A DNA stretch of 64,000 nucleotides from Jiangella endophytica (GTDB lineage: Bacteria > Actinomycetota > Actinomycetes > Jiangellales > Jiangellaceae): contig NZ_QVAI01000019.1 in the NCBI RefSeq assembly GCF_003427025.1, positions 64,151 through 128,150 of the forward strand, given 5' to 3'. The notes below the pieces were generated by a model. That model had not been told where the DNA came from. It searched no databases and saw only the letters and a list, made by a program, of their open reading frames with translations. Shown one piece after another: positions 1 through 64,000 of the stretch (within the stretch, counting starts at the first letter, position 1; each line of letters starts with the position of its first letter). The translations under genes were made by a program, and so were the position numbers.

Positions 1-613
1 ACGCGATGCCCTCCTGTTCCTGCAGCTCACGCAGGAGGTCGAGCACCTGCGCCTGCACCGAGACGTCGAGGGCGCTGGTGGCTTCGTCGCAGATGAGGAT
101 CTTCGGCCGGCTGGCCAGCGCCCGGGCGATGCCGATGCGCTGGCGTTGCCCGCCGGAGAACTCGGGCGGCCGGCGGTCGGCGTGCTCGGGTTTCAGGCCG
201 ACGCGTTCGAGCAGCTCGACGGCCTGGCGACGGCGCTCGCCGCGGTCGCCGACGCCGCGCAGCCGCAGCGGTTCGGCGACGATGCCGGCCGCGGTGAGGT
301 GCGGGTCGAGGGAGCCGTACGGGTCCTGGAAGATCATCTGGATGTCGCCGCGGAGCGGACGCAGCTCCTTCTCGGTCAGCGTCGCGAGGTCGCGCCCCGC
401 GTAGCGGATCGAGCCGGCGGCCGGCGTCTCCAACCGCACCAGCGCCCGGGCCAGCGTGGACTTCCCGCAGCCGGACTCGCCGACGACGGCCAGCGTGCGG
501 CCGGCCGCGAGGTCGAAGCCGACGCCGTCGACGACCCGGTTGTGGTGGCCGTGGGTGGTGAACTCGACGGCGAGGTCGCGCACGGAGAGAAGCGGATCGC
601 TCATGCTGCTCAT
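1..613 (-). CDS. Peptide-type ABC importer ATPase (OppF/DppF-like), cut by window edge
   Basis: Energises import of the substrate of the neighbouring permeases by ATP hydrolysis at the cytoplasmic face. The visible 204 residues hold Walker A GESGCGKST (about 44-52), Q-loop FQDP (about 94-97), signature FSGGQRQR (about 150-157) and Walker B LICDE followed by ATSALD. The ATG at 613 is chosen because AAGGAG lies 6 nt upstream; a second in-frame ATG is at 604. It starts 1 nt after the stop of the preceding ATPase, so the two are translated as a pair. The C-terminal oligopeptide/dipeptide transporter domain lies beyond base 1. The family transports peptides, nickel, opines or sugars; the substrate here is inferred only from context. 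Confidence 0.93.
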   Translation of the reverse strand, partial: MSSMSDPLLSVRDLAVEFTTHGHHNRVVDGVGFDLAAGRTLAVVGESGCGKSTLARALVRLETPAAGSIRYAGRDLATLTEKELRPLRGDIQMIFQDPYGSLDPHLTAAGIVAEPLRLRGVGDRGERRRQAVELLERVGLKPEHADRRPPEFSGGQRQRIGIARALASRPKILICDEATSALDVSVQAQVLDLLRELQEQEGIA

Positions 614-614
614 C

Positions 615-1415
615 TCATTCTCCTTCCCAGGCGCCCAGCCGCGGCACGGCGTCGAGCAGCCGGCGGGTGTAGTCCTGCTGCGGCGCGCCGACGACCGCCT
701 CGACCTCGCCGCTCTCGACGAACCGGCCGTCGCGCATGACGTGGACGCGGTCGCTGACCAGCCGAGCCACGCCGATGTCGTGGGTGATCATGAGGATGCC
801 GGCGGACGTGCGGTCCTGCAGGTCCATCAGCAGGTCGAGGATGCCGGCCTGCACCGTGACGTCGAGGGCGCTGGTGGGCTCGTCGGCGACCAGCAGGTGC
901 GGGTCGATGGCCAGGGCCATCGCTATGAGCACCCGCTGCATCATGCCGCCGGAGAGCTGGTGCGGGTAGGCGTCGAGCCGGTGCCGGGGATCGGTGATGC
1001 GGACGGAGTCGAGCAGCTCGGCGGCCTGGTTCTGCCGCGCGGCCCGGGACGACGAGGGGTCCTTGCGGCCGAGCACCTCGCCGAGCTGCCGGCCGATGGT
1101 CGACACCGGGCTGAGCGCCGTCATGGGGTCCTGCGGGATCATCGCGACGGTCCGCCCGCGCAGTTTCGCCGCTTCCTTCGGCCGGGCCACGACGTCGACG
1201 CCGTCGATGAGGCAGCGCCCGGACACGACGGCGAGGTTGCGTGGCAGCAGCGCCTGCACGGCCATGGCGGTGGTCGACTTGCCACTGCCGGACTCGCCGA
1301 TCAGCGTGACGGTCTCGGACCGGCCGACGGTGAACGAGACACCGTCGACCGCGCGGACCACCCCACCGGTCGTCATCAGCTCGACCTGAAGGTCCTGGAC
1401 GTCGAGCAGCGTCAT
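615..1415 (-). CDS. Peptide-type ABC importer ATPase (OppD/DppD-like)
   Basis: First of two ATPases of the importer. Walker A GESGSGKST (about 37-45), Q-loop IPQDPMTALSP, signature LSGGMMQRV and Walker B LLVADEPTSALD are all present and look catalytically competent. The 266-residue length is short for OppD proteins (usually about 320), because the C-terminal oligopeptide-transporter extension is reduced. The ATG at 1415 overlaps the stop of the upstream permease by 4 bp (ATGA), indicating translational coupling. It is part of the order binding protein, permease, permease, ATPase, ATPase. Confidence 0.93.
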   Translation of the reverse strand: MTLLDVQDLQVELMTTGGVVRAVDGVSFTVGRSETVTLIGESGSGKSTTAMAVQALLPRNLAVVSGRCLIDGVDVVARPKEAAKLRGRTVAMIPQDPMTALSPVSTIGRQLGEVLGRKDPSSSRAARQNQAAELLDSVRITDPRHRLDAYPHQLSGGMMQRVLIAMALAIDPHLLVADEPTSALDVTVQAGILDLLMDLQDRTSAGILMITHDIGVARLVSDRVHVMRDGRFVESGEVEAVVGAPQQDYTRRLLDAVPRLGAWEGE

Positions 1416-2320
1416 CGCGACTCTCCCTTCGCCGCCCGCGAGCGGGACACGCGGTCGCGCAGCCCGTCGCCGAGAAGGTTGACCCCGACGACCAGCAGCA
1501 CGATGACCAGGCCCGTCAGTGTCACCAGCCACCACGAGGTGGTGATGTAGCCCTGGCCGTCGGAGATGATGCGGCCCCACGTCGGGTGCGGCCGCTCGAC
1601 TCCGGCACCGAGGAAGCTCAGCGCGCTCTCGAGCAGCACCGCCTGCGCCAGAAGCAGCAGCATGACCACGACCACCTGGTTGATGATGTTCGGGACCACA
1701 TGGCGCATCAGCACAGCCGCGCGCCGCAGACCGAGCACCCGCGCCGCCGCGACGTACGGTTTCTCGCGCTCGACCAGCACCATCGCCCGGGTGAGCCGGG
1801 CCGGCTCGGGCCACTGCGCGAAGGCGATGACCAGCGTGATGACGGTGATGGACGGCCCGAACAGCGCCACCACGAGCAGCAGCAGGAGCAGCAGCGGCAC
1901 CGACATCTGGGCTTCGAGCAGCCGCGACACGACGGCGTCGACCCGGCGGCCGTAGTAGCCCGCGGCCGCACCGGCGATGACGCCGACCACGCCGGACACC
2001 AGCACCGCCAGCACGCCGATGGTCAGTGACACCTGGCCGCCGTGCAGGACGCGCGACAGCAGGTCGCGGCCGAGCTGGTCGGTGCCGAACAGGTGGCCGT
2101 CGGTGAGCGGCGGCAGCCGGCGCTGGGAGAGGTCCTGCTCGAGTGGGTCGGGCAGCGGCAGCACGTTGGCCAGCAGGATCGGCACGACGACGATGCCGGC
2201 CAGCACCGCGCCGAGCACGATCTTGAGCCGGCTGGCCCGGCGGCGCAACGCCGCGGCCGAGGACTTGAGCCGGTCGGCCGTGACGGCACTCGGCCGGGCG
2301 GCCTGCGTCTGCGTGGTCAT
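1412..2320 (-). CDS. Peptide-type ABC importer permease (DppC/OppC-like)
   Basis: Inner-membrane subunit of about 302 residues. It has an N-terminal membrane segment (about residues 33-55), the typical soluble stretch ending in HLFGTDQLGRDLLSR, then about five further hydrophobic helices. The EAA loop matches the family (EREKPYVAAARVLG, then RHVVPN), which is where the ATPases dock. The start at 2320 overlaps the stop of the upstream permease gene by 4 bp. It is expected to pair with the DppB-like subunit to form the translocation pore. Confidence 0.94.
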   Translation of the reverse strand: MTTQTQAARPSAVTADRLKSSAAALRRRASRLKIVLGAVLAGIVVVPILLANVLPLPDPLEQDLSQRRLPPLTDGHLFGTDQLGRDLLSRVLHGGQVSLTIGVLAVLVSGVVGVIAGAAAGYYGRRVDAVVSRLLEAQMSVPLLLLLLLVVALFGPSITVITLVIAFAQWPEPARLTRAMVLVEREKPYVAAARVLGLRRAAVLMRHVVPNIINQVVVVMLLLLAQAVLLESALSFLGAGVERPHPTWGRIISDGQGYITTSWWLVTLTGLVIVLLVVGVNLLGDGLRDRVSRSRAAKGESR

Positions 2321-3252
2321 CGCGACACCGCCTTTCCGACGCGCACCCGCGGATCGAACAGCGGGTACAGGAGATCGACGAGCAACTGGACGCCGATGGC
2401 CAGCAGGCTGGTCACCAGCACGGTCGCCTGGATGAGCGGGTAGTCGCGGGTTTCCAGCGCCCGCACCACCAGCGAGCCGATGCCGGGCCAGGCGAACACC
2501 ACCTCGACCACGACGACGCCGTTGAGCATGGCCGCGAACCGGGTGCCGAGCGCCGTGACCACCGGGATGGACGAGTTGGCGAACGCGTAGCGCCACGTCA
2601 GCGCGCGCTCCGCGACTCCACGCGAGCGGGCCACCGTGACGAACGGCGCGGCGAGGTTGCCGGCCATCTCGCGGTGCACGAGCCGGGAGATCAGCGCGAT
2701 CTGCAGCAGGGCGATGGTGACCGCCGGCAGCACCAGCCCGGACCACGACGTGAACCCGGACGCCGGGAAGATCGGCACCACCACGGAGAGCAGGGTGAGC
2801 AGCATGATGCCGGTCCAGAACTCCGGCATCGACTGCCCGGCGATGGTGCCGATGTTGGCGCCGACGTCCCAGCTGCTGTTGGCCCGGCGGGCGGTGAAGA
2901 TGCCCAGCGGGATGGCGATGAGCGCCGTCAGCAGGATGGCCGCGCCGGCCAGCGTGATGGTGTAGGGCAGCCGGTCGAGCACGACCTCGAGCGCGGGCTG
3001 CCGGAACGAGTACGACAAGCCGAGGTCGCCCTGCACCAGCCCGGTGATGAAGTGCCAGTACTGGTGCGGGATGGAGCCGACGAGGCCGAGCTCCTCGCGG
3101 ATGGCCTGCAGGTCCTCCGTGGTCGCCGTGGGCCCGCCGATGGCCGCGGCCGGGTCGCCCGGAGCGAGGCGGACCAGCACGAACACCGTCGAGACGATGA
3201 GGAACACGGTGAACAGGCTCTGCGCCACGCGCATCGCCAGATATCGCGCCAT
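2317..3252 (-). CDS. Peptide-type ABC importer permease (DppB/OppB-like)
   Basis: Membrane subunit of 311 residues beginning with the family-typical MARYLAMRVAQSLFTVF helix. It contains VLVRLAPGDP near residue 30, GDLGLSYSFRQP before the second helix, and an EAA-type loop (APFVTVARSRGV). The ATG at 3252 lies 2 nt after the stop of the binding-protein gene, so the whole importer reads as one transcription unit. Five to six hydrophobic helices are evident, as usual for this family. Confidence 0.94.
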   Translation of the reverse strand: MARYLAMRVAQSLFTVFLIVSTVFVLVRLAPGDPAAAIGGPTATTEDLQAIREELGLVGSIPHQYWHFITGLVQGDLGLSYSFRQPALEVVLDRLPYTITLAGAAILLTALIAIPLGIFTARRANSSWDVGANIGTIAGQSMPEFWTGIMLLTLLSVVVPIFPASGFTSWSGLVLPAVTIALLQIALISRLVHREMAGNLAAPFVTVARSRGVAERALTWRYAFANSSIPVVTALGTRFAAMLNGVVVVEVVFAWPGIGSLVVRALETRDYPLIQATVLVTSLLAIGVQLLVDLLYPLFDPRVRVGKAVSR

Positions 3253-3254
3253 GG

Positions 3255-4838
3255 TCACCCCTCCTCGAGCCGCACGGCGGCGAGGTCGTAGGAGTTGATG
3301 GGGAGCAGATCGAGGTCGCTCACGGTGTCGCGGTGGGCGAGCAGGACGTCCTGCGTGAACGCCCACATGGCCGGCCAGAGGTCCCAGATCGACTGCTGGA
3401 CGCCTTCGAGCAGCACCGCGCGGCGCTGGTCGTCGGTTTCGGCGGCCGCCGCCCCGATGCCGCCGGCGATGTCGTCGTAGACGAAGCCCATGAAGGCGTC
3501 GCCGGTCTTCTCCATCTCAGGGGTGCCGCCGAACAGGCCCTTGAGGCTGGTGAGCGCCAGGCCGGTCTGGTTGCCGTAGCCGTTGCCGATGATGTCGAAG
3601 TCGCCGCCGCGGCCCTGCCGCCAGGTGGGGAGATCGCCGCCCGGCTCGAACTGGCGCAGGTGTACCCGCACGCCGATGTCGCCGAGCATCTGCGCGATGG
3701 CCTCCATGACGTATGCGTCGGAGGCGAACTCGCCGGACTCCCAGATGACCGTGAGCTCGAGGTCGTCGACGCCCTCGGCGTCGAGCATCTGCCGGGCCTT
3801 GCGCGGGTCGAACTCGAACCGGCCGACCTCGACCGCGCCGTCCAGGCTCAGCGGGACGACGCCGTCGGTGGGCGTGACGCTGTCGAGCAGGACGTCGCGC
3901 ACGATGCTCTCGCCGTCGATGGCCAGGCTGAGCGCCTGGCGCACCGACGCCTTCGACAGCGGGTGCTCCGGCGGCTTGCGGAAGTTGTAGAACAGCTGCA
4001 CCAGGCGGGTGCCCTGGGCCTGCAGCAGGCTGATGCCCGGCAGGCCGTCGAGCTGCTCGGCGGAATCGGGCGAGATGGAGTCGATGACGTCGACCTCGCC
4101 ACTGCGCAGCGCCAGGACCCGGCTGGTCTCCTCGGGCAGGAACCGGATGCGCACCTGCTCGACGCCTGGCGCCGGACCCCAGTAGTCGGGGTTGGCCACC
4201 AGCGTGTAGTCGCCGGTGCCGCGGTTGGCCTGGGTGACCACGTAGGGCCCGCTGCCGACGCCGTCGGACAACTCTTCCGGCAGGTTGGCGCCCGCCGGAG
4301 TGATCAGGATGTTGCTCATGAGGGAGTCGAGGCCGACCAGTGGCCGCCGCGTGACGAGGTCGAACGTGCGGTCGTCGAGCTGGCGCACCGTCGGCCACTC
4401 GGGGAACTGGTTGCCGACGAACGAGGCCTCGACCTGCTGGTACATCTCGAGCGCCGTGGCGACGTCGGCGACCGTGACCGGTGTGCCGTCGGAGTACACC
4501 GCCTCGGGGCGCAGCCGCACCCGCCAGGCCGTCGGCGAGGCGAGCTCGAAACTCTCGGCCAGCACCGGCTCGGCCCGCAGGCCGTCGCCGATGCGGGTGA
4601 GAGCCTGTCGCACCGCCCGCTGGACGGTGACGTGCGCGTCGAACTGGTTGAGCTTGTTGTCCAGGCTGACCAGCGACCGGTTCAGCGCCAGCGTCAGAGC
4701 GCCGGCACCGGATGTGCCGGTTGGGCCGGCACAGGCCGCGAGCGCCGGGCCGAGCGCGATGCCGGCGCCGGCCGCGAAGCCGGCCCGCAGCAGGTCGCGG
4801 CGGCTGAGGCCGCGGCGCTGTCGTGCGCTGCCGTTCAT
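3255..4838 (-). CDS. Family 5 extracellular solute-binding lipoprotein with Tat signal
   Basis: Substrate receptor of the importer, 527 residues. The N terminus has a twin-arginine motif SRRDLL (about 12-17), a hydrophobic stretch and a lipobox ending LAAC (Cys about 36), so it is probably Tat-exported and lipid-anchored. Downstream features fit the SBP_bac_5 family (VYSDGTPVTVADV, LVANPDYWG, SKASVRQALSLAID). The ATG at 4838 is preferred over the GTG at 4844 because GGAGG is correctly spaced from it. It is divergent from the DUF1537 kinase operon and shares its 156-bp control region. That suggests, but does not prove, that the importer brings in an acid sugar or conjugate for that pathway. 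Confidence 0.92.
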   Translation of the reverse strand: MNGSARQRRGLSRRDLLRAGFAAGAGIALGPALAACAGPTGTSGAGALTLALNRSLVSLDNKLNQFDAHVTVQRAVRQALTRIGDGLRAEPVLAESFELASPTAWRVRLRPEAVYSDGTPVTVADVATALEMYQQVEASFVGNQFPEWPTVRQLDDRTFDLVTRRPLVGLDSLMSNILITPAGANLPEELSDGVGSGPYVVTQANRGTGDYTLVANPDYWGPAPGVEQVRIRFLPEETSRVLALRSGEVDVIDSISPDSAEQLDGLPGISLLQAQGTRLVQLFYNFRKPPEHPLSKASVRQALSLAIDGESIVRDVLLDSVTPTDGVVPLSLDGAVEVGRFEFDPRKARQMLDAEGVDDLELTVIWESGEFASDAYVMEAIAQMLGDIGVRVHLRQFEPGGDLPTWRQGRGGDFDIIGNGYGNQTGLALTSLKGLFGGTPEMEKTGDAFMGFVYDDIAGGIGAAAAETDDQRRAVLLEGVQQSIWDLWPAMWAFTQDVLLAHRDTVSDLDLLPINSYDLAAVRLEEG

Positions 4839-4885
4839 CGTCACCTCCGGGGGTCCGCGAAGTTGTGCGGATCACACTTGCACCT

Positions 4886-4902
4886 TTGCGCGAAACGCGC
4901 AA
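4886..4902. promoter_or_regulatory. Candidate operator: perfect 7-3-7 inverted repeat
   Basis: TTGCGCG, spacer AAA, CGCGCAA, in the intergenic region between the divergent binding-protein gene and the kinase gene. Position and symmetry fit a repressor site controlling both directions. The DeoR-family regulator at the end of the kinase operon is the obvious candidate ligand. This is inferred from position; no site of this regulator is known to me. Confidence 0.5.
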
Positions 4903-4994
4903 GTAACGTAGCGTTCATTCAGGCCGGGAAGGGCCGGACGGACTCCCTCGGCGCAGCGTAAGATTTCGTATCGATGCAGGAAGGAGTGTGTGCC

Positions 4995-6326
4995 ATGGAT
5001 GTTCCCGTGCTACTGATCGCGGACGACCTGACCGGTGCGGCCGAGGCTGCGGCGGCGTTCCTGTTGCGCACTCCGCGCATCGTCGACCTGCGTACCTTGC
5101 GTTCGGTGCGCGCATCGCTCGCTGCCGGCGTGGTGGCCGTCGACACCGACTCACGCTATGTCAGTCCTGAGCTCGCCGCCGAACGATGCCGGACGGCACT
5201 CGACCAGCTGCCGCCCGAGGGCGTCGTGGTCAAGAAGATCGACTCCACGCTGCGCGGACCGCTGGCCGCTGAGCTGACCGCCCTGCGCGAGCCTGGCGGC
5301 CTGCTCGTCGTCGCGTCGGCGTTGCCCGCGCTCGGCCGGACCGTCGTCGGGGGAGCGGTCCTGGTCGACGGCGTGCCGCTCGAACGGTCCGCAGCCTGGG
5401 CCGCCGAACCGCGCCCCGCGCCATCGACGGTGGCCGAGGCGCTGGCGCCGCTGCCGGTGTCGGTGGTCGAGCTGCCCGTGGTGCGCGGCGGCGTGGACGA
5501 GCTGGCGGCGGCACTGCTGGCCGCGGCTGACGCCGACCGGGTGGCGGTCTGCGACGCCGAGACCGACGCCGACCTCGACCGGCTCGTCGCGGCGGGCGTC
5601 GCGGCGGGCACGCGCATCGGTGCGGCCGGGGCGTCGGTGCGGTGGGCCGGGTCGGCGGGGCTCGCGCACGCGCTTGCTCGTGCCCACGCCGCGGCGGCGC
5701 CGGCAGCCCTCAAGGACGGTTCTGCGGCGGCGCAGGCGCACTGCGCGCCCGTCCCGCCGGTGCCGGGCGCGTCGCCCGCTCCGCCGGCGCCGGGCGCGTC
5801 GCCCGCTCCGTCGTCGGCCGCGCCGATCCTGTTCGTCGTCGGCACGGCGGCCCAGGCCGCGCGCGACCAGCTGGCGCGGCTGGCCGAGCTCGTCCCCACC
5901 GTCGTCGAGCTCGGCCCCGATCACCTCGACGACCACGCCGCCACCGCGGCCGAGGTCGCCGAACGCACGGCCGGCCGCACCGCCGCCGTCCACCTGACCG
6001 AGGCCGGCGGGGCGGCACGGTCGCCCGACGTCGTCGCGGCGCTGGCACGGGTCGTCGAGCCGGCGGCACGCGAACATCCGGCGCTGGTGCTCACCGGCGG
6101 CGAGACCGCGCGCGCCGTCCTCGCCGCCATCGGGGTCGGCGAGCTGCGCGTTCGCGAGGCGTGGGACGACGGCGTCGTCGTCAGCACCGCGCCCGGGGGA
6201 AGGGTCGTCGTCACCAAACCCGGTGCCTTCGGCGACCCGCACACGCTGGCGCGCATCGTCCAGCGGCTCCCCAGCACCCCATGGCAGCTGCATGCCGAGC
6301 ACAGCCCGCACGAGGAGGACACATGA
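4995..6326 (+). CDS. Four-carbon acid sugar kinase family protein (DUF1537)
   Basis: DUF1537 kinases phosphorylate acid sugars such as D-threonate, D-erythronate or 3-oxo-tetronate. The 443-residue protein has the N-terminal substrate domain (ADDLTGA about 9-15, VDTDSR about 48-53, KKIDSTLRGPL about 79-89). A proline/alanine linker with a repeated PGASPAP unit (about 255-272) leads to the C-terminal ATP domain (LTGGETARAVL, TKPGAFGD). The ATG at 4995 is preceded by AAGGAG with 8 nt spacing; an in-frame ATG at 4974 has no comparable site. Its stop overlaps the start of the PdxA-like gene. The pairing with PdxA2 is the arrangement established for D-threonate/D-erythronate catabolism, but the exact substrate cannot be read from sequence. 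Confidence 0.9.
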   Translation: MDVPVLLIADDLTGAAEAAAAFLLRTPRIVDLRTLRSVRASLAAGVVAVDTDSRYVSPELAAERCRTALDQLPPEGVVVKKIDSTLRGPLAAELTALREPGGLLVVASALPALGRTVVGGAVLVDGVPLERSAAWAAEPRPAPSTVAEALAPLPVSVVELPVVRGGVDELAAALLAAADADRVAVCDAETDADLDRLVAAGVAAGTRIGAAGASVRWAGSAGLAHALARAHAAAAPAALKDGSAAAQAHCAPVPPVPGASPAPPAPGASPAPSSAAPILFVVGTAAQAARDQLARLAELVPTVVELGPDHLDDHAATAAEVAERTAGRTAAVHLTEAGGAARSPDVVAALARVVEPAAREHPALVLTGGETARAVLAAIGVGELRVREAWDDGVVVSTAPGGRVVVTKPGAFGDPHTLARIVQRLPSTPWQLHAEHSPHEEDT

Positions 6327-7315
6327 AGACACCACTGGTCGCCGTCACCATGGGCGACGGCGCCGGCGTCGGCCCCGAGGTCGTCGTGCGGGCGCTCGCC
6401 GACCCAGAGGTGCGGTCGCTGTGCCGGCCGGTGGTCGTCGGCGATCTCCAGCGGTTGCTCGACGCCGTCCGCATCACCGGCGTCGACGTCGAACTGCGGG
6501 TGGTCGACGGGCCGGAGGAGGCCGCGTTCGAGGCGGGCACGATCGACGTCATCGACCTCGGGCTGCTGCCGGCCGACCTCCCGTACGGCGAGCTGTCGGC
6601 GGTCGCCGGCGACGCCGCGTACCACTACGTCAAGGTGGCCAGCGAGCTGGCGGTCGCCGGGCGGGTCCAGGCCATCTGCACGGCGCCGCTGAACAAGGAG
6701 GCGCTGCACGCCGGCGGTCACCCGTACCCCGGGCACACCGAACTGCTGGCCGAGCTGTGCGGGGTCGAGGAGGTGTCCATGATGCTGTCGACGCCGACGG
6801 TGAAGGTCATCCACGTCACCACGCACATCGGGCTGGTCGACGCCATCGAGCGGATCGACGACGCGCTGGTCGAGCGGACCATCCGGCGCGGCGACGCCAC
6901 GCTGCGCGACTCCGGGCTGGCCCGCCCGCGGCTCGGCGTGTGCGGCATCAACCCGCACGCCGGCGAGAACGGGCTGTTCGGCCGCGGCGAAGAGGCGGAG
7001 AAGATCGTCCCGGCGGTCGAGCGGTGCCGCGCCGACGGCATCGACGTCCAGGGCCCGCTGCCCGCCGACACCGCGTTCTTCCTGGCCGGCCGCGGCGACT
7101 ACGACCTCATCGTCGCGATGTACCACGACCAGGGGCACGGACCGGTGAAGGTGCTCGGGCTCGAGTCGGGCGTGAACATCAGCGTCGGGCTGCCGGTCAT
7201 CCGGACGTCGGTCGACCACGGCACCGCGTTCGACATCGCGGGCACCGGGCGGGCCGACGCCGGTAGCATGATCGAGGCTCTGCGCCAGGCGGCCGCGCTC
7301 GCGCCGAGCCCCTAG
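6323..7315 (+). CDS. PdxA-family 4-phosphate dehydrogenase (PdxA2-like, acid sugar catabolism)
   Basis: NAD-dependent dehydrogenase of 330 residues in the 4-hydroxythreonine-4-phosphate dehydrogenase family. It has GDGAGVGPEV near the N terminus and CTAPLNKEALHAGG. The metal-binding histidines of the family are in TTHIGL, NPHAGENG and YHDQGHGPVK, and it ends with DHGTAFDIAGTGRAD. In clusters with a DUF1537 kinase this enzyme (PdxA2) oxidises and decarboxylates a 4-phosphotetronate to dihydroxyacetone phosphate, so that role is more likely here than vitamin B6 synthesis. The ATG at 6323 follows GAGGAGGAC and overlaps the kinase stop by 4 bp. Confidence 0.88.
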   Translation: MKTPLVAVTMGDGAGVGPEVVVRALADPEVRSLCRPVVVGDLQRLLDAVRITGVDVELRVVDGPEEAAFEAGTIDVIDLGLLPADLPYGELSAVAGDAAYHYVKVASELAVAGRVQAICTAPLNKEALHAGGHPYPGHTELLAELCGVEEVSMMLSTPTVKVIHVTTHIGLVDAIERIDDALVERTIRRGDATLRDSGLARPRLGVCGINPHAGENGLFGRGEEAEKIVPAVERCRADGIDVQGPLPADTAFFLAGRGDYDLIVAMYHDQGHGPVKVLGLESGVNISVGLPVIRTSVDHGTAFDIAGTGRADAGSMIEALRQAAALAPSP

Positions 7316-7329
7316 CGAGCGAGGTGGGG

Positions 7330-8118
7330 ATGAACGACCGGCTGACCGCACGCGACCGCCGCCGGGCCATCGTCGACATGGCGTGGACCGACGGCCGGGC
7401 CGGGGTCGGCCAGCTGGCGCTGCACTTCGGCGTCACCGAGTCGACCATCCGCCGCGACCTCGCGCTGCTGACGTCGCAGGGCCAGCTCGCCCGCACCTAC
7501 GGCGGCGCCATGGCGCACGGTCTCGCGTTCGAGGCGTCGCTGGGCCAGCGGGCGCGCGAGGGGTTTCGGCAGAAGCAGGCCATCGCGGCGTGGGCGGCCG
7601 AGCAGATCGGGCCCGGCGAGACCGTCCTTCTCGATGCCGGCACCACCACCGGACAACTCGCCCGCGAGCTGCGCGAACGCGACCAGCTCACCGTCGTCAC
7701 CATCGGGCTCACCGTGCTCAACGAGCTGGCCGACGCCGACGGCGTCGATGTGCTGTGCCTGGGCGGGCGGTTGCGCCACATCAGCCAGGGACTGGTCGGG
7801 CCGTTCGCCGAGGCCGCGCTCGAACGCATCACGGCCGACCGTGCGTTCCTCGGCGCCGACGCCGTCACCGTCGAGAACGGAATCTGCGAGGCCAATCTCG
7901 AGCAGACCCGGCTCAAGGAGATGATGATGACACGCGCCGAGCAGGTGTACGTGCTGGCCGACGCCAGCAAGCTCGGCCGGCGTCCGTTCCACGCGTGGGC
8001 CCGCATGCCGGCGTCGTGGACGCTGGTCACCGACGACGGCGCGTCGACCGGCGAGGTCGAGCGGTTCCGCGCGGCCGGCGTCGAGGTGATCGTCGCCAGC
8101 ACCAAGGCGGCGACCTGA
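7330..8118 (+). CDS. DeoR-family transcriptional regulator
   Basis: A 262-residue regulator. Its N-terminal winged helix is typical of DeoR proteins (VGQLALHFGVTESTIRRDL about 22-40, then LARTYGGA). The C-terminal sugar-phosphate sensing domain contains DAGTTTGQLA, ENGICEANLEQTRLK and VLADASKLGRRPF. DeoR proteins usually respond to a phosphorylated sugar intermediate, which fits a product of the kinase two genes upstream. The ATG at 7330 is used with GAGG 5 nt upstream; a GTG at 7324 is in frame. It probably represses its own operon and perhaps the divergent importer through the inverted repeat at 4886-4902. Confidence 0.9.
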   Translation: MNDRLTARDRRRAIVDMAWTDGRAGVGQLALHFGVTESTIRRDLALLTSQGQLARTYGGAMAHGLAFEASLGQRAREGFRQKQAIAAWAAEQIGPGETVLLDAGTTTGQLARELRERDQLTVVTIGLTVLNELADADGVDVLCLGGRLRHISQGLVGPFAEAALERITADRAFLGADAVTVENGICEANLEQTRLKEMMMTRAEQVYVLADASKLGRRPFHAWARMPASWTLVTDDGASTGEVERFRAAGVEVIVASTKAAT

Positions 8119-8133
8119 CCGACGGGAGGGCCC

Positions 8134-8511
8134 ATGACCGGCACACACGCCCACAAACGCCGTTTCCCCGGCGACTCAGTGGGTACCGCGGACGACATGA
8201 CGTTGCTGACGATGGGCGCCGGCCAGCTCGACGAGGCGCGGCTCTCGTCCGCCGGACGAGCGTCGCGGACCCTGCACAGCGGCGCACGGCTGCGCCAGAC
8301 CCTCATCGCGCTCACCGCAGGGACGCGCATGAACGAACACCAGAGTCCCGGCGACGCGACGGTGCAGTGCCTGCAGGGCCACGTCACGCTGCGCACGCGC
8401 GAGCGCAGCATCACCGTCGCCGCGGGCCAGCTGGTCGACGCGCCGCCGGAGCGTCACGACCTCCTCGCCGACGAGGACTCGCTGATCATCCTGACCGTCG
8501 GCGTCGCCTGA
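8134..8511 (+). CDS. Small cupin-domain protein
   Basis: A 125-residue single-cupin protein, last gene of the acid-sugar operon, 15 nt after the DeoR stop and with a GGGAGG ribosome site. The cupin core runs about residues 35-120 (AGTRMNEHQSPGDATVQCLQG, then DAPPERHDLLADEDS). One histidine of each cupin motif is visible, but the full HxH motif is not, so metal binding is uncertain. A sugar isomerase or small-molecule sensor role is possible; no function is assigned. Confidence 0.75.
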   Translation: MTGTHAHKRRFPGDSVGTADDMTLLTMGAGQLDEARLSSAGRASRTLHSGARLRQTLIALTAGTRMNEHQSPGDATVQCLQGHVTLRTRERSITVAAGQLVDAPPERHDLLADEDSLIILTVGVA

Positions 8512-8538
8512 CCTCGTCACCTGACCCCGGCGACGAGG
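8512..8538. terminator. Hairpin between convergent genes
   Basis: CCTCGTC and GACGAGG form a 7-bp perfect stem with a 13-nt loop, directly between the convergent stops at 8511 and 8554. There is no T-run, as is common in GC-rich genomes. It could serve both directions. Confidence 0.45.
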
Positions 8539-8553
8539 CCGGGCGCCACAGCC

Positions 8554-9582
8554 TCAGCCGCGGCGCGGACGAGCGGCCCGGCCCCAGGCGTCGAGCAACC
8601 GTGCGGCGGAACCGCCGACCGGGCCGACGACGTCCTCGAGGCCGGCCGGCAACGTGGCGGTCTCGACGGCGGGCAGTGCTTCGGCAGCGGTGTCGATCAG
8701 CGACGAGCAGACGGCCAGCAGATAGTCGGGCACGACCAGGCGCGGATCGACGCACCCGACGACGGGGACGCCGGCCGCGGCGATGAGCGGGAAGACCGTC
8801 CCCGGGATCCCGATCGCGACCTCGGCCCGTGCCGAGGCCTGCAGCGACGGGACCGCGCTGATCTCGTAGCGGCTCCACAGCTGCGGGTTCTCCCGCGGGT
8901 GCAGGCCGACCAGGATGTGCTTCCCAGCCGCCTCGAGCGCTGCCGCGGCGTCGAGCAGCAACTGGGTGCCGGGCGCGGCGCCGCCGGTCTGGTCGGGGTA
9001 GGTGACGCTGGTGAGGACGAGGACGGTGTCCGGCTCCGGCGCGGGCGTGGGCAGGGTGTCGGTCTGCGGCGACCCGACGACGCGGACCCGCCGGCGGGTG
9101 CCGAGGTGCCCGGCGAACGACCGTCCCTCCGCCGCCGACGAGGACGTGACCAGCCGCAGCCGCCGCTCGAACTCGTGCGCCCGCGGCGCCTCGGCGGCGT
9201 TGAGATACGCGAGCGACGTCGCGGCCAGCGGGGTCTGCCGGCCGAACGCGGCGGCGCAGTCGGCCGGCCAGTCGGTCGCACCGGTCACGACGAGCAGGTC
9301 GGCGGCCGGGTCGTCGTCCGGCGTGACGACGGGGACGGTCTCGCCGGGCACGATCTGCGACAGGTCCGGGACCAGCTGCCGGACGTCCCAGCCGCGGCGC
9401 GCGATCTCCGGCAGCAGCGGCCGCAGGTGGTACGTGCCCCACGGCTCGTTCGTGGCGACGAGAACGCGCGGCGGCCGGGACGCGGCCGACGCCGCTGGAA
9501 TCCCGGTGGCCGCGGCGAGGCCCAGGCCGGCGAGCGTGCCGGTGACGAACGAACGACGGGACGGTCGGGGCGAAACGGTCAT
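8554..9582 (-). CDS. Tat-exported protein with GT-B-like features, unknown function
   Basis: A 342-residue protein with a clear twin-arginine signal (SRRSFVTG about 8-15, then a hydrophobic segment ending ASA about residue 33). The mature part begins PRVLVATNEPWGTYHLRPLL and contains LVVTGATDWP, ERRLRLVTSSSAAEG, VLVLTSVTYPDQTGG and ILVGLHPREN. It also has PGTVFPLIAAAGVPVVG. That pattern resembles the nucleotide-sugar end of GT-B enzymes such as UDP-GlcNAc epimerases or CDP-glycerol transferases. Export of such a fold is unusual because activated sugars are cytoplasmic, so the match may be only structural. The ATG at 9582 places the signal peptide at the N terminus. The gene stands alone. Confidence 0.65.
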   Translation of the reverse strand: MTVSPRPSRRSFVTGTLAGLGLAAATGIPAASAASRPPRVLVATNEPWGTYHLRPLLPEIARRGWDVRQLVPDLSQIVPGETVPVVTPDDDPAADLLVVTGATDWPADCAAAFGRQTPLAATSLAYLNAAEAPRAHEFERRLRLVTSSSAAEGRSFAGHLGTRRRVRVVGSPQTDTLPTPAPEPDTVLVLTSVTYPDQTGGAAPGTQLLLDAAAALEAAGKHILVGLHPRENPQLWSRYEISAVPSLQASARAEVAIGIPGTVFPLIAAAGVPVVGCVDPRLVVPDYLLAVCSSLIDTAAEALPAVETATLPAGLEDVVGPVGGSAARLLDAWGRAARPRRG

Positions 9583-9692
9583 GGGGCGCACCGTACCCAG
9601 GTCGTCGGGCGCCGACGTGAACGCCCGGTGAAGTCGGCAGTGCCCGGCCGCACGACCGGGTCGGTCGGCAGGAGTGGTGGGGGCGGCGCGCC

Positions 9693-9807
9693 GGTCGCCA
9701 AGGAGGGTCACTGACGACGGGACAGGGCAGGGTCGCCAAGGACCGGGTCAGGGAGGGGTCGCCAAGGACCGGGTCAGGGGAGCGTCACCAGGGCCGCGTC
9801 ACCAGGG
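9693..9807. repeat. Short imperfect tandem repeats
   Basis: A 23-bp unit beginning GGTCGCCAAGGACCGGGTCA occurs at 9731-9753 and 9757-9779. A degenerate copy starts at 9693, and a shorter GCGTCACCAGGG unit is repeated near 9782-9807. The block lies between two leftward genes and runs into the 3' end of the SDR gene. I see no gene in it. Confidence 0.7.
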
Positions 9808-10512
9808 GACGGGGCGGCGGTCGCGGAAGAAGCCGCCGGTCGGACCGTCGTCCGGGAGGGTCGCGGCCCAGACGATGCCGGCGGCGCCGTCGGCCACGGG
9901 GCGGCCGCCGGGGCCGCCCATGTCGGTGGCCACCCAGCCGGGGCAGATCGAGTTGACCAGGATCCCGTCGCGCCGCAGCTCCGCCGCCAGCATGCGCGTC
10001 ACGGCGTTGAGCGCCGCCTTCGTCATGCTGTAGGCGGGCGTGCCGCCACCCATGCTCGCCAGCGACCCGCCCTCGCTCGACACGTTCACGATCCGCGGGT
10101 GAGCGCCGGCCCGCAGCAGCGGCAGCAGTGCCGTCGCCAGCCGCCAGGGGCCGTAGACGTTGGTCTCGGCGGCCTCGCGGACGACGTCGAGGTCGGCGGT
10201 GGCGGCGCGCTGCCAGGTGTCGTAGTGGATCGCGGCGTTGTTGACGAGAACGTCCAGCCGCCCGAACTCGTCGCGCAGGAACCCCGCCAGCGCGGCGGCG
10301 TCCTCGGGACGGGTGACGTCGAGGCGGAACGGGACGACGGCGCCCGGCAGCCCGGCAGCAGCCGACCGGGCCGCGTCGGAGGAGCGCGCCGTCAGGACGA
10401 CGGTGTGGCCGCGGGCCGCCAGTTGGCGGCACACCTCGAGCCCGATGCCACGGTTGCCACCGGTGACGACGGCGACGGGGGCGACGGGGGCGGGGCCGGC
10501 GGCCGAGCTCAA
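9799..10512 (-). CDS. SDR-family NAD(P)-dependent oxidoreductase
   Basis: Classical short-chain dehydrogenase of 237 residues. The cofactor motif is TGGNRGIG (about 15-22), with LDV near 63, NNAA near 89, catalytic Ser in VNVSSEGG and YSMTKAALN carrying the Tyr-x-x-x-Lys pair. The only start in a sensible place is TTG at 10512, whose last two bases overlap the TGA of the SnoaL-like gene (TTGA). This makes it the fourth member of a tightly coupled leftward operon. The substrate is unknown; it resembles carbonyl reductases. Confidence 0.88.
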   Translation of the reverse strand: MSSAAGPAPVAPVAVVTGGNRGIGLEVCRQLAARGHTVVLTARSSDAARSAAAGLPGAVVPFRLDVTRPEDAAALAGFLRDEFGRLDVLVNNAAIHYDTWQRAATADLDVVREAAETNVYGPWRLATALLPLLRAGAHPRIVNVSSEGGSLASMGGGTPAYSMTKAALNAVTRMLAAELRRDGILVNSICPGWVATDMGGPGGRPVADGAAGIVWAATLPDDGPTGGFFRDRRPVPW

Positions 10513-10943
10513 GCCACCCGCCCGCCGGCTCCGGCCGCGCACCGCGCCGCCGCGATCTCCGTCAGCGCGCGGTCGCCCTCTTCGTACGTGGCGTGCAGCG
10601 TGATCCCGGCGATCCGGCCGGCGGCGACCCGGAGGTCGTACCAGCCGGCGACCATCCAGGTGTCGCGACGGTCGCCCTCGACGAGGAGGTGGTAGGCGCG
10701 GACGGTGGTGGTGCGGCGTCCGTCCGGGGCAGCCAGCACCGGTCCGGTCAGGTGCTGCGTCGCGTCGAAGCCGGGCAGCAGCCCACGCCAGCGCGCCACC
10801 ACCTCCGGCGCGGGCACGGTCTCCGCCGAGCCACCCCACAACGACGTGTAGTCCAGCCGCACCTCGTCGGCGAGGACGGCCAGCACGCCGTCCCAGTCCA
10901 GGGTGTCGACGGCGTGCAGCAGCGAGGTCACCGAATCGGTCAT
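10509..10943 (-). CDS. SnoaL/NTF2-like protein
   Basis: A 144-residue alpha+beta-barrel type protein (MTDSVTSLLHAVDTLDWDGV at the N terminus, ADEVRLDYTSLWGG, then FDATQHLTGPVLAAPDGRRT and a DTWMVAGWYD strand). This is the pattern of SnoaL-like polyketide cyclase/NTF2 domains. It sits between an AraC regulator and an SDR gene with 4-bp overlaps at both ends. It may act on the same small substrate as the SDR or bind the regulator's ligand; neither is shown. Confidence 0.82.
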   Translation of the reverse strand: MTDSVTSLLHAVDTLDWDGVLAVLADEVRLDYTSLWGGSAETVPAPEVVARWRGLLPGFDATQHLTGPVLAAPDGRRTTTVRAYHLLVEGDRRDTWMVAGWYDLRVAAGRIAGITLHATYEEGDRALTEIAAARCAAGAGGRVA

Positions 10944-11842
10944 GACGCCAAGCCTGGCCACCGACCGGCCGGGGGCGGAGGGTCCGATCCTGCGGTTCTC
11001 AGCTGCGACGGCAGGAGGCCGGTGTGCCGGCGGAACACCCGGCGGAAGTGGCTGACGTTGGTCAGCCCGACCGCGTAGGCGACCTCCGGCACACTCAACC
11101 GGCTGCTCAGCAGCAGCGACTTGGCCCGCTCCATACGCCGCGACGTGACGTACTCGTGCGGCGCCAGCCCGGTCGAGGCCTTGAAGGAGCGTGCGAAGTG
11201 GAACGGGCTGAGGGTCGCGGCGGCGGCGAGGTCGTCGACGGTGAGCGGGTCGCCCAGCCGCGCCTCGACGACGTCGGCGACGCGGTCGAGCAGGACGTGG
11301 TCCAGCCGCCCGGCACCCGCGTCGGCCCGCCGCGACAGCACGATGCCCGCGTAGTGCCCGACGACGTGCTCGGCCAGCCGGTGCGCGAGGGCACCAGCCC
11401 GCAGGCCGTCGACGTACGCCAGCCCGAGGTGGGCCTGCTTGAGGATCGACGCCGTCCCGAGCACGACGGCGTCGCGCACCCCGCGCAGCGGCTCGATCTC
11501 CGGCGTCCGCGACGACCCCGCCGCGGCCCGCAGCAGGTCGTCGTCCGGATAGATCTCGACCAGCTCGTCGTGCCGGGTGACCTCGCTCCAGTAGACCCGC
11601 GACCACCCGTTCGCGAACACGTCGCCGGGCCGGATGTCGAACCGGTCGCGGCGGCCGCCGGACTCGGTGACGACGCCGTGGTGCTCGGCGAACGAGACGC
11701 CGATCTGCTGCCGGCCGCTGACGGTGACGCCGCCGGTGACGCCGCCGGTGGGCGGATGCCAGCAGTACACCGATCGCAGCCCCGGCCAGCGCAGTTCCGA
11801 ACGCCGTCGCATGGGGCCAGTATCGGCCCCGGCCGTGGTCAT
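10940..11842 (-). CDS. AraC-family transcriptional regulator
   Basis: A 300-residue regulator. The C-terminal double helix-turn-helix covers about residues 195-290 (LTVDDLAAAATLSPFHFARS, ASTGLAPHEYVTSRRMERAK, LSVPEVAYAVGLTNVSHFRR). The N-terminal half resembles cupin-type ligand domains (VSFAEHHGVVTESGG, DIRPGDVFANGW). The ATG at 11842 overlaps the stop of another AraC gene by 4 bp, so two different AraC regulators are made from one message. It is the second gene of the operon that ends in the SDR. Confidence 0.9.
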   Translation of the reverse strand: MTTAGADTGPMRRRSELRWPGLRSVYCWHPPTGGVTGGVTVSGRQQIGVSFAEHHGVVTESGGRRDRFDIRPGDVFANGWSRVYWSEVTRHDELVEIYPDDDLLRAAAGSSRTPEIEPLRGVRDAVVLGTASILKQAHLGLAYVDGLRAGALAHRLAEHVVGHYAGIVLSRRADAGAGRLDHVLLDRVADVVEARLGDPLTVDDLAAAATLSPFHFARSFKASTGLAPHEYVTSRRMERAKSLLLSSRLSVPEVAYAVGLTNVSHFRRVFRRHTGLLPSQLRTAGSDPPPPAGRWPGLAS

Positions 11843-12654
11843 GCCTGCCAGCGTGACTCGCGCAGCGCCGACGGCGGCAGCCCGGTGACGTCCTTGATCT
11901 TGCGGGCGAAGTGGAAGCTGGTCCGGAAACCGCACCGGGCGGCGACCGAACCCACCGGCAGGCCGGTGGAGGTGAGCAGTTCGACGCCCAGCGAGATGCG
12001 CCGATCCCACAGGTAGCGCACCGGCGTGGTGTTCATGTGTGCCCGGAACAGCCGGATCAGGTGTGCGGGCGTGACCGAGGCCGCGCGGGCGATGTCGTCG
12101 AGCACGATCGGATCGGCGACGTGCGTGTGGATGTAGAGCCGTGCGGCCTCGATCGGCGCGGGCAGCGCGGCCGGCAGGTTGCGGAACTCGGCGACGAACC
12201 GCCAGAGCAGCGCCGTGGCCAGGGCGTCGAGCAACGCGCCCTCGGCCGTGAGCCGGGTCTGCTCGGTGACGACGGCCTCGCGGGCGAGGTAGGTCAGCGC
12301 CGAGGAGAGCGGCCGCGTGGGGCGCAGCGACTCCAGCCAGCCGCGCATCTGCTCGGTGACGTTCTCGAGCCGGCCACGCACCAGGGTCTGGCGGCTGTCG
12401 GCCGCGGGGTCGACGGCCATCTCGTTGGTGTGCCCGGGCAACAGCAGACACAGCTGTCCCGCGGGAACCCGGCGTGGCGGCTGGGTGTCGACGGTCAGCT
12501 CGATGGCTCCGGAGTGGATGAGGACCAGGTGGACCTCGTGCTGGTGCCGAGGTCCGATGCGGGAGCCGCCCGGCTGGACGATCTCGCGCGCGGTGGCGTG
12601 CGCGATGCGCATGCGTCGTGCGCGGTCATCAATCTCAGACACAGAGCTGCCCAT
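11839..12654 (-). CDS. AraC-family regulator with cupin N-terminal domain
   Basis: A 271-residue regulator. The cupin-like sensor part includes GPRHQHEVHLVLIHSGAIEL and VPAGQLCLLLPGHTNEM. The C-terminal HTH pair includes IVLDDIARAASVTPAHLIRL and LPVGSVAARCGFRTSFHFAR. The start is uncertain: ATG codons at 12678, 12663, 12654 and 12612 are in frame and none has a good ribosome site. I use 12654, which leaves room for a promoter before the divergent FAD oxidoreductase gene at 12693. AraC proteins of this layout commonly control the divergent sugar uptake and catabolism genes. Confidence 0.85.
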   Translation of the reverse strand: MGSSVSEIDDRARRMRIAHATAREIVQPGGSRIGPRHQHEVHLVLIHSGAIELTVDTQPPRRVPAGQLCLLLPGHTNEMAVDPAADSRQTLVRGRLENVTEQMRGWLESLRPTRPLSSALTYLAREAVVTEQTRLTAEGALLDALATALLWRFVAEFRNLPAALPAPIEAARLYIHTHVADPIVLDDIARAASVTPAHLIRLFRAHMNTTPVRYLWDRRISLGVELLTSTGLPVGSVAARCGFRTSFHFARKIKDVTGLPPSALRESRWQA

Positions 12655-12692
12655 TGCAGCCATGTTAATCAAGCTCATGGAGCTGCTCTCAT

Positions 12693-14318
12693 ATGAGCAT
12701 GAACGAAGTCGAGACACATGTCCTCGTGGTCGGCGGCGGCATGGGCGGGGTTGCGGCCGCGCTGACCGCCGCCCGCCGAGGTCTGACGGTGACGTTGACG
12801 GAACCGACCGACTGGCTCGGCGGCGTGCTCACCGCGCAGGCCGTGCCACCCGACGAGCACGTGTGGATCGAGCAGTTCGGCTGCACGGCCGGCTATCGCC
12901 AGTACCGCGACGCCGTCCGCGCCTACTACCGCCGGCACTACCCGCTCACCGAGGCGGCCCGGGACGACCGCGCGCTCAACCCCGGCGGTGCGAAGGTGTC
13001 CGGTCTGTGCCACGAGCCGCGGGTCACCGTCGCCGTCCTCGAATCGCTGCTGGCGCCGTGGCGCGGGTCGGGCGGCGTGCGGGTGCTGCTCGAGCACGAG
13101 CCGCTCGAGGCGCACGTCGACGGCGACCGCGTCGAGGCCGTCACCCTGTTCGATCGGCGCACCGGCGGCACCACGGTGGTCCGGGCCGACTGGGTGATCG
13201 ACGCCACCGAGACGGGCGACGTGCTCCCGCTGGCCGGCGTCGAGCACGTCACCGGGTCGGAGGCCGCCGCCGAGACCGGTGAGCCGCATGCGTCCGACGT
13301 CGCCGATCCGCTGAACATGCAGCCGGTGTCGGTCTGCTTCGCCCTGGATCATCGTCCCGGCGAGGACCACACGATCGACCGGCCGGAGGGGTACGACGAG
13401 GTCGCGGCCGCGCGGGCGGTCGACTGGCCGAAGGGTCAGCTGTCCTTCGACGCCCCGCACCCGAAGACGCGGCAGCGCGTCCAGCACCGGTTCTGGCCCA
13501 ATCCGGACGACGACCCGGCGACGATCGGACCGGACTACAACGACCAGCGGGTGCGGTCGCTGGACCGCAACCTGTGGACGTTCCGGCGCATCGCGGCGCG
13601 CGGGCACTTCCGGCCCGGTGCCTATCCCAGCGACGTCACGCTGGTGAACTGGCCGCAGATGGACTACTGGGGCGGCCCCGTGTTCGGCGTTCCGGATGCC
13701 GCGGAGCACGCCGCCGCGGCCCGGCGGCTGAGCCGGTCGCTGCTGTACTGGCTGCAGACGCAGGCGCCGCGCCCGGACGGCGGAACCGGCTGGCCGGGGC
13801 TGCGGTTGCGCGGGGACGTCGTCGGCGACACCGCGGACGGGTTGGCGAAGACGCCGTACATCCGGGAGTCGCGCCGGATCAGGGCCGAGCACACGATCGT
13901 CGAGCAGGAGCTCTCGCTGGCGGTGCGTGGCGCGGCCGGCGCGGTCCGCCACCAGGACAGCGTCGGCATCGGGATGTACCGCATCGACCTGCATCCGTCG
14001 ACCGGCGGCGACCCGTACATCGACATCGGCTGCTGCCCGTTCGAGTTGCCGCTGGGCGCGCTGCTCCCCGTACGGGTCGACAACCTGCTGCCCGGCGCCA
14101 AGAACATCGGCACCACCCACATCACCAACGGCGCCTACCGGATGCCGCTCGTGGAGTGGAACGTCGGCGAGGTGGCCGCTCACCTGGTGGCGTTCTGCGC
14201 TCAGCGGAAGGTCGCGCCGCGGGCCGTGCGCGCTGATCGGGCGCTGTTCGCGGCGTTCGCCGGCGAGCTGGACCGGGCCGGGATCGAGCGGCACTGGCCG
14301 TCGATCGCCGGCTACTGA
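12693..14318 (+). CDS. FAD-dependent oxidoreductase (FAD_oxidored type)
   Basis: A 541-residue flavoprotein. Its N-terminal dinucleotide fold is HVLVVGGGMGGVAAALTAARR (about 9-29), with WLGGVLTAQAVP near 45 and DWVIDATETGDVLPLAG near 166. The C-terminal part contains GAKNIGTTHITNGAYRMPL and a final helical segment. This family often appears in sugar-uptake loci, and here it leads an operon with a family 1 binding protein and two permeases. The ATG at 12693 has GGAG 10 nt upstream. The hydride donor is presumably a sugar or polyol that the importer brings in; this is inference. Confidence 0.86.
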   Translation: MSMNEVETHVLVVGGGMGGVAAALTAARRGLTVTLTEPTDWLGGVLTAQAVPPDEHVWIEQFGCTAGYRQYRDAVRAYYRRHYPLTEAARDDRALNPGGAKVSGLCHEPRVTVAVLESLLAPWRGSGGVRVLLEHEPLEAHVDGDRVEAVTLFDRRTGGTTVVRADWVIDATETGDVLPLAGVEHVTGSEAAAETGEPHASDVADPLNMQPVSVCFALDHRPGEDHTIDRPEGYDEVAAARAVDWPKGQLSFDAPHPKTRQRVQHRFWPNPDDDPATIGPDYNDQRVRSLDRNLWTFRRIAARGHFRPGAYPSDVTLVNWPQMDYWGGPVFGVPDAAEHAAAARRLSRSLLYWLQTQAPRPDGGTGWPGLRLRGDVVGDTADGLAKTPYIRESRRIRAEHTIVEQELSLAVRGAAGAVRHQDSVGIGMYRIDLHPSTGGDPYIDIGCCPFELPLGALLPVRVDNLLPGAKNIGTTHITNGAYRMPLVEWNVGEVAAHLVAFCAQRKVAPRAVRADRALFAAFAGELDRAGIERHWPSIAGY

Positions 14319-14360
14319 CCGCGCCCCGTGAGTTCATCGTTCATCGAAGGAGATGACGTC

Positions 14361-15692
14361 ATGCACCATCGAGGCACTTCCCTGCTCGCCGGCACCGCGG
14401 CGGCCCTGGTGATCCTGGCCGGCTGCGGCGGGGGAGCGGAGTCCTCCGACTCCGCCTCCGGCGAGGTGGTGATCACCTGCGGCACCTGCCAGCAGAGCCC
14501 GACCGACCCGTTCCTGCAGTACAACTACGAGGCCGCTCAGCGGTTCAACGAGCGCTACGCCGGGACGTACCGGATCGAGACGCTGGAGAACCCCAACGCC
14601 GGTTCGAGTGACGACCGGCTGCAGTACTACCAGCGACTGGCGATGGCCGAGGACCTGCCCGACCTGTTCCAGCTGAACTCCGGCGAGATCCGGGCGCTGC
14701 AGGAGACCGGACGGCTGCACGACTTCGCGCCTGACCTCGCCGCGGACGAGGAGTGGGCCGGAACCTTCCACGACCAGGTGTTCGACGCACTGCGCGGTCC
14801 GGACGACCAGGTCTGGGCGATCCCGCAACAGCGCGACGCCATCGGCGTCTTCTACAACGCCGAGCTGCTCGAGCGCGCGGGCTACGACGCCTTCCCCTCG
14901 ACGTGGGACGGGTTCGAGCAGTTGGCGCAGCGGCTGCGGGCCGACGGGGTGACAGCGCTGGCGCTGGACGGCGACTGGGCCACGATGCTGATGTGGGTGC
15001 ATCTCATCGGCACCGGCGGCGGCGAGGACTTCCTCACCGACGGCATCGCCGCGGCGGACGGCTGGGCCGACGATCCCGCGGTGGTGGCGGCGACCGAGCG
15101 GTTGCGCTCCTGGCACGTCGACGGCTACGTCAACGCCGACGCCTTCTCCGGCGAGTTCCAGAACGCCGCCGCCGCCTTTCTCTCCGAACAGGCGGCGACG
15201 ATCGCCAACGGGCCGTGGTTCGTCAAGACCAATCTGACCGGTGACGCGGCGAGCCCCGGCCTCTACGAGAAGACCGGGTACGCGCCGGCTCCGGGCTGGA
15301 CCGAGGGAGAACGCGGGGTGATCGTCGTCTCCGGCGCCGGCTGGGTGTCCGGCACGACGGACGAACGCGCCCTCGAGGCGGTCCGGGAGTTCGTGCGGTT
15401 CGTGTCGTCGCAGGACGAGGTGCTCGCCCAGGCGGTCGCGACCGGCGCCAGCCCGCCGGTCGCCGTCGACCCGGCCGCCATGGCCGCCGCCGGACTCGAG
15501 CCGCTGGTCACCGGGCTCGCCGAGGAGGCGGCCGAGGTCACGCACCAGTACCCGCACGTGCGCGTCCACGGCCCGGCCGGCTTCGGCGTCGCCTGGCGGA
15601 ACCTGTGGCCCGCCTACGTCGACGGCTCGATGCCGACGGAGCAGTTCCTCGACCGGCTCGCGGCCGACGCCCGGGCGCAGGCGGGCGGGTGA
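14361..15692 (+). CDS. Sugar ABC importer substrate-binding lipoprotein (family 1)
   Basis: A 443-residue receptor with a lipoprotein signal (lipobox LAGC, Cys about 22). The mature part follows the SBP_bac_1 pattern (YYQRLAMAEDLPDLFQLNSG, WAIPQQRDAIGVFYNAELLE, WDGFEQLAQRLR, ANGPWF). The ATG at 14361 has AAGGAG 8 nt upstream. It lies 42 nt after the FAD oxidoreductase and 1 nt before the first permease. It is probably a carbohydrate receptor of the CUT1 class. Confidence 0.93.
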   Translation: MHHRGTSLLAGTAAALVILAGCGGGAESSDSASGEVVITCGTCQQSPTDPFLQYNYEAAQRFNERYAGTYRIETLENPNAGSSDDRLQYYQRLAMAEDLPDLFQLNSGEIRALQETGRLHDFAPDLAADEEWAGTFHDQVFDALRGPDDQVWAIPQQRDAIGVFYNAELLERAGYDAFPSTWDGFEQLAQRLRADGVTALALDGDWATMLMWVHLIGTGGGEDFLTDGIAAADGWADDPAVVAATERLRSWHVDGYVNADAFSGEFQNAAAAFLSEQAATIANGPWFVKTNLTGDAASPGLYEKTGYAPAPGWTEGERGVIVVSGAGWVSGTTDERALEAVREFVRFVSSQDEVLAQAVATGASPPVAVDPAAMAAAGLEPLVTGLAEEAAEVTHQYPHVRVHGPAGFGVAWRNLWPAYVDGSMPTEQFLDRLAADARAQAGG

Positions 15693-15693
15693 G

Positions 15694-16569
15694 GTGGGCG
15701 CTACGCCGATCCCGCGCGGAGCACGCCGGGCGGTGGCGGTCTCGCTGCTGCCCGGCGCCGCGCTGTTCGCCACGTTCTTCCTGGTGCCTCTCGGCGTCCT
15801 GGTCGTCACCGCGTTCAGCCGATGGGGCGGCCTGGACCTGGCCTGGACCGGACTGGAGAACTACCGGCGGATGCTCGACGACCCGGTCTTCTTCTCCGCT
15901 CTCGGCAACACGCTGTTCTACGCGGCCGCCGCGGTCGCGGTGCAGGTGCCGCTCGGTGTGGCGGCGGGCATGGTGCTGGCGCTGCGGCCGCGGGGATGGA
16001 AGGCGTTCCGGGCGATCATCTTCGTGCCGTTCGTGATCTCCGGCGCCGCGTACGCGCTGGTCTTCTCGATGTTCTACAACGCCCGAGCCGGCCTGCTCAA
16101 CAACGCCCTCGCGGCACTCGGCCTGCCCGGCGACCGGGACTGGCTCTTCGACACCGCGACCGCCCGGTGGGCGGTCGCGGGCACCTTCGTGTTCGTCGTC
16201 GGGTTCGTCATGATCCTCGTGATGGCCGAGATCGCGGCGATCCCCGACGAGGTCTACGAAGCGGCTCAGATCGACGGCGCGTCGGCCTGGCGCCAGGCCG
16301 TGCACATCACGCTGCCGCTGCTGCGCAACGTCATCGGCACCGTCATTCTCATTCGGCTGCTGGTCGACATCGGCATGTTCGACGTCGTGTTCATCCTCAC
16401 CGCTGGCGGGCCGGACGACGCCACCGCGACGCTGGCGCTGTACGCCTACCGCGCCTACCTCAACGGCGAGTGGGGCTACGCGAATGCGGTCGGCTCGACG
16501 ATCCTCGTGGTCGGCGTGGTGCTGATCGTGGCGGTGCGCCGGCTGTTCCGGGTGGGTGAGGGCCGATGA
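15694..16569 (+). CDS. Sugar ABC importer permease (MalF/UgpA-like)
   Basis: A 291-residue membrane protein with six hydrophobic segments starting at about residue 14. It has LENYRRMLDD and GNTLFYAAAA, and the EAA loop PDEVYEAAQIDGASAWRQ before a conserved ITLPLL. The start is a GTG one base after the stop of the binding-protein gene. It forms the pore with the next gene product. No ATPase is encoded nearby, so a shared MsiK-type ATPase elsewhere in the genome is likely, as is usual for CUT1 systems in actinobacteria. Confidence 0.93.
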   Translation: MGATPIPRGARRAVAVSLLPGAALFATFFLVPLGVLVVTAFSRWGGLDLAWTGLENYRRMLDDPVFFSALGNTLFYAAAAVAVQVPLGVAAGMVLALRPRGWKAFRAIIFVPFVISGAAYALVFSMFYNARAGLLNNALAALGLPGDRDWLFDTATARWAVAGTFVFVVGFVMILVMAEIAAIPDEVYEAAQIDGASAWRQAVHITLPLLRNVIGTVILIRLLVDIGMFDVVFILTAGGPDDATATLALYAYRAYLNGEWGYANAVGSTILVVGVVLIVAVRRLFRVGEGR

Positions 16570-17405
16570 GCGCCGCGCGCCCACGCATCTCGCGGCGATC
16601 GGCGCCGCTGGCCTATGCGTTCCTCACCCTGGTCGCGCTGCTCGCGCTGACGCCCACGGTCTGGGTGATGGTGTCCAGCCTCAAGACCGGGACGCAGATC
16701 TTCACCGGTGCCGGCGTGCTGCCGGACCCGGTGACGCTGCAGGGCTACATCGACGCCTTCACCCAGATCGAGCTGCATCGCTACCTGCTCAACACGCTGC
16801 TCTACGCGACGCTCGGCTCGGCCGGCGCCATCGCGGCGGCGTTTCTCGCGGCCTACCCGCTGGCCCGCTACGGGTTCCGGGGCCGCGGGACGCTCGTGGC
16901 GGGATTCTCCCTGGCCCTGGCGATACCGGTCGTGGGCCTGGCGACGCCGGAGTTCTTCATCATGCGCGAGCTGGGACTGTTCGACTCTCGCGTCGGCATG
17001 GTGATCTTCTACGCCGCCCTGCAGTTCCCGTTCACGTTCGTCGTTCTCCGGTCCTATCTCCTGGCCACGCCGCGCGAACTGGAGGAGGCGGCGGCGATGG
17101 ACGGCGCCGGGTACTTCACCACGGTGTTCCGGGTGGTCCTGCCGCTGACCCGACCGGCGCTGGCCACGGTGGGGGTCGTCTCCTTCGTGCAGATCTGGAA
17201 CGAGTTCTTCTTCGCCAACCTGTTCCTCATCTCGCAGGAGCACCAGAACGTGCAGCTCGCGCTGGCCGGGTTCCGGTCGCAGTTCGGCTTCAACGTGACG
17301 GGAGCGATCGCCGGTGCCACGATCGTCATGCTCGTGCCCATCGTCGTCTTCGTGGCGCTGCAGCGCCAGGTGATCGCCGGCCTGACCGCCGGCGCCGTGA
17401 AATGA
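16566..17405 (+). CDS. Sugar ABC importer permease (MalG-like)
   Basis: A 279-residue membrane protein with six helices. The EAA loop is PRELEEAAAMDGAGYFT, followed by VVLPLTRPALATVG and a final helix near 250-270. The ATG at 16566 overlaps the stop of the MalF-like gene by 4 bp. It is the last gene of the FAD oxidoreductase-importer operon; ilvD starts 61 nt later, apparently with its own promoter. Confidence 0.93.
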   Translation: MSAARPRISRRSAPLAYAFLTLVALLALTPTVWVMVSSLKTGTQIFTGAGVLPDPVTLQGYIDAFTQIELHRYLLNTLLYATLGSAGAIAAAFLAAYPLARYGFRGRGTLVAGFSLALAIPVVGLATPEFFIMRELGLFDSRVGMVIFYAALQFPFTFVVLRSYLLATPRELEEAAAMDGAGYFTTVFRVVLPLTRPALATVGVVSFVQIWNEFFFANLFLISQEHQNVQLALAGFRSQFGFNVTGAIAGATIVMLVPIVVFVALQRQVIAGLTAGAVK

Positions 17406-17454
17406 ATCGTGTCCGGATCTCGGACCTCGCGCCTTTCCTGCCGGACGACGGGAC

Positions 17455-17460
17455 TAGCGT
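17455..17460 (+). promoter_or_regulatory. Candidate -10 element of ilvD (leaderless)
   Basis: TAGCGT ends exactly 7 nt before the ilvD ATG, which would place transcription start on the A of the start codon. No convincing -35 box is seen. There is also no ribosome-binding site in front of ilvD, which fits a leaderless message. Confidence 0.45.
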
Positions 17461-17466
17461 GGGCGC

Positions 17467-19158
17467 ATGACCGTGACACCCTCGAAGCCCGATCTGAAGC
17501 CACACTCCCGGGCGGTCACCGACGGTCTCGAACGCGCCGCCGCCCGCGGGATGCTGCGCGCGGTCGGCATGACCGACGACGACTGGGAGAAGCCGCAGAT
17601 CGGGGTCGCCTCGTCCTGGAACGAGATCACCCCCTGCAACCTGTCCCTCGACCGCCTCGCCAAGGCCTCGAAGGAAGGGGTACACGCCGGCGGCGGCTTC
17701 CCCATGGAGTTCGGCACCATCTCGGTGTCCGACGGCATCTCGATGGGCCACGAGGGCATGCACTACTCGCTGGTGTCGCGCGAGGTCATCGCCGACTCCG
17801 TCGAGACGGTGTTCGGGGCGGAGCGGCTGGACGGCGCGGTGCTGCTGGCCGGCTGCGACAAGTCCGCGCCGGCCATGCTGATGGCGGCCGCGCGTCTCGA
17901 CGTCGCGGCGACGTTCCTGTACGCGGGGTCGATCCTGCCGGGCCGGGTGGGCGACCGCGACGTCACCATCATCGACGCGTTCGAGGCGGTCGGCGCGTGC
18001 GCCCGCGGGCTCATCACCCGCGAGGAGGTCGACGAGATCGAGCGGGCCATCTGCCCGGGCGAGGGCGCCTGCGGCGGCATGTACACCGCCAACACCATGG
18101 CCAGCGCCGCCGAGGCGCTGGGCATGTCGCTGCCGGGCAGCGCCGCGCCGCCCGCCGTCGACCGGCGTCGCGACGGCTACGCGCGCAAGTCCGGCGAGGC
18201 CGTCGTCGAGCTGCTGCGCCGCGGCATCACGACCCGCGACATCCTGACGAAGGAGGCGTTCGAGAACGCCATCGCCGTCGTCATGGCGGTCGGCGGCTCC
18301 ACGAACGCCGTCCTGCACCTCATGGCCATCGCGCACGAGGCCGGCGTCAAGCTCGAGCTGGACGACTTCAACCGCATCGGCGACCGCGTCCCGCACCTCG
18401 CCGACGTCAAGCCGTTCGGTCAGTACGTCATGACCGACGTCGACCGCGTCGGTGGCGTGCCGGTCATCATGAAGGCGCTGCTCGACGCCGGTCTCATGCA
18501 CGGCGACGCGCTCACCGTCACGGGGAAGACGCTGGCCGAGAACCTCGCCGACATCGCGCCGCCGGACGTCGACGGCAAGATCATCCACGCCATGGGCGAC
18601 CCGATCCACCAGACCGGCGGCCTCACCGTGCTGCGCGGCTCACTTGCGCCCGAGGGCGCCGTCGTCAAGTCGGCCGGCTTCGATACCGCCGTCTTCGAGG
18701 GCACCGCGAAGGTGTTCGACGGTGAGAGCGGTGCTATGAATGCGGTTGCCGCCGGCGACCTGAACAAGAACGACGTCATCGTCATCCGCTACGAGGGCCC
18801 CAAGGGCGGCCCCGGCATGCGCGAGATGCTCGCCGTCACCGGCGCCATCAAGGGCGCCGGCCTGGGCAAGGACGTGCTGCTGGTCACCGACGGCCGCTTC
18901 TCCGGCGGCACGACGGGGCCGTGCATCGGCCACGTCGCCCCCGAGGCGGTCGACGGCGGGCCCATCGCGTTCGTCCAGAACGGCGACCGCATCCGGCTCG
19001 ACCTCTCCGCCCGCACCCTCGAGCTGCTGGTCGACGAGGACGAGCTGGCCCGCCGCCGCGCGGCCTGGACGCCGCCGGCGCCGAAGCACCAGCGCGGCGT
19101 GCTGGCGAAGTACGCCAAGCTGGTCGGCTCGGCCGCCAACGGCGCGGTCTGCGACTAA
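17467..19158 (+). CDS. ilvD: Dihydroxy-acid dehydratase
   Basis: Converts 2,3-dihydroxy-isovalerate and 2,3-dihydroxy-3-methylvalerate to the 2-oxo acids of the valine and isoleucine pathways; cytoplasmic iron-sulfur enzyme. The 563 residues carry [19 protein letters not shown] and [15 protein letters not shown], whose cysteines hold the cluster. [13 protein letters not shown] and [15 protein letters not shown] are also present. Length is normal. It stands alone here, 14 kb from ilvBNC, and its stop overlaps that of the convergent TetR gene by 2 bp. Confidence 0.97.
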
Positions 19159-19832
19159 CGCGCCGGCGCGCCCTGGTCCTCGTCGGGCGTCAACCCGTCG
19201 AGGATCAGGGCCAGACCGAACGGGAACTCACGGCCGTAGTCGTAGCCGGGCCGCATGATGTGCGCGTTGATCATCTCGGTGAGGTGCGGATACGCGTCGC
19301 CGGGCAGGCCGGAGAGAATGTCGCCGGCGACCTCGTCGAGATCGCCGGCAGCGCCGAGCGGCATGCTCAGTTCCTGCAGCACGAACCCGTAGAGATAGCT
19401 GTCGATGACGGAGACGGCGTGCGCCGCCAGCGGGATGGAGAACCCGCCGGTGCGCAGCGCGCCCAGCATGGCGTCGTGATGCCGCAGCGTCGCCGGGCCG
19501 GGGTGGCCCCGCGAGTCCATCAGGCCGACGGCCCACGGGTGCCGCCGCAAGGCCGCGCGCGCTGACGCGGCGCGGTCGCGCATGGCCGCCTTCCAGTCCG
19601 CGTCGTCCGGCGCCGGGAGCTCGATCTCGGCGAACACCGCGTCGACCATGCCGTCGAGGATGTCGTCGCGGCCGGCGACGTGGTTGTAGAGCGACATCGC
19701 CTCGACGCCCAGCCGGGCGGCGATGGCCCGCATGCTCGCGCCCGCCTGGCCCTTCTCGTCGGCCAGCGCCATCGCCGCCGCGACCACGCGCTCCCGGGTG
19801 AGCGGGACCCTGCTGGCCCGGCGGTCGGGCAT
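19155..19832 (-). CDS. TetR-family transcriptional regulator (TetR_C type)
   Basis: A 225-residue repressor. The HTH is at about residues 12-55 ([37 protein letters not shown]), where MSLYNHV is characteristic of the TetR/TetR_C subgroup. The ligand domain has [13 protein letters not shown] and ends with [10 protein letters not shown]. It is divergent from an NAD(P)-binding protein gene. The 79-bp region between them holds two perfect 15-bp palindromes overlapping that gene's promoter. Confidence 0.92.
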
Positions 19833-19849
19833 CGGTGCGTCCTCCTCGC

Positions 19850-19894
19850 TTGACGTACTTACGGCGTAAGTCTAGCGTTACTTACAGTGTAAGT
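19850..19894 (+). promoter_or_regulatory. Promoter with two TetR-type operators
   Basis: TTGACG at 19850-19855 and TAGCGT at 19873-19878 are separated by 17 bp. The palindrome ACTTACGGCGTAAGT (19857-19871) fills the spacer. A second copy, ACTTACAGTGTAAGT (19880-19894), covers the predicted start point near 19885. The centres are 23 bp apart, about two helical turns. This is a strong architecture for repression by the adjacent TetR protein. Confidence 0.8.
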
Positions 19895-19911
19895 AGCGGA
19901 GGGAGCGGCAC

Positions 19912-20613
19912 ATGGGGACGGGCGGGATCAGGAAGGTCTGCGTCGTCGGGGCGTCGGGGAAGCTGGGGCAGTACCTGGTGCGCCACGCGCTGGACCGCGG
20001 CTACGAGGTGGTCGGCGTCTGCCGCGAGAAGAGCGTGCCGAAGCTGGCCGCCGTGGCCGACCGCATCACCATCGTGCCGGGGCCGACGAACGACCGGGAG
20101 GTGATCCGCGAGGCGGTCGCCGGCTGCGACGGCGTGCTGAGCGTGCTCGTCCCGTGGGGCGTCCGGCAGTACTCGTCGGGGACGGCGCAGGCGGTGCTCG
20201 ACCTCGCCGAGCCGGACGCGCGGCTGGTCTTCTCGTGCGGCTGGCACATCACCCGCGACGGGCAGGACCTCTACTCGTGGCGGTTCCGGACGGCGCTGCG
20301 CATCGCCGCCCGCGTGGGGAAGCTGCTGCGCGCCGTCGAGATCGACGACCAGGTCGAGGCGTGCCGGCGCATCTTCGCCAGCGACCGCCGCTGGACCGTC
20401 GTCCGCGGGAGCGATCTGGAGGAGGGCGAGAGCCAGGGCCTGCCCGTGTGGAGCCGCCACGTCGGCGACCCGGTGCTCGAGAGCAACCTCACCCGGCGGA
20501 CCGACTTCGCGCTGTTCATGATCGAGGCGCTGACCGACGACACCCTCGTGCACGAGGCGCCGGCCATCGTCGGACGGACGACGCCCAGCGCGCGGGCGCA
20601 CGCGGCGGCGTAG
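19912..20613 (+). CDS. NAD(P)-binding protein, NmrA/NAD(P)H-binding type
   Basis: A 233-residue atypical short-chain dehydrogenase. The dinucleotide motif is VVGASGKLGQYLVRHAL (about 11-27), with GCDGVLSVLVPWG near 75 and IDDQVEACRRIF near 143 but no YxxxK pair. This matches NmrA-like or NAD(P)H-binding proteins that sense or reduce small quinone-like molecules. GGAGGGAG lies 6 nt before the ATG. Its expression should be tied to the divergent TetR repressor through the two operators upstream, so it probably handles a toxic or signal compound. Confidence 0.85.
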   Translation: MGTGGIRKVCVVGASGKLGQYLVRHALDRGYEVVGVCREKSVPKLAAVADRITIVPGPTNDREVIREAVAGCDGVLSVLVPWGVRQYSSGTAQAVLDLAEPDARLVFSCGWHITRDGQDLYSWRFRTALRIAARVGKLLRAVEIDDQVEACRRIFASDRRWTVVRGSDLEEGESQGLPVWSRHVGDPVLESNLTRRTDFALFMIEALTDDTLVHEAPAIVGRTTPSARAHAAA

Positions 20614-20631
20614 CCCTCAGCCGCGGACGGC

Positions 20632-21510
20632 TCAGGTGCGCCCGCGCAGGTACCGGGCGAGCACGCTCATGTCCTCGTCGCCCAGGCCGGCGTCGACGGC
20701 GTCGGCGACGGCCCGGCGGTTGGCGACGGCCTGCGGCATCGAGGTGCCGGACGCGGCCGCGAGGTCGAGGATGAGGTCGAGGTCCTTGCCGACGAGATCC
20801 AGCGAGAACGCGACCGGCGTCTCCTCGGGCCGCTCGAACGCGGCCCTCTTGTACTGGACGAACGGGCCGGCGGCGACGCTGTTCGCGAACACCTCGTACG
20901 CCGTCTCGCGCGCGACCCCGGACCGCTCGGCCAGCACCAGCGCCTCGGACACCGCCTGGTTGATCGCGTGCACCAGCGCGTTGACGGCCAGCTTCATGGT
21001 CGCGCCGGCGCCGTGGCCGCCGACGTGGAAGATCTGCCGGGCCAGCAGGTCGAGGACCGGCCGGGCCCGCTCGAGGTCACCCACGGAGCCGCCGGCTATG
21101 ACGGTCAGCTCGCCGCGCTCGACCACCGGAACGCTGCCGGAGACCGGCGTGTCCAGCATCGCTCCGCCACCGGCGGCGACCAGCTCCGCCAGCTCGGCCG
21201 ACGTCCGCGGCGCGACGGTGCTGGTGTCGGCGACGACCGTTCCCGGCCCGGCGCCCGCGGCGACGCCGTCCGGCCCCTCGTACGCGGCCCGGCAGGCGGC
21301 GTCGTCGGCCAGCGAGACCAGCACGACGGGGCCCGCGGCGGCCGCCTCGCGCGCCGTGCCCGCGACCCGTGCTCCGGTCGCCGCCGACACCCCGGACGCC
21401 CGCGCCACCGTCCGGTTCCACAGCACGACCTCGCGACCGGCCGACCGCAGCCGCGCCGTCATCGCCGCGCCCATCCGCCCGGCGCCGATCACCCCGACCG
21501 CCTCGCTCAC
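20632..21510 (-). CDS. NAD(P)-dependent beta-hydroxyacid dehydrogenase family protein
   Basis: A 292-residue member of the 3-hydroxyisobutyrate dehydrogenase/tartronate semialdehyde reductase family. The cofactor motif is VGVIGAGRMGAAMTARL (about 5-21). The substrate loop is DTPVSGSVPVVERGEL, and the catalytic region is GHGAGATMKLAVNAL, which carries the conserved Lys. The GTG at 21510 overlaps the SDR stop (GTGA). It is the last gene of the seven-gene catabolic operon; oxidation or reduction of a 3-hydroxy acid intermediate is the likely role. Confidence 0.9.
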   Translation of the reverse strand: MSEAVGVIGAGRMGAAMTARLRSAGREVVLWNRTVARASGVSAATGARVAGTAREAAAAGPVVLVSLADDAACRAAYEGPDGVAAGAGPGTVVADTSTVAPRTSAELAELVAAGGGAMLDTPVSGSVPVVERGELTVIAGGSVGDLERARPVLDLLARQIFHVGGHGAGATMKLAVNALVHAINQAVSEALVLAERSGVARETAYEVFANSVAAGPFVQYKRAAFERPEETPVAFSLDLVGKDLDLILDLAAASGTSMPQAVANRRAVADAVDAGLGDEDMSVLARYLRGRT

Positions 21511-22202
21511 GTCAGCAGCCAACCCCCGTCGACGTTGAGGTTCACGCCGTTCATCGCCGGGTTGCGCAGCAGGAAGTCGACCGCGTCGGCGACGTCGGCC
21601 ATGGTCGCCAGCCGGCCGATCGGCGTCCGCGCGACGACCGCGTCGAGCGGCTTCCCCTGCCAGAACGGGCTGTCGCCGACGATGCCCGGGTGGACGGCGT
21701 TGACCCGCAGTGGCGCCAGCTCGACGGCCAGCGTGTGCACCAGGCCCACGACGCCGCCGTTGATCGTCGACACCGTCGTCGACCCCGGGTACGGCCGGTC
21801 CTTCGCCAGCCCGCCGAACAGCACGACGGCGCCGTCGGGCGCCATGCGCGGCAGCAGCGCGTGCACCACCTCGGTGTACCCGACCAGCTTCAGCGTCACC
21901 AGCCGCAACGCGCGGCCGACGTCGTAGTCGGCGGCGGTGTTCTGGTCGCGGTCGATGGCGGCGACGACGAGGTGGTCGACGGTGCCGACGTCGGACACCG
22001 CCGCGGCGATGGCGTCCGGGTCGGACAGCTCGACGGCGACGCCGCGGCAGCGCGCCCCGATGTCCGCCGCCACCGTGTCGCACCGGTCGCCGTCGCGGCC
22101 GGTGATGACGACGTCGTCGCCCGCGGCCACCCGGCGCCGGGCCAGCTCCAGCCCGATGCCGGACGTGCCGCCGACGATCACGATGGTCTTCGCGTCGCTC
22201 AC
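21507..22202 (-). CDS. SDR-family oxidoreductase
   Basis: A 231-residue short-chain dehydrogenase. The cofactor motif is VGGTSGIGLELARR (about 10-23), followed by VITGRDGDRC and DHLVVAAIDRDQN. In the usual catalytic Tyr-x-x-x-Lys position the sequence reads STINGGVVGL, so the Tyr-Lys pair is absent. The protein may be catalytically modified or inactive as a classical SDR. The C terminus (NPAMNGVNLNVDGGWLLT) is typical. The GTG at 22202 overlaps the bicupin stop. Confidence 0.87.
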   Translation of the reverse strand: MSDAKTIVIVGGTSGIGLELARRRVAAGDDVVITGRDGDRCDTVAADIGARCRGVAVELSDPDAIAAAVSDVGTVDHLVVAAIDRDQNTAADYDVGRALRLVTLKLVGYTEVVHALLPRMAPDGAVVLFGGLAKDRPYPGSTTVSTINGGVVGLVHTLAVELAPLRVNAVHPGIVGDSPFWQGKPLDAVVARTPIGRLATMADVADAVDFLLRNPAMNGVNLNVDGGWLLT

Positions 22203-23101
22203 GCCGGACCTCCCAGGACGTCGCGCAGATGGTTCCAGTCGCGCGCGAACCGGTACGAGTACCGCGGCGGCGGCGCCGGCGCCTGCGTCTCGAGCCAGCG
22301 CAGCGTGCCGCCGCCGGCGTTGCGGAACGCGTGCGGGCAGCCCACCCCGGCCCAGGCGACGTCGCCGGCCTCGAGCACGTAGGTCGTGCCGTCGAAGGAC
22401 GCCTCGACCGTGCCCTCGAGGATGAGGTACGTCTCCTCGAACGGGTGGTCGTGCGGGGTGGTCGCGCCGTCGGGATCGTATTGCACCATGAACATCGTGG
22501 TCAGGACGGCGCCGAGGTCGCTGTCGACCATCTGCTTGACGTTGATGCCGCCGTAGACGAGCAGTGCGGTGCGCATGCTGGCCGAGACCGCGAGCAGGTC
22601 CTGCGACTGCCTGGCCGGATCCATGTGGCCCGGCCGGATGGTGCCGAACCGGTAGGAGCGCGGGTCTCGAACATCGATGGCGTCGATGTGCCTCGTGTCG
22701 TCCAGCGGCGGCACCAGGAAGGTGTCGCCGTCGAACGCGTCGCGCGGCTGCGGCCCCTGCATCTCCGCCCACCGCGCCGGGCGGTCGCCGTCGCCCCGCC
22801 ACGCGTGCGGCAGCGCGACCGGCAGCACCCCGTAGTCACCCTCGGACAGCCGGTACGACCCGTCCGGTGTCGTCAGGACGGCCGCCCCGGAGAGCAGGTG
22901 GAAGGTCTCCTCGAACGAGTGGACGTGCGCCGGCACCGATCCGCCGGGGTCGAGCTCGCAGACACCGAACCCGGTGTGGACGGCGCCCCCCTGCTCGCCC
23001 ACCACGGTCCAGCGCCGGTAGCCGGTGGCGCCGGCGGCCCAGCCCGCCGGTGCCTCGAAGCCGGCCTGCGCGCCCCGGCGGATCAGGTGCCGGACGCTCA
23101 T
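22199..23101 (-). CDS. Bicupin protein, ureidoglycine aminohydrolase-like
   Basis: A 300-residue protein with two cupin domains. The first carries GGSVPAHVHSFEETFHLLSG (about 52-71) and the second TTPHDHPFEETYLILEG (about 220-236). Each has the HxH...E metal ligands, so both sites look occupied. The overall layout resembles (S)-ureidoglycine aminohydrolase, and an amidohydrolase is the next gene, but the rest of the ureide pathway is missing. The ATG at 23101 overlaps the amidohydrolase stop by 4 bp. The substrate is not assigned. Confidence 0.85.
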   Translation of the reverse strand: MSVRHLIRRGAQAGFEAPAGWAAGATGYRRWTVVGEQGGAVHTGFGVCELDPGGSVPAHVHSFEETFHLLSGAAVLTTPDGSYRLSEGDYGVLPVALPHAWRGDGDRPARWAEMQGPQPRDAFDGDTFLVPPLDDTRHIDAIDVRDPRSYRFGTIRPGHMDPARQSQDLLAVSASMRTALLVYGGINVKQMVDSDLGAVLTTMFMVQYDPDGATTPHDHPFEETYLILEGTVEASFDGTTYVLEAGDVAWAGVGCPHAFRNAGGGTLRWLETQAPAPPPRYSYRFARDWNHLRDVLGGPA

Positions 23102-24468
23102 ACGGCGGCCGCCTGCCGCTGCTGCTCGGCCGCGGCGACCAGCCGGTCGCGGGCCGCCTCGACCAGGCCGCGGGCCCGGGCGGCGTCGGCGATCAGCCTG
23201 CCGTCGCGCTTGCGGACCACGCCGTCGACGATGACCGTCTCGACGTTCGACACGTCGGCGGCCAGCACGACAGCGGCGACGGGGTCGATGACCGGGGCGA
23301 CGTTCAACGCCGTCGCGTCGATCAGCACCACGTCGGCCCGCTTGCCCGGCGTCAGTGAGCCGGTCCGGTCGTCCAGCCCGGCCACCCGCGCCCCGTTGAT
23401 CGTCGCCATCTCCAGCATCTGCCGGGCCGTCGGCATCGTCTCCGGCACGGCGGTGTCGGCCGTCCAGGACGTGGCGTTGACGCGTGCCCGCTCACCACCG
23501 AACGCCGCGCGCATCTGCGTGAACATGTCACCCGGCACGGTCGTGACGACGTCGATGGACAGGCTCGGCGGCAGGCCGAACTGGTAACTCTTCGCCACCG
23601 GCGGCCAGCCGTGGCCCATCTGCAGCTCGACCTGCGCGGCGATCGAGATGGTGCCGCCGGTGTCGGCGACCCGCCGCCACTCGTGGTCGCTGAAGTAGCA
23701 GCAGTGGACGTAGGTGGTGTCCGGCCCGAGCAGGCCGAGCCGGTCCAGCTGCTCGACCATGGCGAACCGGCCGGCCAGCCGGCCCATCGCGACGTGCACG
23801 GTGATCGGGATGCCGACCTCGCGGGCCAGCGCCCACTCGGCCCGCACGACGTCGTCCTGGCAGAACCCCGGCCCGCGGGTCGCCAGCCCCATGGTGAGCA
23901 GGCCGTCGTCGCCGGAGAAGTACGTGCCGCGGATGCGCCGGACGTCGTCGCCCGGGATCACCTCGGCGCTGTTGAACCAGTACTTCGCCAGCGACGTGTT
24001 CGCCGAGCCGTACGCGTACTGGGCCCGCAGACCCGACTCCAGCAGCCCGGCGATCGCGGCGTCGGGGTGCTCGGCGGTGTTGTTGATGTGCGACCAGTCG
24101 ACGAGCGTCGTGATGCCGGCGTTCAGGCACTCCAGCGCGCCGGCCAGGTTGCTCGCGTACACGTCGTCGGGCCGGTAGAGCGGGGCGAACGTGTCGAGGA
24201 TCTCGACGAAGTAGTCGTCCAGCGTCGCGTTCGGCGCGGACGTGCGGATCGCCGTCTCCCAGGTGTGCCGGTGGGTGTCGACGAAACCGGGGACGACGAT
24301 GCGTCCGGTCGCGTCGATGACCTCGGCGTCGGCGACCTCGTCTGAGAGGTTCGGCCGGACGGCGACGATCGCGCCGTCCTCGATCAGCACGTCGGCGCCG
24401 GCGAGGTCGCCGATGTCGGGATCCATGCTGATCACGTGGCCGTTGCGGAGCAGGAGTCGGGTGCTCAA
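23098..24468 (-). CDS. Amidohydrolase family protein (cytosine/8-oxoguanine deaminase-like)
   Basis: A 456-residue metal-dependent hydrolase of the SsnA/TrzN/AtzB group. The metal-binding HxH is in GFVDTHRHTWETAIR (about 61-75), with further ligands in ITVHVAMG and TYVHCCYFSDHEW and an Asp in SLSIDVVTTVPGD. The N-terminal strand region (LLLRNGHVISMD) and the C-terminal sandwich (GSLTPGKRADVVLID) are typical. The only plausible start is TTG at 24468 with AAGGGA 7 nt upstream; that site lies in a 6-bp hairpin that also covers the start codon. Deamination or dechlorination of a heterocycle is typical of relatives. Confidence 0.88.
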   Translation of the reverse strand: MSTRLLLRNGHVISMDPDIGDLAGADVLIEDGAIVAVRPNLSDEVADAEVIDATGRIVVPGFVDTHRHTWETAIRTSAPNATLDDYFVEILDTFAPLYRPDDVYASNLAGALECLNAGITTLVDWSHINNTAEHPDAAIAGLLESGLRAQYAYGSANTSLAKYWFNSAEVIPGDDVRRIRGTYFSGDDGLLTMGLATRGPGFCQDDVVRAEWALAREVGIPITVHVAMGRLAGRFAMVEQLDRLGLLGPDTTYVHCCYFSDHEWRRVADTGGTISIAAQVELQMGHGWPPVAKSYQFGLPPSLSIDVVTTVPGDMFTQMRAAFGGERARVNATSWTADTAVPETMPTARQMLEMATINGARVAGLDDRTGSLTPGKRADVVLIDATALNVAPVIDPVAAVVLAADVSNVETVIVDGVVRKRDGRLIADAARARGLVEAARDRLVAAAEQQRQAAAV

Positions 24469-24481
24469 GGGACCATCCCTT
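24467..24481 (-). promoter_or_regulatory. Hairpin covering ribosome site and TTG start
   Basis: In the message, AAGGGA (the ribosome site) and UCCCUU (which includes the first two bases of the UUG start) form a perfect 6-bp stem with a 3-nt loop. This would reduce initiation of the amidohydrolase unless it is opened, for instance by ribosomes arriving from the upstream gene 59 nt away. This is an inference from pairing only. Confidence 0.4.
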
Positions 24482-24527
24482 CGTCGCGATGGCGGCAGCT
24501 CGGTGTCGGGTGTGGCCGGTCGTAGGG

Positions 24528-25511
24528 TCAGTAGGTCGCGAGGCTCCGCACGGCGTCGGCCACCTTGTCCACGGTGGGGATCACCTGGTCCTCCAGCGCG
24601 TCGGCGAACGGCAGCGGCACGTTGGCACCCGCCACCCGCTTGACCGGCGCGTCCAGCAGCTCGAATCCTTCGTCGGCGACCACGGAGACGATGGTTCCGC
24701 CCCAGCCGCCCTGGTAGGGGTTCTCCTCGACGACGACCAGGCGCGACGTCCGCTCCAGCGAACGCAGCACGGCCGCGACGTCCAGGGGGATCAGCGTGCG
24801 CAGGTCCAGCACCTCGGCGGCGACGCCCTCGGCGGCCAGCCGGTCGGCCGCGGCCAGCGCGAGCGGCACCGTCGACGCGAGCGCCACCAGCGTGACGTCG
24901 CCGCCCTCGCGTCGCACGGCCGCCTCGCCGAACGGCACGACGTGGCCGTCGGGCGCCGGCGCCCCCTTGCCGGCCAGCAACCCCTTGTGCTCGAAGAACA
25001 CGACGGGATCGTCGCTGCGGATCGCGCTGGCCAGCAGCCCGACCACGTCGGACGGTGTCGACGGTGCGGCGATCTTCAGGCCGGGGACGGTGAACACCCA
25101 GTTCTCGACCGCCTGCGAGTGCTGTGCGCCGAAGCCCAGCCCGCCGCCGTTCGCCGTCCGGATCACCAGCGGGACCGTCACCTGCCCGCCGGTCATGTAG
25201 CGGACCTTCGGGATCTCGTTGGCGAGGTAGTCCCAGCAGCAGGCCAGGAAGTCGCTGAACATGATCTCGGCGACCGGGCGCATGCCGGTCATCGCCGCCC
25301 CCATGGCGGCGCCGACGATGGCCTGCTCGGAGATCGGGGTGTCCCAGACCCGCTCCGGGCCGAACTCCTCGAACAGGCCGACGGTGGTCTTGAAGACGCC
25401 GCCGGCCGCGCCGATGTCCTCGCCCAGACACACGACGGACGGGTCGCGGCGCATCTCGCGGGCGATGCCCTCGGCCACCGACTCGCGGTAGGTCACGACG
25501 TGGTCCGCCAT
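24528..25511 (-). CDS. 2-oxoacid/acetoin dehydrogenase E1 component, beta subunit
   Basis: A 327-residue transketolase-like beta subunit. It has CLGEDIGAAGGVFKTT (about 30-45), PISEQAIVGAAMGAAMTG, EIMFSDFLACCWDY, and the C-terminal transketolase domain (EVLDLRTLIPLDVAAV, VVVEENPYQGGWG). With the alpha subunit it should form a heterotetrameric thiamine diphosphate enzyme. Its start at 25511 overlaps the alpha gene by 19 bp. No E2 or E3 gene is nearby, so the complex must borrow acyltransferase and lipoamide dehydrogenase subunits, or work alone with another acceptor. Confidence 0.92.
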   Translation of the reverse strand: MADHVVTYRESVAEGIAREMRRDPSVVCLGEDIGAAGGVFKTTVGLFEEFGPERVWDTPISEQAIVGAAMGAAMTGMRPVAEIMFSDFLACCWDYLANEIPKVRYMTGGQVTVPLVIRTANGGGLGFGAQHSQAVENWVFTVPGLKIAAPSTPSDVVGLLASAIRSDDPVVFFEHKGLLAGKGAPAPDGHVVPFGEAAVRREGGDVTLVALASTVPLALAAADRLAAEGVAAEVLDLRTLIPLDVAAVLRSLERTSRLVVVEENPYQGGWGGTIVSVVADEGFELLDAPVKRVAGANVPLPFADALEDQVIPTVDKVADAVRSLATY

Positions 25512-26488
25512 GCGGCACCTCCGTCCGCCCACACGTCGGTGAACGCCTCGCGGAGGTCGGCCGGAGGTCCGGCCCTGGCGGTCGCGACGGCGGCGTCGAC
25601 CACGGCGGCCGCGCGGTCCTCGGCGGCCTGGATCTCGACGTCGCGGGTGCCGGCCGAGCGCAGCCGGATGGAGGACACCGTCAGCGGGTCGCGTTCGAGC
25701 CAGCGCTCCAGCTCGCCCTCGGGGCGGTATGTCGCCGGATCGGTCCGGCTGTGGCCGTAGTGCCGGTACGTCCGCGCCTCCAGGACGGTGGGCCCGTCGC
25801 CCGCGCGGGCCCGCTCTGCCGCGCGGGCGACGGCGTTCCGTACCGCCACCACGTCGTTGCCGTCGACGACCTCGGCCGGGAGGCCGTACGACGGGGCCCG
25901 GCCGGCCGCCGGCTGCTCGGCCGCCGTCACCGAGCCGATCGGGGTGTACTCCATGTAGAAGTTGTTCTCGCAGACGAACAGCACCGGCAGCCGCCACACC
26001 GCCGCGAGGTTCAACGCCTCGTGGAACGCGCCGATGTTCGTGGCGCCGTCGCCGAAGAACGCGACCGCGACCTGGTCGGTCCCGCGCAGCCGGGCCGACC
26101 ACGCGGCGCCGGCGGCCATCGGCAGATGCGCGCCGACGATGGCGTACGAGCCGAGCATGCCCGTCGCGGCCTTCGTCAGGTGCATGGACCCGCCCTTGCC
26201 CTTGTTCAGCCCGGTCGAGCGCTGCATGAGCTCGGCCAGGCACTCCTCGGGCGTCGCGCCCCAGGCGATGGCGTGGTGGTGGCCGCGGTAGGTGGCGAAC
26301 GCGTAGTCGCCGTCGCGCAGCGCCGCGCGCGCCCCGACCGCGACCGCCTCGTGCCCGGCGGCCAGGTGCGTCGTCCCCTTGACCAGGCCGGACATGAAGA
26401 GGTCGTGTGCCGCCTTCTCCGTGCGGCGGATGACCGCCATGGTCTCGTGCAGGGCGAGCAGGTCGGTCACCGCCGTGGTCTCCGTCAT
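25493..26488 (-). CDS. 2-oxoacid/acetoin dehydrogenase E1 component, alpha subunit
   Basis: A 331-residue thiamine diphosphate-binding subunit. The cofactor motif starts GDGATNIGAFHEA and ends at ENN (about 145-175). The protein also has RTEKAAHDLFMSGLVKGTTH, FATYRGHHHAIAWG, GKGGSMHL and the phosphorylation-loop-like TYRHYGHSRTDP. This is closest to acetoin dehydrogenase/branched-chain-type E1 alpha proteins. The ATG at 26488 overlaps the M24 gene stop by 4 bp. It acts early in the operon, probably on a 2-oxo acid or diketone made by the other enzymes. Confidence 0.92.
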   Translation of the reverse strand: MTETTAVTDLLALHETMAVIRRTEKAAHDLFMSGLVKGTTHLAAGHEAVAVGARAALRDGDYAFATYRGHHHAIAWGATPEECLAELMQRSTGLNKGKGGSMHLTKAATGMLGSYAIVGAHLPMAAGAAWSARLRGTDQVAVAFFGDGATNIGAFHEALNLAAVWRLPVLFVCENNFYMEYTPIGSVTAAEQPAAGRAPSYGLPAEVVDGNDVVAVRNAVARAAERARAGDGPTVLEARTYRHYGHSRTDPATYRPEGELERWLERDPLTVSSIRLRSAGTRDVEIQAAEDRAAAVVDAAVATARAGPPADLREAFTDVWADGGAAWRTTS

Positions 26489-27798
26489 GGGGCGACCCTG
26501 GCGCCGGTGTTGAGGTGCGACTGCGACTCGCGCAGCGAGTTCAGCTCGCCGCCGACGGTCCAGTACTTGCGACCCGCGACCAGCAGCTCCTCGGCCGGGA
26601 ACTTGGTGATCACCTCGCAGCCGTCGGCCGTCACCACGACCTCCTCCTCGATGCGCGCGGCGGACCAGCCGTCGGCGGCCGGCCAGTACGTCTCGAGCGC
26701 GAAGACCATGCCCTCCTCGAGCACCTCCGGGTGGTCCAGCGACACCAGCCGCGAGAAGATCGGCTTCTCCCAGATCGACAGCCCGACGCCGTGGCCGTAC
26801 TGCAGCGCGAACGCCGCCTCCTCGTCCGGGAAGCCGAACTCGTCCGCCCGCGGCCACAGCGACACGATGTCGGCCGTCGTCGCGCCCGGCCGGACCGCGG
26901 CGATGGCGTTGTCGATGAACTCGCGGCAGCGGGTGTACGCGTCGCGCTGGGCCGGCGACGCGCTGCCGACGGCGAACGTGCGGTAGTAGCAGGTGCGGTA
27001 GCCGTTGTAGCTGTGCAGGATGTCGAAGAACGCGGGGTCTCCGGGCCGGACGATGCGGTCGCTGTAGACGTGCGGGTGCGGTGAGCAGCGTTCGCCGGAG
27101 ATCGCGTTCACGCCCTCGACGTACTCGCTGCCGAGGTCGTAGAGGACCTTGCTGACGACGCCGACGCACTCGTTCTCGCGCACGCCCGGCCGCAGGAACC
27201 CGTACAGCTCGTCGTAGGCGGCGTCGACCATGGAGGCGGCGTGCGCCAGCAGCGCGATCTCGTCGGCCGTCTTGATGCGGCGCGCCTCGAGGAACACCTG
27301 CTGGCCGTCGACGACGTCGAGGCGGTGCGCCTGCAGGGCCGCGAGCACCGGCATCTCGGCGACGTCGATGCCGACCGGCGCGTCCCGCAGGCCGTGCTCG
27401 TCGAGGACCCGGGCGATCTTGCCGGCGACGTCGTCGGCGATGCCCGCGCCGGGGTGGAACGCGCCGCGCAGCGTCGAGATGCCCGCACGGGCGCGGTTGG
27501 CGCCGTCGAGCCACGGGTTGTACAGCTGGTGATGCCGGGCCGCCGAGCCGAAGTCCCACACCACCGGCTCGCCGCCGCGGGGGAGCAGCGCGAACCGGAT
27601 CAGCTTGTCGATCGCCCACGTCCCGATGTGCGTCGACGTCATGTATCGGATGTTGGCGAAGTCGAAGGCCAGCAGCGCGCCGAGGTCGGAGCGGTCGAGT
27701 GCGGCGCGCAGCCGGTCGAGCCGTTCGCGGCGCAGCCGGTCGAGGTCGATGCGCTCTTCCCAGTCGACCGCGTTCGGTCCGTAGGTGCGAATCGGCAT
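26485..27798 (-). CDS. M24-family (creatinase/Xaa-Pro peptidase fold) enzyme
   Basis: A 437-residue protein of the M24 fold. An N-terminal creatinase-like domain (LGALLAFDFANIRYMTSTHI) is followed by a pita-bread catalytic domain with FFDILHSYNGYRTCYYRTF, GHGVGLSIWEKP, FALETYWPA and RIEEEVVVT. First Asp, His and both Glu ligands are present, but the position of the second Asp ligand holds Cys (the C of YRTCYYRTF). This suggests a non-peptidase chemistry, as in the related ectoine hydrolase or DMSP lyase (DddP) groups. The ATG at 27798 is used; a GTG at 27831 is an alternative. It is the first gene of the leftward catabolic operon. Confidence 0.83.
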   Translation of the reverse strand: MPIRTYGPNAVDWEERIDLDRLRRERLDRLRAALDRSDLGALLAFDFANIRYMTSTHIGTWAIDKLIRFALLPRGGEPVVWDFGSAARHHQLYNPWLDGANRARAGISTLRGAFHPGAGIADDVAGKIARVLDEHGLRDAPVGIDVAEMPVLAALQAHRLDVVDGQQVFLEARRIKTADEIALLAHAASMVDAAYDELYGFLRPGVRENECVGVVSKVLYDLGSEYVEGVNAISGERCSPHPHVYSDRIVRPGDPAFFDILHSYNGYRTCYYRTFAVGSASPAQRDAYTRCREFIDNAIAAVRPGATTADIVSLWPRADEFGFPDEEAAFALQYGHGVGLSIWEKPIFSRLVSLDHPEVLEEGMVFALETYWPAADGWSAARIEEEVVVTADGCEVITKFPAEELLVAGRKYWTVGGELNSLRESQSHLNTGARVAP

Positions 27799-27912
27799 CG
27801 CGTCGGCACCCCACTTCGTGTGCAGTGACACTTATCTTCTGAGTGAAGCGGAGCCAGGCGCGGACGTCAACCCGCTAGAATGCTCAGTCATGGTGAACAG
27901 TGTGGCGGCCGC
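27799..27912. promoter_or_regulatory. Divergent promoter region of catabolic operon and XRE-cupin gene
   Basis: Rightward, TAGAAT at 27876-27881 is a good -10 for the regulator gene. Leftward, TTGACG (27870-27865) with TTCACT (27847-27842) at 17 bp could drive the operon. The short arms CACT and AGTG flank TATCTTCTG near 27829-27844. The regulator encoded at 27913 probably acts here. No single strong operator can be defined. Confidence 0.4.
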
Positions 27913-28596
27913 GTGAGTCCGTCGGCCGTACCCCCGATCGGCGAGCGCATCCGCCAGGAACGGCTGCGCAAAGGCGTCAGCGCTCGCGCGCTGGCCCGCG
28001 AGATCGGGGTGTCGGCCAGCCTGATCTCGCAGATCGAGACCGACAAGAGCCAGCCGTCGGTGAGCACGCTGTACGCCATCACGACCGCGCTCGGGATCTC
28101 GGTCGAGGACATCTTCGCGCCGGTCGGCGACGGAGTGGACGGAGGACCTCCGACGGGGGAGGTGGCGGAGGCGACGCCGGCCGAGGCGCCGCCTCCGTCC
28201 GTCCCCGAGACGATCAGCGCGCTGCAGGTGCTCGGCGCCGCCCGCCGGCGCATCGGCCCGGTCGTCCGCGCGGCGGAGCGCGAGGTGCTGACGCTCGACT
28301 CCGGCGTGACCTGGGAGCTGCTCGGCCAGGTCCCCGACCTGCACACCGACTTCCTGCGCATCACCTACCAGCCGGGCGGCTCGTCGGCGTCGAGCGCGGG
28401 GCTGCTCATGCGGCACTCGGGGACGGAGTACGGGCACGTCCTGAGCGGCGAGCTGGTGCTGACGCTCGGGTTCGAGGAGCACCACCTGCGCGCCGGCGAC
28501 TCCGTCTCGTTCGACTCCACCACCCCGCACTCGTACCGCAACGACGGCGCCGAGCCCGCGGTGGGCATCTGGTTCGTGCTCGAACGCTCCGCCTGA
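27913..28596 (+). CDS. XRE-family regulator with C-terminal cupin domain
   Basis: A 227-residue regulator. The HTH is at about residues 8-62 ([40 protein letters not shown]). After a proline-rich linker comes a cupin domain ([41 protein letters not shown]). In this family the cupin binds the pathway substrate or product. The GTG at 27913 gives the usual N terminus; an ATG at 27880 is in frame but overlaps the -10 box. Being divergent from the seven-gene operon, it is the probable local regulator of that pathway. Confidence 0.88.
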
Positions 28597-28675
28597 GCCG
28601 TCGCCGAACAGTGACGCTGGACGCCCTGTGATCGGCGTCGCAGCGGGTTCACGGTCACCTCGGTAAGGTGCGACC

Positions 28676-29233
28676 GTGGGCAAGGTTCATGAATCGATCA
28701 ATGGCCGGCTCCGCGCCTTCATCGAGGCGCAGCACCTGTTCTTCGTCGCGACGGCGCCGGCCGGGCCGGACGGTCACGTCAACGTGTCGCCGAAGGGCAT
28801 CGGCGGGTCGTTCGTGGTGCTCGACGAGCACACGGTCGCCTATCTCGACTACACCGCCAGCGGCGCCGAGACCATCGCCCATCTGCGCGAGAACGGCCGC
28901 ATCACGCTGATGTTCTGTGCGTTCACCGGCCCGCCGAACATCGTCCGGCTGCACGGCACCGGCCGCTTCGTCACGCTCTACGACGACGAGTTCGCGTCAC
29001 TGGCCGAGCTGTTCCCCGAGCGCCGCGGCGCCCGCGCCGTCATCGTCGTCGACGTGCAGCGGGTGTCGGACTCCTGCGGCTACGGTGTCCCGCTCATGGA
29101 CCACGTCGGCGAGCGCGACCTGCTGCCGCCGCACATGGAGCGCAAGGGCGACGAGGGGCGGCGCGAGTACCGGCGCAGGAAGAACGCGACCAGCCTCGAC
29201 GGCCTCCCCGCCTTCGACTACGACCCCGTGTGA
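28676..29233 (+). CDS. Pyridoxamine 5'-phosphate oxidase-family protein
   Basis: A 185-residue split-barrel flavin-binding protein (FVATAPAGPDGHVNVSPKG about 23-41, TVAYLDYTASGAETIAHLR, ITLMFCAF, NIVRLHGTGRFV). The family includes FMN- and F420-binding oxidoreductases, and this form (PNPOx with C-terminal SCGYGVPLMD) is common in actinobacteria without a known substrate. The GTG at 28676 lies exactly 7 nt after TAAGGT (28664-28669), so it is probably a leaderless message. It is a single-gene unit, or is co-transcribed with the membrane protein 10 nt downstream. Confidence 0.87.
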   Translation: MGKVHESINGRLRAFIEAQHLFFVATAPAGPDGHVNVSPKGIGGSFVVLDEHTVAYLDYTASGAETIAHLRENGRITLMFCAFTGPPNIVRLHGTGRFVTLYDDEFASLAELFPERRGARAVIVVDVQRVSDSCGYGVPLMDHVGERDLLPPHMERKGDEGRREYRRRKNATSLDGLPAFDYDPV

Positions 29234-29243
29234 GGTGAGCCCG

Positions 29244-29747
29244 GTGGCCGCCGTCGACGACGCCGAGGGGTTGTCCCCCGCCGAGGGCGTCGCTGCGGCC
29301 GGTGCGTCGTTCCTGGCGCTGGTGCTGACCGTGCTGGCGTTCCTCCTGCTCTCGGGTGGCGCCGACCTCGTCAACTGGCTGCTCGTGGTGCTGCTGTACG
29401 CGACGCCGATCTGGCTGGCCGGGTTCCTGGTCGTCGGCCTGCCGGTGGCGGTCTGGATCGAGAACCGGACGCCGGTGAGCGCCCCCGCGCGAGGGCGGTA
29501 CATGCGGTACGCCAAGGCGGGCATGGTGGTCGGCGCGGTGCTGTTCCTGGTACATCCGTTCTTCCTGCCCGTGACGGTGGCGGCGGCCGTCGGTGGGAGG
29601 GCCGGAGTCGAGCTGCGGCGCCGCCGGGACCGCCGGCCGCGCGGGCAGGGTGGTGGCACCGAAGGCCCCGGGTCACCGCCAGGGCGCCAGCCGCTCCGCC
29701 AGCCGGTGCCGCGCGCGGTGCAGCAGTCCGCGGACGACATCGCGTGA
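29244..29747 (+). CDS. Small membrane protein, unknown function
   Basis: A 167-residue protein with three hydrophobic helices: about residues 14-34 (GASFLALVLTVLAFLLL), 36-60 (LLVVLLYATPIWLAGFLVVG) and 87-108 (GMVVGAVLFLVHPFFLP). The C-terminal 45 residues are low-complexity (RRRRDRRPRG, then Pro/Gly/Gln-rich). They are read antisense through the last 75 bp of the sigma factor gene, so the true end may be shaped by loss of an earlier stop. The GTG at 29244 follows GAGGTGAG; 29235 is an alternative. I do not recognise the family. Confidence 0.6.
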   Translation: MAAVDDAEGLSPAEGVAAAGASFLALVLTVLAFLLLSGGADLVNWLLVVLLYATPIWLAGFLVVGLPVAVWIENRTPVSAPARGRYMRYAKAGMVVGAVLFLVHPFFLPVTVAAAVGGRAGVELRRRRDRRPRGQGGGTEGPGSPPGRQPLRQPVPRAVQQSADDIA

Positions 29748-30236
29748 GGTGTCCATGACCGCGGCGATCTCCTCGTAACTGAGCTGGTCCACCTCGCGGA
29801 GCAGCCACGCCACCCGCTGCGGCTCGGGGAGCCCGGCCAGAGCGGCGCCCAGCGCTGCCACCAGTTCGTTCTCGATGATGTCGTGCGCCGGATCGCTGCC
29901 GATGCCGGCCTCCGTCTCGTGCTCGCCCGCCTCCCGCGGCACCGGGCGGCGCTTGCGCCGCACGTTGTGGGCCTTGTTGAGGGTGAGCCGCAGCAACCAG
30001 CTGCGTAGCGCCGCGGCGCCGCGGAAGTCGCTCAGGTGCCACCAGGCCGCCAGCAGCGCGTCCTGCACCGCTTCCTCGGCATCGCCGTCGTCGAGGACCG
30101 TGCGGCGGGCGAGCCGGTACATCGCCGGGCCGTGCCGGCGCGCGATGACCCCGAAGGCGACCCGGTCCCCGAGCCCGGCGCGCCGGGCCAGGACCAGATC
30201 GTCCAGCTGCTCAGCGCCCCCGGACCGATAGGCCAC
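29673..30236 (-). CDS. ECF-type RNA polymerase sigma factor
   Basis: A 187-residue sigma-70-like factor. Region 2 runs about residues 14-82 (FGVIARRHGPAMYRLARRTV, DAEEAVQDALLAAWWHLSDF). Region 4 runs about 128-180 (LPEPQRVAWLLREVDQLSYE, then a helix ending in HRARHRLAERL). The start is a GTG. No anti-sigma gene is adjacent. The divergent gene set encodes Asp23/AmaP envelope proteins, and a GGAAT-N18-CGTC element lies in front of it, so this factor may direct that operon; that link is inferred. Confidence 0.9.
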   Translation of the reverse strand: MAYRSGGAEQLDDLVLARRAGLGDRVAFGVIARRHGPAMYRLARRTVLDDGDAEEAVQDALLAAWWHLSDFRGAAALRSWLLRLTLNKAHNVRRKRRPVPREAGEHETEAGIGSDPAHDIIENELVAALGAALAGLPEPQRVAWLLREVDQLSYEEIAAVMDTSRDVVRGLLHRARHRLAERLAPWR

Positions 30237-30251
30237 GAGAGCCTAATGACC

Positions 30252-30278
30252 GGAATGTCCCGAAGTATGCGTGACGTC
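30252..30278 (+). promoter_or_regulatory. Possible ECF-type promoter of the Asp23 operon
   Basis: GGAAT (30252-30256) and CGTC (30275-30278) are spaced 18 bp and resemble the GGAAC/CGTC boxes of ECF factors. The element lies between the divergent sigma gene and the Asp23 gene. The match is short and the spacing slightly long, so it is tentative. Confidence 0.3.
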
Positions 30279-30346
30279 GGGCCCCGATCGTGTGTCTAAC
30301 CACTGTCAGCCGCGCAGTGCGGGCAGTGACTGGGGGGAGGCCCATG

Positions 30347-30838
30347 ATGACGGCGGACCGGCCGAACGTGTCGACGACGGGGAGCGGTGGCGCGGCGGCG
30401 CCGGCGCGGGAACGCGAGTCCGGGCGAGAGCGCCCCCCGGGCCCGCTGATGACGGAGCAGGGCCGGACCACCATCGCCGACGGCGTGGTCTCGAAGATCG
30501 CCGGCATCTCCGCGCGGGAGGTCTCCGGCGTGCACGACCTCGGCGGCGGAGCGGCCCGGATGGTCGGCGCGATCCGGGAACGGATCCCCGGCTCGCGCAC
30601 GAACCTGCAGCAGGGCGTCTCGGTCGAGGTGGGCGAACGCCAGGCGGCCATCGACGTCGACATCGTCGCCGACTACGGGGTGTCCGTGGTCGACCTGTCG
30701 ACGGGGATCCGGCGCAACGTGATCGCGGCGGTGGAACGGATGACCGGACTCGAGGTGACCGAGGTCAACGTCACCGTCAACGACGTCTACGTCGAGGGCG
30801 AGGACGACGGCGAGCAGCGCGAGAGCCGGGTCGAATGA
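30347..30838 (+). CDS. Asp23/Gls24-family envelope stress protein
   Basis: A 163-residue cytoplasmic protein. After a charged, disordered N terminus (about 1-40) comes the Asp23 core (GRTTIADGVVSKIAGISARE, ASP23-typical DVDIVADYGVSVVDLSTGIR, VIAAVERMTGLEVTEVNVTV). In Staphylococcus, Asp23 is tethered to the membrane by AmaP and links to envelope stress; an AmaP-like gene is the fifth gene here. GGAGG is 6 nt before the ATG at 30347 (another ATG at 30344). It is the first gene of a five-gene unit with overlaps. Confidence 0.9.
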   Translation: MTADRPNVSTTGSGGAAAPARERESGRERPPGPLMTEQGRTTIADGVVSKIAGISAREVSGVHDLGGGAARMVGAIRERIPGSRTNLQQGVSVEVGERQAAIDVDIVADYGVSVVDLSTGIRRNVIAAVERMTGLEVTEVNVTVNDVYVEGEDDGEQRESRVE

Positions 30839-31221
30839 TCCCGGTCGAATCGCCGCGGCCCGAGCCTGGCCCGGCCGAGGAGCACCCGGCCGAGGAGCAC
30901 CCGGCCGAGCCGGACCCGGCCGAGGCGGTCGCGACGGCCGCCGCGGCCGTGCCCGGCGTGGCGGGGCTCTACGGCGGCCTCTTCGGTGAGATCGCGACGC
31001 ACCTGGCCGGCCGGCGGGTGCCCGGCGTCCGGATCGACGACCGCGGCAACGCCGAGGTGCACGTGGTGCTCCGCTGGGACCGTCCGGTCCCGGCGACGGC
31101 GTACGCCGTCCGGCGCGCCGTGTCGCCCCTGGTCCACGGCGGGGTGCACGTCGTGGTCGAGGACGTCGCCGGACCCGAGGAGCCGCGCCCGGCCCGCAAC
31201 GACGTCGGAGGTGTCGCATGA
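30835..31221 (+). CDS. Small Asp23-operon protein
   Basis: A 128-residue protein with a Glu/Pro-rich N terminus in which EEHPA is repeated (about 16-30). A folded part follows (AVATAAAAVPGVAGLYGGLF, VPGVRIDDRGNAEVHVVLRW, TAYAVRRAVSPLVHGGVHVV). The second part has the strand order of an Asp23-like domain and probably interacts with the other members. The ATG overlaps the Asp23 stop by 4 bp, and its stop overlaps the next small gene. No enzyme motif is seen. Confidence 0.78.
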   Translation: MIPVESPRPEPGPAEEHPAEEHPAEPDPAEAVATAAAAVPGVAGLYGGLFGEIATHLAGRRVPGVRIDDRGNAEVHVVLRWDRPVPATAYAVRRAVSPLVHGGVHVVVEDVAGPEEPRPARNDVGGVA

Positions 31222-31397
31222 ACACGGTGACCATCGGCCTGTTCGCCGGGCTGCTGCTCGGCGTCGCCGCGGCGGCGGGCGGCTTCTGGGGGTTCGTCGT
31301 CGCGGTCCTGCTGGGGCTGGCCGGCGCCGCCGTCGCCGGTCAGGTGTCCGGCGAGCTCGACGTGACCGCGGTCCTGCGCGGGCGGAACCGGGAGTGA
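31218..31397 (+). CDS. DUF2273-like small membrane protein
   Basis: A 59-residue protein made of two hydrophobic helices (about residues 4-20 and 24-41, FVVAVLLGLAGAAVAGQ) and a short polar tail ending GRNRE. Such small membrane proteins are a regular part of Asp23/AmaP operons. The ATG at 31218 overlaps the preceding stop (ATGA), and the next gene starts 1 nt after its stop. It may help recruit Asp23-type proteins to the membrane. Confidence 0.85.
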   Translation: MNTVTIGLFAGLLLGVAAAAGGFWGFVVAVLLGLAGAAVAGQVSGELDVTAVLRGRNRE

Positions 31398-31398
31398 C

Positions 31399-32292
31399 AT
31401 GAGCACGCAGGCAGAGGTGGCGGACGCGGGCGCCCGCGGCCGGCTGGTCGTCCACGACCGGGTGTTCCGGCGCATCGCCGAGCGGGCCGCCGCGACCGTT
31501 GCCGGCCGCACGGGACAGGCCACGGTGTGGGAGCGCCTCGGCGGCCAGCGGCTGCCGCACGCGTCGGCCCGGGTGGTCGGCCGGCACGTGCGGGTCGAGG
31601 TGACGGTCGGCGCGGACGGCGGTCGAGTGCTGCCGGATCTCGCCGGGGCGGTTCGCGACGCCGTCGCTCGCGACGTCGGCGGGCTCACCGGGTTCACCGT
31701 CGACCGCGTGGACGTGCGGGTGGCGGCGGTCGCGCCGTATCGCCCGGCTCCGGAGGCCGAGCCGCTGCCCGGGGCGTCCCGGCCGGTGGCGCCCGGGGTG
31801 GCCCGCAAGGCCGGACTGCTGGTCGCGTTGCTCCTGGTCGGCCTGGGCGCGGCGGCGATCTACGACGCGCTGGTCCAGGGCGGCGTCATCGACGGGCAGC
31901 GGCTGGTCGAGCCGCTGCTGGAGCGGCTGGACGGCCTGGAGCCGCAGAGCTGGATGGTCCCCGCCGGGATCGCCGTCGCGGTCGCCGGCCTCGCGCTGAT
32001 CGTGGCCGCCCTGTGGCCACGGCCGCGGCGGTCGCTGCCCGTCTCGGCGCGCACCGGGGTGTTCGCCACCCGGGGCGCCGTCGAGGAGCTGACGGTCGAC
32101 AGTGCGGCGGGTCACGGCGGTGTGCTCGACGCGAGCGCGCGGGCACGGCCCCGCGGCGTGGCGGTCCGGGTGGTCACGGACGGCGAACCGGAGACTCCCG
32201 CCGAGGTGCGGGAGAACGTGACCACGCGGCTGGCCCGGCTGGACCAGGTGCCGCGGGTCCGTGTGGGCGCGCGGCGGAAGGAGGAGCGGTGA
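31399..32292 (+). CDS. DUF6286-type membrane protein of Asp23 operon
   Basis: A 297-residue protein. The N-terminal soluble Asp23-like part covers about 1-115 ([59 protein letters not shown]). Two membrane helices follow (about 137-155 and 190-212), then a cytoplasmic C-terminal domain (about 225-297). This two-helix layout is typical of DUF6286 proteins found beside Asp23 and AmaP in actinobacteria. Its TGA overlaps the GTG of the next gene. It is likely part of an envelope-associated complex. Confidence 0.82.
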
Positions 32293-32861
32293 GCCGGGCC
32301 GCGGCGGGCGTCGAGCGGGCCGCCGTACTGCTGACCGGGCTGGTGCTGCTGGTGCTCGGCGGCGCGGCCGTGGCCTGGGAGCGCGACTGGATCCCGGATG
32401 CCGTGGACCGCCTGGACGCGTCGGCGCTGCTCGATCGCACCGGGGAGAGCTGGTGGCCGTGGGCGGTCGGGCTGCTCGGGTTGGTGCTGGTGGTGCTCGG
32501 GCTGGTGTGGCTGCTGGCGCACGCACGCCGCCGGAGCCTTTCGAGGCTGAAGCTGTCCGGCACCGGCCGGGAGGGAGCGCTCGAGGTCGAGTCCGGTGCC
32601 CTGGTCGACGCGGCCGCCGCCGCCTTGGACGAGGCGCCGGCCGTGACCGCCCGGGGCGGCCGCGTCTGGCGCGACCGGAAGGAGGTCGTGGTGGAGCTGC
32701 GGGCCGCGCTGGACCCCGGCGCGGATCTGGACGAGGTGGCCGATGCCGCCGACCGGGCCGCGGCCGTCCTCGGTACGAGCCTCGGCCCGCAGGCGCCGGA
32801 GCGCTGCCGGGTGCTGCTGGTTCGCGGCCGAAGGCGAGCCCGGCGGACCAGGGTGCGGTGA
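32289..32861 (+). CDS. AmaP-like alkaline shock response membrane anchor
   Basis: A 190-residue protein with two N-terminal membrane helices (about 8-28 and 58-80, [20 protein letters not shown]). A cytoplasmic domain follows ([40 protein letters not shown]) and a basic tail. This is the arrangement of AmaP, which anchors Asp23 at the membrane in Staphylococcus. The GTG at 32289 overlaps the upstream TGA. It is the last gene of the envelope operon; the ilv leader region follows. Confidence 0.82.
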
Positions 32862-32921
32862 GGGGTCCGCGCCCGAGATGTGGACGGTCGTACCGGATGG
32901 TGAGACATCCAGGGATCTGCC

Positions 32922-32951
32922 TTGACGCACGCCCTCCGGGTGAGGGACCGT
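32922..32951 (+). promoter_or_regulatory. Candidate promoter of the ilvBNC leader transcript
   Basis: TTGACG (32922-32927) and a weak GACCGT (32946-32951) are 18 bp apart. The implied transcription start, 7 nt on, falls on the GTG of the leader peptide at 32958. The -35 is good and the -10 poor, so this is a moderate prediction. Confidence 0.45.
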
Positions 32952-32957
32952 GCATTC

Positions 32958-32987
32958 GTGCGTTTCGGCATTCTCGTACTTCATTAG
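32958..32987 (+). CDS. ilvB leader peptide
   Basis: Nine codons from GTG to TAG give MRFGILVLH, with the consecutive codons Ile-Leu-Val-Leu. A short leader rich in all three branched-chain amino acids just before ilvB is the signature of ribosome-mediated attenuation, described for ilvBNC operons of actinobacteria. Ribosome stalling at these codons when the amino acids are scarce would favour read-through of the terminator at 33017-33051. The stop codon lies inside the first leader hairpin. GAGGGA 10 nt upstream is the only possible ribosome site, or the leader is translated leaderlessly. Confidence 0.8.
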
Positions 32988-33051
32988 CGCGTCAGGCGAA
33001 CTCAGCCGACGCGCTACCCCTCGTCAGCCCACCAGGGCGGAGGGGTTTTTT
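32986..33051 (+). terminator. ilvBNC attenuator (leader hairpin plus intrinsic terminator)
   Basis: The first hairpin pairs AGCGCGTC (32986-32993) with GACGCGCT (33008-33015), an 8-bp perfect stem that starts within the leader stop codon. The terminator pairs CCCCT (33017-33021) with AGGGG (33041-33045) and GCCC (33027-33030) with GGGC (33035-33038) around an ACCA loop, followed by six T. The terminator ends 55 nt before ilvB. Coupling to translation of the leader peptide follows the known mechanism; the competing antiterminator pairing was not fully resolved by eye. Confidence 0.8.
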
Positions 33052-33106
33052 GTTGCACGGGACCGCCCGAAACGGACACACGACCACACAGCAGAAGGGT
33101 CCGGCC

Positions 33107-34879
33107 ATGCCGCAGGGACAGCCCACCAGGGACAACGGGACGACGATGACGGGCGCCGCCAGCCTCATCCGCTCGCTCGAGGCGGCCGGCGTCGACACCG
33201 TATTCGGCATTCCCGGTGGCGCCATTCTCCCGGCCTATGACCCGATGTTCGACTCCCAGCAGATTCGGCACATCCTGGTCCGGCACGAGCAGGGCGCCGG
33301 CCACGCGGCCGAGGGCTACGCGCTGGCGACGGGCAAGCCGGGCGTCTGCATGGCCACGTCGGGACCGGGGGCGACGAACCTGGTCACGCCCATCGCCGAC
33401 GCGCACATGGACTCCGTCCCGATGGTCGCGGTCACCGGTCAGGTGGCGACGGCGGCCATCGGCACCGACGCGTTCCAGGAAGCCGACATCCGCGGCATCA
33501 CGATGCCCATCACGAAGCACAACTACCTGGTCACCGACCCCGCGGAGATCCCGCGGACCATCGCCGAGGCGTTCCACATCGCGACCACGGGGCGGCCGGG
33601 GCCGGTCCTCGTCGACGTCGCCAAGGACGCCATGCAGGCCATGACGACGTTCCGCTGGCCGGTCGAGCTGGACCTCCCCGGCTACCGCCCGGTGACCCGT
33701 CCGCACGCCAAGCAGGTCCGCGAGGCGGCCCGGCTGATGGCCGCGGCCAAGCGCCCGGTCCTCTACGTCGGCGGCGGCGTGCTCCGCGCGCGGGCATGGA
33801 AAGAGCTGTCGGAGTTGGCGAGACTGACGGGCTTCCCCGTCGTCACCACGCTGACGGCACGCGGCGCGTTCCCCGACAGCCACCGGCAGCACCTCGGCAT
33901 GCCCGGCATGCACGGCGGCGTCGCGGCGGTCACGTCGTTGCAGAAGGCCGACCTGCTGATCGCCCTGGGCGCCCGGTTCGACGACCGCGTCACCGGCAAG
34001 CTGTCGTCGTTCGCGCCGAACGCCGCGGTCATCCACGCCGACATCGACCCCGCCGAGATCTCCAAGAACCGCGTCGCCGACGTCCCCATCGTGGGCGACT
34101 GCAAGGAGGTCATCAACGAGCTGATCCCGGCCATCGAGGCCGAGTTCGCCGCCGGCAACCAGACCGACCTCACCGGCTGGTGGCGACAACTGGACCAGTG
34201 GCGCGACAACTACCCGCTGGGCTACACACCGGCCGACAACGGCGAGCTCATGCCGCAGTACGTCATCGAAAGGCTCGGGCGGCTCGTCGGGTCCGACGCC
34301 ATCTACGTCGCCGGCGTCGGCCAGCACCAGATGTGGGCCTCGCAGTACATCTCCTACGAGAACCCGAACACCTGGCTGAACTCCGGCGGCGCCGGCACCA
34401 TGGGCTACGCCGTCCCGGCAGCCATGGGCGCGAAGGCCGGCCGGCCCGACACCACGGTGTGGGCCATCGACGGCGACGGCTGCTTCCAGATGACCAACCA
34501 GGAGCTGGCCACCTGCGCCATCGAGGGCATCCCGATCAAGGTCGCGGTCATCAACAACGAGAGCCTCGGCATGGTCCGGCAGTGGCAGACGCTCTTCTAC
34601 GACGGCCGCTACTCCAACACCGACCTCGGCAGCCGCCGCATCCCCGACTTCGCCAAGCTGGCCGAGGCCTACGGCTGCGTCGGGCTGCGCTGCGACACCG
34701 CCGAGGACGTCGACGCCACCATCGAGAAGGCGATGGCCGTCGACGACCGGCCGGTCGTGGTCGACTTCGGCGTCCACCGCGACGCCATGGTCTGGCCGAT
34801 GGTCGCGGCCGGCACCAGCAACGACGAGATCCAGATCGCCCGGGGCATGGCGCCGGAATGGGATAGAAGCGATGACTGA
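33107..34879 (+). CDS. ilvB: Acetolactate synthase large subunit
   Basis: Catalyses the first common step of valine, leucine and isoleucine synthesis, joining pyruvate with pyruvate or 2-oxobutyrate. The 590-residue thiamine diphosphate enzyme has [15 protein letters not shown], the catalytic Glu in [16 protein letters not shown], and [16 protein letters not shown]. The cofactor motif [12 protein letters not shown] runs on to [18 protein letters not shown] is 7 nt before the ATG. It is the first gene of ilvB-ilvN-ilvC and is controlled by the attenuator upstream. Confidence 0.98.
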
Positions 34880-34917
34880 GCCGGCGGCAAGCCCCGCGCT
34901 TCGGAAGGAAGTCTGAG

Positions 34918-35442
34918 ATGAGCAAGCACACGCTGTCGGTGCTGGTCGAGAACAAGCCCGGTGTGCTCGCGCGCATCGCCGCCCTGTTCTCGCGCCGCGG
35001 CTTCAACATCGACTCGCTCGCGGTCGGGCCGACGGAGCACCCGGCGGTCTCCCGCATGACGGTCGTCGTCGACGTCGAGGACTCGCCGCTCGAGCAGGTC
35101 ACCAAGCAGCTCAACAAGCTGGTCAACGTCCTCAAGATCGTCGAGCTCGACCCCGGCCAGTCGGTCCAGCGCGAGCTGGTCCTGGTCAAGGTGCGCACGG
35201 ACAACGAGACCCGCCCGCACGTGCTGCAGACGGTCGAGCTGTTCCGCGCCAAGGTCGTCGACGTCGCCGCCGATGCGGTGACCATCGAGGCGACCGGCTC
35301 GTCGGACAAGTTGAGCGCGCTGCTCAAGGTGCTGGAACCGTACGGCATCCGCGAGCTCGTGCAGTCCGGTGTGGTGGCGGTGGGGCGCGGATCGCGGTCC
35401 ATCACCGACCGCGCGCTGCGGCCGGTCGACCGAGTCGCATAA
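34918..35442 (+). CDS. ilvN: Acetolactate synthase small (regulatory) subunit
   Basis: A 174-residue regulatory subunit that gives feedback inhibition by branched-chain amino acids. The N-terminal ACT domain (LSVLVENKPGVLARIAALFS, RRGFNIDSLAVGPTEHPAVS) and the C-terminal domain (VDVAADAVTIEATGSSDKLS) are complete. It lies 38 nt after ilvB and 42 nt before ilvC, with GGAAGGAAG before the ATG. Confidence 0.98.
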   Translation: MSKHTLSVLVENKPGVLARIAALFSRRGFNIDSLAVGPTEHPAVSRMTVVVDVEDSPLEQVTKQLNKLVNVLKIVELDPGQSVQRELVLVKVRTDNETRPHVLQTVELFRAKVVDVAADAVTIEATGSSDKLSALLKVLEPYGIRELVQSGVVAVGRGSRSITDRALRPVDRVA

Positions 35443-36513
<1,071 letters not shown>

Positions 36514-36550
36514 TGCGGTCGCACGCCCACCTCCGGGACGGGGTATCGCG

Positions 36551-37189
36551 ATGATCTCGACGACACACCTGCTGGCCTTCGTCGTCAGCTCGTTCGTTCT
36601 CATCGCGGTCCCCGGCCCGAGCGTGCTGTTCACCGTCGGCCGGGCGTTGGTACTCGGCCGGCGCGGCGGCATCGCGTCGGCCTCGGGCAACGCCGTGGGC
36701 GCGTTCCTGCAGGTGCTCGCCGTGGCGTTCGGCCTGGGCGCGGTCGTCGAGCGATCCATCGTCGTCTTCACCGTCATCAAGTTCGTCGGCGCCGCCTACC
36801 TCGTCTATCTGGGCGTGCAGGCGATCCGGCACCGGCGGTCCTTCGCCGACGCGGCGGCAGGGGCGGTCCGTCTCACCAGCGCCCGCCGTGCCGCGCGCGA
36901 GGCGTTCGTCGTCGGCCTGACGAACCCCAAGGTCATCGTGTTCTTCGCGGCCGTCCTCCCGCAGTTCATCGATCCGGCCGGCGCGCACCCGACCGTGCAG
37001 ATGCTGCTGTTCGGGGCCGTGTTCACGGTGATGGCGTTCCTCATGGACAGCTGCTGGGCGCTCGGTGCCGGCACCGCACGCGACTGGTTCGCCCGCTCGC
37101 CGGGGCGGATGGGTCACTTCAGCGCCGTCGGCGGCGTCGCGATGATCGGGCTGGGCGCCCGGCTGGCGGTCACCGGCCGGCACGACTGA
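36551..37189 (+). CDS. LysE/RhtB-family amino acid exporter
   Basis: A 212-residue membrane protein with five to six hydrophobic segments. The family start MISTTHLLAFVVSSFVLIAV is followed by PGPSVLFTVGRAL, GNAVGAFLQVLAVAFGLG and GLTNPKVIVFFAAVLPQFI. Such proteins export amino acids or homoserine lactone-type compounds. It begins 38 nt after ilvC and might relieve branched-chain amino acid excess, but its ribosome site is weak and it may have its own promoter. The AraC gene follows 1 nt after its stop. Confidence 0.9.
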   Translation: MISTTHLLAFVVSSFVLIAVPGPSVLFTVGRALVLGRRGGIASASGNAVGAFLQVLAVAFGLGAVVERSIVVFTVIKFVGAAYLVYLGVQAIRHRRSFADAAAGAVRLTSARRAAREAFVVGLTNPKVIVFFAAVLPQFIDPAGAHPTVQMLLFGAVFTVMAFLMDSCWALGAGTARDWFARSPGRMGHFSAVGGVAMIGLGARLAVTGRHD

Positions 37190-37190
37190 C

Positions 37191-38003
37191 GTGCTCCTCC
37201 GGCGGCCCCGCGCCGAGCTGGCGCCGTTCGTCGAGCACCTCTGGTACCTCGACCAACCGCTGCCGCCCGGCCGCGACCGGACCCTGCCCACCGGCGCGGC
37301 GCAGCTGGTCGTCAACCTCGCCGCCGACCGTCTGAACTGGTACGACGGCGACGACCTCAGCCGTCCTGGCGGGGTGGGCGGGGCCGGCCTGTGCGCCCCG
37401 CTGGCCCGTCCCATCGGCGTCGACACCGCCGACCAGGCCGCCACCGCGGGCGTCGTGTTCCGGCCGGGCGGCGTCGTGGCCTTCGGCGACGTCCCGGCGG
37501 CCGCGCTCACCGACCCGGTCACCCCGCTCGCCGACCTCTGGGGCGCCGACGGCGGCGCCGTACGCGAGCGGGTGCTCGTGGCGGCGACGCCGGGGGAGCG
37601 GCTGGACGCGCTGGAGCGCGTGCTGCTCGCGCGGTTGCGGGCGGCCGGCCTGCCGGGCCCCGACGGTGCCGTCGTCTACGCCGTCGCCGCCCTCGACCGC
37701 GGTGCCGCTGTTGGCGTGGTGGCCGAGCGGATCGGCGCGTCCGCGTCGACCCTGCAGCGTCGCTTCCGCGCCGCCGTCGGGTTGTCGCCGAAGCAGTTCG
37801 GCCGGGTCCGGCGGCTGCAGCGGGTGCTTCGAGCCGTGACGACGCCGGGCGGCCCCGCGCCCGACTGGGCGGAGGTCGCGGCCCGGCACGGCTACTTCGA
37901 CCAGGCCCACCTCGTCAACGACTTCCGCGCGCTCACCGGCCTCACTCCCGGCCGCTACGTCCCGCGCTCGGCCGCCGAGCACAACCACGTGCCGCTGGGC
38001 TGA
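37191..38003 (+). CDS. AraC-family transcriptional regulator (DUF6597 N-terminal type)
   Basis: A 270-residue regulator. The N-terminal domain starts RPRAELAPFVEHLWYLDQPL, as in DUF6597 regulators, and holds TLPTGAAQLVVNLAADRL and TAGVVFRPGGVVAFG. The C-terminal HTH includes AVGVVAERIGASASTLQRRF and AEVAARHGYFDQAHLVNDFR. The GTG at 37191 follows the LysE stop by a single base, so both are probably co-transcribed. The target is unknown. Confidence 0.88.
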   Translation: MLLRRPRAELAPFVEHLWYLDQPLPPGRDRTLPTGAAQLVVNLAADRLNWYDGDDLSRPGGVGGAGLCAPLARPIGVDTADQAATAGVVFRPGGVVAFGDVPAAALTDPVTPLADLWGADGGAVRERVLVAATPGERLDALERVLLARLRAAGLPGPDGAVVYAVAALDRGAAVGVVAERIGASASTLQRRFRAAVGLSPKQFGRVRRLQRVLRAVTTPGGPAPDWAEVAARHGYFDQAHLVNDFRALTGLTPGRYVPRSAAEHNHVPLG

Positions 38004-38025
38004 CGCCTGCCCCCTCCGTCTCGAA

Positions 38026-38054
38026 TTGATCTTGCTCGGCGGAGCCGGTAGGGT
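38026..38054 (+). promoter_or_regulatory. Promoter of the DUF222-HNH gene (leaderless)
   Basis: TTGATC (38026-38031) and TAGGGT (38049-38054) are separated by 17 bp. The predicted start point, 38061, is one base before the ATG at 38062. Both boxes and the spacing fit the housekeeping consensus well. Confidence 0.65.
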
Positions 38055-38061
38055 TGTTCGC

Positions 38062-40182
38062 ATGTTCGATAAAGTGCTACTAGCTGCTACGCCGCCGGGC
38101 GCTCGTCCGGCGGCGGGGCCGCTCGTGGTGTGGCATCCGGACACCTTCGACTGGGTGCGGCTCGAGCCGGCCGATCTGCTCGCCGACTCCGTCGAGCCGG
38201 GGTTCCTGGAGCGGTCGGCCCGGGTGCTGCCCGCCGATGCGGAGCGCACGCCGACGGGTCCTGAGCTGGCCGCCGTCCTGGCCGCGTTCGACGCCGGCTC
38301 GGCCGGTGCGTACGACCTCGTCGAGGCGGCCGCCGGGTGGGCGCGGCTGGCGGCCTGGGTTGCCGCCGGCGAGGCCGACGTGCTCGCCGAGCTGACCACG
38401 CGTCATGAGCTGCGACCCGCCGAGTCCACCTGCCGGTCGGTCCATCCGGTCACCGTCACCGCGGTCGAGGTGGCGGGGCGGTGCCAGCGCACGGTCAAGC
38501 AGGCCGAGAACCTGGTCGGCCACTCCGTCCAGTTGGTCGACGACTTCGCCAGCACCCACGCCGCGTTGTCGGCGGGGTTGATCGACCTGCGCCGGGCGCG
38601 CGTCATCACCGACGAGCTGGGCGGCCAGGACCCCGCGGTGCGTGAGCTGGTCGAGGCCGACGTCCTTCCCGAGGCGCCGTTCATCGATGCGGTGGCGCTG
38701 CGCAAGCTGATCAAGCGGCGGCTGCATCAGCTGGCGCCGGTCGAGACCGCTGAACGCAACCGCGTCGCCCGCGACGGCCGCTACGTCGCGGTCACGCCGG
38801 CATCGGACGGCATGGCGTTCCTCGAGGCGTTGCTGCCGGCCGAGGACGCCACGGCGCTGCACACGGCGTTGAACTCGGCCGCGGCCGACGCCAAACGCGC
38901 CGACGCGGCGGCGGGGTTGCCCGTCCGGCCCCACGACCATCGGCGCGCCGACGCGCTGGCGGAGCTCGCGTGGGCCGCCCTGGCTGCCTGCGCCGATGTT
39001 GCGGGTGGCGGTGCTGCGGGCGGTGGTGCTGCGGGCGGCGGTGCTGCGGGCGGTGGTGCTGCGGGCGGTGGTGCTGCGGGCGGTGGTGCTGCGGGTGGCG
39101 GTGCGGGCCGCACCTTGGTCGCCCACGCTGCCGACACCGACCATCCGGTCGCCCACGCTGCCGACGCCGACCATCCGGTCGCCCACGCTGCCGACGCCCA
39201 CCGTCCCGACGGCCGCGGTGCGGGCGTCGGCGGTGCGGGTCATGCCGCAGGCGTGGACCGCGCCAGGGGCCAGGCGCGGGCTCGCGCGACCTCGGCCGCC
39301 TCTCCTGGCATCGCGACCGGCACCGCGGGGGCGGGCCAGTTGGATCGGGGCGGCGGTGGCTGGCCTGGCGGGCCGCCGGCAGGAGCAACCACCGCGGCGA
39401 CCACCACCGCGGCGACCACGACCGCGACCACCGCAGCGGCGACCACGACCGCGACCACCGCAGCGGCGACCACGGCCGCGACCACCACCGCGACCACCAC
39501 CGCGGCGGCCGCGCCACCCATGGCCGGCGCGGGCGGCGAGTCCACCGGTGCCGCACCGCGCGCCGACGCGAGTGGCCCGCGCGGGTCCGCTCTGCGTGCC
39601 GGCGCGGGCGGCGAGTCCGCTGGCGCCGCACCGCGTGCCGGTGCGGGTGGCCCACGCCAGCGCGCGCCGCGTGCCGGTGCGGGTGGGGTCGGCCGTCCTG
39701 CTGCGCGGTCCACACGGCGGCGGTCCGTCAGCGTGCACGTCACCGTCCCGTTCACGACGCTGACGGGGCTGAGCGACGAGCCGGGCGAGCTGGAGGGCTA
39801 CGGGCCCATCCCCGCTCACGTCGCCCGGGCGCTCGCTGCCGAGGGCGTGTGGACGTGGCTGCGTGCCGACCCCGCCACGGGGCAGCTCCTCGACCTCGGC
39901 AGGACGAGGTACCGGCCGAGCAGGGCACTGGCCCGGTTCATCACCGCCCGCGACCGCACGTGCCGCATGCCCGGCTGCCACCGATCGGCCCGAGCCGCCG
40001 ACATCGACCACATCGTCCCGTTCGCCGCCGGCGGCCCCACCAGTCGCGCGAACCTCCAGGCGCTCTGCGAGACCCACCACCTGATCAAGCACCTCGGCCG
40101 CTGGAGCGCCGAGCGACGCCCCGGCGGATCGACGCGATGGACCAGCCCTACCGGGCACCGATACCTGAAGCGCCCGGGCTGA
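38062..40182 (+). CDS. DUF222 domain-containing HNH endonuclease with repeat insert
   Basis: A 706-residue protein. The N-terminal DUF222 helical domain covers about 60-310 (ELTTRHELRPAESTCRSVHP, LIDLRRARVITDELGGQDPA). A C-terminal HNH nuclease (about 630-700) has CRMPGCHRSARAADIDHIVP, then PTSRANLQALCETHHLIKH with the expected Cys, Asp-His, Asn and His. Between them about 240 residues are simple repeats: seven AGGGA units, three VAHAADADHP-like units, a Thr/Ala tract and Gly/Ala/Arg units. Relatives (the 13E12 family of mycobacteria) lack such a large insert. They are multi-copy and of uncertain role. Confidence 0.88.
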   Translation: MFDKVLLAATPPGARPAAGPLVVWHPDTFDWVRLEPADLLADSVEPGFLERSARVLPADAERTPTGPELAAVLAAFDAGSAGAYDLVEAAAGWARLAAWVAAGEADVLAELTTRHELRPAESTCRSVHPVTVTAVEVAGRCQRTVKQAENLVGHSVQLVDDFASTHAALSAGLIDLRRARVITDELGGQDPAVRELVEADVLPEAPFIDAVALRKLIKRRLHQLAPVETAERNRVARDGRYVAVTPASDGMAFLEALLPAEDATALHTALNSAAADAKRADAAAGLPVRPHDHRRADALAELAWAALAACADVAGGGAAGGGAAGGGAAGGGAAGGGAAGGGAAGGGAGRTLVAHAADTDHPVAHAADADHPVAHAADAHRPDGRGAGVGGAGHAAGVDRARGQARARATSAASPGIATGTAGAGQLDRGGGGWPGGPPAGATTAATTTAATTTATTAAATTTATTAAATTAATTTATTTAAAAPPMAGAGGESTGAAPRADASGPRGSALRAGAGGESAGAAPRAGAGGPRQRAPRAGAGGVGRPAARSTRRRSVSVHVTVPFTTLTGLSDEPGELEGYGPIPAHVARALAAEGVWTWLRADPATGQLLDLGRTRYRPSRALARFITARDRTCRMPGCHRSARAADIDHIVPFAAGGPTSRANLQALCETHHLIKHLGRWSAERRPGGSTRWTSPTGHRYLKRPG
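39001..39105 (+). repeat. Seven tandem 15-bp repeats inside the DUF222-HNH gene
   Basis: Unit GCGGGCGGTGGTGCT, encoding Ala-Gly-Gly-Gly-Ala, occurs seven times in register with small changes. Being in frame, gain or loss of copies would only change linker length. Confidence 0.85.
39118..39207 (+). repeat. Three 30-bp repeats inside the DUF222-HNH gene
   Basis: Three units starting GTCGCCCACGCTGCCGAC encode VAHAADTDHP, VAHAADADHP and VAHAADAHRP. The first two are nearly identical and the third is degenerate at its end. Confidence 0.8.
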
Positions 40183-40229
40183 CCGATTTCTCCAAGCGCG
40201 CGGCCGCCGCATCGGGCCACGATGGTCGC

Positions 40230-40643
40230 ATGAACGCGATGACCGTGACCCCGAAGCTCGTCGTCGACGGGGCCGACCGTGCCCTCGACTTCTACCGCCG
40301 CGCGCTCGGCGCCGAGCCCGGCGTCCGGTACGCCGGGCCCGGCGGCAAGGTGGTCTACGCCGAGTTCCGGCTCGGCGCCGGCCTGCTGTCGATCAAGGAC
40401 GCCGACGCGCACGATCCGGCCGCCGGCGCCCTGTTCACGCTCGAGGTCGCCGACCCGGACGCCCTCGGAGCCGCCCTGGAGCGGGCCGGGGCGACCGTCG
40501 TCTTCCCGATCGACGACCAGCCGTACGGTATGCGCCAGGGCCGGCTCCGCGACCCGTTCGGCATCCAGTGGATCGTCTCGCGACCGGCCGAGGACCTCAG
40601 CGCCGACGAGGTGCAGCGACGGCTGGACGCGCATCCGGGCTGA
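40230..40643 (+). CDS. VOC (glyoxalase/PhnB-like) family protein
   Basis: A 137-residue protein with two beta-alpha-beta-beta-beta modules (LVVDGADRALDFYRRALGAE, VVYAEFRLGAGLLSIKDADA, LFTLEVADPDALGAALERAG, MRQGRLRDPFGIQWIVS). The pattern is that of PhnB-like glyoxalase/bleomycin-resistance proteins; the function of these single-domain members is mostly unknown. The ATG at 40230 is used, with a second ATG at 40239. The last 47 bp overlap the 3' end of the convergent PhzE/TrpEG gene. Confidence 0.85.
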   Translation: MNAMTVTPKLVVDGADRALDFYRRALGAEPGVRYAGPGGKVVYAEFRLGAGLLSIKDADAHDPAAGALFTLEVADPDALGAALERAGATVVFPIDDQPYGMRQGRLRDPFGIQWIVSRPAEDLSADEVQRRLDAHPG

Positions 40644-42546
40644 GCACGCCCGTCACCAGCTCCGCCAGCAGGTCGATCCCCTCGGTGGACAGGATCGACT
40701 CCAGATGGAACTGCACCGACGCGAACCCGGCGCCGCGCAGCGCGAACACCTCACCGGTCTCCGGCTGCGCCGCGGCCTCGACGCCGGGCGGCAGGACGGC
40801 GCCGTCGGCCAGCCGGGCCGCGTAGGTGTTGTAGAACCCGACCCGGGTCTCGCGGCCGAACAACGGCACCGGCCGCTGCGTGCCCTGGTACGGCTGCGGC
40901 AGTAGCCCGAGCGGCAGCCCGACCAGCCCGGCCAGCACCTGGTGACTCAGGCAGACGGCGAGCAGGGGGCGCTGCGCGGCCAGCCGAGCCCGGACGACGT
41001 CGTGCAGCCGGGCGATGCGCGGGTCGGCGACGTCGCGCGGGTCGCCGGGGCCGGGGCCGGCCAGCAGCAGGTCGTACGCGTCGCCGGTCGCCGGGCCGAC
41101 CTCGGACCAACGCCGGACCTCCGCCCGCATCCCGAGCCGGCGCAGCAGATGCGCCAGCATCGCCGTCCACCGGTCCTCGGCGTCGACGATCAGCACCGAC
41201 CGCCCGGCCAGCGCGGGCCGCTCGTCCTGGCCCTGCGGCCGCAGCCAGAACGGCGCCAGCGTGCGGTTGCGCACGGTCAGCGCGGCAGCGACCTCGGGAT
41301 GGTCCGCGAAGGACGGGCGGTCGTCCGTGAGCGTGGGACGGTTGTCCGCGAGCGCGGGACGGTCGTCCGTGAGCGCGGGGCGGTCGTCCGCGAACGACGC
41401 TACGGCCGCCTCGCGCACCCCGAGCGCCGTCAGCACCCCGGCCGCCTTCGCGTGCGTCTCGGCGACTTCGTGGCCGGCGACCGAGTGCCGCACGAGGGTC
41501 GCGCCGACCGGTACCCGCACCGTCCCGTCGGGCTCCAGGTAGGCGGTGCGGATGAGGATCGGCGCGTCGACGCTGAGCCGGTCGCCGGTGCCCTCGATCA
41601 GCGCTGCCACGCCCGCGTAGTACCCCCGCCCACCCACCTCATAGCGGGTGATCACCCGAGCCGCGTTCTCCAGCGGCGACCCCGTCACCGTCGGGGCGAA
41701 CATCGTCTCGCGCAGCACGTCGCGCACGTCCATCCGCGTCGTGCCCTCGAGCAGGTACTCGGTGTGGATGAGGTGGCTCATCTCGTTGAGGTAGGGCCCG
41801 AGCACGCGTCCGCCGTCCTCGCACACGGCGCTCATCATCTTCAGCTCCTCGTCGACCACCATGAACAGTTCCTCGGTCTCCTTCGGGTCGGCGAGGAACC
41901 GCAGCAGGTCGTCGGTGGTCGTGCCGCCGGCCGGAACCCGGTACGTGCCGCTGATCGGGTTCATCACGACGGTGCCGTCGTCGACGCTGACGTGCCGCTC
42001 GGGCGTCGCGCCGACCATCGTCACGTCGCCGGCGTGCACGACGAACGTCCAGTACGCGCCCGGTTCGCCGGTGAGCAGCCGGCCGAACAGCCGCAGCGCC
42101 GCCTGGGGCACCGATCCGGTGAGCCGGGCCAGGTAGTCGCGCCGGATGACGAAGTTGGCGCCGGCGCCGCGGCCGATCTCGTCGCGGATGACCCGGCCGA
42201 CGATGTCCGCGTACTCGTCGTCGGCGACGTCGAACCCGCCGGGCGCGACGTCGACGTCGCCGCCCACCGCGGCCAGGACCTCCGAACGGTCCAACGCGAC
42301 CCGCGACCGCACCCGCAGGCAGCGCAACGGCGCGCCGTCGTCGTGGCACTCGAAGCCGCGCTCGGACAGCTGTCGGTACGGGATCAGCGCCAGCGTCGCC
42401 GGGCTGGCGTCGTCGGGCAGCGGGATCTCCGCGAGCCGGTCGACGTCGACGAGGTCACCGAGCAGCAGTTCGACGCCGGGCCGGCCGGAGCGGGCGAGCA
42501 GCGCGAACGGCGGGGGCGCGGGATCGTCGAGCAGGTCGTCGAGCAT
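40597..42546 (-). CDS. Fused anthranilate synthase (PhzE/TrpEG type)
   Basis: A 649-residue fusion of a chorismate-binding synthase (about 1-380) and a glutamine amidotransferase (about 440-640). The synthase has NPISGTYRVPAGG and VVDEELKMMSAVCEDGGRV, then GPYLNEMSHLIHTEYLLEG. These are closer to PhzE than to classical TrpE. The glutaminase triad is visible (CLSHQ, FHLES). The linker holds four 7-residue repeats (TDDRPAL type, about 383-411). AAGGAA lies 6 nt before the ATG. A trp leader and attenuator sit 57 nt upstream, so it probably makes anthranilate for tryptophan, although PhzE relatives make the phenazine precursor ADIC. Confidence 0.9.
   Translation of the reverse strand: MLDDLLDDPAPPPFALLARSGRPGVELLLGDLVDVDRLAEIPLPDDASPATLALIPYRQLSERGFECHDDGAPLRCLRVRSRVALDRSEVLAAVGGDVDVAPGGFDVADDEYADIVGRVIRDEIGRGAGANFVIRRDYLARLTGSVPQAALRLFGRLLTGEPGAYWTFVVHAGDVTMVGATPERHVSVDDGTVVMNPISGTYRVPAGGTTTDDLLRFLADPKETEELFMVVDEELKMMSAVCEDGGRVLGPYLNEMSHLIHTEYLLEGTTRMDVRDVLRETMFAPTVTGSPLENAARVITRYEVGGRGYYAGVAALIEGTGDRLSVDAPILIRTAYLEPDGTVRVPVGATLVRHSVAGHEVAETHAKAAGVLTALGVREAAVASFADDRPALTDDRPALADNRPTLTDDRPSFADHPEVAAALTVRNRTLAPFWLRPQGQDERPALAGRSVLIVDAEDRWTAMLAHLLRRLGMRAEVRRWSEVGPATGDAYDLLLAGPGPGDPRDVADPRIARLHDVVRARLAAQRPLLAVCLSHQVLAGLVGLPLGLLPQPYQGTQRPVPLFGRETRVGFYNTYAARLADGAVLPPGVEAAAQPETGEVFALRGAGFASVQFHLESILSTEGIDLLAELVTGVLSPDARPAVAAPRRR
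41312..41395 (-). repeat. 21-bp tandem repeats in the TrpEG linker
   Basis: Four in-frame copies of a 21-bp unit encode ADDRPAL-, TDDRPAL-, ADNRPTL- and TDDRPSF-like heptads joining the synthase and glutaminase domains. The copies differ by a few bases. Confidence 0.75.
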
Positions 42547-42602
42547 GGACGTTCCTTCCGGTCGAGCCTCGACCGGGGCGGGACGGTGCCGGACACGACA
42601 AC

Positions 42603-42668
42603 GACCGCCTCGGTGAGGCGGTCGCTTGCGTGGGGTACGCGAAGGGAATGGGCCGCCTAGGAGGCGGG
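42603..42668 (-). terminator. trp attenuator: three mutually exclusive hairpins
   Basis: In the message, region 1 CCGCCU and region 2 AGGCGG form a 6-bp hairpin around the leader stop codon. Region 2 can pair instead with CCGCCU in region 3. Region 3 GACCGCCUC and region 4 GAGGCGGUC form a perfect 9-bp terminator stem with an ACC loop (42603-42623). This is the classical 1:2, 2:3, 3:4 arrangement of tryptophan attenuators. The T-run after the terminator is weak. An attenuator-controlled anthranilate synthase gene is known from Streptomyces venezuelae. Confidence 0.85.
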
Positions 42669-42698
42669 CCACCACATGCCGAGCACGGTCGCGTACAT
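42657..42698 (-). CDS. trp leader peptide
   Basis: Thirteen codons, MYATVLGMWWPAS, with two adjacent Trp codons five positions before the stop, which lies inside the first hairpin. TAAGGT ends 8 nt before the ATG, so the message is nearly leaderless and no ribosome site is present. Stalling at the Trp codons would cover region 1 and allow the 2:3 antiterminator to form. Confidence 0.88.
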   Translation of the reverse strand: MYATVLGMWWPAS

Positions 42699-42714
42699 GC
42701 CGCAGACCTTAGCA

Positions 42715-43728
42715 TCACGACGTCGGGGGCGGCGGCTGTTCCGGCACCGGCCGGACGCCGTTCGCCTCCGCCGCCGGCGGGACGCGCTCCGCCGCCGGCG
42801 GGACGGCCTCCGCCGCCGGCGGGACGGGCTCCGCCGCCGGCGGGACGGGCTCCGCCGCTGGCGGGATGGCCTCAGCCGCGGGTGGGGCCGCCCCCGCCGC
42901 GGGCGGGACAGCCGGCGGGGTGGCCGGCGGGGCGGCCGGCGGGGTGGCCGGCCGGGCGGCGGCCGGTGGCTGTTCGGTCGCATGCTCCAGGAAGCGCAGC
43001 AGCTCGACCGGGAACGGCAGCACGACCGTCGAGTTCTTCTCCGCGGCGACCTCGACGATGGTCTGCAACAGTCGAAGCTGCAGCGCCGCCGGGGTCTCCG
43101 CCATGGTGGAGGCGGCCGAGGCGAGCTTGTGCGACGCCTGGAGTTCACCGTCGGCGGTGATGACCCGCGACCGCCGCTCCCGCTCCGCCTCGGCCTGTCG
43201 TGACATCGAGCGCTTCATCGCCTCAGGCAGCGCGACGTCCTTGATCTCGACCCGGTCGATCTCGATGCCCCAGCCGACGGCCGGGCTGTCGATCATCAGC
43301 TCGAGGCCCTGGTTCAGAGCCTCGCGGTTGGACAGCAGATCGTCCAGCTCGCTCTTGCCGATGATCGAGCGCAGTGACGTCTGCGCCACCTGCGACACGG
43401 CGAACTCGTAGTCCTGCACCTCGACGACGGCCTCGACGGGGTCGTGCACCCGGAAGTAGACGACGGCGTCGACGCGCACCGTGACGTTGTCGCGGGTGAT
43501 GCCGTCCTGCGCCGGGATCGGCAGCGTGATGATCTGCACGTTGACCTTGCGCATCTGGTCGACGAACGGAGCGATCCACGCGAATCCGGGCCCGCGCGGC
43601 GACCCGTGCACCTTGCCGAACCGGAACACGACGCCACGCTCGAACTGACGGACGACGCGGGCGCTCGCGCCGTACCAGACGAGGCCGAGGATCACCACAA
43701 CGGTGAGGATCGCGAATAGCGCACCCAT
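42715..43728 (-). CDS. SPFH/Band 7 family membrane protein (slipin-like) with repeat tail
   Basis: A 337-residue protein. One N-terminal membrane helix (FAILTVVVILGLVWYGASA) is followed by an SPFH domain (about 25-200: VVRQFERGVVFRFGKVHGSP, PIPAQDGITRDNVTVRVDAV, LRSIIGKSELDDLLSNREAL). A helical region (RQAEAERERRSRVITADGEL) and a 75-residue tail of repeated VPPAAE-type units close the protein. Slipins scaffold membrane microdomains; often an NfeD protein is the partner, but none is encoded here. GAGGAGGTC precedes the ATG. The trp leader promoter must overlap its 3' end. Confidence 0.9.
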   Translation of the reverse strand: MGALFAILTVVVILGLVWYGASARVVRQFERGVVFRFGKVHGSPRGPGFAWIAPFVDQMRKVNVQIITLPIPAQDGITRDNVTVRVDAVVYFRVHDPVEAVVEVQDYEFAVSQVAQTSLRSIIGKSELDDLLSNREALNQGLELMIDSPAVGWGIEIDRVEIKDVALPEAMKRSMSRQAEAERERRSRVITADGELQASHKLASAASTMAETPAALQLRLLQTIVEVAAEKNSTVVLPFPVELLRFLEHATEQPPAAARPATPPAAPPATPPAVPPAAGAAPPAAEAIPPAAEPVPPAAEPVPPAAEAVPPAAERVPPAAEANGVRPVPEQPPPPTS

Positions 43729-43807
43729 GCTGACCTCCTCGTCAGCGGTCCTTCTCTCTCGAGCGTACGCCCGTCTGTCAGCGCTGAGCGAACCCGTCGA
43801 AAAGCGG

Positions 43808-43836
43808 TTGTGAGTGAGTCCTCACTCACTTACCAT
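43808..43836 (+). promoter_or_regulatory. Promoter and palindromic operator of the TetR gene
   Basis: TTGTGA (43808-43813) and TACCAT (43831-43836) are 17 bp apart, and the predicted start coincides with the GTG at 43843. The perfect palindrome TGAGTGAG-TC-CTCACTCA (43811-43828) spans the -35 end and spacer. This is a typical autorepression site for TetR regulators of ABC exporters. Confidence 0.78.
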
Positions 43837-43842
43837 CGTGCC

Positions 43843-44448
43843 GTGGCCACAGAGACGCGCCGGGCTCGCGCAACGCCCATGTCGCCCGATCAGCGACGTG
43901 CGGCGATCATCGACGCCACCCTGCCGTTGCTGCGTCAGCACGGCTTCGACGTCAGCACCCGGCAGATCGCCGAGGCGGCCGGCATCGCCGAGGGCACCAT
44001 CTTCCGGGTCTTCGACGACAAGGAGTCGCTGTTGCGGCAGGTCGTCGAGGCGGCCGTCGACCCCGGCGAGACCGAGCGGCGGCTGGCCGCCGTCGGTACC
44101 GACCTGCCGCTGGCCGACCGGCTGCTGGTTGTCGCGGAGATCCTGCACGAGCGGCTGACCAGCGTCTTCCAGCTGATGGCGGCCATCGGCTTCCGGCGGC
44201 CGCCGGGCGACGACGGCCGCCAGGTGACGCCGCGGCACGCCGGCATCACGGCCATCGTCGAGGACCTGCTCGAGCCCGACCGTGACCGGCTGCGGTTCCC
44301 GCCGTCCGAGGTGGCGCGGCGGCTGCGCATCCTGTCTTTCGCCGGCTTCCACCCGCTCATCAACGACCACGAGCCGATGACGCCGGCCGAGGTCGTCGAC
44401 CTGCTGCTGCACGGCGTCAGTCTCGAAGCGGGCGACCCGTCGCCCTGA
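43843..44448 (+). CDS. TetR-family transcriptional regulator
   Basis: A 201-residue repressor with the HTH at about residues 14-60 (SPDQRRAAIIDATLPLLRQH, STRQIAEAAGIAEGTIFRVF, DDKESLLRQVVEAAVDP). The ligand domain ends PAEVVDLLLHGVSLE. The GTG at 43843 is probably the first base of the message. It lies 65 bp before a two-gene ABC exporter, so it most likely controls itself and the exporter, with the exported drug or lipid as inducer. Confidence 0.92.
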   Translation: MATETRRARATPMSPDQRRAAIIDATLPLLRQHGFDVSTRQIAEAAGIAEGTIFRVFDDKESLLRQVVEAAVDPGETERRLAAVGTDLPLADRLLVVAEILHERLTSVFQLMAAIGFRRPPGDDGRQVTPRHAGITAIVEDLLEPDRDRLRFPPSEVARRLRILSFAGFHPLINDHEPMTPAEVVDLLLHGVSLEAGDPSP

Positions 44449-44513
44449 CCCCTCCGACTCGGGCACACGAAGCACCACGTCAGATTTCCGTTCCTCCAGT
44501 TCGGAGCCGTTCC

Positions 44514-46247
44514 ATGCTCATCACTCTGCTGCGGACGTACCTGCGTCCGTACCGGCGATGGTTGACCGCAGTCGTCGTGCTGCAGTTCATCGGCACGCTG
44601 GCCTCGCTCTACCTGCCCAGCCTGAACGCCGACATCATCGACAACGGCATCGCCCGCGGCGACACCGCGTACATCATGCGCACCGGCGGCTGGATGCTGG
44701 CGGCGACGCTGCTGCAGATCACCTGCACGGTCGGCGCGGTGTACTTCGGCGCGAAGACGGCCATGGCGTTCGGCCGCGACGTGCGGGCCGCCATCTTCCA
44801 CCGCGTCGGCGAGTTCTCCGCGCGCGAGGTCGGCCGGTTCGGCGCGCCGTCGCTGATCACCCGCAACACCAACGACGTCCAGCAGGTCCAGATGCTGGTG
44901 CTGATGTCGTGCACGCTGCTGGTCACGGCGCCGATCATGGCCACGGGCGGCGTCATCATGGCGCTGCGCGAGGACGTGGGGCTGGCCTGGCTGCTGCTGA
45001 TCTGCGTCCCGGCGCTGGTCCTCGGCATCGCGCTGATCGTGCGCCGCATGGTGCCCGGGTTCCGGCGCATGCAGGAGCGCATCGACAGCGTCAACCGGGT
45101 CATGCGCGAGCAGATCACCGGCATCCGGGTGGTCCGCGCGTTCGTCCGCGAGCGCTGGGAGCAGAGCCGGTTCGCCGTCGCCAACACCGCGCTCACCGAG
45201 ACCTCTCTGTACGTCGGCCGGCTGATGGCGCTGATGTTCCCGTGGGTCATGCTGATCTTCAACGTGTCCAGCGTGGCGGTGCTGTGGTTCGGCGCCGGTC
45301 GGGTGGACGACGGCCAGATGCAGATCGGCTCGCTGACGGCGTTCCTGACCTACCTCATCCAGATCCTGATGTCGGTCATGATGGCGACGTTCATGCTGGT
45401 CATGGTGCCGCGTGCGACCGTGTGCGCGGAGCGCATCGGCGAGGTGCTCGACACCGAGTCGTCGGTCGTGCCGCCGGCCGAGCCGGTGACGTCGCTGCCG
45501 CGGAGCATCTCGCTGGAGCTGCGCGACGCCGAGTTCGCCTACCCGGGCGCCGAGTCGCCGGTGCTGCGCGACATCTCCTTCACCGTCGAGCCGGGCACCA
45601 CCACCGCCGTCGTCGGCAGCACGGGCTCCGGCAAGACCACGCTGGTCAACCTGGTGCCGCGGCTCATCGACGCGACGGCCGGCCAGGTGCTGGCCGGTGG
45701 CGTCGACGTCCGCCGGCTCGACCCGGAGGTGCTGCGCGAGCGGATCGGCCTGGTGCCGCAGAAGGCGTACCTGTTCTCCGGCACGGTCGCCAGCAACCTG
45801 CGCTACGGCAACCCCGACGCCACTGACGACGAGCTGTGGGAGGCGTTGCGGATCGCGCAGGCCGCCGACTTCGTCGCCGACATGTCCGAGGGCCTGGAGA
45901 CGCCGATCGCGCAGGGTGGCACGAACGTGTCCGGCGGGCAGCGCCAGCGGCTGGCGATCGCCCGGGCGCTGGTCCGTCAACCCGGCATCTACCTGTTCGA
46001 CGACTCGTTCTCGGCGCTCGACCTCGCCACCGACGCCCGGCTGCGGGCGGCGCTGCGACCGCACACCACGGACGCCGCGGTGGTCATCGTCGCGCAGCGG
46101 ATCTCCACCGTCATCGACGCCGACCAGATCGTGGTGCTCGACGACGGCGCCGTCGTCGGGCTCGGCACACACGACGAGCTACTCGAGACCTGCCCGACCT
46201 ACGCCGAGATCGTCGAGTCCCAGCTGACCGCGGAGGAGGCCGCATGA
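44514..46247 (+). CDS. ABC exporter half-transporter, degenerate-site subunit
   Basis: A 577-residue half-transporter with six membrane helices in the first 320 residues, then a nucleotide-binding domain. Walker A is GSTGSGKTT (about 368) and the signature SGGQRQRLA (about 473). Walker B is YLFDDS (about 492), where Asp replaces the catalytic Glu. That exchange marks the non-hydrolytic site of heterodimeric exporters such as TM287/288 and BmrCD. GGAG is 7 nt before the ATG. Multidrug or lipid export is likely; the substrate is unknown. Confidence 0.93.
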
Positions 46248-48238
46248 GCGCGTCCAGGCCCACGACGACGGCCACGCCCGCGCGGCCCGCAGGCCCCGGC
46301 GGCGGCCGTCCCGGTGGCGGCCCGCCCGGCATGGCGGCCATGGCCGGACCACCGCAGAAGGCGCTGAACTTCGGTCCGTCGGCCAAGCGGCTGCTCGGCC
46401 GGCTGACCCCGGAGCGCGCCGGCGTGGCGCTGGTGATCGTGCTGGCCGTGGTCAGCGTGGCGCTCAACGCCATCGGCCCCCGGCTGCTCGGGCACGGCAC
46501 CGACCTGATCTTCGAGGGCGTCATCGGCCGGCAGCTGCCGGCGGACGTCACCAAGGAACAGGCGGTCGAGAACCTGCGTGCCGGCGACCAGGACACCTTC
46601 GCCGACATGCTCGCGCACATGGACGTCGTACCAGGTCAGGGCGTCGACTTCAGTGCGCTGCGTTCGGTGCTGCTGGGCGTGCTGGCGCTGTACGTGGGTG
46701 CGTCGCTGTTCATGTGGCTGCAGGCGTACCTGCTCAACACGATCGTGCAGCGCACCGTGTTCCGGCTGCGCTCCGACGTCGAGGACAAGATCCACCGGCT
46801 GCCGCTGCGGTACTTCGACGCCAACTCCCGCGGCGACGTGCTGAGCCGCGTCACCAACGACATCGACAATGTGTCGCAGAGCCTGCAGCAGACCATGAGC
46901 CAGCTGCTGAACTCGCTGCTCACCGTCATCGGCGTGCTCGCCATGATGGTGTGGATCTCGCCGCTGCTGGCGTTGATCGCGCTGGTGACGATCCCGCTGT
47001 CGATGGTCGTGACGGCGCTGATCGCGAAGCGGTCGCAGAAGCAGTTCGTGGCGCAGTGGGCGCACACCGGCGCGCTGAACGGGCAGATCGAGGAGGCCTA
47101 CACCGGGCACGCGCTGGTGAAGGTGTTCGGCCGGCAGCGCGAGGTGGAACAGTCCTTCGGCGCCAAGAACGAGGAGCTGTACCAGGCGAGCTTCGGCGCC
47201 CAGTTCGTGTCCGGGTTGATCATGCCGGCGATGTTCTTCCTCGGGAACCTCAACTACGTCGCCGTCGCCGTGGTCGGCGGCCTGCGGGTGGCGTCGGGCT
47301 CGCTGAGCCTCGGCGAGGTGCAGGCGTTCGTCCAGTACACCCGCCAGTTCACCCAGCCGCTCACCCAGCTGGCGTCGATGGCGAACCTGCTGCAGTCCGG
47401 TGTCGCGTCGGCGGAGCGGGTGTTCGAGCTGCTCGACGAGCCGGAACAGGTGCCCGACCCGGCCACCCCGGCGACGCTGGACGACCAGCCGCGCGGGCGG
47501 GTCGAGTTCGAGCACGTCACGTTCAGCTACGACCCGGACCAGCCGCTGATCGAGGACCTCTCGCTGGTGGCCGAGCCGGGCCGAACGGTGGCCATCGTGG
47601 GGCCGACCGGCGCGGGCAAGACCACGCTGGTCAACCTGATCATGCGGTTCTACGAGCTGCAGGGTGGGCACATCACCATCGACGGCCGCGACATCGCCGA
47701 GCTGAGCCGCGACGAGCTGCGCTCGAACATCGGCATGGTGCTGCAGGACACCTGGCTGTTCGGCGGCACGATCCGCGAGAACCTCGCCTACGGCGACCCC
47801 ACGGCGTCGGAGGAGCAGATCCGCTCGGCCGCCGAGGCGACCTACGTCGACCGTTTCGTGCACTCGCTGCCCGACGGCTACGACACCGTCATCGACGAGG
47901 AGGGCGACAACATCAGCGCCGGTGAGAAGCAGCTGCTCACCATCGCGCGGGCCTTCCTCGCCGACCCGTCCATCCTCATCCTCGACGAGGCGACGTCGTC
48001 GGTCGACACCCGCACCGAGGTGCTCGTCCAGCACGCCATGGCGGCGCTGCGCAGCGACCGGACCAGCTTCGTCATCGCGCACCGTCTGTCGACGATCCGC
48101 GATGCCGACCTGATCCTCGTCATGCGCGACGGCGCCATCGTCGAGCAGGGCTCGCACGCCGAACTGCTGGAACGGCGCGGCGCGTACTTCGATCTGTACA
48201 ACAGCCAGTTCGCCGCGCCAGAGGTCGAGGAGGCATAG
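46244..48238 (+). CDS. ABC exporter half-transporter, catalytic-site subunit
   Basis: A 664-residue half-transporter. After a Gly/Pro-rich N terminus come six helices, the first two separated by an extended loop (about 80-135). The NBD has Walker [10 protein letters not shown] (about 452) and canonical Walker [13 protein letters not shown] (about 577), but an altered signature ISAGEKQLL (about 557). Canonical Walker B here and an intact signature in the partner form the one working ATP site, and the remaining pair is degenerate. The ATG overlaps the partner's stop by 4 bp. Confidence 0.94.
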
Positions 48239-48261
48239 GTTTCATGCAGGGAGGGGTCACG

Positions 48262-49092
48262 GTGGCGAAGAAGAGCGGCAAGGCGGGGTCCGAAGATCAG
48301 GTGGCACGGCTGCCGAAGAAGATCTACGAGAAGGAGCTGTTCCGCCTCCAGGCGGAGCTGGTGAAGCTGCAGGAGTGGGTCCGCCTCGAGGGCGCCCGCG
48401 TCGTCGTGGTCTTCGAGGGGCGCGACGCGGCCGGCAAGGGCAGCACGATCAAGCGGGTCACGCAGTACCTGAACCCGCGCATCGCGCGCATCGCCGCCCT
48501 GCCGGCGCCCACGGAGCGCCAGCGCGGGCAGTGGTACTTCCAGCGCTACGTCGAGCACCTGCCGGCCGCCGGCGAGATCGTGCTGTTCGACCGGAGCTGG
48601 TACAACCGCGCCGGGGTCGAGCGGGTCATGGGCTTCTGCACGAAGGAGGAGTACCAGCGCTTCCTCAGCCAGTCGCCGATCTTCGAGCGGATGCTGGTCG
48701 AGGACGGCATCCTGCTGCGCAAGTACTGGTTCTCGGTCAGCGACGCGGAGCAGGAACGCCGGTTCCGGTCGCGGCTCGAGGACCCGATGCGCCGGTGGAA
48801 GCTCTCACCGATGGACCTCGAGTCGATCAGCCGCTGGGAGGACTACTCCCGCGCCAAGGACGACATGTTCGTGCACACCGACATCCCCGAGGCGCCGTGG
48901 TACGTGGTCGAGAGTGAGGACAAGCGGGCCGCGCGCATCAACATGATCGCGCACCTGCTCGCGACCATCCCGTACCACGAGGTGCAGCGCCGGCCGCTGG
49001 ACCTGCCCCCGCGGCCGGCGGCCAAGGGCTACGAGCGGCCGCCCCGCGAGCTGCAGACGTACGTGCCGGACCACGCGAACTCGCTCAGGTGA
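48262..49092 (+). CDS. Polyphosphate kinase 2 family protein
   Basis: A 276-residue PPK2 enzyme that transfers phosphate between polyphosphate and nucleotides. The N-terminal helices (LPKKIYEKELFRLQAELVKL) are followed by Walker A FEGRDAAGKGSTIKR (about 51-65), EIVLFDRSWYNRAGVERVMG and the lid region KYWFSVSDAEQERRF. It also has DDMFVHTDIPEAPWYVVESE. Single-domain PPK2 proteins either make ATP/GTP or phosphorylate AMP/ADP; the subclass is not decided here. The GTG at 48262 has GGGAGGGG 5 nt upstream; an ATG at 48244 is in frame. It overlaps the convergent ankyrin gene by 8 bp. Confidence 0.93.
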   Translation: MAKKSGKAGSEDQVARLPKKIYEKELFRLQAELVKLQEWVRLEGARVVVVFEGRDAAGKGSTIKRVTQYLNPRIARIAALPAPTERQRGQWYFQRYVEHLPAAGEIVLFDRSWYNRAGVERVMGFCTKEEYQRFLSQSPIFERMLVEDGILLRKYWFSVSDAEQERRFRSRLEDPMRRWKLSPMDLESISRWEDYSRAKDDMFVHTDIPEAPWYVVESEDKRAARINMIAHLLATIPYHEVQRRPLDLPPRPAAKGYERPPRELQTYVPDHANSLR

Positions 49093-50635
49093 TCTCCTCG
49101 GCCACGGCCCGGACCTCGTCGGAGAACGCGTAGTCCTCCGGCAACCGCACGCCGTGGCCGAGGAGGGCTCGCGCGCATCCGGGCCAGTCGCCGGGGATCG
49201 CGGTCTCCTGGTTGTTCAGCGACGCCCACGACAGCGTGCCGACGACGGTGTCGCCGAAGCCGTGCTCCGCAGTGGGGTCGGCGCCGTGCTCGAGGAGGAA
49301 CCGGGTCAACGCGGCGTCGCCGCGGAAGACGGCGTGGTTCAGCGCGCTCGCCTGCCAGTCGCCGCCGGGTTCGTCGACCGGCCAGCCCGCCTCGACCAGG
49401 AGCCGGACGGCGTCGGCGGCGCCCTCGCCGGCGAGATCGGGCAGCAGCCGCCGCTGACCGTCGTCGAGCCGGCCGGGCAGGTCGGGGTGCGCCGCCAGCA
49501 GCCGCCGGGTGTCGTCGCCGTCGCCGCGCGCGCAGGCGGCGATCAGCTCGTCGAGTGGCGCGTCGTCCGCCACACCCGCGGCGTCGGCGGGCAGGAGCGC
49601 GGCGATCTCGGGTCGCCCGAACCGCAGCGCCATGCGGTGCGGGTCGACGCCGTCCGGCGTGACGGCGCGCGGGTCCGCCCCGGCGTCGAGCAGTAGCCGC
49701 ACGAACGCCGTCGAGCAGCGTCGTCGCAGTGCGAACAGCAGCGGCGAGCCCCACGTCGGCGACGGCTCGTTGGCGTCGCCGCCGTGCTCGAGCAGCAGCC
49801 GCAGCACGTCGGGGTCGTGGTGGTCGGAGACGGCGTACATGGCGTTCGTGCCGGTCACGGTCGCGCCGGCGGCGAGGAGCAGCCGGGCGCACTCGGGGTC
49901 GCCGAGGCCGTGGTACAGCGACTCGCCGTCGTCCGGATCGGCGCCGGCGGCGAGCAGCAGGGCCGTCAGCTCGCGATCGTGGGTCACGCCCGCGGCACCG
50001 TAGAGCGCGGTCAGCGGGTGGTGGCCGCCGGACGGCGTGACCGCCTGGTTCGGGTCGGCGCCCGCGGTCAGCAGTTCGCGGGCGCAGGCACGGATGCCGT
50101 CGGCGAACTCGGGGAGCCGCACCAGCGACGAATGCGTGACGGCGAAGAGCGGCGGCACGCCGAGCGTGCCGCCGGGCCGGTGCACCCAGCCGGGGTCGGC
50201 GGCGATCGCGGCGGTGACGGCGGCGAGGTCGCCGGTCGCGGTGACGACGTCGGCGGAGGTGGCGCCGGCGGGAGTGGCGCCGGTGGGGGCGGCCCCGGTG
50301 AGATCGACGCCGTCGCGGAGCCGCCGGGCCGCCTCCTCGGGGCGGGCGGCATGCGTGCCGCCGATCGAGTCGCCGGCGTACACCAGCCGCAGCCAGCCGG
50401 CCGTCGACACGTCGCGGACATCGTCGACGTGCCGGCGCAGCGCGGCCCAGGACGCGAACCCGTACTCGCGGGCGATGCATGACTGCGCGTCGCGCAGCTG
50501 CGGCTCGCCGGCGTGCGGCATCGTGGCGCCGAACCGGGCCGCTGCCGCTGGATCGCCGTCGCGCAGTGCGCGCAGCAGCGCCTTGGCCTGCTTCTTCAGG
50601 TGGCCGAGGTGGGGTCGAGCGGGTAGCTCGGACAT
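49085..50635 (-). CDS. Ankyrin repeat protein
   Basis: A 516-residue protein with an N-terminal HLKKQAKALLRALRDGDPAA module typical of actinobacterial ankyrin proteins. About six to eight repeats follow (RELTALLLAAGADPDDGESL, DVLRLLLEHGGDANEPSPTW, AFVRLLLDAGADPRAVTPDG, ALTRFLLEHGADPTAEHGFG). An Ala/Thr/Gly linker is repeated near 135-148 (TGATPAGATS). No signal peptide or enzyme domain is seen, so a protein-binding role in the cytoplasm is likely. GGAGG is 5 nt before the ATG. Confidence 0.9.
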   Translation of the reverse strand: MSELPARPHLGHLKKQAKALLRALRDGDPAAAARFGATMPHAGEPQLRDAQSCIAREYGFASWAALRRHVDDVRDVSTAGWLRLVYAGDSIGGTHAARPEEAARRLRDGVDLTGAAPTGATPAGATSADVVTATGDLAAVTAAIAADPGWVHRPGGTLGVPPLFAVTHSSLVRLPEFADGIRACARELLTAGADPNQAVTPSGGHHPLTALYGAAGVTHDRELTALLLAAGADPDDGESLYHGLGDPECARLLLAAGATVTGTNAMYAVSDHHDPDVLRLLLEHGGDANEPSPTWGSPLLFALRRRCSTAFVRLLLDAGADPRAVTPDGVDPHRMALRFGRPEIAALLPADAAGVADDAPLDELIAACARGDGDDTRRLLAAHPDLPGRLDDGQRRLLPDLAGEGAADAVRLLVEAGWPVDEPGGDWQASALNHAVFRGDAALTRFLLEHGADPTAEHGFGDTVVGTLSWASLNNQETAIPGDWPGCARALLGHGVRLPEDYAFSDEVRAVAEEIT

Positions 50636-50770
50636 CGAGACCTCCGTGCGCGAGAGCGCCGATGGTCCGCACGGTCGGCCGCACAAAGGCTCGGACGATG
50701 ATGCATCGACGGAGTGGGTTCGACCCTGCCCGCGGACCCGGACGCGGCTCCGGCCGCGATGCCGCCGAGC

Positions 50771-50971
50771 CTACCTCGTCGCCGCCCGGGCGATGGGCAG
50801 CAGGAGCTCCAGCGTGGGCCGCCGCCCGCCGGACTCCAGCCGGGACAGCGTGCTCACCGAGAAGCCCGTGGTCTCCGACAGCTGGGTCAGCGTGACTCCG
50901 CGCTGCTGCCGCAGCTCGCGCAGCCGTGGCCCGACGGCGGCGAGGACCCGGCCGAGCGACTCGTCCTCCAT
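50771..50971 (-). pseudogene. XRE-type regulator reduced to its HTH domain
   Basis: Only 66 residues: the HTH (LRELRQQRGVTLTQLSETTG, FSVSTLSRLESGGRRPTLEL) and then LLPIARAATR and a TAG stop. Relatives with this start continue through a cupin domain to about 180-190 residues. The sequence after the stop (50636-50770) shows no continuation I can recognise. It may be a decayed remnant or a functional short DNA-binding protein. A TTGCC-AGATC-GGCAA inverted repeat sits in front of it, between it and the divergent flavoprotein gene. Confidence 0.6.
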
Positions 50972-50981
50972 GGACAGGAGT

Positions 50982-51031
50982 TTGCCAGATCGGCAACGAA
51001 CCTTGCCGTCTCGCCGACGCTCGCGCACGAT
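50982..51031 (+). promoter_or_regulatory. Operator-like repeat and promoter of the TrxB-like gene
   Basis: TTGCC (50982-50986) and GGCAA (50992-50996) form an inverted repeat with a 5-nt spacer. A further TTGCCG at 51003-51008 is a fair -35, and CACGAT at 51026-51031 is a fair -10, at 17 bp. The implied start point is the ATG at 51038, hence leaderless. The short XRE protein is the likely ligand of the repeat. Confidence 0.5.
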
Positions 51032-51037
51032 GGCATC

Positions 51038-52003
51038 ATGACTAATGAGAACCGTTACGACGTGGTGGTGATCGGCGGCGGGGCGGCCGGACTGAGTGGC
51101 GCGCTGACGCTGTCGCGGGCGCGGCGGTCGGTGCTGGTGATCGACGCCGGGGAGCAGCGCAACGCGCCCGCCGGCGGCGTGCACAACTACCTCGGCCGTG
51201 AGGGCACGGCGCCGGGCGAGCTGTACCGCATCGGCCGCTCGGAGATCGAGGGGTACGGCGGCGAGTTCCTGGCCGGGGCGGTGGCCGAGGTGACCGGCGC
51301 GGCCGGCGACTTCACCGTCCGGACGGAGGGCGGCGAGGAGGTGCGGGCGCGGCGCATCCTGCTGGCCACCGGTGGTGTCGACGAGCTGCCGGACGTGCCC
51401 GGCGTCCGCGAGCGCTGGGGTCGCGACGTCCTGCACTGCCCGTACTGCCACGGCTGGGAGGTGCGGGACCGGGCCGTCGGCGTCCTGGCGACGTCGGCCG
51501 CCGCCGTGCATCACGCGCAGCTGTTCCGTCAGTGGTCCGCTGACGTCACGTTGTTCACGCACACCGCGCCCGCCCTCGACGACGCGCAGCTGGCCGATCT
51601 CGCCGGCCGCGGCGTGCGAGTCGTCGAAGGGACGGTCGCGGCGCTGCGGATCGAGGCCGACGCGCTGACCGGCGCCGAGGTCGAGGGCGGCCTCGTCGTC
51701 CCCGTCGGCGCCATGGTCGTCGCGCCGAAGCCGATCGCGCGTGTCGGCATGGTCGCCGGGCTCGGTCTCACCGCCGTCGAGCAGGAACGCGGCGGCATGA
51801 TCGCCGGGACCGCCGTCGCCGTCGACCCGATGGGCGGCACCTCGGTGCCCGGCATCTGGGCGGCCGGCAACGTCGCCGACGTGTTCGCGACCGTGATCAA
51901 GTCGGCGGCGGCCGGAGTGGACGCCGCTGCCATGATCAACATGACCCTCGTGAACGAGGGTGTCTACTCGCCGGCGCGCGCCGAGGCGGCCGCCGCGAGC
52001 TGA
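51038..52003 (+). CDS. Thioredoxin reductase-like FAD/NAD(P) oxidoreductase
   Basis: A 321-residue flavoprotein. The FAD motif is VVIGGGAAGLSGALTLSRAR (about 10-29), ILLATGGVDELPDVPGV is near 110, and a CPYC redox pair sits in HCPYCHGWEVRD (about 131-142). The C-terminal FAD-contacting stretch is PGIWAAGNVADVF. The NAD(P) domain between is reduced and has LATSAAAVHHAQ in place of GxGxxG, as in several actinobacterial TrxB-like proteins paired with XRE regulators. The electron partner is unknown. Its end overlaps the convergent siderophore-binding gene by 40 bp. Confidence 0.88.
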   Translation: MTNENRYDVVVIGGGAAGLSGALTLSRARRSVLVIDAGEQRNAPAGGVHNYLGREGTAPGELYRIGRSEIEGYGGEFLAGAVAEVTGAAGDFTVRTEGGEEVRARRILLATGGVDELPDVPGVRERWGRDVLHCPYCHGWEVRDRAVGVLATSAAAVHHAQLFRQWSADVTLFTHTAPALDDAQLADLAGRGVRVVEGTVAALRIEADALTGAEVEGGLVVPVGAMVVAPKPIARVGMVAGLGLTAVEQERGGMIAGTAVAVDPMGGTSVPGIWAAGNVADVFATVIKSAAAGVDAAAMINMTLVNEGVYSPARAEAAAAS

Positions 52004-53010
52004 GGCAGGTAGTCGTCGAGCATCCACGGAATCGACAGCACAGTCGGTGCGGAGCTGGCGGTCACGTAGTCCTCGCCGGCGATCGGGGCGAACGCGCCCG
52101 CGGCGACGGCCGGGATCTGCGCGTACGCCGGGTTCGCCGCGAACGCGTCCGCCGCCGCCTGGTCGTTGAACCACGCGACGAACACGTCGGACTCGACGTC
52201 GCCGGCCAGCTCCGGCGAGACGTAGTAGTAGACGCCGTCGCCCTCCGCGTGCTCGTCGACGTAGGGCGCCTGAGTCATGCCGAGGTCGGTGAGCAGCCGC
52301 ACGCGCACGTCGTCGGACGTGTAGAGCGCGAGCTGCGCGCCGTCCTCGGCGCCGTAGGCGAAGGTCGCGCCGGCCAGCTCCGGGAACTCGTCGGTGCGGG
52401 TGGCGAGGTAGTCCTCCGTCTCGGCGACCAGCTGCTCGGCCTCGGCCTCGCGGCCCAGCGCCTGGCCGATGACGGTGGTCTGCTGCTGCCAGGGCGTGCT
52501 CCATGGTGCGTCCGGGTAGGCGACGGTGGGCGCGATGGCGCTGAGCGTGTCGTACTCCTCCTGCGTGATGCCGGAGTAGACGGCGAGGATGACGTCGGGC
52601 TGCTCCTCGGCGATCGCCTCGTACGGGATCTCCTCGCCGGCGGCGTTCGGCAGCAACGTCGGCAGTTCGGCGTCGCCGAGGGTCTCGCGCACCCACGGCA
52701 GCACGCCCTCGTCGTCGCCGCCGTAGTCGAAGAACGGCATCGCTACCGGCGTGACGCCCAGCGCCAGGGCCGCGTCCTGGTTCGACGGCCCCCACGTGAC
52801 GACGCGCTCCGGCGCCTCGTCGATGGTCGTGGAGCCGAGGGCGTGGTCGATCGTGACGGGGAACGCGTCGCCGTCCGCTGGTGGGGTGCCGGTGCCGGCG
52901 TTGTCGCCGGGGGAGTCGCCGGGGGAGTCGTCGTCGGAGCCGCAGCCGGTGAGGGCTGCCGCGCCGAGCAGCAGGACGAGCAGGGACGTGGGCAGGCGTC
53001 GAGAACTCAC
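51964..53010 (-). CDS. Iron-siderophore ABC transporter substrate-binding lipoprotein
   Basis: A 348-residue FecB/FepB-like receptor. The lipoprotein signal has lipobox LTGC (Cys about 23). A Gly/Asp/Pro linker follows, then the helical-backbone binding fold (TIDEAPERVVTWGPSNQDAA, EEIPYEAIAEEQPDVILAVY, YYYVSPELAGDVESDVFVAW). The GTG at 53010 lies exactly 7 nt after TAACTT, so the message is probably leaderless. A DtxR/IdeR-type iron box covers that promoter. No permease or ATPase gene is adjacent, so it is an orphan receptor. Confidence 0.92.
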   Translation of the reverse strand: MSSRRLPTSLLVLLLGAAALTGCGSDDDSPGDSPGDNAGTGTPPADGDAFPVTIDHALGSTTIDEAPERVVTWGPSNQDAALALGVTPVAMPFFDYGGDDEGVLPWVRETLGDAELPTLLPNAAGEEIPYEAIAEEQPDVILAVYSGITQEEYDTLSAIAPTVAYPDAPWSTPWQQQTTVIGQALGREAEAEQLVAETEDYLATRTDEFPELAGATFAYGAEDGAQLALYTSDDVRVRLLTDLGMTQAPYVDEHAEGDGVYYYVSPELAGDVESDVFVAWFNDQAAADAFAANPAYAQIPAVAAGAFAPIAGEDYVTASSAPTVLSIPWMLDDYLPQLAAAASARAGE

Positions 53011-53019
53011 CGGGCCAAG

Positions 53020-53038
53020 TTAGCTCAGGCAAACCTAA
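53020..53038 (-). promoter_or_regulatory. DtxR/IdeR-type iron box
   Basis: On the gene's strand the 19 bases read TTAGGTTTGCCTGAGCTAA, matching 15 of 19 positions of the consensus TTAGGTTAGGCTAACCTAA. It overlaps the predicted -10 (TAACTT) of the siderophore-binding gene, so the iron-loaded repressor would block transcription. Confidence 0.75.
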
Positions 53039-53118
53039 CTTCGCATCTCGGGGGGTTCGGCCGGCCCCGCCCCGATCTGGTGCGGCGTGGGTGGGTTGCG
53101 CTCGCGGGCAGCCGTCGT

Positions 53119-53151
53119 CCCGGCCCCGGGATGGACCGATCCGGGGCCGGG
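53119..53151 (-). terminator. GC-rich terminator hairpin
   Basis: CCCGGCCCCGG and CCGGGGCCGGG form a perfect 11-bp stem with an 11-nt loop, 13 nt beyond the stop of the leftward gene that ends at 53165. No T-run follows. Confidence 0.6.
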
Positions 53152-53164
53152 CGGCGCGTTCGCG

Positions 53165-53905
53165 TCAGGTGGTGACGGTGCCGGTGAGCCGGCAGGCGTC
53201 GGCCCAGCGGGCCGGGTCGGTGCCGCTGCGGGGCTCGACCAGGGCGGCGCAGTCGGCGATGGTCAGCTCGAGCAGCTGGTGCAGCAGCGCGTCGGGATCG
53301 GAGACGCACGCGTTGGCGACACCCTCGACTGCGCAGCGGACCGCCGTGGGCGCTGCGTAGCGCTGGAATCCCTTCATCGTGGTCTGCTCGCCCTCGGCGA
53401 AGTCGTACGCCCAGCGGGCCGCCACCGGGACCTTGGCCAGTGCCTGGCGGCTGCGCTCGGTGAGCGTGCCGGACGGCCGGTGGTCGAGCTCGTCGAGGAT
53501 CCGCTCGGCCGACAGCAGCGCGACCGCCAGCACACGCTGGCGCTCGGCCGACGCGACCGGCAGTGCCGTCTGGGCGACCCGCAGCGTGATGTGGACGTCC
53601 ATGCGCGGATCGTCGGAGTCGACCCCGATGACCATGGGGACCAGCGGTGCCAGCCGTGGCCGGCGATCGTCGGAGATGGCGTCGTTCACCAGCCGGGCGA
53701 CGGCGGCCAGGAGTGGATGCGTGCAGGCCGGGTGGTCGCTCCAGCGCTCGCCGGCGAGGTAGGACGCGAATTCCATGAAGCACGCGCCCTTGCGTGCGTT
53801 GCGGTGTTTGCCCTTCGAGAGCACCGGCAACATGCCTGGTGCGTCGTTGTGGAGACCGGACATGGATGCACCCCGAGAGTCTTCGGCGGGTTGTGTGTTC
53901 ACCAT
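53165..53905 (-). CDS. Conserved actinobacterial protein, unknown function
   Basis: A 246-residue soluble protein. A conserved patch runs from GKHRNARKGACFMEFASYLA to AGERWSDHPACTHPLLAAVA (about 33-70). It is followed by DDRRPRLAPLVPMVIGVDSD and a helical C-terminal half (TERSRQALAKVPVAARWAYD, ALLHQLLELTIADCAALVEP). The Cys in KGACFMEFASY and DHPACTHP are the only notable reactive residues. I recognise the KGACFMEFASYLAGE stretch as widespread but know no function. AGGAG precedes the ATG at 53905. Confidence 0.8.
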   Translation of the reverse strand: MVNTQPAEDSRGASMSGLHNDAPGMLPVLSKGKHRNARKGACFMEFASYLAGERWSDHPACTHPLLAAVARLVNDAISDDRRPRLAPLVPMVIGVDSDDPRMDVHITLRVAQTALPVASAERQRVLAVALLSAERILDELDHRPSGTLTERSRQALAKVPVAARWAYDFAEGEQTTMKGFQRYAAPTAVRCAVEGVANACVSDPDALLHQLLELTIADCAALVEPRSGTDPARWADACRLTGTVTT

Positions 53906-53972
53906 CTTGCTCCTGATCACGCCCGGATTCCACTGCTTTGCGCGGAGCTTTTGCGTCGCCCGGCGAGGGTGG

Positions 53973-54662
53973 TCAGGAGCCGCGCCGGGACTCCTCGGCG
54001 ACGAGCGCGGCGGCGGCGGCGAGCCGTTCGCGTTCGGCCGGGGTCAGTTGCGGGTCGGCGCCGCGGCGGGCTTTGGCGGCGTCGAGGTGGTGCAGCGGCG
54101 CGCCGCCGGCGGCGGACAGGAACGGCCCGATGGACGCGGCCGCGAACGGCGCCAGCCCGGCCTCGTCGCTCACGGCGACCTGCGCCAGGATGAGTGCCGA
54201 GAACACGACGTCGAGGTCGGCGGGGCCGTCGGTGGCGTTGCGCCAGTCGATGAGGGCCGGCCCGTCCGGCGTCAGCACCACGTTGTCGGGATGCAGGTCC
54301 AGGTGGACGACGGTGTCGGCGGCCGACCCGGCGGGGCGCGCGTGACCGGACGGCGGGACGGCGTGCAACCGCCGGTGCAACCCGGCCAGGACGACGGCGG
54401 CGTCGGCGGCCGTCAGCTCGCCGCCGAGGACCGCTTGGAGCAGCGTCGGCCCGGTCAGCCGATCGAGCACGAGGTCCGGACCAGTGGCCGCATGGACGGC
54501 GGGCGCGGGGAAGCCGTGGGCGCGGACATGCGTCATGACGGCGGCCTCGGTCGCGGCGGACCCGCCGTCGCGGTATCGGCGCAGCACCTGCCCGCCGCCG
54601 AACGCGTAGACGTCGGCGGTGCGGCCGGTGCCGACCAGCTCCAGGCCTGTCACGTCGGTCAT
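53973..54662 (-). CDS. Aminoglycoside phosphotransferase (APH)-family kinase
   Basis: A 229-residue small-molecule kinase-like protein. The nucleotide loop is VGTGRTADVYAFGGGQVL (about 10-27), the catalytic loop VVHLDLHPDNVV (about 118-129) with Asp and Asn, and the metal-binding LIDWRNA (about 137-143). Length is short for APH proteins (usually 260-320), mainly through a trimmed C-terminal part. The ATG at 54662 starts close to a 150-bp gene-free stretch. Real substrates of such chromosomal APH proteins are rarely known. Confidence 0.87.
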   Translation of the reverse strand: MTDVTGLELVGTGRTADVYAFGGGQVLRRYRDGGSAATEAAVMTHVRAHGFPAPAVHAATGPDLVLDRLTGPTLLQAVLGGELTAADAAVVLAGLHRRLHAVPPSGHARPAGSAADTVVHLDLHPDNVVLTPDGPALIDWRNATDGPADLDVVFSALILAQVAVSDEAGLAPFAAASIGPFLSAAGGAPLHHLDAAKARRGADPQLTPAERERLAAAAALVAEESRRGS

Positions 54663-54814
54663 GGACCGAGCGTAGGCGAGCCCTCCGACGGCGTCCGGGC
54701 GCACCATGGGGGCGCGGCGTGCCCCGGTTCGGGTGCCGGTCGACCGCGAGCTGAGCGGCCGCGCTCGTGGCCGGTGGCGGCCGCCTTCCCTGAGCCGGTC
54801 GGCGTGCGGCCGCG

Positions 54815-55531
54815 TCAGTGCACCTCCTCGGGGGCGGCGCCGGCCTTGGCGATCAGGTAGGCCTGCGGCATCTTCTCCGGCGGCCGGGCCGCCCGGACCA
54901 GGCGCGCCTCGACGGTGAGCCCGGCCGCCGTGAGCAGCTCGGCGATGTGCTCGGGTGGCAGCCGATAGGCGTCGGCGGAGACCGAGTGCCCGTAGGCCTG
55001 CTCGACCCGGACGCGTTCGTCGCCCACCTGGAAGGCCAGCAGCACCCGGCCGCCGGGGCGTAGGACGCGGCGGAACTCGGCGAACACGCCGGGGAGCAGC
55101 TCGGGCGGCGTGTGGATGATCGAGTACCACGCGACGAGCCCGGCCAGGCCGCCGTCGGCGAGGTCGAGCGCGGTCATGGAGCCGACGGTGAAGGGGATGT
55201 CGGGGTGGGCGGCGCGGGCGATCTCGATCATCGCTGGTGAGAGGTCGATGCCGGAGATGTCGAGGCCGAGGCGGTGCAGGTAGCCGGTGATGCGGCCCGG
55301 GCCGCAGCCCACCTCGACCACCGGCCCGGCGTCGGCCCCGGCGTCGGTTGCGGCATCGGTTCCGGTGCCGACCATCGACGCGAAGGCGTCGAGCATGGCG
55401 CGGTCGAACGGCTCGCCGGCGAGGTGGTCGCGGAGCTGCTCGGCATAGGACGCGGCGACGGTGTCGTAGGCGGCGCGCGTGGCGGTGAGGAAGTCGGGTT
55501 CGATCACGGTCACGACCGTATCGGCGGCCAC
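54815..55531 (-). CDS. SAM-dependent class I methyltransferase
   Basis: A protein of about 238 residues. The SAM motif is VVEVGCGPGRITGYL (about 71-85), LDISGIDLSPAMIEIAR carries the acidic loop, AWYSIIHTPPELLPGVF the post-II region, and LRPGGRVLLAFQVG motif III. The substrate is unknown. The start is uncertain: GTG codons at 55540, 55531, 55513 and 55507 are in frame, and 55531 has GAGAGG 8 nt upstream. It is divergent from the HTH/Clp-N pair and shares their control region. Confidence 0.88.
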   Translation of the reverse strand: MAADTVVTVIEPDFLTATRAAYDTVAASYAEQLRDHLAGEPFDRAMLDAFASMVGTGTDAATDAGADAGPVVEVGCGPGRITGYLHRLGLDISGIDLSPAMIEIARAAHPDIPFTVGSMTALDLADGGLAGLVAWYSIIHTPPELLPGVFAEFRRVLRPGGRVLLAFQVGDERVRVEQAYGHSVSADAYRLPPEHIAELLTAAGLTVEARLVRAARPPEKMPQAYLIAKAGAAPEEVH

Positions 55532-55545
55532 CGACAGCACCTCTC

Positions 55546-55585
55546 GTCAACACGTGTTGACAACGATGAGCTGTCAGCTTATGTT
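55546..55585 (+). promoter_or_regulatory. Consensus promoter embedded in inverted repeats
   Basis: TTGACA (55557-55562) and TATGTT (55580-55585) are 17 bp apart, and the start point falls on the ATG at 55592. The 16-bp perfect palindrome GTCAACACGTGTTGAC (55546-55561) covers the -35. A second inverted repeat, GCTGTCA and TGACAGC around the -10, adds more GTCA half-sites. Tight repression, probably by the small HTH protein itself, is expected. Confidence 0.8.
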
Positions 55586-55591
55586 GACAGC

Positions 55592-55819
55592 ATGACCGGA
55601 TCGGAAGCACGAGAGGCGGTCGACGCCGCGACCGGCGCCGTCGACGCCGACCCGAGGGTCGGCCTGCGGGCGGTCGCCGCGCTGCGCCGGCTGGTGGAGC
55701 GGCTCGAGGCGCTGCAGGTCGAGGGCGCCCGCCGCCAGGGCTGGTCCTGGGAGGAGATCGGGGCCGCCCTCGGCGTCAGCAGACAAGCAGTGCACAAGAA
55801 GCACGCAAGGAGGCAATGA
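55592..55819 (+). CDS. Small HTH regulator paired with Clp-N protein
   Basis: A 75-residue protein with an N-terminal helical part (EAVDAATGAVDADPRVGLRA) and a C-terminal HTH (GWSWEEIGAALGVSRQAVHK, KHARRQ). It is found next to Clp-N domain genes in many actinobacteria. The ATG is predicted to be the first base of the message. Its stop overlaps the start of the Clp-N gene (ATGATG), so both are made together. Autoregulation through the upstream inverted repeats is likely. Confidence 0.88.
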   Translation: MTGSEAREAVDAATGAVDADPRVGLRAVAALRRLVERLEALQVEGARRQGWSWEEIGAALGVSRQAVHKKHARRQ

Positions 55820-56427
55820 TGTTCGAGCGGTTCACCACTGATGCCCGTGACGTCGTCATCGGGGCCCAGCAGGAGGCTCGCGAGCTGCGGCACCGCTGGA
55901 TCGGCACCGAGCACGTCCTGCTCGCGCTGCTCACCACGCCCGACGCGCCGGGTGTCGCGACGCTGACCAGACTCGGCGTCACACAGGAGCGCGGCCGCGA
56001 GGCGGTCGTCGCCGTCGCCGTCGCCGGCGACGGAGCGGCGCTGGGCGAGGAGGACACCGAGGCGCTGAAGGCCTTCGGCATCGACCTCGGCGAGGTGCGC
56101 CGGCGCGCCGAGGAGACGTTCGGCGAGGGCGCCCTGGACGCCCCGCTGGAGTCCGGCCGCGGCAAGCGGTTCGGCGTCTTCCGCCGCGGCAAGCAGGGCG
56201 ACGGCGGGCCGGGGCACCTCCCGTTCGCGCCGCGGGCGAAGAAGGCGCTGGAGCTGTCGCTGCGCGAGGCGCTGGCCCGCAAAGACCACTCCATCGGGAC
56301 GCAGCACATCCTGCTCGGCCTGCTGCGCAGCGACGACCAGCAGACGCTGGCGGTGTTCGACCGGCTCGGCATCCAGCCGAGGGCGGTCCGCGAACAGGTG
56401 CTCACGGACCTGCGCGACGCCGCCTAA
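55819..56427 (+). CDS. Clp protease N-terminal domain protein
   Basis: A 202-residue protein made of two Clp-N repeats: MFERFTTDARDVVIGAQQEA with HRWIGTEHVLLALLTTPDAP (about 1-60), and LPFAPRAKKALELSLREALA with DHSIGTQHILLGLLRSDDQQ (about 130-190). There is no AAA+ ATPase domain, so it cannot unfold substrates itself; it may act as an adaptor for ClpC or as a sensor. AAGGAGG is 6 nt before the ATG at 55819; an ATG at 55816 is adjacent. The stop overlaps that of the convergent DUF385 gene. Confidence 0.9.
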   Translation: MFERFTTDARDVVIGAQQEARELRHRWIGTEHVLLALLTTPDAPGVATLTRLGVTQERGREAVVAVAVAGDGAALGEEDTEALKAFGIDLGEVRRRAEETFGEGALDAPLESGRGKRFGVFRRGKQGDGGPGHLPFAPRAKKALELSLREALARKDHSIGTQHILLGLLRSDDQQTLAVFDRLGIQPRAVREQVLTDLRDAA

Positions 56428-56855
56428 CGCGGCTCGAGCCGGAAGACGGGGTGCCGGTCGGCCTCCGCGGCGAACGCGGCCTGCGGGTCCGACGGGCGGG
56501 CGTCGAAGTACGGACGGGTGATCGGCTCGGCCCGCACGTACGCCTTGAGCACCGCGCCGGCCTCGTCCGGCGGGCACTCGACGACGGCGTACGGGGTGGT
56601 GTGGCGGCCGCGGCGCAGCGTCACCTCGCCGGCAGCGCGGGCGTTGCGCACCCAGTCGACCGTGCCGTACGGCGCGACGAGGTAGCGGCGGCCGACGTGC
56701 TTCATCACCCGCACCGGCGTGCTCCGCGGCCTGCCCGACGTGCGCCCGCGCGTCGTGAGCACGGCGTACGGCGGCACCAGGCCGGCCTTCAACGCCGCCG
56801 TGAAGGCCACGTTCCCGAGCCGGCGGGGCAGCGTCGTCCGGTACGTCTTCGCCAT
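56424..56855 (-). CDS. Deazaflavin-dependent nitroreductase-family protein (DUF385)
   Basis: A 143-residue split-barrel protein of the F420H2-dependent Ddn/DUF385 family, restricted largely to actinobacteria. It shows VLTTRGRTSGRPRSTPVRVM (about 32-51), RRYLVAPYGTVDWVRNARAA and EVTLRRGRHTTPYAVVECPP, the typical strand order. The substrate (quinones, nitro compounds, others) is not predictable. The ATG at 56855 is preceded by a GATGGGTCC stretch without a strong ribosome site. Confidence 0.9.
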   Translation of the reverse strand: MAKTYRTTLPRRLGNVAFTAALKAGLVPPYAVLTTRGRTSGRPRSTPVRVMKHVGRRYLVAPYGTVDWVRNARAAGEVTLRRGRHTTPYAVVECPPDEAGAVLKAYVRAEPITRPYFDARPSDPQAAFAAEADRHPVFRLEPR

Positions 56856-56894
56856 GGACCCATCATGGCCGCTGCGCCGGGGAGAATGGGCGAC

Positions 56895-57956
56895 GTGACC
56901 AGGTTGCGGGCGGCGCTCGTCGCCGCCGTGCTCGTCGTCACCGCCTGCTCCGGCGGCGGTGACGGCGACCCGCCAGGCGCCGCGCCGAGCCCGTCGGCCA
57001 CGTCGACGCCGACACCCACCCCGACGCCCACCCCGACGCCCACACCCACGCCGACGCCCACCCCGTCCCCGCCGCCGCCGCACCCCGTCTCGCTCCCCGC
57101 CCTCATGCAGGAGCGGTACGACGGTGGCGACCTCCGGCTCGGCGACGTGCTGGAGACCGGCGACGGCTACACGCGCTACGCCGTCACCTACCGCGGCGCC
57201 GGCCTGACCATCAGCGCCGTCCTCAACCTGCCCGACGGCGCCGGCCCGTTCCCGGTGCTGGTCCTGGCACACGGCTACATCGACCCGGACGTCTACACGA
57301 CCGGCCGCGGCCTGCGCCGCGAGCAGGACTACCTCGCCCGCCAGGGCTACGCCGTCCTGCACACCGACTACCGCAACCACGCCGGCTCCGACGACGATCC
57401 CGCCAACGAGGTGCGGCTGCGCCTGGGCTACACCGAGGACGTCGTCAACGCGGTCCTGGCGGTCCGCAACAGCGCCATCCCGCAGCTCGACGGCGAGCGC
57501 GTCGGCCTGCTGGGCCGGTCGATGGGCGGCGGCGTCGCGTTGAACACGCTGGTCGTGCAGCCCGGCCTGGTCGACGCCGCGGTCGTCTATGCCTCAGTGA
57601 GCTCCGACGCCGTCGAGAACTTCGACCGCTGGACCCGCGGTGAACCCGCCGCTGCCGACCTCACCGCCGAGATCATCGCCGCCTACGGCGCGCCCGAGCA
57701 GAATCCGGCGTTCTGGCGCGACGTCTCCCCGGTGACGTTCTTCGACCGGGTCACCGAACCGGTGCTCATCCACCATGGCACCGCCGACGAGACCTGCCCG
57801 CTGCAGTGGGCCTACGACACCGACGCCGCGCTGCGGGCCGCCGGGAAGGACGTCACACTGCAACTCTACGAGGGCGAGCCGCACGCGTTCGAGGCCGGCT
57901 GGCAGCTGTCCATCGAGCGGACGGCCGCGTTCTTCGCCGAGCACCTGAGCGCCTGA
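56895..57956 (+). CDS. Secreted lipoprotein alpha/beta hydrolase with Pro-Thr linker
   Basis: A 353-residue protein with a lipoprotein signal (LVVTAC, Cys about 18). A disordered (PT)n linker (about 38-58) leads to an alpha/beta hydrolase domain of the prolyl-oligopeptidase/dienelactone type. The nucleophile elbow is [14 protein letters not shown], the acid Asp is in [13 protein letters not shown], and the His is in [11 protein letters not shown]. It should work outside the cell, anchored to the membrane, as an esterase or peptidase. The GTG at 56895 gives the best signal peptide; an ATG at 56886 is in frame. Confidence 0.88.
57006..57069 (+). repeat. Simple repeat encoding Pro-Thr linker
   Basis: Alternating ACC/ACG and CCG/CCC codons, a near-perfect 6-bp tandem repeat, encode about ten Pro-Thr pairs. 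Length variation would keep the frame. Confidence 0.85.
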
Positions 57957-57960
57957 CGGC

Positions 57961-58782
57961 TCACGCCGTCACGGAGCCCAGCCAGCGCTGCAGGGCCGCC
58001 GTCACCGCGACCGGCGCGTCCAGCTGGACGAGGTGACCGGCGCCGTCGATCAGCTCCAGGCGGGCGCCGGGGATGACGCCGGCCAGCCGGTGCGCGCGGT
58101 CGGCCGGGATCCACGTGTCGGCGGTGCCCCACGCGACCAGCGTCGGCACCCCGACCGTGGGGTACAACGGCTCGATCTCGTCGGTGTGCGCCTGGTCGGC
58201 GGCCGCGATCTGCCGGTAGAACGCCCGCTGCCCCTCCGGCCCGAGCCAGGGCTCGGCCAGCATCCGCAGCTGGTCCCCCGTCAGGTCTCCCGCCGCCGCG
58301 CCGGAGACGTACTCCCTCAGCAGCGCCTCGTGCATCGCCGCCGGCAGCGCCTCGAACACCGCGGCGTTCTCGCCGACCAGCCGGTAGAACGGCGACCCCC
58401 ACGGGGCCAGCGCCACGACGTCGATCAGCGCGAGCGACGCGATGGGCGCGCCGTGCAGCAGGTGCGCCCGCAGCGTCACCGCGCCGCCGATGTCGTGCGT
58501 CACCAGGTGCGGCGGCGGGCCGCCCCAGAACCGCAGCAGGTCGGCCAGCAGCTCGCCCTGGACGGCCAGCGAGACGTCGTGCCCGTCGTCCTTGGACGAG
58601 CGCCCGTAGCCCGGCATGTCCCAGAGGTGGACGGTGTACTGGCTGCTCAGGGCGTCGGCGAACGGCGCCCAGAGCGCGGACGACCACGGCGTGCCGTGGC
58701 AAAGGACGACCGGGGGACCCGAACCGCGCCGGCTCCAGTGGACCCGGCGGCCGCGCCAGGAGAACTCCTCGTGCGTTTCCAT
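57961..58782 (-). CDS. Alpha/beta hydrolase with Asp nucleophile (haloalkane dehalogenase/epoxide hydrolase-like)
   Basis: A 273-residue hydrolase. The oxyanion region is [14 protein letters not shown] (about 25-38). The nucleophile elbow reads [11 protein letters not shown], where Asp replaces the usual Ser, as in haloalkane dehalogenases and epoxide hydrolases. [15 protein letters not shown] supplies the acid and [13 protein letters not shown] the catalytic His. No signal peptide is seen. The exact substrate cannot be called; haloacid or epoxide cleavage fits the Asp. It is convergent with the secreted hydrolase and divergent from the thiamine operon. Confidence 0.88.
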
Positions 58783-58871
58783 CCCGGACGAGTCTATTTC
58801 CCGTCTCCTGGGTGACTCGCGGCCGTGGGGGACCTCGCGGCCGGCGTCCGTTAGAGTCGGGGACGTACCGA

Positions 58872-58948
58872 TCGGCCGGGGTGCCCCGCGTGGGCTGAGA
58901 ACACACCCGCCGAACCTGATCCGGGTCATGCCGGCGCAGGGAGACCGA
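58872..58948 (+). ncRNA. TPP (THI-box) riboswitch
   Basis: The conserved blocks are all present in order: GGGGTGCCC, GGCTGAGA, ACACCCG, GAACCTGATCCGGGTCATGCC and GGCGCAGGGA. These form the thiamine diphosphate aptamer. It lies in the leader of thiD-tenA. A -10-like TAGAGT (58852-58857) suggests transcription starts just before it. Confidence 0.95.
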
Positions 58949-58952
58949 CGGT

Positions 58953-59000
58953 GATACCGGCAGCGCCGGTGTCGTCCGCTCCCTTCCCGGTGGGAGGAGC
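58953..59000 (+). promoter_or_regulatory. Riboswitch expression platform with ribosome-site sequestering hairpin
   Basis: GATACCGGC and GCCGGTGTC (58953-58973) form one hairpin. GCTCCCTTCCC (58978-58988) can pair with GGGAGGAGC (58992-59000), burying the GGGAGGAG ribosome site of thiD. With no U-run, control of translation rather than transcription termination is more likely. Confidence 0.65.
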
Positions 59001-59012
59001 TGACGGCGAACC

Positions 59013-59846
59013 ATGACACCCCCGACACCCCCGACGACACCCACGATCATCACCGTGGCGGGGTCCGACCCGTCCGGCGGTGCGGGCATCCAGGCCGACC
59101 TCAAGACGTTCTCCGCGCTCGGGGCGTACGGCGGCGCGGTGCTCACGGCGCTGACGGCGCAGAACACCCGCGGCGTGACCGGCGTCCTCCCGGTGCCGGG
59201 TGCGTTCGTCACCGAGCAGCTCGACGCGCTCTTCACCGACCTCGACGTCGCCGCGGTGAAGACCGGCATGCTGGGCAGCCCGGACGTCGTCGAGGCGGTC
59301 GCCGACGCCGCCCGCCGGCACGGCGTCCGGAACCTCGTCGTCGACCCGGTCATGGTCGCGACGTCGGGGGACCGGCTGGTCGACGACGCGACGGTCGAGG
59401 CGATCCGCGACCGCCTGCTGCCGCTGGCCAGCGTCATCACGCCGAACCTGCCGGAGACCGCGGCGCTGCTCGGCGTCGCCGCCGTCGCGCCCGGCGAGGC
59501 CGCCGACGCCGCCGCCGAACTGCGCGCCAAGGGACCCGCGGCGCTGGTCAAAGGCGGGCACGCCGCCGGGCCGGACGCCGTCGACGTACTGGCCGACGAC
59601 GACGGCGTCCTGGAGCTGCGCGAGCCGCGGGTCGCCACGACCAACACGCACGGGACCGGCTGCACGCTGTCGTCCGCGATCGCCGTCGGGCTCGGCCACG
59701 GGCGGCCGCTGCGCGACGCCGTCAGGACGGCCAAGACGTACCTCACCGACGCGCTGCGCGCCGCCGACCAGCTGCACGTCGGCGGCGGGCACGGGCCGGT
59801 GCACCACTTCCACGCCTGGTGGACTCCGGAAGGGACCCCCGCATGA
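59013..59846 (+). CDS. thiD: Hydroxymethylpyrimidine kinase/phosphomethylpyrimidine kinase
   Basis: Phosphorylates the pyrimidine half of thiamine twice. The 277-residue ribokinase-fold enzyme has [20 protein letters not shown] (about 17-36), [36 protein letters not shown] and the anion hole [20 protein letters not shown]. It follows the TPP riboswitch and overlaps tenA by 4 bp, so thiamine status controls both. GAGGAG lies 13 nt before the ATG, a long spacing. Confidence 0.96.
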
Positions 59847-60517
59847 GCTTCTCCGCCGACGCCTGGACCGCCGCCGCGCCCTGGTACGACGCCATCCGCG
59901 CGCACCCGTTCCTCACCGGCCTGGCCGACGGGACGCTGGAGCGCAAGGTGTTCCTCCGCTACATCGCCGACGACGCGCACTACCTGTCCCGCTACGCCCG
60001 CGCGCTGGCGACGACGGCGGCCCGCTGGCCGGAGCCCGAGCAGGCGGCCGTCATCGCCCGGTTCGCCGCCGGCGCCGTCGACGCGGAGCGGCTGCTCCAC
60101 GAGGCGCTGTTCGCCGAGGCCGGAACGTCACTGCGCGACGCCGTCGGCGAGGTGGAGCCGACACCGACCTGCCTGGCCTACGTCAACACGCTGCAGGCCG
60201 ACGCCGCGGTGGCGCCCGCGGGGGTCGCACTGGCCGGGCTGCTGCCGTGCTTCCGCGTCTACACCGAGGTCGGCCGCGAGCTGGTCACCGTCCTGGCTGG
60301 GACCGACGCGCACCCGTACGAGGCGTGGCTGCGCACCTACGGCGACCCCGCGTTCGAGGCCGACACCCGGCGCGCGGAGTCGTTCGCCGACGAGCAGGCG
60401 GAGCGGCACCCCGGCACCGTCGTGGCCATGCACGACGCGTACACGCGGGCGACCAGGTTCGAGTGGATGTTCTGGGACGCTGCCTGGCGTGGGGAGACGT
60501 GGCCCGAGCCTGCGTAA
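59843..60517 (+). CDS. tenA: TenA-family thiaminase II/aminopyrimidine aminohydrolase
   Basis: Recovers the pyrimidine moiety from degraded thiamine for reuse by ThiD. The 224-residue helical protein has [37 protein letters not shown] and [12 protein letters not shown] with the family cysteine. The C-terminal [15 protein letters not shown] supplies the catalytic Glu. Cys and Glu are both present, so an active enzyme is expected. The ATG overlaps the thiD stop by 4 bp. Confidence 0.94.
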
Positions 60518-60652
60518 TCCGGACGTAACGAACCGACCACCGTACGACGAGTGGGTGCGCATTGGGTTTACGTGGCGTTACACTCGGTCGCACCCGGGCC
60601 CAGTGTCGCGCTCGTCACACAACGCCCGACACATCCGGAGGTTCAGTCCACC

Positions 60653-62242
60653 GTGACCAAGCCCGTCGTACTCATCGCCGAAGAGCTCTCGCCCGCCACC
60701 GTCGACGCGCTCGGGCCCGATTTCGAGATCCGCAAGGTCGACGGCGCCGACCGCGCGGCCCTGCTGCCGGCCATCGCCGACGTCGACGCGATCCTGGTCC
60801 GCAGCGCCACCAAGGTCGACGCCGAGGCCATCGCCGCCGCCAGGAAGCTCAAGGTCATCGCCCGCGCGGGCGTCGGCCTCGACAACGTCGACGTGAAGGC
60901 CGCCACGCAGGCCGGCGTCATGGTCGTCAACGCCCCGACCTCCAACATCACCAGTGCCGCGGAGCTGGCCGTCGGCCTGCTGCTGTCCACCGCCCGCAAC
61001 ATCGCCCCGGCCAACGAGGCCCTCAAGGGCGGCGAGTGGAAGCGCAGCAAGTACTCGGGTGTCGAGCTGTACGAGAAGACCGTCGGCATCGTCGGCCTCG
61101 GCCGCATCGGCGTCCTCGTCGCGCAGCGGCTGTCGTCGTTCGGCATGAACGTCATCGCGTTCGACCCCTATGTGCCGGCAGCGCGGGCGGCACAGATGGG
61201 CGTGCGCAGTGTGTCCCTGGACCAGCTGCTCGAGGAGAGCGACTTCATCACCGTCCACCTCCCGAAGACGCCCGAGACCGTCGGCCTCATCGGTGAGCAG
61301 GCGCTGCGCAAGGTGAAGCCGTCGGTGCGCGTCATCAACGCGGCGCGCGGCGGCATCGTCGACGAGCACGCGCTCGCGTTGGCGCTCAAGGAGGGCCGGG
61401 TCGCCGGCGCCGGCATCGACGTGTTCGCGTCCGAGCCGACCACCGAGTCGCCGCTGTTCGACTTCGAGTCGGTCGTCGTCACGCCGCACCTCGGCGCGTC
61501 GACCGACGAGGCCCAGGAGAAGGCCGGCGTGTCGGTCGCCCGCTCCGTCCGTCTCGCGCTGGCCGGCGAGCTGGTGCCCGACGCCGTCAACGTCAAGGGC
61601 GGTGCCATCGCCGAGGACGTCCGGCCCGGCATCCCGCTGGCCGAGAAGCTCGGCCGCATCTTCACCGCCCTGGCCGGCGGCGTCGCGACCCAGCTCGACG
61701 TCGAGGTGCGCGGCGAGATCACCTCGCACGACGTGAAGATCCTCGAGCTGGCCGCACTGAAGGGGGTCTTCGCCGACGTCGTCGAGGACCCGGTCTCCTA
61801 CGTCAACGCCCCGCTCATCGCCGCCGACCGCGGCGTCGAGGTCCGGCTGGTCACCGACGAGGAGTCGGCCGACTACCGCAACCTGGTGACGCTGCGCGGC
61901 GTGCTGGCCGACGGCCGCTCGGTGTCGGTGTCGGGCACGCTGTCCGGGCCGAAGCACGTCGAGAAGATCGTCGAGGTGCTCGGGTACGACATCGAGGTGG
62001 TGCCGGCCGAGCACATGGCGTTCCTGCGCTACACCGACCGGCCCGGCGTGGTCGGCACGGTCGGGCGCGTGCTCGGCGAGGCCGACGTCAACATCGCCGG
62101 CATGCAGGTCAGCCGCACCGGCAAGGGCGGCCAGGCGCTCGTCGCCATGACCGTCGACCAGGCCGTTCCCGGCCAGGTGCTCGACGACATCGTCGCCGCC
62201 ATCGGCGCCGAGTGGGGCCGCACCGTCGATCTCGACGGCTGA
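60653..62242 (+). CDS. serA: D-3-phosphoglycerate dehydrogenase
   Basis: First enzyme of serine synthesis. The 529 residues form the long form: the catalytic and nucleotide domains (about 1-310: ARAGVGLDNVDV, VGIVGLGRIGVLVAQRL, INAARGGIVDEHAL, TPHLGASTDEAQEKAG), an intervening domain, and a C-terminal ACT domain (MAFLRYTDRPGVVGTVGRVL, MQVSRTGKGGQALVAMTVDQ) for feedback by serine. The GTG at 60653 has CGGAGG 11 nt upstream. A TACACT at 60579 is a possible -10. In relatives serA usually follows ilvC closely; here 24 kb separates them. Confidence 0.97.
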   Translation: MTKPVVLIAEELSPATVDALGPDFEIRKVDGADRAALLPAIADVDAILVRSATKVDAEAIAAARKLKVIARAGVGLDNVDVKAATQAGVMVVNAPTSNITSAAELAVGLLLSTARNIAPANEALKGGEWKRSKYSGVELYEKTVGIVGLGRIGVLVAQRLSSFGMNVIAFDPYVPAARAAQMGVRSVSLDQLLEESDFITVHLPKTPETVGLIGEQALRKVKPSVRVINAARGGIVDEHALALALKEGRVAGAGIDVFASEPTTESPLFDFESVVVTPHLGASTDEAQEKAGVSVARSVRLALAGELVPDAVNVKGGAIAEDVRPGIPLAEKLGRIFTALAGGVATQLDVEVRGEITSHDVKILELAALKGVFADVVEDPVSYVNAPLIAADRGVEVRLVTDEESADYRNLVTLRGVLADGRSVSVSGTLSGPKHVEKIVEVLGYDIEVVPAEHMAFLRYTDRPGVVGTVGRVLGEADVNIAGMQVSRTGKGGQALVAMTVDQAVPGQVLDDIVAAIGAEWGRTVDLDG

Positions 62243-62258
62243 CGTCCCGCGCTCGTCC

Positions 62259-62294
62259 GAACTCCCGTCGCGCCACTGGGTGCGGCGGGAGTTC
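62259..62294 (+). terminator. serA terminator hairpin
   Basis: GAACTCCCG and CGGGAGTTC form a perfect 9-bp stem 16 nt after the serA stop, with an 18-nt loop. There is no T-run. Confidence 0.6.
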
Positions 62295-62438
62295 GCGCGT
62301 TCAGCCGCTCTCCGCGCGACCACGCAGCGCCTCCCGCGCACCCGTCGTCTCGAATCCTGAGATAGCCCGCCATTCCGCGAGACGACCGGCTCGGTGCTTC
62401 ATAAGCTAGGACGACCGAGTAAATCTGTGGAGTGCGCC

Positions 62439-62555
62439 ATGACCGACGAACAGCAGCAAGCTCAGGAAGCCCGGCACGCCTTGCAGGAGGCCATCGACCG
62501 TCGCGACAACGGCGGCGAGTACGGCCGGAGCGACCTCTCCATCAGTAGCCGCTGA
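62439..62555 (+). CDS. Small 38-residue protein, unknown
   Basis: The product is a 38-residue, Gln/Glu/Arg-rich peptide starting [18 protein letters not shown] and ending SDLSISSR. Residues 3-20 favour one amphipathic helix. GGAG is 6 nt before the ATG. TAAGCT at 62402-62407 is a possible -10, and a 10-bp hairpin follows 14 nt after the stop, so the gene looks like an independent unit. I do not know a family. Confidence 0.6.
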
Positions 62556-62569
62556 CCACGGCCGATGCG

Positions 62570-62597
62570 ACCCGCGTCCGAATCGCGGGACGCGGGT
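62570..62597 (+). terminator. Hairpin after the small gene
   Basis: ACCCGCGTCC and GGACGCGGGT pair perfectly over 10 bp with an 8-nt loop, between the small gene and leuB. Confidence 0.6.
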
Positions 62598-62632
62598 GCC
62601 ATCATGTGGACGACGGTCGTACGGTGTGGGCC

Positions 62633-63676
62633 ATGTCGCGCAGTCTCAACCTCGCAGTCATCCCGGGTGACGGGATCGGTACCGAGGTCGTCACCGAGGG
62701 CCTGAAGGTGCTCGACGCCGTGCTGGCCGGCACGGACGTCAAGATCGGCACCACCACCTACGACCTCGGCGCCAGGCGGTGGCACGCCACCGGCGAGACG
62801 CTGCCCGACTCCGTTCTCGAGGAGCTGCGCGGGCACGACGCGATCCTGCTCGGCGCCGTCGGCGATCCGGACGTGCCGAGCGGCGTGCTGGAGCGCGGGC
62901 TGCTGCTCAAGCTGCGCTTCGAGCTCGACCACTACGTGAACCTGCGCCCGTCCCGGCTGTTCCCCGGCGTGCAGACGCCGCTGGCCAGCCCCGGCGAGGT
63001 CGACTTCGTCGTCGTCCGCGAGGGGACCGAGGGGCCGTACGTCGGCAACGGCGGCGCGCTGCGGGTGGGCACGCCGCAGGAGGTCGCCAACGAGGTCAGC
63101 GTCAACACCGCCTTCGGCGTCGAGCGGGTCGTCCGCGACGCCTTCGCGCGGGCGCAGGCGCGGCCGCGCAAGAAGCTCACCTATGTGCACAAGCACAACG
63201 TGCTGGTGCACGCCGGCCATCTGTGGCGGCGCACGGTCGAGCGGGTCGGCCTGGAGTACCCCGAGGTCGCCGTCGACTACCTGCACGTCGACGCGGCGAC
63301 CATCTTCTTCGTCACCGACCCGGGCCGGTTCGACGTCATCGTCACCGACAACCTGTTCGGCGACATCCTCACCGACCTCGCGGCCGCCATCACCGGTGGC
63401 ATCGGCCTCGCGGCCAGCGGCAACGTCAACCCCGACCGCACCGCACCGTCGATGTTCGAGCCGGTGCACGGCTCGGCGCCCGACATCGCCGGCCAGGGCA
63501 TCGCCGACCCGACGGCCACCGTGCTGTCGGTGGGCCTGCTGCTCGACCACCTCGGGCTGTCCGGCCAGGCCGCGCGCATCGTCGACGCGGTGGCGGCGGA
63601 CCTCGGGGAGCGGGGGACGGCGAAGCGCCGCACCTCCGACGTCGGCGACGCCCTCGCCGCCCGCGTCACCGCCTGA
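62633..63676 (+). CDS. leuB: 3-isopropylmalate dehydrogenase
   Basis: Oxidative decarboxylation step of leucine synthesis, NAD-dependent. The 347 residues have [19 protein letters not shown] (about 7-25), [61 protein letters not shown] and [24 protein letters not shown] (62620-62625) ends 7 nt before the base preceding the ATG, suggesting a near-leaderless message. No ribosome site is obvious. It ends the ilv-ser-leu gene set. Confidence 0.97.
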
Positions 63677-63713
63677 CGCCACACCGGGCCGGCACTGGTA
63701 GCCGGCACTGGCA

Positions 63714-63748
63714 GCCGGCGGAGCCCAGCGCTCCGCCGGCTTCTTCTC
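63714..63748 (+). terminator. leuB intrinsic terminator
   Basis: GCCGGCGGAG and CTCCGCCGGC form a perfect 10-bp stem with a 7-nt loop, followed by TTCTTCTC. This is the clearest terminator in the right part of the window. Two GCCGGCACTGG direct repeats precede it. Confidence 0.8.
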
Positions 63749-63807
63749 ATGCCATCACGCCCATGTCACCAGCACGTTTCGTCACCCATGTAGCCGTACG
63801 TCCGATC

Positions 63808-63842
63808 TTGACACCCCTTGTCACACCCACTTGTATGTGACA
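63808..63842 (+). promoter_or_regulatory. Promoter region of the last gene
   Basis: TTGACA (63808-63813) is a perfect -35. TTGTAT at 17 bp (63831-63836) or TATGTG nearby may serve as -10. TGTCAC (63819-63824) and GTGACA (63837-63842) form an inverted repeat across the spacer that may be an operator. Confidence 0.5.
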
Positions 63843-63879
63843 TGGCACATATCGGAACTCCGGACATGGGAGACAAGAC

Positions 63880-64000
63880 GTGGTCAGAGCTCGCAGGTTG
63901 CTCGCGGTACCCGTCGCCCTCACGCTGACCGCGACCGCGGCGGTCGCCACCAGTGTGGGCGCGGGCGCCGCCGACGACGAACCCGGCATCGTCGTGGAGA
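63880..64000 (+). CDS. Secreted protein, N-terminal part only
   Basis: The first 40 residues are visible: a Sec signal (MVRARRLLAVPVALTLTATA, cleavage likely after GAGA near residue 31) followed by an acidic start of the mature chain (ADDEPGIVVE). The GTG at 63880 has GGGAGA 7 nt upstream. The gene continues past the window, so no family can be given. Confidence 0.7.
   Translation, partial: MVRARRLLAVPVALTLTATAAVATSVGAGAADDEPGIVVE

Follow-up and report, generated by a model that had tools for sequence, protein, structure and literature searches.

A ribosome-mediated transcription attenuator very probably controls a fused anthranilate synthase gene in Jiangella endophytica. The window, the 64,000-nucleotide stretch of DNA that was analysed, carries on its minus strand a mini-ORF encoding MYATVLGMWWPAS* and three competing hairpins, 110 nt 5' of the gene for a 649-aa fused anthranilate synthase. 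The original prediction described a 13-residue leader with two adjacent Trp codons and three mutually exclusive hairpins, and the ORF, the fold, and a Markov test confirm this description. The stretch that it assigned to the element, 42603-42698, does hold the attenuator, but its low coordinate falls just inside the terminator, of which the stem ends at 42602 and the tail at about 42594. The anatomy was accurate as far as it went; it omitted a -10 box 7 nt before the ATG and an outer helix formed by the 5' end of the leader.

The leader ORF occupies 42698-42657 (minus strand, as for all elements of the attenuator), with its two adjacent Trp codons at 42674-42669. Region 1 (CCGCCU, 42667-42662) pairs with region 2 (AGGCGG, 42658-42653), which overlaps the UAG stop of the leader and can pair instead with region 3 (CGACCGCCUC, 42624-42615). 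Region 3 is both the 3' arm of the antiterminator and the 5' arm of the terminator, and region 4 (GAGGCGGUCG, 42611-42602), followed by UUGUCGUGU, is the 3' side of the latter. The pairings 1:2, 2:3, and 3:4 are mutually exclusive, with region 1 placed by the Trp codons and region 2 by the stop codon. The terminator stem has 10 bp (42624-42602) and a 3:4 energy of -19.6 kcal/mol; region 4 and the U-containing tail UUGUCGUG together span 42594-42611. The stem is strong and conserved, whereas the U tract is weak in the window, although clear in Microbacterium relatives, and a terminator consensus scan at the leader found none. A search of Rfam returned no family matching the leader; a radC match (E 0.03) is well under the cut-off and was dismissed as chance.

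Folding of the leader RNA, a check proposed in the original prediction, gave the expected structure. The 153-nt leader folds at -78.0 kcal/mol, compared to -60.4 +/- 4.0 kcal/mol for shuffled sequences (z -4.4), and its best fold contains both 1:2 and 3:4. When region 1 is masked, regions 2-3 fold at -15.4 kcal/mol, and when region 2 is masked, the terminator region folds at -27.1 kcal/mol; these calculated energies agree with classical attenuation. The window contains a single WW mini-ORF that is followed by a quadruple of 6-mers allowing 1:2, 2:3, and 3:4, whereas 60 order-2 Markov copies of the window contain none.

The stop codon of the SPFH/Band 7 gene that precedes the leader is immediately followed by an extended -10 box (TGC-TAAGGT, 42706-42714, minus strand), which ends 7 nt before the leader ATG. 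A sigma-70 consensus scan found no promoter here, and there is no canonical -35 element. In each of 62 leaders, from 61 loci plus the window, a TAnnnT box ends 6-8 nt 5' of the start codon. This spacing would place the transcription start at or beside the leader start codon, and the leader mRNA is therefore probably leaderless, as is S. lividans trpL1 according to RNA-seq (PMC8079986). Tandem repeats with units of 21, 12, and 24 bp (42740-42960, minus strand) lie right before the leader promoter and make the C-terminus of the SPFH/Band 7 protein rich in proline and alanine. Among the loci searched, only the two Jiangella loci have the Band 7 neighbour in common with the window.

The controlled gene (40597-42546, minus strand) encodes a fused chorismate-binding and class I glutamine amidotransferase protein (TrpEG, PhzE-like). 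The 649-aa enzyme matches PF00425 and PF00117, with no match to PF04715, the classical TrpE N-terminal domain. The motifs NPISGTYR (residue 196) and CLSHQ (residue 532) are present in place of classical TrpE motifs, as had been noticed from the sequence, and CLSHQ and QFHLES are the catalytic Cys and His-Glu motifs of a class I amidotransferase. The N-terminus reads FALLARSG, without the LLES Trp-site motif. By analogy with its relative in S. venezuelae, the enzyme would make anthranilate. The downstream gene is convergent, so the trpEG unit is monocistronic. Between the synthase and amidotransferase domains, a tandem 21-bp repeat (41302-41399, minus strand) encodes a DDRPALT-like repeated linker. 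Elsewhere in the window, a TPP riboswitch (RF00059, 66.9 bits, above the gathering score) is found at 58867-58960 on the plus strand.

The genome of J. endophytica encodes four chorismate-binding enzymes. A search for a second trpE, also proposed at the outset, found one of these to be a classical TrpE with PF04715 and the sequence FLLESAE, which includes the LLES Trp-site motif. The gene precedes trpC, and a PALP enzyme is encoded further downstream. An attenuator in front of this classical trpE was considered and rejected, because the preceding gene reaches right up to its start and no match to the RNA model described below occurs there; the window element is the only match in the genome. 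The genome holds two anthranilate synthases, and a Trp leader was detected only for the fused one. The two are split within one genome: the classical TrpE keeps LLES and has no detected leader, whereas the fused enzyme lacks LLES and has an attenuator. PF00697 (TrpF) is absent from the genome, which is expected if PriA, an enzyme that can perform the TrpF step, does so here. The trp cluster (L086, contig C23) is seemingly interrupted, as trpE, a small ORF, and trpC are followed by a GMC oxidoreductase and another gene on the other strand, and then by the PALP enzyme, probably trpB.

Conservation of the leader was studied at 80 homologous loci, which were picked by similarity to the fused enzyme and are hence not a sample of all PhzE-like enzymes. 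A leader was found at 62 of them, within 300 nt at 61 and further upstream at one (L032); two loci are cut by contig ends and 16 have no leader. The leader is conserved and not a product of chance. Leaders with WW or WWW and a terminator precede orthologues in Jiangella, Microbacterium, Blastococcus, Rhodococcus, Kutzneria, Embleya, and Streptomyces, and the leader peptides of Jiangellaceae follow the pattern MYAxxxGxWWxAx. An RNA model built from 24 leaders matches in 19 of the 22 Jiangellaceae genomes; a classical TrpE is encoded in 20 of the 22. In a phylum-wide sample of 100 genomes the model found few matches, and several of those with E values of 1e-5 to 1e-3 look like chance. Two matches fall in one Streptomyces-like genome (L108, G044), one before TrpEG and one before trpS. 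The second Trp leader of this genome, MTTRTCTQLWWAA, lies before the trpS-like gene at about 1493 on the minus strand; here too, pairing between the 5' end of the leader and the spacer seems possible. At another locus (L109, about 1485 on the minus strand), a MLLITPAAQGWWPH mini-ORF precedes a strong terminator that has a long U tract, and no TrpEG homologue was found in that genome at the cut-off used.

From these features we infer the following mechanism. Transcription would start at or beside the leader AUG, and a ribosome would load on the 5' end of the predicted leaderless mRNA. When Trp-tRNA is scarce, the ribosome would stall at the two UGG codons and cover region 1; region 2 would then be free to form the 2:3 antiterminator, and RNA polymerase would continue into the gene for the fused anthranilate synthase. 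With ample Trp, the ribosome would reach UAG and cover region 2, allowing the 3:4 terminator to form. With no ribosome on the leader, the outer helix would close the 1:2 structure. It would probably keep further ribosomes off the 5' start codon, limit repeated initiation, and favour termination. The original proposal that a stand-alone enzyme is tied to Trp supply is supported by the comparative evidence and by Streptomyces precedents, as far as the available parts of that literature go.

The enzyme could instead be a genuine ADIC synthase (PhzE) that serves secondary metabolism and is expressed in line with Trp supply only by coincidence. Among solved structures, its best relative is 3r74 (E 4e-162), which we take to be a PhzE, NPISGTYR and CLSHQ speak for the same kinship, and none of the NCBIfam TrpE equivalogs reaches its cut-off. 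However, in a tree of 46 representative homologues, leader-bearing and leader-lacking members are split by a single change with a branch support of 98/95, and the fused enzyme groups with the attenuated homologues. P. aeruginosa PhzE and the homologues linked to phzC/phzD fall in the single clade formed by the leader-lacking members; a phzD homologue adjoins 13 of the 16 leader-lacking loci, most of which also have phzC, and phzD is absent beside every leader-bearing locus examined. The phylogeny proposed to compare the enzyme with PhzE thus sets it apart from the phenazine clade, and the label "PhzE-type" used in the original prediction holds as a description of sequence resemblance and no further. 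As that prediction also stated, no phenazine gene is near, at least among the neighbours scanned, which are part of the genes of the window. In addition, a Trp attenuator makes little sense for ADIC, and the S. venezuelae homologue is reported, in the parts of the literature seen, not to be an ADIC synthase. This reading is very unlikely. In the set examined, presence of the Trp leader distinguishes tryptophan-type from phenazine-type PhzE-like enzymes, a useful guide for annotation given how readily such genes are called phzE. It is likewise very unlikely that the leader of the tryptophan-type enzyme mainly controls translation (or reinitiation) of trpEG rather than transcription termination. 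The weak U tract of the window would fit such control, as would the fact that some actinobacterial leaders have no clear terminators; however, no part of the element is better conserved than the terminator stem, most relatives show a clear U tract, and the GGAAGGA ribosome site and trpEG start are located approximately 40-50 nt beyond the terminator, outside the conserved helices.

The outer helix joins the 5' end of the leader, approximately its first 10 nt with the start codon among them, to the spacer that precedes the terminator. Its 5' arm (GUACGCGA, 42689-42696) runs from the G of the start codon onward and its 3' arm (UCGCGUAC, 42635-42642) lies between the stop codon and the terminator; both were identified from folds, covariation, and a partner-swap test. 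A model-fitted alignment of 72 leaders (70 distinct), in which the fitting leans towards the model, has 98% of cells paired in the terminator, 81% in the outer helix, and 82% in 1:2. The antiterminator is paired in 92% of cells and hardly varies, which explains why it yields little covariation. Double changes occur in seven of seven outer-helix pairs, a count that relatedness inflates somewhat. Because the fitted alignment leans towards the model, an alignment-free test was added, in which the duplex energy of each leader 5' end with its own spacer was compared to that with the spacers of other species. Own partners reached -11.15 kcal/mol and swapped partners -9.13 +/- 0.30 kcal/mol, and none of 5000 swaps was as good.

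The helix could also be a by-product of a conserved leader peptide and a GC-rich spacer, without selection for pairing. These GC-rich segments already pair with an upstream segment at a background of -8.5 kcal/mol, and 20-32 of about 70 rows lack a pair at 4-78, 5-77, and 10-72. Against this explanation stand the compensatory changes, which give UACGCGA/UCGCGUA in Jiangella, GAUCGCG/CGCGAUC in Embleya, and UUCACGAA/UUCGUGAA in M. nanhaiense, as well as the case of M. ihumii (L010), in which a codon is deleted and the helix is kept in a shifted register as CGAAC/GUUCG. The swap test was also run within Microbacterium alone and outside Microbacterium, and in neither of these two separate groups did any of 5000 swaps match the own partners. 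A by-product is unlikely on balance. A selected function is a more tentative matter: the helix might be a conserved 5'-terminal clamp of actinobacterial trp leaders, such that a ribosome must load before the spacer is transcribed, about one regulatory ribosome acts per transcript, and termination is the default, a proposal that we rate slightly below an even chance. With the G of the start codon among its bases, the helix is expected to form only while the 5' end is free of ribosomes. In E. coli, translation of trpL is limited in a comparable way, as its ribosome-binding region pairs with distal leader RNA. The outer helix suggests, in testable form, how ribosome loading could be limited on a leaderless attenuator. 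It is possibly new, although it may already have been drawn in the figures of the 2005 survey by Seliverstov et al., of which part was available.

Several known systems resemble the window element. Citations in PMC1262725, PMC4833913, and PMC3111181 refer to experimental work on the trp attenuator of the S. venezuelae anthranilate synthase gene trpE(G) (Lin, Paradkar and Vining 1998) and describe the fused TrpEG of this species as an anthranilate rather than an ADIC synthase despite its similarity to PhzE (Ashenafi et al. 2008). On that evidence, both systems place a fused PhzE-like anthranilate synthase under a trp attenuator; the window differs in belonging to Jiangellaceae and in having two Trp codons in the leader and a terminator sequence of its own. 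In S. lividans, RNA-seq revealed a leader before a monocistronic trpE (trpL1/trpE, SLIV_27122/27120; PMC8079986), which shares with the window a leaderless Trp leader and a Rho-independent terminator (both predicted here). The S. lividans leader has 18 aa with WWW (MFAHSTRNWWWTAHPAAH), compared to MYATVLGMWWPAS in the window; the Streptomyces leaders of this analysis (L068, L078, and L116) closely resemble the trpL1 peptide. Classical trp attenuators were predicted in Corynebacterium and Streptomyces by Seliverstov et al. 2005 (PMC1262725), and, in the part of the survey seen, these have the double or triple UGG, the mutually exclusive antiterminator and terminator, and the GGCC-type complementary triples of the window; the survey did not cover Jiangella, and the text of that part does not describe an outer 5' helix. 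PhzE (PDB 3r74; the P. aeruginosa PA7 homologue is L075) shares the fused architecture and is the closest solved structure, but it belongs to a different clade, has no leader, and is encoded in phz clusters. The attenuator of the window and its arrangement with TrpEG are already known from Streptomyces and are ordinary apart from the outer helix; the Streptomyces-type attenuated TrpEG is now also placed in Jiangellaceae and in many Microbacterium.
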